Shown here piece by piece: positions 1-21,528 of a stretch of 21,528 nucleotides of DNA. How positions within the stretch are numbered: position 1 is the first letter of the stretch; each line of letters starts with the position of its first letter. The stretch is from a virus: IMG/VR virus record IMGVR_UViG_3300043773_001536, positions 1-21,528 of that record. One strand, given 5' to 3'. A program made the position numbers and the translations under genes. The notes beneath the pieces were generated by a model. That model made no database searches. It had not been told where the DNA came from and worked only from the letters and a program-made list of their open reading frames with translations.

Positions 1-223
1 TCTTATCATACAAGTCTGGATCTACCATGCCCCAACTTTGATTGAGTTGCCGGGTGTTACTCCAGACTGATTCAAGAGATCTTATTTTTCGTGCCTCCGA
101 CGAGTTCAAAATACAATTATCGTATTCATCGATAAAAATTGTAGGATCAAAATCAATGTTGAGTTTTGCGTAGGCAAAATTTGCAAATGGGCGCATAGGG
201 TATTTATTGATACAAAGTTGCAT
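1..223 (-). CDS. Hypothetical protein, truncated by the left window edge
   Basis: A minus-strand frame opens with ATG at 223 and stays open to base 1, giving the first 74 residues of a longer protein. It begins MQLCINKYPMRPFANFAYAK and continues with a hydrophilic, Asp-rich stretch (FDPTIFIDEYD). I do not recognise the family. There is no signal peptide or membrane segment in the visible part. It lies 44 bases downstream of the tRNA-like gene and just beyond a perfect 13-bp inverted repeat (242-268). No good Shine-Dalgarno is visible; only a weak GAAG lies 5' of the start. That it is a real gene is likely, because of the uninterrupted frame and protein-like composition; its function cannot be inferred. 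Confidence 0.6.
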   Translation of the reverse strand, partial: MQLCINKYPMRPFANFAYAKLNIDFDPTIFIDEYDNCILNSSEARKIRSLESVWSNTRQLNQSWGMVDPDLYDK

Positions 224-241
224 TTCAAACTATTGCAACTT

Positions 242-268
242 CAATTTGTTTTGGACCAAAACAAATTG
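242..268 (-). terminator. Perfect 13-bp inverted repeat at the 3' end of the tRNA-like gene
   Basis: Bases 242-254 are the exact reverse complement of 256-268, with one base between. As RNA this folds to a hairpin of about 10 bp with a 5-base loop. It overlaps the encoded CCA end (267-269) of the adjacent tRNA-like gene. It could be a terminator or processing hairpin for the tRNA transcript, but the T-rich tail of a classical intrinsic terminator is missing. It also sits just before the start codon at 223, so it could instead affect translation of that gene. Confidence 0.45.
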
Positions 269-367
269 GTAGGAGCGGTGGGAATCGAACCCACATTCGC
301 CGCCTTATCTAGACGGTGCTTACGAGGATATAAATCTCGCCCTTAGGCCAATATTAGCAACACTCCC
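267..367 (-). tRNA. Aberrant tRNA-like gene (D-loop insertion, or class II with anticodon TAT)
   Basis: The acceptor stem (GGGAGTG with CGCTCCT), discriminator A, encoded CCA, and T arm (GTGGG-TTCGATT-CCCAC) are all canonical. The middle is not. Reading 1: a class I tRNA with D stem GCT/AGC, anticodon arm CCGTC-TAGATAA-GGCGG and a 5-base variable loop, similar to tRNA-Ile(GAT). This needs about 25 extra bases in the D loop, and A instead of U at position 33. Reading 2: a class II tRNA with anticodon arm CGAGA-TTTATAT-CCTCG (anticodon TAT) and CCGTC/GGCGG as the long variable arm. This leaves a poor D stem and an A.C mismatch. The sequence does not decide between them, and it may be a decayed tRNA. 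Confidence 0.6.
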
Positions 368-374
368 ATTATTC

Positions 375-521
375 TTATAGTCAAGCACCGAGAATGCCAA
401 TTTAGACGTTGGGTGCTTCCCAGTCAAAGCCGATGCAGTTATATCAGGATCAGTCGCCGGCCGCTGTGACCCGAATAGTGTTGGCGTCCCAACACGATAC
501 CTTATCGATGCTTGACTATAA
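375..521 (-). ncRNA. Candidate structured RNA closed by a 13-bp stem
   Basis: Bases 375-387 are the perfect reverse complement of 509-521. Inside lie a 7-bp hairpin (478-484 with 489-495, tetraloop 485-488), an abutting 5-bp hairpin (495-499 with 503-507), and a TGGG/CCCA hairpin near 410-422. The 485-488 loop (CGTC) is complementary to GACG near 403-406, so a pseudoknot is possible. No coding frame explains the segment. Strand is assigned from the neighbouring tRNAs; an inverted repeat is symmetric, so this is an inference. I do not recognise an RNA family. Confidence 0.4.
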
Positions 522-753
522 AAACAAAAAAATGCTCTGCGAACCCCGGTGGTAATTATACCGCATCAAGCTCACACGTCCTTGCAAACAATGAGCCATC
601 ACGCACGGCCTCCACCCACTTCCCGACGGGTTCCGTTATCGCATTGCCAGCGGCCTTTTGGTTCAAAGACTACCACCCGTGGGGCACGACCACCACTTCT
701 CCTTCGTCTGGGTCAGACTAGCCCAGCGTTACCCGGGCGGGTTCTTTCTCACA
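522..753. other. GC-rich stretch without a supported gene
   Basis: About 230 bases, richer in G+C than the flanks. Short plus-strand open frames exist but give low-complexity Pro/Ser/Arg/His peptides with no start signals. Minus-strand frames are broken by stops. Short hairpins are visible, such as GTCTG/CAGAC at about 706-719 and an ACCCG/CGGGT stem followed by TTCTTTC near 730-748 that could act as a weak plus-strand terminator. Together with the structured elements on either side it could belong to a larger noncoding RNA, but I cannot assign one. Confidence 0.35.
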
Positions 754-939
754 TCACCTTTTGGGTGACCGTAATTTAAATGTTGCCGACAACTTGTATT
801 CGGGCACAGGCCCGGCAGGTGCCACAGACTTTTTGTGCTCGGGAAACAGCTGATACACCAGCCATGCCCAGACAGCAATTGCAGTCACTGTAAGCATGCT
901 CAAAAGCATGACTCCAACCCAATACAACACAGTCGTCAT
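754..939 (-). CDS. Small single-span membrane protein
   Basis: A 61-residue protein. The N-terminus (MTTVLYWVGVMLLSMLTVTA onward to about residue 28) is one long hydrophobic helix, followed by a short basic, Pro-rich tail (EHKKS... to KLRSPKR) likely to be cytoplasmic or periplasmic. The start is set at ATG 939 because upstream in-frame codons would run into tRNA-Asp (952-1028). Small one-span proteins are common in phages and include holin/antiholin accessories, but nothing here points specifically to lysis. It is the only protein gene supported within the tRNA block. Confidence 0.6.
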   Translation of the reverse strand: MTTVLYWVGVMLLSMLTVTAIAVWAWLVYQLFPEHKKSVAPAGPVPEYKLSATFKLRSPKR

Positions 940-951
940 ACAGTATTTACT

Positions 952-1028
952 TGGCGCACCGTAGGGGACTTGAACCCCTGGCCTCATGCGTGACAGGCAT
1001 GCGATCTAACCAACTGATCTAACGGTGC
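952..1028 (-). tRNA. tRNA-Asp (anticodon GTC)
   Basis: Full cloverleaf: acceptor GCACCGT/ACGGTGC, D arm GATC...GATC with GG in the loop, anticodon arm CATGC-CTGTCAC-GCATG, T arm AGGGG-TTCAAGT-CCCCT. The discriminator is G, as expected for Asp, and the 3' CCA is encoded. It is one base from tRNA-Tyr, so the two are almost certainly co-transcribed. Confidence 0.96.
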
Positions 1029-1029
1029 A

Positions 1030-1114
1030 TGGTGGAGGTGATTGGGATCGAACCAATTGTGACATAAGTCGGCGGATTTACAGTCCGCTGCCATACCATT
1101 ACGGCGGCACCTCC
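1030..1114 (-). tRNA. tRNA-Tyr (anticodon GTA), class II
   Basis: Acceptor GGAGGTG/CACCTCC, anticodon arm GCGGA-CTGTAAA-TCCGC, an extended variable arm, T arm ATTGG-TTCGATC-CCAAT, discriminator A and encoded CCA. Positions 8-9 read CC rather than the usual U at position 8, a minor oddity. It is separated from tRNA-Asp by one base. Confidence 0.95.
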
Positions 1115-1162
1115 GTGAAACTTGCGAAGGGACACCAAGTTCTTGCGGTCGTTTAAGAATAG

Positions 1163-1176
1163 GCGGCCACAGCCGC
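1163..1176. repeat. Short hairpin GCGGC/GCCGC between tRNAs
   Basis: A 5-bp GC-only stem with a CACA loop in the 79-base spacer between tRNA-Tyr and tRNA-Glu. The rest of that spacer shows no gene. It may be a processing or folding feature of the polycistronic tRNA transcript, or chance. Confidence 0.3.
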
Positions 1177-1193
1177 ACACTCTCCCTTGAAAC

Positions 1194-1269
1194 TGGTACT
1201 CGGTACGGGAATCGAACCCGTCTTACTAACGTGAAAGGCTAGTGTCCTAAACCGATAGACGAACCGAGC
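1194..1269 (-). tRNA. tRNA-Glu (anticodon TTC)
   Basis: Acceptor GCTCGGT/ACCGAGT (first pair G-U), anticodon arm CTAGC-CTTTCAC-GTTAG, T arm ACGGG-TTCGATT-CCCGT, discriminator A, encoded CCA. Third tRNA of the cluster. Confidence 0.95.
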
Positions 1270-1272
1270 AAT

Positions 1273-1386
1273 TCTATATGTAAACACACTGATGAGATTT
1301 GCACTCCCCTATTTCTCACAATAGGTTACAACAAGGAGTAACATACAGGATTGGCTGTACTGCAAAACAGTGTGTTTACATATAGA
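1273..1386 (-). ncRNA. Candidate structured RNA: 18-bp stem closing a four-way junction
   Basis: Bases 1273-1290 pair perfectly with 1369-1386. An inner 6-bp helix (1298-1303 with 1361-1366) closes a junction holding three hairpins: 1308-1312/1321-1325, 1325-1329/1338-1342 (sharing one base), and 1344-1348/1355-1359. In shape it resembles a cloverleaf. It lacks a T-loop TTCRA, a GG in the D loop and a CCA, so it is not a tRNA gene. It lies 3 bases upstream of tRNA-Glu in the direction of transcription. Function unknown; strand is inferred from the neighbours. Confidence 0.5.
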
Positions 1387-1488
1387 GGTCGCTTCACAGC
1401 GACTTATATGTTGAATAATTTTTAAAGAACGTTGTCGGTTTCCCAACATAGCCTCTAGTATAACACTCTAGGCTTTTTGTGTCTACTA

Positions 1489-1517
1489 CATAAAGAAAAA
1501 CCCTGCTAGTTGCAGGG
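1489..1517 (-). terminator. Intrinsic terminator or attenuator ahead of the tRNA block
   Basis: Minus-strand stem CCCTGC/GCAGGG (1501-1506 with 1512-1517), 5-base loop, then TTTTTCTTT. The hairpin sits inside a second complementarity: TACTACAT just 3' of the T run can pair with ATGTAGTA just 5' of the stem. The transcript from the 1627-1655 promoter meets it about 110 bases after its start, so it either ends a short RNA or attenuates transcription into the tRNA region. Confidence 0.75.
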
Positions 1518-1542
1518 CCTTTGTTGATGTAGTAATTTTTAC

Positions 1543-1620
1543 TTACCGGCAAAGACCCAACAGAACAATCTGCTCATAATCTGAGCTCAATATGGAGTTG
1601 AATGCGGTTGTTGTCATCAT
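1543..1620 (-). CDS. 25-residue leaderless ORF, possible leader peptide
   Basis: An ATG-initiated frame encoding MMTTTAFNSILSS... and ending in LGLCR. Its first ATG falls 7 bases past the -10 box, at the predicted transcription start, so it would be translated from a leaderless mRNA. The stop (1543-1545) comes 26 bases before the terminator stem. Position between promoter and terminator suggests a leader peptide or a small-RNA-embedded ORF. No run of one amino acid typical of amino-acid attenuators is present. It may be fortuitous. Confidence 0.4.
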   Translation of the reverse strand: MMTTTAFNSILSSDYEQIVLLGLCR

Positions 1621-1626
1621 AGTGTA

Positions 1627-1655
1627 ATTGTATATGATTATTTATATTGTGTCAA
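1627..1655 (-). promoter_or_regulatory. Near-consensus sigma70 promoter (TTGACA-17-TACAAT)
   Basis: -35 TTGACA at 1655-1650, 17-base spacer, -10 TACAAT at 1632-1627, both read on the minus strand. The predicted start is near 1620. The spacer also contains a perfect T4-late-type TATAAATA at 1646-1639, so the site could be used both early by host polymerase and late by modified polymerase. It drives the leader ORF and, past the terminator, possibly the tRNA and structured-RNA block. Confidence 0.75.
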
Positions 1656-1707
1656 GCGAAAGGCTTCAAATTAGGACAAATAGATCAATTGCACAGCACG
1701 ATCAAGC

Positions 1708-2430
1708 TCACAGAGCCCGAACCCACTCGGTGGGTCGCAACCATGTGGTGTAGATATGATCTGCTGTGGCTTGATGCTGTGCCAGGTATGGTTCTATACC
1801 GGCCACAATGGCTGCACTGTCTTGTACAGATTTGTACAGCTCTCGTGCTTGGGCCCACTTGGGGTCTTCGTCTGCTGCCCAGGCCTGTGCTTTTTCTGCG
1901 TCCATTTCGATGTGAAACTGCATGGCTAGATGTGGACCCATGCTCCAGGCTTGGTTAGGACAAGCACTGGATCCAGCCAGTCGTGTGGCGCCCCGAGGCA
2001 CCGTGAATGCGTCATAGTGCCATTGAATCACTGTTGGTGTGGGTGCAGAACCAAACCATTTTTCAACTTCGGCATGGGTTTCGTATTGTATAGACTGCCA
2101 ACCAATCTCGGGCCGGGGCGAAGTGCCCACGGTTGCTCCTAGTGCTCGACTCATGAGCTGTCCGCCAAGACAGTGCCCAATCACTGGAACATCCCGAAGC
2201 ACAGCCTGCAAGATCAATATTTCGGCTTGACGGTTACTCAGCAAGTCATCATTGGCACTCATGCCGCCGCCCATGACAGCCAGGGCTGCATAGGGTTCAA
2301 TGCTGGCAGGGAATGTTTGTCCCAGCCCAGCGTTGTGAACTTCAAAATTGATCCCGTGTTGGGTCAACCATGTCACAAGGTAAGCCGCCCACTCGGGGGT
2401 TTGATGCTGTAGTATTAGGATGGGTTTCAT
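1708..2430 (-). CDS. Class I glutamine amidotransferase-like protein
   Basis: 240 residues, the usual size for a stand-alone class I GATase domain of the GMP synthase/gamma-glutamyl hydrolase type. Visible family features are the MGGGMSAND oxyanion-region loop (about 53-61), the nucleophile elbow GHCLGGQ with Cys87, and HIE (His173, Glu175) completing the Cys-His-Glu triad. The family releases ammonia from glutamine or hydrolyses gamma-glutamyl amides; the substrate here is unknown and no synthetase domain is fused. Its ATG overlaps the upstream hydrolase stop as ATGA, implying translational coupling. In a phage it may support nucleotide or surface chemistry; the glutamine-dependent asparagine synthetase-like gene at 15510 has its own class II domain and would not need it. 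Confidence 0.85.
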   Translation of the reverse strand: MKPILILQHQTPEWAAYLVTWLTQHGINFEVHNAGLGQTFPASIEPYAALAVMGGGMSANDDLLSNRQAEILILQAVLRDVPVIGHCLGGQLMSRALGATVGTSPRPEIGWQSIQYETHAEVEKWFGSAPTPTVIQWHYDAFTVPRGATRLAGSSACPNQAWSMGPHLAMQFHIEMDAEKAQAWAADEDPKWAQARELYKSVQDSAAIVAGIEPYLAQHQATADHIYTTWLRPTEWVRAL

Positions 2431-3011
2431 ATGGCCTGTTGGATTCGATCAAGTATGATTTCTACTACTTGGTTGCTGAGTACAACTTCGTAGTGATTCA
2501 GCGGTAGTTCTATGAGTTCAAAGTCAGTTCTTGATCGCATGCTGTCTATGGTCACAACACCATCGTTGCGTTCGTGAATCCAAGGACTGTCGCCGCAAGT
2601 TGTGACAACGTTGGCCCAGCGTGGTGGTGCTGGTAGTTTTTTTGCATCCCGCATGGGATCACTCATGGTACCAATGTCTTTCATGAGTTGGCTAAACGGC
2701 AAAAAGTATCTGGCAAAATCAGCCTGTGCACATCCACCATAAGGAGTACTGAGTGATATGCCCCCACGGGTTCGGTCATTGTAGTGATGCGCTAGATGCA
2801 GGGCATAAATGCCACCTAGACTGTGGCTGACAAAAAACAGCCGTTCGGCCTCATCCAACTGACCTTTCATAACGCCGAGGTTACGATCGAACCCATCTGC
2901 GCTGTTGTATTCTAAAGCTATGTCCGGTAGTTCGGTGTGCTCTCTCACATACTCTCTAATGTGGGTAAAACTTTCGGCGGTGGCACTGGCACCGTGAATG
3001 TACACTATCAT
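2427..3011 (-). CDS. Alpha/beta hydrolase, lipase/esterase-like
   Basis: 194 residues. It starts with the hydrolase strand and oxyanion motif IYVHG-like (MIVYIHGASA). The nucleophile elbow is SHSLGG with Ser64; probable Asp near 150 and His173 (NHYEV) complete a triad. The fold and motifs resemble small PGAP1/lipase-type serine hydrolases; the substrate is not predictable. It has no signal peptide, so it is cytoplasmic or released at lysis. The start ATG at 3011 has no Shine-Dalgarno; a late-promoter-like CTAAATAT lies only 4 bases upstream, so the message may be leaderless. It is insulated from upstream transcription by the tmRNA terminator (3021-3048) and overlaps the amidotransferase by 4 bases. 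Confidence 0.85.
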   Translation of the reverse strand: MIVYIHGASATAESFTHIREYVREHTELPDIALEYNSADGFDRNLGVMKGQLDEAERLFFVSHSLGGIYALHLAHHYNDRTRGGISLSTPYGGCAQADFARYFLPFSQLMKDIGTMSDPMRDAKKLPAPPRWANVVTTCGDSPWIHERNDGVVTIDSMRSRTDFELIELPLNHYEVVLSNQVVEIILDRIQQAI

Positions 3012-3020
3012 GAAAATATT

Positions 3021-3048
3021 TAGTCAAGGAAAACCCGCCGAAGCGGGG
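3021..3048 (-). terminator. Intrinsic terminator of the tmRNA gene
   Basis: CCCGC-TTCG-GCGGG stem-loop (3047-3034) with a stable UUCG-type tetraloop, followed by TTTTCCTT on the minus strand. It lies 43 bases past the tag stop codon and ends the tmRNA precursor before the hydrolase gene. Confidence 0.88.
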
Positions 3049-3090
3049 TCCGAGTTTCTGTTACGAGGTATGTCTTACCCTAGGCTGCGT

Positions 3091-3123
3091 TTAGGCTGCC
3101 AATGCGAACTGTGAGTCGTTTGC
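3091..3123 (-). CDS. tmRNA tag-peptide reading frame (ANDSQFALAA)
   Basis: Starts at resume codon GCA (3123-3121), preceded by AGTAAAC as in many tmRNAs, and runs A-N-D-S-Q-F-A-L-A-A then TAA. It is translated without a start codon after alanyl-tmRNA enters a stalled ribosome; the first alanine of the mature tag comes from the tRNA part. The ALAA end is the kind recognised by ClpXP-type proteases. AND...FALAA most resembles betaproteobacterial tags (recalled, not searched). Confidence 0.9.
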   Translation of the reverse strand, partial: ANDSQFALAA

Positions 3124-3379
3124 GTTTACTTTTTTTGCTTCTGCGGCCGGGAACCCCCAACCCTAACGGTTTTCACATTACCGAGTTGCCGTCTCTACTA
3201 TCTAACCCAATCGATCCTGTGTATGGCCCATCATAAAAACACTGTATGCTCTTATGGTGGACCATTCGGGCACTGCCCCCGAGTCTTGGATTCCTTCGCT
3301 TTGAAGGGATTACAACTATTCAAATATTTATTAGTCTGCGTTTTTCTAATCGCAGTTCTAGTATTTTTTTAAATCATTC

Positions 3380-3385
3380 ATTATA
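3380..3385 (-). promoter_or_regulatory. Candidate -10 box (TATAAT) for the tmRNA gene
   Basis: TATAAT on the minus strand overlaps the stop codon of the upstream gene; transcription would begin near 3373, just before the acceptor-piece pseudoknot. No good -35 box lies at 16-18 bases, so it may need an activator, or the tmRNA may be read through from the upstream gene. Confidence 0.45.
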
Positions 3386-4034
3386 GAAAACCGGTTCTTT
3401 GGGGTTTTGGTAAGCTGGCAGTCTGAGCATCAGCTGGTCCCAATCTTGGATCACGACGAGCAGGATCAAATTGTACATCCTGACTGGTATAGTCACTTTT
3501 TACACGCCCAGTTTCGGCTCTGTCAGGTGTTGCTAGAGATCTAGCGATGATAGCAATTAAAATTGCTCCTGCTGCTGCCGCCACTGCCATGGTAGAACCT
3601 GTGTTTGATGCCCAGGCGCCTCCGGCCCACATGGGAGCAACAGCACCAGCAACCGCGCCTAGTATGCCACCTATTTTGGCATAACTTGCTTGATTTTTAC
3701 CCAATGACCCAGGCACCACAGCAGTTTCGCGTTCGCCGCCAGGTCCACTGACAGTGAATCCTGGTTTGATGTCAGCTTCTGATACTGCACCATTGGCTGC
3801 AATTACCTTTTTAATATTGGACATGTTGACATCGGCCATGGTCAATTGTTCAACAGGTTTGCCCAATGTTTGTTCAACGAAATCACTGATTTTTTTAACA
3901 AGTCCCGGAGACATTTTTTGCACAGCAGCTTTGGCCGCTTTGGCAACGGAATCTATCATACCCTCATCCAGCTGCTGTGGTTGCTGATTCTCGTTGATAA
4001 TGTCAATATAACGACGGAAAAGTTCTGTACTCAT
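3381..4034 (-). CDS. Phage protein with C-proximal hydrophobic region, probably late
   Basis: 217 residues from ATG 4034, chosen over an upstream TTG at 4040 because AAAGGAAC (4048-4041) sits at normal distance from it. The N-terminus (MSTELFRRYIDIINENQ...LDEG) resembles short leader segments I associate with structural or head-associated proteins of T4-like environmental phages. An Ala/Lys-rich helical part follows to about 90. A Gly/Ala-rich hydrophobic region at about 120-165 could form two membrane-spanning helices; the Pro/Arg-rich tail is probably disordered. A perfect TATAAATA late-type box lies upstream. Function is not recognised; a virion-associated membrane-active or internal head protein is possible. 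Confidence 0.75.
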   Translation of the reverse strand: MSTELFRRYIDIINENQQPQQLDEGMIDSVAKAAKAAVQKMSPGLVKKISDFVEQTLGKPVEQLTMADVNMSNIKKVIAANGAVSEADIKPGFTVSGPGGERETAVVPGSLGKNQASYAKIGGILGAVAGAVAPMWAGGAWASNTGSTMAVAAAAGAILIAIIARSLATPDRAETGRVKSDYTSQDVQFDPARRDPRLGPADAQTASLPKPQRTGFL

Positions 4035-4052
4035 GTGCAAGTTCCTTTGCTG

Positions 4053-4060
4053 TATTTATA
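4053..4060 (-). promoter_or_regulatory. T4-type late promoter box TATAAATA
   Basis: An exact match to the T4 late consensus on the minus strand, 18 bases upstream of the ATG at 4034 with a Shine-Dalgarno in between. This is the best-placed late box in the window and suggests a sigma-gp55-like factor encoded elsewhere in the genome. Confidence 0.65.
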
Positions 4061-4062
4061 CT

Positions 4063-4113
4063 AAGTTTAATCATTGTGCCAGGATGTATGAGTAAACCCA
4101 ACATTGGGCACTG
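4063..4113 (-). pseudogene. 3'-end remnant of a paralogue of the 5880-6518 oxygenase-like gene
   Basis: Bases 4073-4113 match 5887-5926 at all but about 3 of 40 positions. Similarity continues through each stop codon. The remnant reads VPNVGFTHTSWHND then TAA; the intact gene ends VPNVEFTHTSWHNY then TGA. Just upstream of the remnant the same frame has a stop (TGA), so only the last 14 codons or so survive. The rest of the 155-base gap (4041-4195) holds no gene, but includes a run of twelve T (4176-4187). Confidence 0.75.
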
Positions 4114-4195
4114 GTCAGGCGTCTTGAATCCTTTTTTCTCGGCTTCATACAGCAGTAACTTGCAGTATATTTTTATTTTTTTTTTTTGATACCTG

Positions 4196-4906
4196 TCAAC
4201 TCCAGTATTTGGATGAATCTAATCTATCCCAATATTGTTGGTTGTTGCGGTTGAAGAAATTTTTCACAAGGTACGCTGCCATACCAAAGTAACCCATCTT
4301 TTTGAACCTACGACTGTCTTGACCAAAGTAGTGATTGACAATCCGGAATTTCGTGGGGCTGTACTGCCTAGACAAAAAGAAATCCTCAGATGTGGAATAC
4401 TGTCCAGAAAATCCGCCAAACGCTTCAAACCTATCTCTGCGAGTCAACATAAATGCCCCAACTGCAAATGGACTAAAGTATTTTAAAACATTGTTTATGA
4501 GATTAAAAACACCAAAACCAATAGCAGCTTTTATATCATCATCATAGCACTTGATTTTTAGGCCAACCAAATCCAATTCTTTGGATTCAAATATATCAAC
4601 ACAATCTTTGATCACTGTGTTTTCAAAGAAACGAACGTCAGCATCAATAAACAGTATGTATGGCGTTGTGGCCAATCTTGCACCATTGTTTTTTGCCGTT
4701 GAAACAGGGCCACCATCAATTATCTCCACATTCAGTTCACCCTTCACGACGTGAATAACTTCTCTTGTGTTGTCGGTTGAACAATCAGCAATGATAATTC
4801 TAGTGTCGCCTATGCCTTGCTGGCGTAAATGCCCTAACAAATGTGCAATGTAGTTTTCCTCATTCTTGCAAGGAACCACAATGGTAATTTTTTCACTAAG
4901 TTTCAT
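4196..4906 (-). CDS. Family 2 glycosyltransferase
   Basis: 236 residues, GT-A fold. KITIVVPCKNEENYI (about 6-20) is the classic nucleotide-sugar-binding start. IIIADCSTDNT (37-47) and the metal-binding DAD within LFIDADV (88-90) follow. GGFSGQYSTSEDFFLSRQ near 165-180 has the ED acidic pair expected of the catalytic base. A hydrophobic stretch near 130-155 may dip into the membrane. It probably moves a sugar onto a lipid or glycan acceptor at the inner membrane, altering host or virion surface sugars. Start ATG 4906 overlaps the stop of the preceding small gene as ATGA; a GTG at 4918 is the alternative. Confidence 0.88.
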   Translation of the reverse strand: MKLSEKITIVVPCKNEENYIAHLLGHLRQQGIGDTRIIIADCSTDNTREVIHVVKGELNVEIIDGGPVSTAKNNGARLATTPYILFIDADVRFFENTVIKDCVDIFESKELDLVGLKIKCYDDDIKAAIGFGVFNLINNVLKYFSPFAVGAFMLTRRDRFEAFGGFSGQYSTSEDFFLSRQYSPTKFRIVNHYFGQDSRRFKKMGYFGMAAYLVKNFFNRNNQQYWDRLDSSKYWS

Positions 4907-5076
4907 TTCTTTACGCACTTTCCTTCAATTTTGAACTGATTGAACTTTAACCAGTATGTCATACTTTGTAAACTTTGTTCACACTGCACCTTGTCTTGAA
5001 AGGTCAACTCAATGCGACCCGGAATGTCTTGAGGATTGTTTGCGTGAACTGCTATCAATATCATCAACCACATCAT
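4903..5076 (-). CDS. Small exported or membrane-anchored phage protein
   Basis: 57 residues: MMWLMILIAVHANNPQDIPG, then RIELTFQDKVQCEQSL, and ending YWLKFNQFKIEGKCVKK. The N-terminal 10-12 residues are strongly hydrophobic (short signal or anchor). Two cysteines (32 and 54) flank the soluble part and could form a disulfide. AAGGAG lies 4-7 bases upstream of tandem ATGs at 5076 and 5073. The stop overlaps the glycosyltransferase start as ATGA, and the 5' part overlaps the 3' end of the phosphoesterase gene by 68 bases. The YW-K-F-F-G-C pattern resembles small conserved T4-like phage proteins. Function unknown. Confidence 0.75.
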   Translation of the reverse strand: MMWLMILIAVHANNPQDIPGRIELTFQDKVQCEQSLQSMTYWLKFNQFKIEGKCVKK

Positions 5077-5827
5077 CTTGCTCCTTGGTCCATGTTACTA
5101 TTTCCCAACGGCCATCCCAGTGTTCCACCAATGCTGTGCAACTTTCAACCCAGTCGCCGTCGTTCATGTAGACAACACCATCTATTTGTTTTATTTCAGC
5201 TGAGTGAATATGACCCACAATTACTCCATCGTATCCACGCTTCTTGCAATAATCTGCTAGATTTCGTTCAAATTGAAATATAAAGTCCACAGCTTTTTTT
5301 ACTCTGTGTTTCAGGTATTGACTTAGGCTCCAATATCCAAAACCCATTTTGTGCCTGAACCAGTTGAACTTGCTGTTGATCATGAGCACAAAGTCATAGG
5401 CCTTGTCTCCAAGAAAACTCAACCAAGGCGCCAGGCGAGTGATGCCGTCAAACAAGTCGCCGTGTGTGACCAAATAATGTTTGCCATCAGCACCTATGTG
5501 TTCTATTTGGTTGTGTATTTCTACAAGACCAAATGAGAAACCATACGGTATCATTGGTCTCAAGAATTCATCATGATTACCTGCTATATAAACAACTCTA
5601 GTGCCACGCTTGGCATGTCCCAGCACTCTACGAACTACGTTGGTGTGACTTTGTTTCCAGCGCCATTTGTTTTGTTGGATACGCCAGGCGTCAATGATGT
5701 CGCCCACAAGATAAAGTGTGTCGCAGGTGTTGTGTTTGAGAAAGTTGTTTAGCTTTTCCGCTTGGCTGTCTTTGGTGCCAAGATGAACATCGCTGACAAA
5801 GATTGAGCGATAGGTCTTGGCTGTCAT
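5009..5827 (-). CDS. LpxH-like UDP-2,3-diacylglucosamine diphosphatase family metallophosphoesterase
   Basis: 272 residues with all calcineurin-type metal-binding blocks: DVH (13-15), GD (42-43), GNHD (83-86), TH-GD (121-124) and GHIH (205-208). Overall arrangement and length match the LpxH/YbbF group, which cleaves UDP-2,3-diacylglucosamine to lipid X in lipid A synthesis at the inner membrane. Assignment to that group is likely; the exact substrate is inferred. The C-terminal ~25 residues are Ser/Asp-rich and overlap the next gene. Start ATG 5827 has no good Shine-Dalgarno, with AATAAATA only 5 bases upstream. Next to a glycosyltransferase, it suggests lipid or LPS remodelling of the host envelope. 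Confidence 0.85.
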   Translation of the reverse strand: MTAKTYRSIFVSDVHLGTKDSQAEKLNNFLKHNTCDTLYLVGDIIDAWRIQQNKWRWKQSHTNVVRRVLGHAKRGTRVVYIAGNHDEFLRPMIPYGFSFGLVEIHNQIEHIGADGKHYLVTHGDLFDGITRLAPWLSFLGDKAYDFVLMINSKFNWFRHKMGFGYWSLSQYLKHRVKKAVDFIFQFERNLADYCKKRGYDGVIVGHIHSAEIKQIDGVVYMNDGDWVESCTALVEHWDGRWEIVTWTKEQDDVVDDIDSSSRKQSSRHSGSH

Positions 5828-5832
5828 ACCAA

Positions 5833-5840
5833 TATTTATT
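5833..5840 (-). promoter_or_regulatory. Late-promoter-like AATAAATA abutting a start codon
   Basis: One mismatch to TATAAATA, five bases (TTGGT) before the ATG at 5827. If used, transcription would start at or beyond the start codon region, giving a leaderless or internally started message. Low certainty. Confidence 0.35.
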
Positions 5841-5853
5841 GCTCCGGCAGTGT

Positions 5854-5865
5854 TGTAATATTACA
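5854..5865. promoter_or_regulatory. Perfect 12-bp palindrome TGTAATATTACA
   Basis: Lies in the 52-base gap between two minus-strand genes, 27 bases upstream of the phosphoesterase start. A TGTAAC half-site-like sequence occurs at about 5871-5876 on the minus strand. The size and AT-rich symmetry suit a dimeric repressor operator. Confidence 0.4.
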
Positions 5866-5879
5866 GAACCGTTACAGGT

Positions 5880-6518
5880 TCAATAGTTGTGCCAGGATGT
5901 ATGAGTAAATTCAACATTGGGCACTGTATTTCTACTGATTTGTATAGCCACACGAGTTGATTCAACATTTTCCACTGCGTGTAGAATTGCAGAGTTTATG
6001 CACATCCATTGTTGTGCAGGAAAGCACACACGGTCAATTTCCTTCATTGAGTCAAAATTCTTTGGTATGCGATCAGGATCAAACACTGACTTTAGATCGG
6101 GACGCACCAGTGGGTATCCATGCTGTTGATACCATGATGTTTCTACCCGACTGCCACCTGTGTCCAAGATGTACATGATGGTGTAGTCTCTGCTGATGTC
6201 CACATGTGGTGCAAAGAACGAGCTGTGATCATCATAAACTGCTACCCCACACGGTGCAGGATCTTGATCAAAGTACTGGCGTACCCATTGATCAAATTCC
6301 TTACTGATACTGTACCTATGGGACTTGATAGTTTTGACTTCTGCGCCATCACGCAAGGTAAAATTTCGATATTCGTACTCAGCATACCCAGGTCGGTCCA
6401 ACCAATTGTTAACCTTGACTTCGTGGTTGTTTTTGTTGATTTCCAAACTTGCCCAGGCCGCATCCACAATTGTCTGCGGCAATGGGGGTAAGTCTAGGTA
6501 TGCGTAAGTAAACGTCAC
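5880..6518 (-). CDS. 2OG-Fe(II) oxygenase-like protein
   Basis: 212 residues. The iron-binding triad pattern is visible: H105-x-D107 (PHVD) on one strand and H180 (AILHAVEN) on another, followed by R189 (STRVAIQI) in the position that binds 2-oxoglutarate. The spacing fits the double-stranded beta-helix fold of prolyl/aspartyl hydroxylase-type enzymes. The substrate is unknown; phage oxygenases of this type can modify proteins, nucleotides or sugars. It starts with GTG at 6518, overlapping the upstream stop as GTGA; there is no in-frame ATG before the iron-binding region. A degraded copy of its 3' end lies at 4063-4113. Confidence 0.75.
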   Translation of the reverse strand: MTFTYAYLDLPPLPQTIVDAAWASLEINKNNHEVKVNNWLDRPGYAEYEYRNFTLRDGAEVKTIKSHRYSISKEFDQWVRQYFDQDPAPCGVAVYDDHSSFFAPHVDISRDYTIMYILDTGGSRVETSWYQQHGYPLVRPDLKSVFDPDRIPKNFDSMKEIDRVCFPAQQWMCINSAILHAVENVESTRVAIQISRNTVPNVEFTHTSWHNY

Positions 6519-7408
6519 TTTTTGTTTTTTTCTGCTATGCGTTCAAAAATTTGCGCTTCTCTGTTGGCATACTGAGCAGCTCGCTGAGGTCCGTAGTTCA
6601 GCACAGTGAGCCCCAACAAATCTTTGAAGCTGGTGTTGGTGGAGTCTTGAACCAGTTTTGACATTTCTGTCACTGCCGCACGATCAGTGTCTTGTCTGGC
6701 CCAAACTGCATACCAATTGTGGGTGTAGCTACCACTGAAACCCAGCTCGTTGGCAGTGGGCACAGTTGGCATCTGTGGCAGTCGACGATCACCAAATACC
6801 AACACTGGTCTCACCTGCCCATTGTTGAAGGACGGACCAATTCCAGTGTAGGCCAGTACACCATATTCAGTGTGCCCGGGCAACACGTCATTGACCATGG
6901 GCGCCAGACCTTTGTAGGGAATCAAATTGAGTTTGGTGGGCCACTTTAGATCATTGAGCCATATTTCGCCTTGATTGGCCACGCCCACGTTGATGATGTC
7001 TTGGTTTCGGATCTGTTGTCGGATCTTGGAGTCGGAGCCTGTGCCACTGACAAACATCACATATGGACTTTCACCAATCAGCGCCACTGGCATAAATTCT
7101 CGATAAGTGTTGGTGCCCAACAATGCTGGCCCAACTACAAATCCAGCTTCGGCAACAATAAATGTGTGATTGTCGTTGGGTCTATTCAACACATGTGTGG
7201 TGGCAACTGCTATGGCCGCCCCGGGCATGTACTGAACTTCAACTGGAACTGTGACTTTGCTTTGAAAGTCTTTTTGCATGGCTCTTGCAAATCTATCAAT
7301 AAGCCCACCGGGTGGATATGGAACAATAAGCGTAATGGACTTAGTCGGCCAGGCCAGCGCAGACACAGAAATCAACATGGTCGTGATAAAGGCTAACAGC
7401 TTTTTCAT
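6515..7408 (-). CDS. Bug/TctC-type periplasmic solute-binding protein (first copy)
   Basis: 297 residues with a clear Sec signal peptide (MKKLLAFITTMLISVSALA, cleavage before WP). Mature residues open with the family hallmark ITLIVPYPPGG. Further along are the expected ...IPYKG...P.VNDVL.GH... region (about 162-182) and the LPQMPTVPTANELGF motif. These proteins bind small carboxylates in the periplasm for tripartite tricarboxylate transporters. No TctA/TctB membrane partners are in the window. AGGAT precedes the ATG by a few bases. It overlaps the oxygenase-like gene by 4 bases. The gene is close to full length, so it is likely functional cargo. Confidence 0.92.
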   Translation of the reverse strand: MKKLLAFITTMLISVSALAWPTKSITLIVPYPPGGLIDRFARAMQKDFQSKVTVPVEVQYMPGAAIAVATTHVLNRPNDNHTFIVAEAGFVVGPALLGTNTYREFMPVALIGESPYVMFVSGTGSDSKIRQQIRNQDIINVGVANQGEIWLNDLKWPTKLNLIPYKGLAPMVNDVLPGHTEYGVLAYTGIGPSFNNGQVRPVLVFGDRRLPQMPTVPTANELGFSGSYTHNWYAVWARQDTDRAAVTEMSKLVQDSTNTSFKDLLGLTVLNYGPQRAAQYANREAQIFERIAEKNKK

Positions 7409-7433
7409 ATATCCTCAAAAAGTAATTGTTGAA

Positions 7434-7458
7434 CAAAAGCACTGCTAGAGTGCTTTTG
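7434..7458 (-). terminator. 10-bp hairpin terminator between DctP-like and Bug-like genes
   Basis: CAAAAGCACT (7434-7443) pairs perfectly with AGTGCTTTTG (7449-7458), loop of 5. On the minus strand the 3' arm ends in TTTTG followed by TTC. It is a symmetrical A/T-flanked stem of the intrinsic-terminator type, so the gene at 6515-7408 may need its own promoter or read-through. Confidence 0.6.
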
Positions 7459-7496
7459 TCTAGAGACAGTAACAGGGATGGCTCCCACGTTGCTGT

Positions 7497-8456
7497 TTAT
7501 TGATGTTGTTGAATACTTTCGACCAATCCAGGAGTGAATGTGTCGCGGAATTGATCATACACACCGCTCAGTGCAGCCTTGGCAGACTCACGTTGCTGTT
7601 GTGTCCACTTTACAATGTTGGCGCCTTCTTCTTCCACAAGACGCTGTTCGGCACGAGCACCATCACGAATGGTTTCAGCACGCTCTTCGCGTCCAGCCAG
7701 CACAGCAGCTTCCTTGATAACGGCTTGAACCTCAGGGCTCAGGCTATCCCAAAAGCGATCGCCAATGATCATTGATGTAAGGAACAAACTGTGACCAGTG
7801 TCAATTACTGACTTGGTGACTTCGTTTTGACGCAGTGGGTACACACGTGGGTAGTTGGTTTCGCCGCCTTCAGCTTCACCGTCAACCACCACCTGACGCA
7901 GGTCTTCTACTTCGGCCACAACAGGCTTCATGCCCAGTGCAGAAATAGTTGCTTGTGCAACAGGGTTACGGTTTGAACGAACTGGTGTGCCGGCAAGTTC
8001 TTCAAGAGTGCTGACTCGCTTGTTGGAAATCATTTGACGGAAACCGCCTGAGTATGTGAAACTCAAGCCACGTACATTTGACTTGTCTGTGAGCTTGGCC
8101 AGCAGTGCTTCTCCAACTTCGCCTTCAAGCACACGACTAGCATGATCGTGATCCTTGAACAAGAATGGTAGATCAAATACCAGGAAGTCTTGTTCATACT
8201 TCTCAGCAAGCCATGTAGTATACATTTGGCTCATTTCAATTTTGCCTGCTTCCATGAGATCCAGCAAATCGTGTTTGGTAACAACGACGCCATCGTTATA
8301 GCGTTGGCTGTACTCACTGAGAGTCATGATCTCAACTTCGATTTTGTGCTCGCTTTGTTGTTCGTTTACACGGCGCTCAAAGTCTTCAGCAGCTCGGAGG
8401 AAAAGATTCAAAGGTTCATGGGCAATGACCCAGCGAATTTTAGTAGTTTTACTCAT
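7497..8456 (-). CDS. TRAP DctP-type solute-binding protein without signal peptide
   Basis: 319 residues from ATG 8456, preferred over an upstream TTG. DctP features are visible: an N-terminal beta strand and helix, LPFLF preceded by FDLP (about 92-100), and the YSGGFRQMISNKRVSTLEELAGTPVR region with the substrate-contacting Arg (about 135-165). ALGMKPVV and the EGGETNYP stretch follow. These proteins bind organic acids in the periplasm for TRAP transporters. This one starts MSKTTKIRWVIAH with no hydrophobic signal, and no DctQ/DctM genes are present. So it should stay in the cytoplasm, or have another role. A TATAAAAA box runs into the start codon and GGAT may serve as ribosome-binding site. 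Confidence 0.85.
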   Translation of the reverse strand: MSKTTKIRWVIAHEPLNLFLRAAEDFERRVNEQQSEHKIEVEIMTLSEYSQRYNDGVVVTKHDLLDLMEAGKIEMSQMYTTWLAEKYEQDFLVFDLPFLFKDHDHASRVLEGEVGEALLAKLTDKSNVRGLSFTYSGGFRQMISNKRVSTLEELAGTPVRSNRNPVAQATISALGMKPVVAEVEDLRQVVVDGEAEGGETNYPRVYPLRQNEVTKSVIDTGHSLFLTSMIIGDRFWDSLSPEVQAVIKEAAVLAGREERAETIRDGARAEQRLVEEEGANIVKWTQQQRESAKAALSGVYDQFRDTFTPGLVESIQQHQ

Positions 8457-8483
8457 TTTTATATCCAAAATTAGGTAGTTTAA

Positions 8484-8590
8484 ATGTGCTTGCGAGCATG
8501 CTCGCTACGGTTGGCGTTCTAGGCATAACATGCTAGTAAAGGAGTCGCTACTCCAGGCGTCTTTGACCCGACGTCGATCACTTGATCGGC
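8484..8590 (-). ncRNA. Hairpin-rich leader of the DctP-like gene, candidate regulatory RNA
   Basis: In the 144-base gap upstream of the DctP-like start lie three good hairpins: a 14-base palindrome GCGAGCATGCTCGC (about 8490-8503), GGAGT-CGCT-ACTCC (about 8540-8553), and a 9-bp stem made by CGTCGATCA and TGATCGGCG (about 8571-8590). None has a T tail on the minus strand, so simple termination does not explain them. A 5' regulatory structure or phage RNA element is possible. I do not recognise a known riboswitch class. Confidence 0.4.
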
Positions 8591-8600
8591 GCTGCCACTT

Positions 8601-9500
8601 TTATTTAGTCAGTGACACGCCTTGACTCAAACGTTTCCACAGCGCCACCTGTGAATCAAACCAAATTTGTGTGGCCGAAGTGTTGATGTTGCTCGGATCA
8701 CAGTAGTCCACTGAATAGGCACGCTGTACTTTATCTGTTCGGGCGGCTTGCAGTACCAGTCCGCGCAGTTCTTGATACTGTGCTTCGGGCATGGTTCTGG
8801 GTACTTGCAAACTGTGCATGTTGACCACTTCACCCACGCCAGCAAAGCCCTGACTTTCCAATGTGGTAATACCGCGTACTACTTTTCGACCACTAATACC
8901 CAAGGCATTGAGATCACCGCGATCCAAGAAACCTTCAACTTCGCCCAAGAATGCCACACTGAGATCAATGTTACCCGAGATGGCATCGATGCTGGCTTCA
9001 CGTGTGCCTTTGTAGGGCACCGGAGTGGCGTTGGGATAGCGTTTGACAATTTCCATGGCCATGAGGTGCGAAGTAGCACCCAAACCAGAAATACCAATGC
9101 TGAGCTTTTGATTGCGGTCAATTTCACGCCAACTACGATACTTCTTGCTCACAATCAACATGGGCGCTGCGCATTGAGTCATCAGCGGCCGGAAGTCACT
9201 GACTCGATGACTTTCATCAGGATAAAAGTTGGGACGCACAAAAAATGCTGTGCTTGCGGCCAGCACAGTGTTTGGTGTAGCTGCTACATACTTGGCACCA
9301 ATGGTTGCACCTGCGCCAGGCTTGTTTTCCAGGATGAAATTGTATTTCTTTTGACCGGCGTTGAGTTCTTCCACCAGGCTGCGACTGTATTGGGCCTGTG
9401 TGTCGCTCATGCCAAACGGCCAAACAATAGAAATAGTTTGCTGTGCTTGTGAAGCCAATGATGTAACTACAAATGCAGCGGTAATTAGAAGTTTTTTCAT
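8601..9500 (-). CDS. Bug/TctC-type periplasmic solute-binding protein (second copy)
   Basis: 299 residues. Signal peptide MKKLLITAAFVVTSLASQAQ, then ISIVWPFG..., a diverged version of the family's N-terminal strand and loop. NKPGAGATIGAKYVA (about 58-73) is a strong family signature, as is VPYKGTREASIDAISGNID (about 161-179). It belongs to the same family as 6515-7408 but is clearly diverged, so not a recent duplicate. Role: periplasmic capture of small organic acids; ligand unknown. AAGGAAAT precedes the ATG. The ATG overlaps the stop of the PP-loop gene (9497-9500). There are no transporter membrane genes nearby. Confidence 0.9.
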   Translation of the reverse strand: MKKLLITAAFVVTSLASQAQQTISIVWPFGMSDTQAQYSRSLVEELNAGQKKYNFILENKPGAGATIGAKYVAATPNTVLAASTAFFVRPNFYPDESHRVSDFRPLMTQCAAPMLIVSKKYRSWREIDRNQKLSIGISGLGATSHLMAMEIVKRYPNATPVPYKGTREASIDAISGNIDLSVAFLGEVEGFLDRGDLNALGISGRKVVRGITTLESQGFAGVGEVVNMHSLQVPRTMPEAQYQELRGLVLQAARTDKVQRAYSVDYCDPSNINTSATQIWFDSQVALWKRLSQGVSLTK

Positions 9501-10681
9501 TTGAGATTTCCTTGTATGATATCTGTGTTGACAAAGTCAGCGGGGCCCAGGTCATAGAATGTGTCCATGAACCCCACAAAGCCCACTGGCCGGCCCAACT
9601 CATATGTAAAAAATTTGGGATCAATTTTGTCTACCATGTGTTGCACCCCGGCCTTCCACACTTCGTAGAAACGTGTTTCTGTAAAGTTTTTAAAGAACCA
9701 CCAGCCCATTTCGCTGTAGAAGTTGTTGGTGCTTTTCATGGTTTGCCATGTTGTGGGATCGTAGTCCTCATAGATCAGGGGACGAGCAATTTGTTCGTAG
9801 GCATTGCGCTGTGCAGGACTGTGATTGGGCCAGCGCATCAAGAACTGCAAGTGCTTGGTGTGTGGCAATTGGAACCAGTTGCGGATTGTGTGAGCCTGCT
9901 TGATCACAATCTCAGGAATGTCTGGTTGCCAGTAAAAATATTCTGTGGTCAAGTTGGTGTAGGGACCAACAGTGGCCTGGCTGTGGTTGGCCTGAATGTC
10001 CAAGAAGTACAGGTACCAACGGCCATCCCGGATACAAATCTTGGGTTTGTCAATGCCATACAACACACAGATACTCTTGCCCGACTCTGCCAGTTGCTTG
10101 TGGCCGTCCATGCCCAAGGGATCATGTTTGAATGTGTGTTCAGGGTGCAGGTAATCTCTAGCACGTTCTACCCATGACTCGTCTCCCCGGTAGTCAAGAA
10201 TGTTTTGACTGAAGTCGTGCATGGTAATTTTTGTGTTGGGATGACTCAACGCTAACTTTTGCAACACAGGCTTGGCTGCAAAGTGCCACTCGCTGAGAGT
10301 GTTTTCTGCTTTCATGTTCTTGGCATCGGGGCCAAGATTTTTATCGCCCTGTGCTGGATAGCGAAAAACCACTTCGTCAATGTGAATACCGTTGTTGATA
10401 AAACTGTACAACACTGTGGTTGAATCTGAGCCGCCACTGAACTCCAGTCTGATGTAATCGTATCGATCTCGAAGTTGTTGGGCCCGCATGCGATACAGTT
10501 CACGCAAACTGGTCTGGGGCTCTACAGTAGTATCTATCTTGCTGTAGACATCTCTGTTGAAATTAAAATGAGGGAAATGCCCTGTGGTAGTTGCTTCCAA
10601 CAGGGCCTGCGGTTTGCTATAAAAACGTTTGTCGCCTACAGTGTAAAAACCTAATCTTGGATTTTGTTCTAGTTCAATCAT
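9497..10681 (-). CDS. PP-loop (N-type ATP pyrophosphatase) family protein
   Basis: 394 residues. The PP-loop LEFSGGSDSTTVLY (SGGSDS at 82-87) is intact and is the AMP-forming ATP-binding motif of asparagine synthetase, QueC and related enzymes. A first domain of about 75 residues precedes it; it lacks an N-terminal Cys, so there is no class II amidotransferase. The C-terminal half is rich in Trp/Tyr/Phe (YFYWQPDIPE, MGWWFFKNF), which I do not recognise. It probably adenylates a carboxylate or carbonyl for amidation or modification of a small molecule, base or sugar. It overlaps the upstream gene by 8 bases and the downstream Bug gene by 4, within one operon. Confidence 0.8.
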   Translation of the reverse strand: MIELEQNPRLGFYTVGDKRFYSKPQALLEATTTGHFPHFNFNRDVYSKIDTTVEPQTSLRELYRMRAQQLRDRYDYIRLEFSGGSDSTTVLYSFINNGIHIDEVVFRYPAQGDKNLGPDAKNMKAENTLSEWHFAAKPVLQKLALSHPNTKITMHDFSQNILDYRGDESWVERARDYLHPEHTFKHDPLGMDGHKQLAESGKSICVLYGIDKPKICIRDGRWYLYFLDIQANHSQATVGPYTNLTTEYFYWQPDIPEIVIKQAHTIRNWFQLPHTKHLQFLMRWPNHSPAQRNAYEQIARPLIYEDYDPTTWQTMKSTNNFYSEMGWWFFKNFTETRFYEVWKAGVQHMVDKIDPKFFTYELGRPVGFVGFMDTFYDLGPADFVNTDIIQGNLK

Positions 10682-11246
10682 TGTTGTTGTCTTCTACTAC
10701 TTTCCAACCTAACTTCAGTAGGTCTCGGCGGATTTCGTCTGTGACCTCGCTTTCACTCACAAAGTTTTTTTGGTACCAATCGTATTTGACACGTTGTTCT
10801 TCAGACATAGCTGCCAATTCAGATTCCGAAGCATTGTTGCGAATACCTGTACAGTACCAGTCAATGTAGTCGCCTTGTTCACGCATGTCGGCCACAATGC
10901 CGCCAGCATAGCGCCACGAACACGAGTAAGTCTCGCCCTTGAGCAGGGGCCATACGTCTAGCTTTTGAAAGTCGTTGTTGCACATGGCTGCGTACAAGTT
11001 TTGAGCGTACTCTTCTCTGGCCTTGGCTTTGTCGCAAATCCACTGGGTGCTGCGCAAGTCGTATTCTAGATTGTTCTTTTGCCACTCGGGATCGGCTTCT
11101 TGTTGTTTCTTTTGGTCCCGGACTACCAACTCAATGTCAAGAGCTTGCTGTACAGATTCAGCAGTGTTGGGATCGCAACCGTCTTCGATGGCGCGTTCAA
11201 CGGCACATTGACGATGAAAAGTTCCACGTTGGGCACTGCTATTCAT
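10674..11246 (-). CDS. Hypothetical phage protein, Cys/Trp-containing
   Basis: 190 residues from ATG 11246, which overlaps the upstream stop as ATGA; an earlier in-frame start at 11279 is less likely. The sequence is acidic and helical, with four or more cysteines scattered (CAVERA, ICDKA, AAMCNN, YSCSWRY, WYCTG) and Trp-rich segments in the second half. No signal peptide or membrane segment. Family not recognised. It sits between a small conserved phage gene and the PP-loop gene in an overlapping chain, so the three are probably made together. Confidence 0.75.
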   Translation of the reverse strand: MNSSAQRGTFHRQCAVERAIEDGCDPNTAESVQQALDIELVVRDQKKQQEADPEWQKNNLEYDLRSTQWICDKAKAREEYAQNLYAAMCNNDFQKLDVWPLLKGETYSCSWRYAGGIVADMREQGDYIDWYCTGIRNNASESELAAMSEEQRVKYDWYQKNFVSESEVTDEIRRDLLKLGWKVVEDNNND

Positions 11247-11479
11247 TGTTGTCGCTGTAGATTTGCCCATGCCAACCACTGCTTGAATGCAAGATATACA
11301 GCCTCGGCTTCTTGCTCATCTGCAGGTACACGCACCCCACGAACATAAAAACCTTGTTTGGTTACCCGGAGCATTTCATCGCCGCCGGTAATGTGCATGG
11401 CAATCGCAGCCTCTTCATAAGGCGCATAAATTTGAATTGCCCCGTCGCTAAGTCCCGTGTCTTGCATGTTGTCAGTCAT
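11243..11479 (-). CDS. Small conserved phage protein
   Basis: 78 residues (MTDNMQDTGLSDG... to ...LANLQ-like end WLAWANLQRQQ). The central stretch GDEMLRVTKQGFYVRGVRVP followed by DEQEAEAVYLAFKQWL is a pattern I recognise from short proteins repeated in T4-like environmental phages; the role is unknown. AAAGGATATAT lies directly before the ATG and only a few bases after the CCA of tRNA-Arg. Translation would therefore follow tRNA 3' processing of the shared transcript. The stop overlaps the next start. Confidence 0.8.
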   Translation of the reverse strand: MTDNMQDTGLSDGAIQIYAPYEEAAIAMHITGGDEMLRVTKQGFYVRGVRVPADEQEAEAVYLAFKQWLAWANLQRQQ

Positions 11480-11489
11480 ATATATCCTT

Positions 11490-11564
11490 TGGTCCGGGGT
11501 AGAGGAATCGAACCTCTATTAAGGGCTTAGAAGACCCGTGTATTATCCATTATACGAACCCCAG
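11490..11564 (-). tRNA. tRNA-Arg (anticodon TCT)
   Basis: Acceptor CTGGGGT/ACCCCGG (one G-U pair), D arm with GG loop, anticodon loop CTTCTAA on a GGG/CCC stem with weaker end pairs, T arm AGAGG-TTCGATT-CCTCT, discriminator A, encoded CCA. Reads AGA. It is three bases from tRNA-Met. Confidence 0.94.
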
Positions 11565-11567
11565 AAT

Positions 11568-11644
11568 TGGTGCGCCCACTAGGACTTGAACCTAGGACCA
11601 ATGGATTATGAGTCCACTGCTCTGACCAACTGAGCTATAGGCGC
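11568..11644 (-). tRNA. tRNA-Met (anticodon CAT), elongator-like
   Basis: Acceptor GCGCCTA/TGGGCGC, D arm AGCTC-AGTTGGTCA-GAGC, anticodon loop CTCATAA on a TGGA/TCCA stem, T arm CCTAG-TTCAAGT... (GGTTCAAGTCC), discriminator A, encoded CCA. A G1-C72 pair argues against initiator tRNA. A CAT anticodon could also be the lysidine-modified Ile2 isoacceptor; I cannot tell which. Confidence 0.93.
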
Positions 11645-11652
11645 GTTTATAT

Positions 11653-11682
11653 ATTATAACAAAAAAGTTATTTAACCGTCAA
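11653..11682 (-). promoter_or_regulatory. Strong sigma70 promoter for the tRNA-Met/Arg operon
   Basis: TTGACG (11682-11677), 18-base spacer, TATAAT (11658-11653) on the minus strand, placing the start about 7 bases before tRNA-Met. It should drive tRNA-Met, tRNA-Arg and the overlapping genes 11479 to 8601. The -35 lies just beyond the 3' end of the preceding gene. Confidence 0.82.
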
Positions 11683-11697
11683 GTTATTTTTGAGATT

Positions 11698-12060
11698 TTA
11701 CGTCACCAACGAGATCAACCAAACATAGGTCAAGGCATGCAAGAATTGATCCAGGCCCAACAACCACCAGAACTGCTCATGTGTTGCAGCATTCCAACCC
11801 ATTCGAGCATTGAAATTTGTTTTGACCCAATCAATGTGATAGTGGATCACAGTATCTGCCCAGGCCAACCAGGGTGCAGCCATGGGAGCATACCACGCAA
11901 AACAAATCCAAGTACCGATGCCGTGTAGGCCTGCATGCAGAAGTCCGCCAGGATGCAAATAAGTACCTTTGTTGCTGTATTGATATCGACGTTGCAGAAG
12001 AAAATCCACTACAAAGTGTTTGGAGAACAACGCAACAACAAGCCACAGAGTTGTATTCAT
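11698..12060 (-). CDS. DUF3307-like small integral membrane protein
   Basis: 120 residues from ATG 12060, four bases past the upstream stop. It has about four hydrophobic helices. The pattern HFVVDFLLQ...N followed by HAGLHG and HYHIDW...T is typical of DUF3307-type membrane proteins, in which conserved His/Asp lie in or beside the helices. Family membership is a motif-based judgement; biochemical role unknown. It closes an operon of small overlapping genes; the next element is the promoter of the tRNA operon. Confidence 0.75.
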   Translation of the reverse strand: MNTTLWLVVALFSKHFVVDFLLQRRYQYSNKGTYLHPGGLLHAGLHGIGTWICFAWYAPMAAPWLAWADTVIHYHIDWVKTNFNARMGWNAATHEQFWWLLGLDQFLHALTYVWLISLVT

Positions 12061-12064
12061 TGTT

Positions 12065-12301
12065 TCAACTTGGTTGGTCCTGCTCAATTCCAAAGTGTTT
12101 TCGAATCAGTGCTTGGGGATGTACAACATTACCGCTGGCGTCTAACGCTACTTCTACATTGTCAGTGAGAATCTTGCAACATTGTTGCACAACCATCTCG
12201 CCGAACCGTTGCTGTAGGGCGGCGTTAACGTTGGGGTAGTGACTACCCCCTGCGGCAAGACTTAGTTCTGCAAATCGTTCTAGCAGTGGTATGTTATTCA
12301 T
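12065..12301 (-). CDS. Small phage protein, HFG-motif family (copy 1)
   Basis: 78 residues: FAELSLAAGG near the N-terminus, FGEMVVQQCCKIL in the centre, and ALIRKHFGIEQDQ at the end. The layout FAELIVxEC...xxHFGxE also occurs in the gene at 12748-12972, so the two look like distant paralogues. I recognise it as a recurrent small protein of T4-like environmental phages; function unknown. It overlaps the upstream gene by 8 bases; AAGGAGAC on the minus strand lies close to the start. Confidence 0.75.
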   Translation of the reverse strand: MNNIPLLERFAELSLAAGGSHYPNVNAALQQRFGEMVVQQCCKILTDNVEVALDASGNVVHPQALIRKHFGIEQDQPS

Positions 12302-12566
12302 TCATGTCTCCTTTGAGACTGTGCCAAAGTTTGGGGTCGGTACCCAGGTAAATTTTGTATTTGATATAGTTACGCCAACGTGTGATTTGATTGGTCTTGC
12401 GCTCAACAAAGTTGAACATTGCGTCGCGAAACCACAATGGGTTAACAACTGCCAACAGCATGACCAAGGCCAACGGTGGCATTAGCACAGCCACAGTGAT
12501 CCAATGAAATGTCATGGCTCTATAAAATCGTCCGCCTTGGGGAGTGAGTGTGATCTCTTTGTTCAT
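12294..12566 (-). CDS. Small membrane protein
   Basis: 90 residues from ATG 12566, overlapping the upstream stop as ATGA. One long hydrophobic region (about 19-44, MTFHWITVAVLMPPLALVML onward) could form one or two helices, followed by an Arg/Lys-rich cytoplasmic part (ERKTNQITRWRNYIKYKIY). The positive C-terminal part suggests N-out/C-in topology. Not recognised; envelope-directed phage proteins of this kind are common. Confidence 0.65.
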   Translation of the reverse strand: MNKEITLTPQGGRFYRAMTFHWITVAVLMPPLALVMLLAVVNPLWFRDAMFNFVERKTNQITRWRNYIKYKIYLGTDPKLWHSLKGDMNE

Positions 12567-12760
12567 TGCGGAATCTTTCGGCATTCAAAAACACCAGGGG
12601 ACATTCGTTTCTCTCGTACCATTTGGTTCATGTTTGCGATCATAGAGGTTTTGACCTTTTCACATTCCTGTAGATCACGAAATCGACTGATGTTTTCTAT
12701 GTGGGAGCTCGGAGGTCCTGTGTTAATCACAATCAAAACGGTAAAGATCAGTTCGTACAT
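12563..12760 (-). CDS. Small phage protein with hydrophobic N-terminus
   Basis: 65 residues. MYELIFTVLIVINTGPPSS is a short hydrophobic segment that could be a signal peptide or anchor. The rest is charged and contains two Cys (ECEK, FECRK) that could pair in the periplasm. It overlaps its neighbours on both sides, by 13 bases upstream and 4 downstream, consistent with a translated gene in this operon. Family not recognised. Confidence 0.65.
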   Translation of the reverse strand: MYELIFTVLIVINTGPPSSHIENISRFRDLQECEKVKTSMIANMNQMVREKRMSPGVFECRKIPQ

Positions 12761-12972
12761 TCCTCAACTCCAAAATGTTTTTCCATTCGTCTTCCGGCAC
12801 TGAATCCATCTGTGCTGGTTCGAGAAATTAGCACACATTCCTGCACAATCAACTCGGCGTGCTTTCCTGCAACCACACCTTGAAAATACGTGGTGTCAGC
12901 ATGTTCTTTGCCAATTGAGGTGTAAGCAAACTCAATGGCCTGTTTATACAGCTCTATGGCTCGTTCATTCAT
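12748..12972 (-). CDS. Small phage protein, HFG-motif family (copy 2)
   Basis: 74 residues from ATG 12972, chosen because GAGGAC lies about 9 bases upstream; ATG at 12978 is also in frame. It reads MNERAIELYKQA..., then FQGVVAGKHAELIVQECVLI, and ends RRMEKHFGVEECTN. The AELIVQEC and KHFGVE blocks match the layout of 12065-12301. Mostly helical and soluble. It overlaps the upstream gene by 8 bases. Function unknown. Confidence 0.78.
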   Translation of the reverse strand: MNERAIELYKQAIEFAYTSIGKEHADTTYFQGVVAGKHAELIVQECVLISRTSTDGFSAGRRMEKHFGVEECTN

Positions 12973-13375
12973 ATTCATAGTCCTCGGTTTCGTAGCTGCC
13001 AGCAGTTTCGATCTGCACATGACCAAAATGGATCAAGCCGTGATCTTCGCTCACTTCAAACGGTGCATCAAACTCCACAATGGCACCCAGTTGTTCGATG
13101 TCCGCATAGGTGTTGTCGCGAATGTCTTCCACGCGGATGCAACCAATGCTGCCAGAATCCACTGAGTGACTGGTGCTGATATTGCTTTGATAAGCGCCAT
13201 CACCGTAGGCTGTGCCAAAGCTGGCAAAGCGGCGGCCATCCTTCAGCACAAACTCGCCGTTGACGTCGCGGACCACCTGGTCCAGAGGGAAAAACAAGTC
13301 ACAGACTTCGTGCCATTCATCGTGCATGACATAGCACAAGTCACCAATGTAATAACGTCCAGCGGGCATGGTCAT
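12965..13375 (-). CDS. Conserved phage protein (GRYYIGDLCYV family)
   Basis: 136 residues from ATG 13375, two bases past the upstream stop; ATG 13369 is an alternative. The opening GRYYIGDLCYVMHDEWHEVC is a recognisable signature of a soluble protein seen in many phages. GTAYGDGAY and SGSIGCIRVEDI occur mid-protein, and the tail is very acidic (ETEDYEYE). Predicted mainly beta. I know of no defined activity. It is part of the eight-gene overlapping operon. Confidence 0.8.
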   Translation of the reverse strand: MTMPAGRYYIGDLCYVMHDEWHEVCDLFFPLDQVVRDVNGEFVLKDGRRFASFGTAYGDGAYQSNISTSHSVDSGSIGCIRVEDIRDNTYADIEQLGAIVEFDAPFEVSEDHGLIHFGHVQIETAGSYETEDYEYE

Positions 13376-13377
13376 GA

Positions 13378-13608
13378 TCAACCCCAATCCTTTTTGTCAC
13401 CATGTTGTTCATTGTAATTGAAACCTGCGGTGTAGGCCACAATTTCTTCAGCAGTCATATTGGCTAATTCTACACGCTCACTGCCGTAGGTGTCACCTCG
13501 ATAGTAGTGAGGTTCAAAACCGCGATGGTAGTAGCTGTCGGCAGACCCGCGATCAAACGCACCGCCATGGCGTTGATCATATTGCGTGTCACTTTTTTGT
13601 GCAATCAT
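13378..13608 (-). CDS. Small conserved phage protein (HGGAFDRGSADSYY type)
   Basis: 76 residues. DRGSADSYYHRGFEPHYYRG and the ending MTAEEIVAYTAGFNYNEQHG with DWG form a pattern common in short phage proteins; rich in Tyr, Gly and His. No membrane segment. The start overlaps the upstream stop as TAATG, so translation is coupled. Function unknown. Confidence 0.8.
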   Translation of the reverse strand: MIAQKSDTQYDQRHGGAFDRGSADSYYHRGFEPHYYRGDTYGSERVELANMTAEEIVAYTAGFNYNEQHGDKKDWG

Positions 13609-13928
13609 TATGCAATCTCCAGTTCAGTTGCGGGGTAATCAATGCGGCCATCATACTCCAGTTGATCCTGCTCATACTGAGTAAGATAGTCGTCGGCCAC
13701 CAGTTGCCAGTCCAGGATGTGCTCGCGATAAGCATCGCTGTCGTGCTCGATTCGACCGCAAACCTGCTCCACCAACAAGCCCGGGGCCACAGTCAGGGGA
13801 TCAACTCCACGGATCACATATTCGTTGCCGCCCTTGGCCTTCCAGTAGGCATCGTCGCCGGTGCCCAGGCTACCGTCCTCGCGCCAGGCATAGTTTTCGT
13901 AAACTTGGGTGGTGATCAGCAGTTTCAT
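13608..13928 (-). CDS. Small conserved phage protein (LITTQVYENY type)
   Basis: 106 residues beginning MKLLITTQVYENYAW, with YWKAKGGNEYVIRGVD following; I recognise this start as a widespread short phage protein. Soluble, acidic, no signal. AGGAGC precedes the ATG by 5 bases. It is the first gene behind the promoter at 13958-13986 and therefore leads the operon down to 11698. Function unknown. Confidence 0.82.
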   Translation of the reverse strand: MKLLITTQVYENYAWREDGSLGTGDDAYWKAKGGNEYVIRGVDPLTVAPGLLVEQVCGRIEHDSDAYREHILDWQLVADDYLTQYEQDQLEYDGRIDYPATELEIA

Positions 13929-13957
13929 TTCAGCTCCTTGTTTCTTACTATGCTTCT

Positions 13958-13986
13958 ATTATAGCAAATTGGCAATTATTGGTCAA
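13958..13986 (-). promoter_or_regulatory. Sigma70 promoter with AATTGCCAATT palindrome in the spacer
   Basis: TTGACC (13986-13981), 17-base spacer, TATAAT (13963-13958). The spacer holds AATTG-C-CAATT, a 5-bp inverted repeat, directly ahead of TTGC-TATAAT. The second promoter at 14315-14343 has the same spacer core, so both may share an operator. It drives the small-gene operon 13928 to 11698 and overlaps the end of the GIY-YIG-like gene. Confidence 0.85.
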
Positions 13987-14308
13987 CCGATTTCACACGC
14001 ACATCGGTGTTGAGTGTGGGCCGATGTGCACGGATTAGCTCACGCTCAAAATTGTGTGCTAAAGTTTTACCGCGCAACACAGCCAAAACGCTTACAGTAA
14101 AAGCACCAACACCACGCTCGCGCAGAGCTTCATACAGTGCCCAGCTCTTGTCTTCACTGCGGCTACGATACAGGTGCTTGCGGCAACGAGTCATCACGCT
14201 GAGTTTCACAGTGGAAGCAGTCTTGGCAGTGACACCGATGTAGAAGTCCGAGCCCGAAGTGAGCATGTAAACAATGTGAGTACGATCCAAACGCTTTTTT
14301 CTTGTCAT
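13976..14308 (-). CDS. GIY-YIG-like nuclease-domain protein
   Basis: 110 residues from ATG 14308. It shows HIVYMLTSGSDFYIGVTAKT (about 9-28), the two strands of a GIY-YIG module in variant form. R-x-x-KH follows, then SWALYEALRERG, and ERELIRAHRPTLNTD containing the catalytic-type Glu (about 92). Such domains cut or nick DNA in homing, repair and phage restriction of host DNA; stand-alone forms this short often lack a targeting domain. The ATG is only 6 bases past the -10 box, so the message is leaderless. An in-frame upstream start would lie inside the promoter. Confidence 0.72.
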   Translation of the reverse strand: MTRKKRLDRTHIVYMLTSGSDFYIGVTAKTASTVKLSVMTRCRKHLYRSRSEDKSWALYEALRERGVGAFTVSVLAVLRGKTLAHNFERELIRAHRPTLNTDVRVKSVDQ

Positions 14309-14314
14309 GTGTAT

Positions 14315-14343
14315 ATTATAGCAAATTGGCAATTTCGGGTCAA
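14315..14343 (-). promoter_or_regulatory. Sigma70 promoter, near-copy of the one at 13958-13986
   Basis: TTGACC (14343-14338), 17-base spacer, TATAAT (14320-14315). It shares AATTGCCAATTTGCTATAAT, 20 bases, with the other promoter; only the 3 bases after the -35 differ. It serves the GIY-YIG-like gene, whose ATG begins 6 bases beyond the -10 box. Confidence 0.85.
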
Positions 14344-14363
14344 CCAAAATTAGGTGTTGTAAA

Positions 14364-14387
14364 AATACTACAAAAGTATTACTTTTT
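14364..14387. terminator. Weak hairpin AATACT/AGTATT in the divergent intergenic region
   Basis: A 6-bp stem with loop ACAAA (14364-14380), followed on the plus strand by ACTTTTT. It sits between the leftward and rightward promoters. It may be a weak terminator or operator-like site; it could be chance in AT-rich DNA. Confidence 0.25.
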
Positions 14388-14390
14388 GGG

Positions 14391-14420
14391 TTACAAAATC
14401 GGGATTGTGTAAACTATAAT
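14391..14420 (+). promoter_or_regulatory. Rightward promoter (TTACAA-18-TATAAT)
   Basis: -35-like TTACAA at 14391-14396, 18-base spacer, perfect TATAAT at 14415-14420. The start would be near 14427. It is the only good promoter ahead of the plus-strand genes 14464-16991. Confidence 0.62.
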
Positions 14421-14463
14421 TGAATATTTGGTCAACCAGCATCTTGACCCTATAAGTACAGCG

Positions 14464-15510
14464 ATGACAATAGATACCCCAACCATTATCCACAAAGGAG
14501 AAATTTGGCAAAAAACTCAGTGCAGGTCACAAGAAGAACAGCTGGTCAATAATATCTACCTGATTTTGCAAGCAAACTATTTTGAAAAAATAACAGAAAT
14601 CAGTTATACTAGATCTGTTTGGCAACGAGAAAATCGCAAGGTTGTGGTAAGTTTGGTTGATGACTTTTGGGATTGTGCACCGGATCAAGCTCGGGAAACA
14701 CCTTACCTATTTGATCGTCAAACACTGGTAATTACTGATAATTTTATAAATTGTCCTACATTGTATCGCTTGCATCAACTGGCGCCAAGTTTTTATGGAA
14801 TCTACTATTACGAGCCCAGTAACACTTCATGGTTACCGGATCGCGATTATTCTTTTGCTGTTAACCGACTGGACTACAAACGCATGCAGATTCTTGCCGA
14901 AGTGCATCAACATTTGAAATTCGGCGTTGGTTATGTAAATTTCAATTGCGATATTGGTGGTCGATATCCGGCAGACCAACAAACCAAACAACAGGCATTT
15001 TTGGATCAAGCACGGATTTATGCTGGCTCGCCAGCCGAAGAAAAAACATTTTCAACCCTGGCCCACATGATGCCATTGAAAAACTATGACATTGAACATG
15101 ACAACATCTTTACTCGCAGTTGGCTCAATCTTGTGGTTGAAACCTACAGCAGCGACAATGTGATAAGCTTCAGTGAAAAAATATTTAGATGCTTGGTGAC
15201 GCCGGCCCCTTGGGCAGTGTATGCAGGCCGGTACGCTGTGGCACGCCTTCGGCAATTGGGCTTTGATGTGCTGGACGATATAGTTGATCACAGCTATGAC
15301 GGCCTCATGGAAATGCAACACAAAACAACAAACTTTGCTCTTCAAGCTCGGAACACCATAGCCAAATTAAAAACTCAAGATTGGCACAGTGTTCGATCAC
15401 GCTGTGAGTCTGCGGCATTGCACAATCGAAAACTCTTGGTAGAATTTTCGCAGGCCTGGCAGCAACAAATACCAGCTTGGTTGGATCAACTTGGTCAGGA
15501 CATGGCATAA
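14464..15510 (+). CDS. Glycosyltransferase-like protein with a GT10/exostosin-type C-terminal segment
   Basis: 348 residues from ATG 14464. A TTG at 14428, right at the predicted transcript start, would add 12 residues; no Shine-Dalgarno favours either. The N-terminal half is unrecognised. At about 220-285, VVETYSSDNVISFSEKIFRC is followed by YAVARLRQLGFDVLDDIVDH and SYD. This has the layout of the GDP-sugar-binding part of GT10/exostosin-like transferases (SEK...P, then LRxLGF...D...YD). The 17692-18792 protein shares LGFDV-DDIVDHSY. Probably transfers a sugar to a phage or host surface glycan. Its stop overlaps the next ATG as TAATG. Confidence 0.7.
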   Translation: MTIDTPTIIHKGEIWQKTQCRSQEEQLVNNIYLILQANYFEKITEISYTRSVWQRENRKVVVSLVDDFWDCAPDQARETPYLFDRQTLVITDNFINCPTLYRLHQLAPSFYGIYYYEPSNTSWLPDRDYSFAVNRLDYKRMQILAEVHQHLKFGVGYVNFNCDIGGRYPADQQTKQQAFLDQARIYAGSPAEEKTFSTLAHMMPLKNYDIEHDNIFTRSWLNLVVETYSSDNVISFSEKIFRCLVTPAPWAVYAGRYAVARLRQLGFDVLDDIVDHSYDGLMEMQHKTTNFALQARNTIAKLKTQDWHSVRSRCESAALHNRKLLVEFSQAWQQQIPAWLDQLGQDMA

Positions 15511-16991
15511 TGTGCGGCATATTGTTTGTTGAAAGTCGGCATGCAATTCCTTTAGAAAAACATCTTGAAGCCCTGCAGATCTTGCAGAGTCGCGGCCCTG
15601 ATTTCACACGCTACGAACATCGTGGCAATCAGTTTGTGGCACAAACAGTGTTGCATGTCACAGGCACAGCAGATTTCTACAACAGAACTGGCAATGATTT
15701 CTTTGCCTACAACGGTGAAATATACGATTTCCTTTGGTATGGTAGATACAGCAACGACATTGAATTGGTGTATCACGCGGCGCATCGAGATCACAGACTG
15801 TTCCGTTACTTTGAAGGGCCTTGGGCATGGGTACACACTGACTTTGATCGAGTGATGTATGCTAGTGATCCACAAGGCGAGCATTATTTGTATCGTTATC
15901 AAGACGATGACATTGTGATTGTGTGCAGTGAGGTTGCACCCATACTGTGTTATATCAACACAGTCAAGGTGCCTGTGCTGTATGTCAACAAGTCATGGAC
16001 CTTGCAACAACAAACACCTTGGCAGGGCATTGAGCGTCTTGAACCTGGTAGGCTATACATCAATCATGAGGCCGACACAAGCCTAGATGACATTTGGTCT
16101 TGGATCAATCCAAGGCAAGATCTATCTTTTGAAGACGCCTATCGGGAATTTGATTCCATATGGACCAGAGCCATGCGCATCATCAAACCTGAGTGTGCGA
16201 CTGTTCTCAGTTATTCAGGAGGATTGGACAGCAGTATTATTTTGCCAGATCTCAATCCATCACAGTTGATTGTGACCAACATGACTGGCAAAGATCCCAT
16301 AGCCGACCGTGTTAAAGAATTCCTAACACCCAAACAACAACAGAGATTGACCCAAGTACACATAGACTATGAACAGTATGCACAACATTATCTAGCTGTG
16401 ATTGATCGTACTCGCATGCCGGTTCAAAGCTGGAGCTACGTGGGCAAATGGATAGTGGCACAGGCCTGCCAGGCACGAGTGTTGTTTTCGGGCCAAGCAG
16501 CCGATGAGTTGTTTGGCGGGTATGATGTGTACAGAAATATTTCCTATACCACCGAGCACTCGACCAGTCCCTACAGTTTGCACATTGATTCTGACACCTG
16601 GCAAAAATGTCTAGCAGTTTACAACAACGATCCGCGACAGGCCACATTGTTGGCCGACTACTGGTGTCAAATAGTTGGGTCGGACGGTCCGGGTAGTGAC
16701 CGTATTGGTGGTGCACACGGCATAGAAACACGCAACCCATTTCAACTCAAAAGTGTCATGACATTTGCTTTGAACTTGCCCTGGGAGTTCAAAGTCAGCA
16801 ATGTTGGTAAACCCTTGATAAGAAAAAAATTCCTGGAGCGTTGGCCTGAAGATTTGGTATTGCCCAAGATGGGATTTGCCGGACATGCCAATGACTCGCT
16901 GCCTTGGTTGGGGGTAGAGATTGACTCAACCGGTGATCGGCATCGTGATTGGCAACAAATAGCACAAAAAACTTTTTACAAACACGCTTGA
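15510..16991 (+). CDS. Glutamine-hydrolysing asparagine synthetase-like amidotransferase
   Basis: 493 residues starting MCGILFVE, so Cys2 is the N-terminal nucleophile of a class II glutaminase. RGPD (28-31) and YNGEIYDF (about 68-75) belong to the same domain. The synthetase domain has the PP-loop SYSGGLDSSI (about 232-241), SGQAADELFGGYDVY near 329-343, and a late GIETRNPF...P segment, all typical of AsnB. Known family reaction: ATP-dependent transfer of glutamine nitrogen to aspartate. In surface-polysaccharide loci such proteins often amidate sugar acids instead. The flanking glycosyltransferases favour that here, as inference. Shorter than cellular AsnB (about 550). Confidence 0.88.
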   Translation: MCGILFVESRHAIPLEKHLEALQILQSRGPDFTRYEHRGNQFVAQTVLHVTGTADFYNRTGNDFFAYNGEIYDFLWYGRYSNDIELVYHAAHRDHRLFRYFEGPWAWVHTDFDRVMYASDPQGEHYLYRYQDDDIVIVCSEVAPILCYINTVKVPVLYVNKSWTLQQQTPWQGIERLEPGRLYINHEADTSLDDIWSWINPRQDLSFEDAYREFDSIWTRAMRIIKPECATVLSYSGGLDSSIILPDLNPSQLIVTNMTGKDPIADRVKEFLTPKQQQRLTQVHIDYEQYAQHYLAVIDRTRMPVQSWSYVGKWIVAQACQARVLFSGQAADELFGGYDVYRNISYTTEHSTSPYSLHIDSDTWQKCLAVYNNDPRQATLLADYWCQIVGSDGPGSDRIGGAHGIETRNPFQLKSVMTFALNLPWEFKVSNVGKPLIRKKFLERWPEDLVLPKMGFAGHANDSLPWLGVEIDSTGDRHRDWQQIAQKTFYKHA

Positions 16992-17680
16992 TATTGTGAC
17001 CAATCAATCACTTGGTCAAACCATTCAGGGGTAAAATTAACTTCTGGATGTACGGCAAAATATTTGGTCATCATACCAACTGCTTGATCTTCACCGGGCG
17101 TGACTGATCGTGTGCGTGAACTGTTATACTCATACCAGTCTATGCCATAAGGTGCATCAGCATCGGTTAGTCTAAACAAGAACTCTTGGCCAGATTCGGC
17201 GCCACACAATTCGGCAAATCGATCAAATGTGTCAACTGGTTCAAGATTACTATACAAGTGCGCACGGCAAGCATGAGTTGAAATAAACGCCGATACTGTG
17301 CGTATTTCGGGTATGCGTTCAAGGCAACGCAGTCTTGAATCACCATTGCCAGATTGAAAAGAACCATCTCCTAGATCTTGTATTAACCAAGGCTTGACTA
17401 TGCCCTGTCTGCGTATATCGTGTATCCACATGTTGAGTTTGACCAAATTGGCAATGTCATAAAAACATTTAGGATTGGTTAAAAATGCATGAGTGCCTTG
17501 TGTTTGTCGGCCATGATTGGCCCAAGCACACAGATCTGCTAGACGTTGGGCAGTTGATATATGATCAAATCTGGATTGTGGGTTCCAGAATAAACAATGC
17601 TGACCACCATGTGCGGCCTTAAATATTACATCGCTTGGACCAGGATACTGAACTTGTTCTAGGGGGTTATTCCAATACAT
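16976..17680 (-). CDS. Unknown protein with a ParB-like motif
   Basis: 234 residues from ATG 17680; an alternative start lies at 17716. It opens MYWNNPLEQVQYPGPSD and is rich in His, Trp and Arg. At about 95-125, GIVKPWLIQDLGDGSFQSGN then GDSRLRCLERI resembles the ParB/sulfiredoxin-fold pattern, where a G-x-x-R signature binds a nucleotide. Such domains are common in phages. I cannot confirm it by eye. It is the only minus-strand gene in the plus-strand module, overlapping the end of the asparagine synthetase-like gene by 16 bases. A TATAAGTA late-type box is 4 bases before its ATG. Confidence 0.65.
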   Translation of the reverse strand: MYWNNPLEQVQYPGPSDVIFKAAHGGQHCLFWNPQSRFDHISTAQRLADLCAWANHGRQTQGTHAFLTNPKCFYDIANLVKLNMWIHDIRRQGIVKPWLIQDLGDGSFQSGNGDSRLRCLERIPEIRTVSAFISTHACRAHLYSNLEPVDTFDRFAELCGAESGQEFLFRLTDADAPYGIDWYEYNSSRTRSVTPGEDQAVGMMTKYFAVHPEVNFTPEWFDQVIDWSQYQACL

Positions 17681-17691
17681 ACCATACTTAT

Positions 17692-18792
17692 ATGATAGAA
17701 ATCTTTGGCCCAACATATCGCTACAACGGCGAGATCTTAACTGAACCTGAAATAATTTATGTTAACGATCATCACTATGATGAAGAAAATCATTGTTTTC
17801 ATGTGAAAACTTTGTTGGAAAACAGCACTTGCGACCCCCATAAACACTTGGTGGTATTTGATCATATCAACCATGATGACGAATTGGCTGAATACAATAT
17901 CTTGTGTATGCCTATATTTTTAACTGCCGAAGCCAAAGAGTTTGAAACAAGAAACATACAACCCAATTGGAACAACAAACATTATGCTTTCAATTTCATG
18001 ATCAACAAACCCAGGCCCAACAGAGAGTTCTTGTTGGTGTTGATCAAACACTTTGGGCTAGACAATTACACCTATTCGTTGTGCTGGAAAAAAACCGATA
18101 TCAATCGCGCCAAAATGTTGGCCAATACCAATTCAGATTGGTACAAACAAATTATAAACAACACCCAAGTTGACATTCCAGAAAAATCTTATGCGTTCGG
18201 ACACGAAGTTTTTTTAGATCAAGGACTTAAATCCGGACAAATCAAGAATATGGAAAACTATGCTGGGCTGTTGAAAGATACACTGTTTGAGCCCAGTTGC
18301 GTGAGTCTAATCACTGAACCCAGTTTCTATGAACGTGAAACACTCAAAACAGAAAAGACCATTATGGCTATCTATGGCGGAACTATACCGATTTGGGTAG
18401 GCGGTTGGGCCATACCTGAAAGTATGCGCCGCCTGGGGTTTGATGTGTTTGATGATATAGTAGATCATAGTTACGAACGCATGGTAGATCCTTGGGATCG
18501 CGCCTACTATGCTGTAGAAAAAAATCTACATCTATTGCGTGACGTTGACCGCACTCGAAAGTTTATACAAAATAATCGGGCTAGATTTCAACATAATCTT
18601 GATCTAGTGCATCGCAATGTGTTCATGGAAGATCTTGTAGAAAAAATCAACCGATATGATGCAAAGACTCAACGTGTGCTCAGAGAAATTTCTCGAGGTT
18701 TCAGATTTAGATTGTTTAATGATTATAAATTGCTAGGTGATATATTAGGCAGGCCTGGTCCACCGATTGAAGAAACAAAGAGATGGGGTTAA
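17692..18792 (+). CDS. Glycosyltransferase-like protein, GT10/exostosin-type C-terminal segment
   Basis: 366 residues from ATG 17692. An upstream in-frame start at 17635 would overlap the opposing gene. The N-terminal half is unrecognised. At about 220-270, SLITEPSFYERETLKTEKTI is followed by YGGTIPIWVGGWAIPESMRR and LGFDVFDDIVDHSYE. This is the EKT...P-W...LGF...D...YE layout of GT10/exostosin-type sugar transferases. The shared LGFDV-DDIVDHSY block marks it as a distant paralogue of 14464-15510. A charged helical C-terminus follows. It probably acts with that protein on a surface glycan. Its ATG is 11 bases from the divergent start at 17680. TTAA at the 3' end is shared with the opposing gene's stop. 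Confidence 0.72.
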   Translation: MIEIFGPTYRYNGEILTEPEIIYVNDHHYDEENHCFHVKTLLENSTCDPHKHLVVFDHINHDDELAEYNILCMPIFLTAEAKEFETRNIQPNWNNKHYAFNFMINKPRPNREFLLVLIKHFGLDNYTYSLCWKKTDINRAKMLANTNSDWYKQIINNTQVDIPEKSYAFGHEVFLDQGLKSGQIKNMENYAGLLKDTLFEPSCVSLITEPSFYERETLKTEKTIMAIYGGTIPIWVGGWAIPESMRRLGFDVFDDIVDHSYERMVDPWDRAYYAVEKNLHLLRDVDRTRKFIQNNRARFQHNLDLVHRNVFMEDLVEKINRYDAKTQRVLREISRGFRFRLFNDYKLLGDILGRPGPPIEETKRWG

Positions 18793-19148
18793 AGTCTCTC
18801 AAGATAGCGTAAAAACTTTTCCAAGTCGCCATACATGGCATACATGATGGCTTGTTGACTGCCGAATATAATTAGTTTGGGAGTTTTACCGACTTTGAGA
18901 TAGTAGGGACAATCCAGTTTTCGATTCAAGGTCATCAGCAAACCGGGACTCAACATTTTTGTAAAATCAAACTGGTATTGTTCAATGGACAAAAATTTAA
19001 AAGTATCATACCCAGATATACTCAATCTCAATCCACCATCATTTCGCAAATCTTGCCACCACGACTTTAACGCCCATTCAAAACTAGGCCGATCATCTAC
19101 TGGCAGTTGATTTAACAGTTGTTGGGTAAGTTGTTGTTTATCGGGCAT
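18789..19148 (-). CDS. Conserved T4-like phage protein, about 120 residues
   Basis: 119 residues. LRLSISGYDTFKFLSIEQYQ followed by DFTKMLSPGLLMTLNRKLDC-PYYLK and LIIFGSQQAIMYAMYGDLEK is a layout I recognise from uncharacterised proteins of T4-like cyanophages and pelagiphages. Soluble, mixed alpha/beta. It overlaps the upstream gene by 11 bases and meets the opposing glycosyltransferase gene tail to tail. Function unknown; gene order here (18789 to 21528) looks like conserved phage core. Confidence 0.8.
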   Translation of the reverse strand: MPDKQQLTQQLLNQLPVDDRPSFEWALKSWWQDLRNDGGLRLSISGYDTFKFLSIEQYQFDFTKMLSPGLLMTLNRKLDCPYYLKVGKTPKLIIFGSQQAIMYAMYGDLEKFLRYLERL

Positions 19149-19434
19149 CGGGGTATACCTGCGCCCCCTGCGTCAACAGCACCACTGTGAACTTGTCAGT
19201 CTTGAATTGTGTGTTGAGTTTTTTGGCCAAGTTTCTGGCATGCCCGGGATTGGAAAAACTTACTTTTTTGTATTTGGGTCCGGGGTATTGTGTGAGCATG
19301 TTTGATGTTTTCAAGTTAATGGGCTTGGTATCAAAAAACACAGCCCACACTCCCTCGGAGGCCAACACTTGCTCGGTCTTGTAAGTTGCTTTGTCAGTGT
19401 GCTCGATCAGCACCGTTGGCTTGGGTCTACTCAT
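19138..19434 (-). CDS. Conserved T4-like phage protein (PGPKYKKVSFSNPGHA type)
   Basis: 98 residues. KPTVLIEHTDKATYKTEQVL, YPGPKYKKVSFSNPGHARNL and FKTDKFTVVLLTQG are strongly recognisable blocks of a small basic protein frequent in T4-like environmental phages. Basic surface and size could suit nucleic-acid binding, which is only a guess. GGAG sits 7-8 bases before the ATG, and a late-like GATAAATA lies upstream. Confidence 0.83.
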   Translation of the reverse strand: MSRPKPTVLIEHTDKATYKTEQVLASEGVWAVFFDTKPINLKTSNMLTQYPGPKYKKVSFSNPGHARNLAKKLNTQFKTDKFTVVLLTQGAQVYPDAR

Positions 19435-19443
19435 CGTTATCTC

Positions 19444-19470
19444 CGTAGTTTATTTATCTCAAAAACTACG
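19444..19470 (-). promoter_or_regulatory. GATAAATA late-like box inside an 8-bp inverted repeat
   Basis: CGTAGTTT (19444-19451) pairs with AAACTACG (19463-19470). GATAAATA (19458-19451, one mismatch to TATAAATA) lies across the loop. It sits between the stop at 19466 and the ATG at 19434. A late promoter that also forms a hairpin in read-through RNA is possible. Confidence 0.4.
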
Positions 19471-19675
19471 TGCTTTTAAAACCACCACCACTCATCTCCA
19501 CTGTGACAGTTTCTTCGCGACTGGCCGAATTGCGCATACTTTCCAAGGTCAACAACAGTTTGGTAATGTCCCCGTGTAGGTCTTTGGCATCACGCAAGGT
19601 CATTGTGAGGTCACGTTGGCCACGACTTTCTGCAGCCTTGATTGTATCCACAAAACGATTGATATGTAGACTCAT
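19466..19675 (-). CDS. Small conserved phage protein (coiled, DAKDLHGDITKLLLTLE type)
   Basis: 69 residues, nearly all helical: RFVDTIKAAESRGQRDLTMT, then LRDAKDLHGDITKLLLTLES, with a Gly/Ser/Thr tail. I recognise this as a recurrent short protein of T4-like environmental phages; function unknown. It starts one base after the stop of the MazG-like gene, so the two are probably coupled. Confidence 0.8.
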   Translation of the reverse strand: MSLHINRFVDTIKAAESRGQRDLTMTLRDAKDLHGDITKLLLTLESMRNSASREETVTVEMSGGGFKST

Positions 19676-19676
19676 T

Positions 19677-20060
19677 TCAAGAAAATTTCTTCATGAAATG
19701 TGTTTTACTGAGATACTGCTCAAGTTCAGGTGGAATCCATCCCTGTGGCTTGAGTACTTTGCCATCTTCACGCTTTCGAACCTTGCCGGTGTCTCGATCG
19801 ATCTTGGCAAAGTTTGTGCGCATGACTTCCTTCCATGCACCTTCGCCGTCGGCACCCAGGCTGTGAATAGCACCAATTGTGACCACCAAGATGTCAATCA
19901 GGGCATCTAAGTCGTCTTTGGCTGTGGTACTGGCCACAAGTTCATCAAATTCTTCTCTAATGAGGTTACAATACATTTGGTATTGTTGTTCATTGAACTC
20001 GCCTGTGGTTTGATCACAGGCCTTCATGAATTTTTCTTGATCACGAAACGGATTGGTCAT
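19677..20060 (-). CDS. MazG-like nucleotide pyrophosphohydrolase
   Basis: 127 residues from ATG 20060; upstream in-frame sequence is out-of-frame overlap with the preceding gene. The helix motif REEFDELVAS (about 32-41) and DDLDALIDILVVTIGAIHSL (about 46-65) give the E-E-x-x-E...D-x-x-D metal-binding set of all-alpha NTP pyrophosphohydrolases (MazG/PRA-PH type). These hydrolyse NTPs to NMP and pyrophosphate; phage versions are thought to adjust host nucleotide or alarmone pools. The C-terminal part (KVLKPQGWIPPEL) is typical of phage forms. It overlaps the upstream gene by 20 bases. Confidence 0.8.
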   Translation of the reverse strand: MTNPFRDQEKFMKACDQTTGEFNEQQYQMYCNLIREEFDELVASTTAKDDLDALIDILVVTIGAIHSLGADGEGAWKEVMRTNFAKIDRDTGKVRKREDGKVLKPQGWIPPELEQYLSKTHFMKKFS

Positions 20061-20493
20061 TGGCTTGCTCTTGAGTTTGAAAAGGACCTTGGTAAGCATA
20101 ACGCTCCAAGGCAATAAGTTTGGGGTGTTGCACCACTCGCCACTTGCGATGTTGTTTGACCCGGTACCAGCCTGCTGCGAACCAGGACTTAGATTTTTCT
20201 TCTTTGGTAAACAACGGTAATTTATGTTTGACATCCCACAGTGGATTGAACACCGCACCCATGACCTCGTGTCCATACACCATGTTTGCCGGCTGTGGCG
20301 TTGCTGTTTCAGCTGGCTCGAATTGGATGTTTATGGCATCGCGAGCCATTTTAATGGTTTGATATTTTGCTACACTGTCTAGGATTTTTATTGTGCAGTT
20401 GCCGTTGTCAGCAACTTCAAGTTGGCCAATCTTGCGATTATCCTTCTTGAGTATCCAATACTGATTCTCTACTATGGGTTTGGCTAGTATCAT
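20041..20493 (-). CDS. Conserved T4-like phage protein (NPLWDVKHKLPLFTKEEKSKS type)
   Basis: 150 residues. The C-terminal half VYGHEVMGAVFNPLWDVKHK, LPLFTKEEKSKSWFAAGWY and HPKLIALERYAYQGPFQT is a signature I associate with a conserved protein of unknown role in T4-like cyanophages and pelagiphages. The N-terminal half (YWILKKDNRKIGQLEV) is a small beta domain. AAGGAG lies 8 bases upstream of ATG 20493, firmly fixing the start, even though it lies 56 bases inside the exonuclease gene. Confidence 0.82.
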   Translation of the reverse strand: MILAKPIVENQYWILKKDNRKIGQLEVADNGNCTIKILDSVAKYQTIKMARDAINIQFEPAETATPQPANMVYGHEVMGAVFNPLWDVKHKLPLFTKEEKSKSWFAAGWYRVKQHRKWRVVQHPKLIALERYAYQGPFQTQEQANDQSVS

Positions 20494-21487
20494 CTAGTAC
20501 TCCTTTATATGTTTCGTTGAGCCATCGACTGACTTGTTCGGCGTTCTCACTGAGTTTGGTCAACTCATACCGGCCACAGAATCGCATGAAGTGAACTCCA
20601 ACTTGTCCAACGTCGCGATGACTGACTTGCTCACGAATGCATTGGTCAACCACGGCCTTGACATCATCGGGTTGCGCAGTAAGGTCAACCAAGGTCCGAT
20701 TGCGTTCGTAATCATCCTTGACTCGGTGTTCTGCACCATTGTGGTCAGTCCAACGTTGTAGCATCAGATTGTTCCAGTTGTAGCCTTTATTACCGCGATC
20801 CGCGTAGGCTTCACGGAGACCAACCTTATTCTTTGTTCCCTTCTCACGTACTCCCGGATATGCACTAAACACATTGTCGGAGGTGTCCCCACGCATGCAC
20901 TTTTCAAATAGTAGCCATTGGGGGTCCGGAGTGATTTTTGGTTGTTTAGTTTTCTTATCAACGACAGGGTTGCCTTTGGCATCAAATATACCTTCCAGGG
21001 TCAGTAGTTCGTCCGTGATACCGTTGTATTGTTGTACATTGGCAGCCAGTAACTGCACAAAGTCAGTGTCTGAGCTTACAATTGTGTGTTCATCTTGGGG
21101 GTGTAGTGCAATCCAACGTGCAATGACGTCATCTGCTTCGGCGGTGGCGCAGCGGACGACGCTACAGTTTGTTCGAGTAGACAAGTATTTAGTCAGCTCA
21201 TCATAGGTTTCCCAAAACAGCTTGTCTTCTTCTGCTTCAGTTTCCGTCATTGCACCACGTGCCACAGCACGGTTTTTCTTGTAGGGTTCGTAGAAGTCCT
21301 TGCGCCAGCTACGCCCTTCTAGTGCAAAAATCACATGATCTGCTTGGAATCTACGAGCCACTTTGTTGGCGGCCATAATGGTCACATGCAGGGCAAAGCC
21401 CAATTTGGTCCATGTGTCACTGGCACGATGTGCACTGTGCCTGGCACGGAAAAACATGTTGGCAGTGTCAATCAGCAGATATTTCAT
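20438..21487 (-). CDS. rnh: T4 RNase H-like 5'-3' exonuclease (FEN/PIN-like)
   Basis: 349 residues from ATG 21487. MKYLLIDTANMFFRARH carries the first metal-binding Asp. EGRSWRKDFYEPYKKNRA is the helical-arch region. EADDVIARW (about 117-125) and SSDTDFVQL (about 137-145) give the central acidic cluster, and RGDTSDNV (about 207-214) the helix-hairpin-helix-side Asp pair. This is the 5' nuclease family that removes RNA primers and flaps in phage replication. It shows the T4 RNase H/phage FEN layout rather than the polA domain. The last 56 bases overlap the next gene out of frame. Its presence supports a replication-core location. Confidence 0.88.
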   Translation of the reverse strand: MKYLLIDTANMFFRARHSAHRASDTWTKLGFALHVTIMAANKVARRFQADHVIFALEGRSWRKDFYEPYKKNRAVARGAMTETEAEEDKLFWETYDELTKYLSTRTNCSVVRCATAEADDVIARWIALHPQDEHTIVSSDTDFVQLLAANVQQYNGITDELLTLEGIFDAKGNPVVDKKTKQPKITPDPQWLLFEKCMRGDTSDNVFSAYPGVREKGTKNKVGLREAYADRGNKGYNWNNLMLQRWTDHNGAEHRVKDDYERNRTLVDLTAQPDDVKAVVDQCIREQVSHRDVGQVGVHFMRFCGRYELTKLSENAEQVSRWLNETYKGVLDDTSQTHSRESVLDTQEG

Positions 21488-21528
21488 TGGGTGCAATCAG
21501 GTTGTTATCGTTGATGTATTGTAACACA
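21468..21528 (-). CDS. C-terminal end of a gene entering from the right edge
   Basis: An open minus-strand frame from the edge reads LQYINDNNLIAPNEISAD and then TGA at 21470-21468, overlapping the exonuclease start by 20 bases. The composition and overlap fit the operon style here. Only 19 residues are visible, so the product is unknown. Confidence 0.5.
   Translation of the reverse strand, partial: VLQYINDNNLIAPNEISAD

Follow-up and report, generated by a model that had tools for sequence, protein, structure and literature searches.

Known phage tmRNAs and the present locus

Two-piece tmRNAs encoded by phages have already been published, and the kind of gene described here is therefore a known one. 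A count made in 2022 arrived at 133 unique phage tmRNA structures, including 53 two-piece forms, 50 of which were marine or aquatic (PMC9004378). A tmRNA database of 2025 holds 79 phage sequences (PMC11915505), and huge phages with both tmRNA and SmpB have been reported (PMC7162821). The first-pass annotation of the present locus, which stated that a few phages carry one-piece tmRNA, thus gave only part of the picture, since the two-piece forms were already in print. A clear example is the Methylophilales phage Melnitz, a pelagimyophage-type virus with a Methylophilales (OM43) host, whose two-piece tmRNA has been described as alpha-related and is linked to a glutamine riboswitch (PMC9004378).

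The locus described here lies in a 21.5-kb virus record, IMGVR_UViG_3300043773_001536, a fragment of a jumbo myophage; all 21,528 nucleotides were analysed and are referred to as the window. Like Melnitz, it offers a phage-borne permuted tmRNA, but the riboswitch link of Melnitz is not shared, and an Rfam search of the window found no riboswitch. In another comparison, Xanthomonas phage XacN1, Stenotrophomonas phages Moby and DLP_6, and Alcaligenes phage QDWS595 also possess permuted tmRNAs that exceed the RF01850 cut-off, yet all have the standard T loop TTCGAYT, unlike the window. Erythrobacter phage XM05 and Mesorhizobium phage Cp1R7A-A1, two phages of alphaproteobacteria, have alpha-type T loops (GGCAGAG and GGCGGTG) and the D loop GGATCGA; their best model is the alpha model, and their tags are longer than that of the window. 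The XacN1 record (AP018399.1) contains tmRNA matches of equal score at 37231-37530 and 356026-356325, probably a terminal repeat, and the first is unannotated in the record. In XacN1 (L169, 3342-3755) and in a 300-kb contig (L278, 9451-9914), GOLLD RNA lies amid tRNA genes, no more than a few kb from the permuted tmRNA.

Among bacterial genes, the betaproteobacterial permuted tmRNA (RF01850) has the same gene order as the window's gene, together with a ten-residue ANDxxFALAA-type tag and a 3' terminator hairpin, but the window's T and D loops depart from the beta type and its score is far below those of host-type genes. Conversely, alphaproteobacterial tmRNA (RF01849) is alike in its T and D loops, whereas the window's tag is short and beta-like and the alpha score is below that of the beta model. 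A chimeric elbow, the shuffling of modules and genes nested in the linker appear to be new, none having been found in a literature search conducted mostly outside subscription papers.

Identity and anatomy of the gene

Three permuted-tmRNA models of Rfam match the window above their cut-offs. The beta model, RF01850 (beta_tmRNA), gives 112.9 bits (E 4.8e-34; cut-off 84) over the whole of its 331 positions; RF04321 (tmRNA_permuted) gives 110.7 bits (E 3.4e-21; cut-off 47) over model positions 1-213 of 213; and the alpha model, RF01849, gives 77.6 bits, above its cut-off of 50 but below the beta-model score. The gene was missed by ARAGORN, which called five tRNAs and no tmRNA in the window, so annotation by ARAGORN alone would overlook it. 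A tRNA-like gene at 270-367 (98 bases; 38.9 bits with Rfam) was also missed by ARAGORN. The features of the locus, all on the minus strand, are as follows.

3028-3368, minus strand: permuted two-piece tmRNA (ssrA) gene, by Rfam covariance models RF01850, RF04321 and RF01849
3325-3333, minus strand: T4-late-promoter-like box TAATAAATA, just upstream of the acceptor piece, a consensus match only
3255-3317 (5' limit approximate), minus strand: acceptor piece (helix-2 3' strand, T arm, acceptor 3' strand and encoded CCA), by Rfam alignment and direct reading
3286-3292, minus strand: helix-2 3' strand AATCCAA, by Rfam alignment and direct reading
3266-3282, minus strand: T arm TCGGG-GGCAGTG-CCCGA, with the alpha-type loop at 3271-3277
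3259-3265, minus strand: acceptor 3' strand ATGGTCC, which contributes U70 of G3-U70
3230-3254, minus strand: intervening segment (ITS, or linker), 25 nt, predicted to be removed, without an ORF
3223-3229, minus strand: acceptor 5' strand GGGCCAT, the start of the coding piece
3206-3222, minus strand: D-loop region ACACAGGATCGATTGGG, alpha-type
3204-3210, minus strand: helix-2 5' strand TTGGGTT, by Rfam alignment and direct reading
3130-3185 (limits approximate), minus strand: pk1 region, with the 'GTTAGGGTTGGGG...GGCCG' module
3091-3123, minus strand: tag frame ANDSQFALAA-stop, with the resume codon GCA at 3121-3123
3034-3047, minus strand: intrinsic terminator CCCGC-UUCG-GCGGG, followed by UUUU

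The acceptor piece, whose encoded CCA ends at 3255, is followed by the intervening segment and then by the coding piece, which runs from 3229 downwards. The acceptor strands GGGCCAT and ATGGTCC pair 7/7 across the two pieces, including G3-U70, the alanine identity pair. The tag frame is open and ends in a hydrophobic degradation signal (LAA), and ANDSQFALAA and ANDEQFALAA are the most frequent tags in the phage clade. The first-pass description is borne out: the gene is a circularly permuted tmRNA in two pieces by RF01850 and RF04321, has a terminator of its own and keeps its ANDSQFALAA tag intact. The anatomy given there (acceptor and helix-2 strands, CCA, 25-nt linker, tag and terminator) was found at the stated positions, on the minus strand. 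The acceptor strands and the tag are also conserved in related phages.

An alpha-type elbow with a beta-like tag

Viral contigs were scanned for GGCAGTGCCNNNNNGGTCCACCA and for the D loop CACAGGATCGATTGRGT, and at least 119 viral contigs were found with each; the selected loci that were put through Rfam are permuted tmRNAs. Among the matches listed, the T loop GGCAGTG is present in all 114 D-loop-selected loci with an acceptor piece, and all five positions of the T stem pair in every one of them, with five stem sequences represented. Likewise, T stems are paired in 144 of the 144 T-loop-selected loci listed, in seven sequence types. The loop, fixed while its stem stays paired across several sequence types, is thus under constraint. 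The window's T loop had initially been regarded as degenerate, a view that has to be given up, since GGCAGTG does not vary across well over 100 phage tmRNAs and constitutes an intact alternative loop of the alphaproteobacterial type.

The Rfam alpha consensus has the T loop GGCgGUA and the D loop AGGAUCGACG, as against GGUUCGAUUCC and GGUUUCGACAGGG in the beta consensus. The window combines the T loop GGCAGTG with the D loop AGGATCGA, which matches the alphaproteobacterial consensus. Specifically, the alpha-type T loop GGCrGUr and D loop AGGAUCGA are present in its tmRNA, and the beta-type T loop (UUCGAUU) and D loop (GGUUUCGAC) are absent, with GGCAGUG and AGGAUCGAUU in their place. By simple alignment to the consensus lines, the T arm is identical to alpha at 23/31 positions versus 17/31 for beta, and the D region at 19/25 versus 15/27, whereas the tag region appears closer to beta (29/38) than to alpha (26/38). 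As the T and D loops match alpha while the tag looks betaproteobacterial, the most economical reading of these short segments, set against two consensus lines, is that the window tmRNA is probably a chimera of an alpha-type elbow (T and D loops) and a beta-like tag.

The elbow could instead have converged on the alpha form within a beta-like phage tmRNA, with no recombination with an alpha-type gene. Other related phage tmRNAs have intermediate T loops (TGCGAAT, TGCAAAT and TTCAAAT), as convergence would have it, but the match to the alpha pair extends to T and D loops alike, module exchange is demonstrable among these phage genes, and convergence is accordingly considered possible but rather unlikely.

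The exchange of modules is seen in L196, L229, L237, L240 and L269, which have in common an identical 64-nt acceptor piece and a near-identical start of the coding piece and which differ in pk1 module, tag and terminator. Similarly, the window has the tag region and the 3' end in common with L127, its nearest relative, but not the acceptor stem, the T stem, the linker or the pk1 module, the pk1 site of L127 being occupied by an alternative 'GGCGATGAC' module. A shared acceptor piece with differing modules in the L196 group, and a shared tag region with a differing acceptor piece in the window/L127 pair, indicate that within-gene recombination is common. Tag frames that are unusually long, at about 24-29 residues (e.g., ANASTGEVTVSGKNVKFSARTAQRQSLAV), occur in L119, L215, L222, L229, L237, L240 and L269, and the long-tag tmRNAs differ among themselves in pk1 module.

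Pairing of the linker ends and genes nested in the linker

Linker lengths in relatives range from 23 to 382 nt. The first eight bases of the linker pair with the bases before the -4 position of its other end in 784 of 816 cells (96%; 102 distinct linkers), with many compensating pair types; when the 3' ends were swapped among linkers, a mean of 507 and a maximum of 544 of the 816 cells were paired. Thus, the acceptor stem is extended in the precursor, and this extension is conserved. The window precursor folds with its linker ends extending the acceptor stem at -22.2 kcal/mol, and a similar extension, seen by eye in the host-type gene L110, suggests that the feature is probably general.

The longer linkers of relatives contain reading frames. 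A wall-to-wall ORF, defined as at least 30 codons starting no more than 40 nt from the CCA and ending no more than 20 nt from the coding piece, is present in 20 of the 21 distinct linkers of at least 130 nt, versus a mean of 0.44 and a maximum of 3 in shuffles, although both the counts and the shuffle comparison overstate the number of independent cases because the linkers and tmRNAs of related phages are not independent. The nested ORF usually starts after TAAGGA, directly behind the CCA, and ends in TGA or TAA before GGG. Its Shine-Dalgarno sequence base-pairs with its own last codons, so production of the tmRNA and expression of the nested protein would be coupled. Nested genes of 23-123 codons are found at L209, L231, L212, L257, L338, L241, L270, L210, L343, L348, L260 and L278, and also at L335, L336, L045, L227, L234, L237 and L285. 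The 69-aa product from L209 belongs to DUF2061 (E 3.5e-20).

Aligned pairs of nested ORFs gave dN 0.144 and dS 1.38 (L209/L231), 0.021 and 0.140 (L257/L338), 0.029 and 0.245 (L241/L270), and 0.230 and 1.84 (L210/L343). With dN/dS near 0.1-0.15 in these four pairs, the nested ORFs appear to be under purifying selection; two other pairs, L260/L278 and L210/L348, had few changes and were uninformative. Between L209 and L045, the acceptor pieces do not differ at all, nor do the coding pieces as far as the terminator, yet the nested genes are unrelated; the same acceptor piece recurs in L195 with a linker of 76 nt. It is as if the linker were an exchangeable cassette site. No ORF was found in the window's own 25-nt linker, and no report of ORFs inside a permuted-tmRNA linker was found in the literature searched, mostly outside subscription papers. 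It is likely that the permuted tmRNA gene serves as a modular platform in freshwater jumbo phages, in which the tRNA-like domain, pk1 and tag recombine and the ITS provides a site for protein-gene cassettes with coupled expression; the window would then hold a cargo-free copy.

Function, expression and partners

The window gene is a real phage-encoded permuted tmRNA of a widespread jumbo-phage lineage, and its features suggest that it is most likely functional. Several features speak for a working tmRNA: every position of the acceptor stem is paired, compensating changes among relatives preserve the T stem and the linker ends, the tag is intact and ends in LAA, and the gene provides the G3-U70 pair and the encoded CCA on which charging with alanine depends. 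The precursor would fold as one long hairpin, with the linker extending the acceptor stem, and host RNase P and 3' nucleases would excise the linker to leave two RNAs joined by the acceptor and helix-2 pairings. Host AlaRS would charge the phage tmRNA and host SmpB would deliver it, whereupon stalled ribosomes would be rescued and the peptide tagged for ClpXP-type degradation. Its most likely role would be to keep up ribosome recycling while mRNAs are broken during infection.

SmpB was found in 0 of 40 and 0 of 19 viral records, which are mostly incomplete genomes but include contigs of 374 and 353 kb. Host SmpB is therefore presumed, and an SmpB of the phage's own would not be required for its RNA. 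As for expression, consensus matches to T4-late-like boxes lie upstream of 38 of the 112 distinct clade tmRNAs, versus 5.2 (maximum 12) in random pieces, and consensus matches to sigma-70 promoters upstream of 33 of the 112, versus 2.0; a search upstream of the copy in the window gave no sigma-70 promoter. ClpP is encoded by most of the largest relatives. A specific tmRNA-ClpP link was rejected, since ClpP is also encoded by PA5oct and RaK2, both of which are without permuted tmRNA. ClpP-like or HslV-type peptidase genes lie within about 0.5 kb of the phage tmRNA at L366 (G217), L018 (G014) and L353 (phage XM05), the gap being about 340 bases in G217 and G014.

The phage RNA might, alternatively, act as a decoy or inhibitor that occupies host SmpB or ribosomes and thereby blocks host trans-translation. 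The tag-less tmRNA of mycobacteriophage DS6A has been reported to inhibit host tmRNA (PMC11915505), and some relatives of the window's gene have very long or altered tags (28-29 aa ending in LAV or LAA). A decoy needs no tag, however, and the window retains its tag frame, resume codon region, CCA and G3-U70 intact, with a tag of the two commonest kinds in its clade, making such a role improbable.

Origin of the gene and of the contig

The beta model gives the best clan score, and the tag resembles the host-type ANDERFALAA of L110, as would be expected if a betaproteobacterial ssrA gene had recently been captured from the host and were carried as a passenger with little phage function. The first-pass proposal of capture from a betaproteobacterial host is weakened by the window's score of 113 bits, versus 232-298 for host-type genes, and by the alpha-like elbow of its tRNA-like domain. 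A recent capture as a passenger is very doubtful, given these two points and the wide occurrence of the lineage among jumbo phages, in which compensating changes are seen in the stems. Bacterial genomes were also scanned for the ANDSQFALAA-type tag (pattern WSN at the fourth codon), and the sole match, with the tag ANDTQFALAA, was to L135 (CAIMDH010000093.1), a 3-kb contig in a Lake Erken MAG. This looks like a phage contig misbinned in the MAG, as other genomes sampled from that order had no match above the cut-off. The scan thus found no bacterial source of the tmRNA. The L135 contig is phage-like, its MAG has a small genome, and a ClpP-like protease gene adjoins the permuted tmRNA. From this lake contig and general knowledge of such metagenomes, rather than from sample metadata, we infer that the lineage is mainly freshwater.

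The phage origin of the window itself is secure. Its 5'-3' exonuclease (20438-21496) has its nearest isolates in the jumbo phages PA5oct (53%) and the GAP32/RaK2 group (47-49%), and at least 600 relatives in viral contigs, one of which is 97% identical and lies in a 72-kb contig that also carries the tmRNA. Contigs of 374, 353, 320, 300, 229 and 192 kb each combine a tmRNA of this lineage with an exonuclease that is 54-83% identical to the window's, and records picked by the exonuclease only (G024, G025, G031, G037, G040, G042 and G047) also contain an RF01850 match above the cut-off. The placing of the tmRNA on a phage genome, as first annotated, is upheld by this recurrent pair. That the contig is a chromosomal or integrated fragment with a bacterial tmRNA is exceedingly improbable and was rejected, for although the window contains host-like genes (TctC, DctP, Asn synthase and a glycosyltransferase), its exonuclease is of the RaK2/PA5oct jumbo-phage type and the exonuclease-tmRNA pair recurs on viral contigs from the 72-kb one up to 374 kb. 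Three adjacent genes for periplasmic solute-binding proteins (TctC, DctP and TctC) lie at 6515-9500 of the window and are perhaps related to host metabolism or receptors. The DctP protein was uninformative as a clue to the host, its best matches having about 30% identity.

Conclusions

Taken together, the features of the gene and of its relatives are very likely best explained by a working phage-encoded permuted tmRNA that is served by the host, probably chimeric, and reshuffled in freshwater jumbo phages, as opposed to one recently captured from a host. Under this explanation, the gene would have been kept and reshuffled within these phages, with no recent acquisition from the present host. 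The mixture of alpha and beta features touches on earlier inferences of phage host switching that were drawn from whole-gene tmRNA trees, and what appeared to be decay of the T loop becomes a conserved design feature. The gene also offers a concrete handle on which SmpB and which host groups such an RNA works with. The nested genes, if expressed, would represent a novel arrangement, with protein genes packed into the gene for a structural RNA. Finally, jumbo phages not only keep but also remodel a central ribosome-rescue RNA of bacteria.
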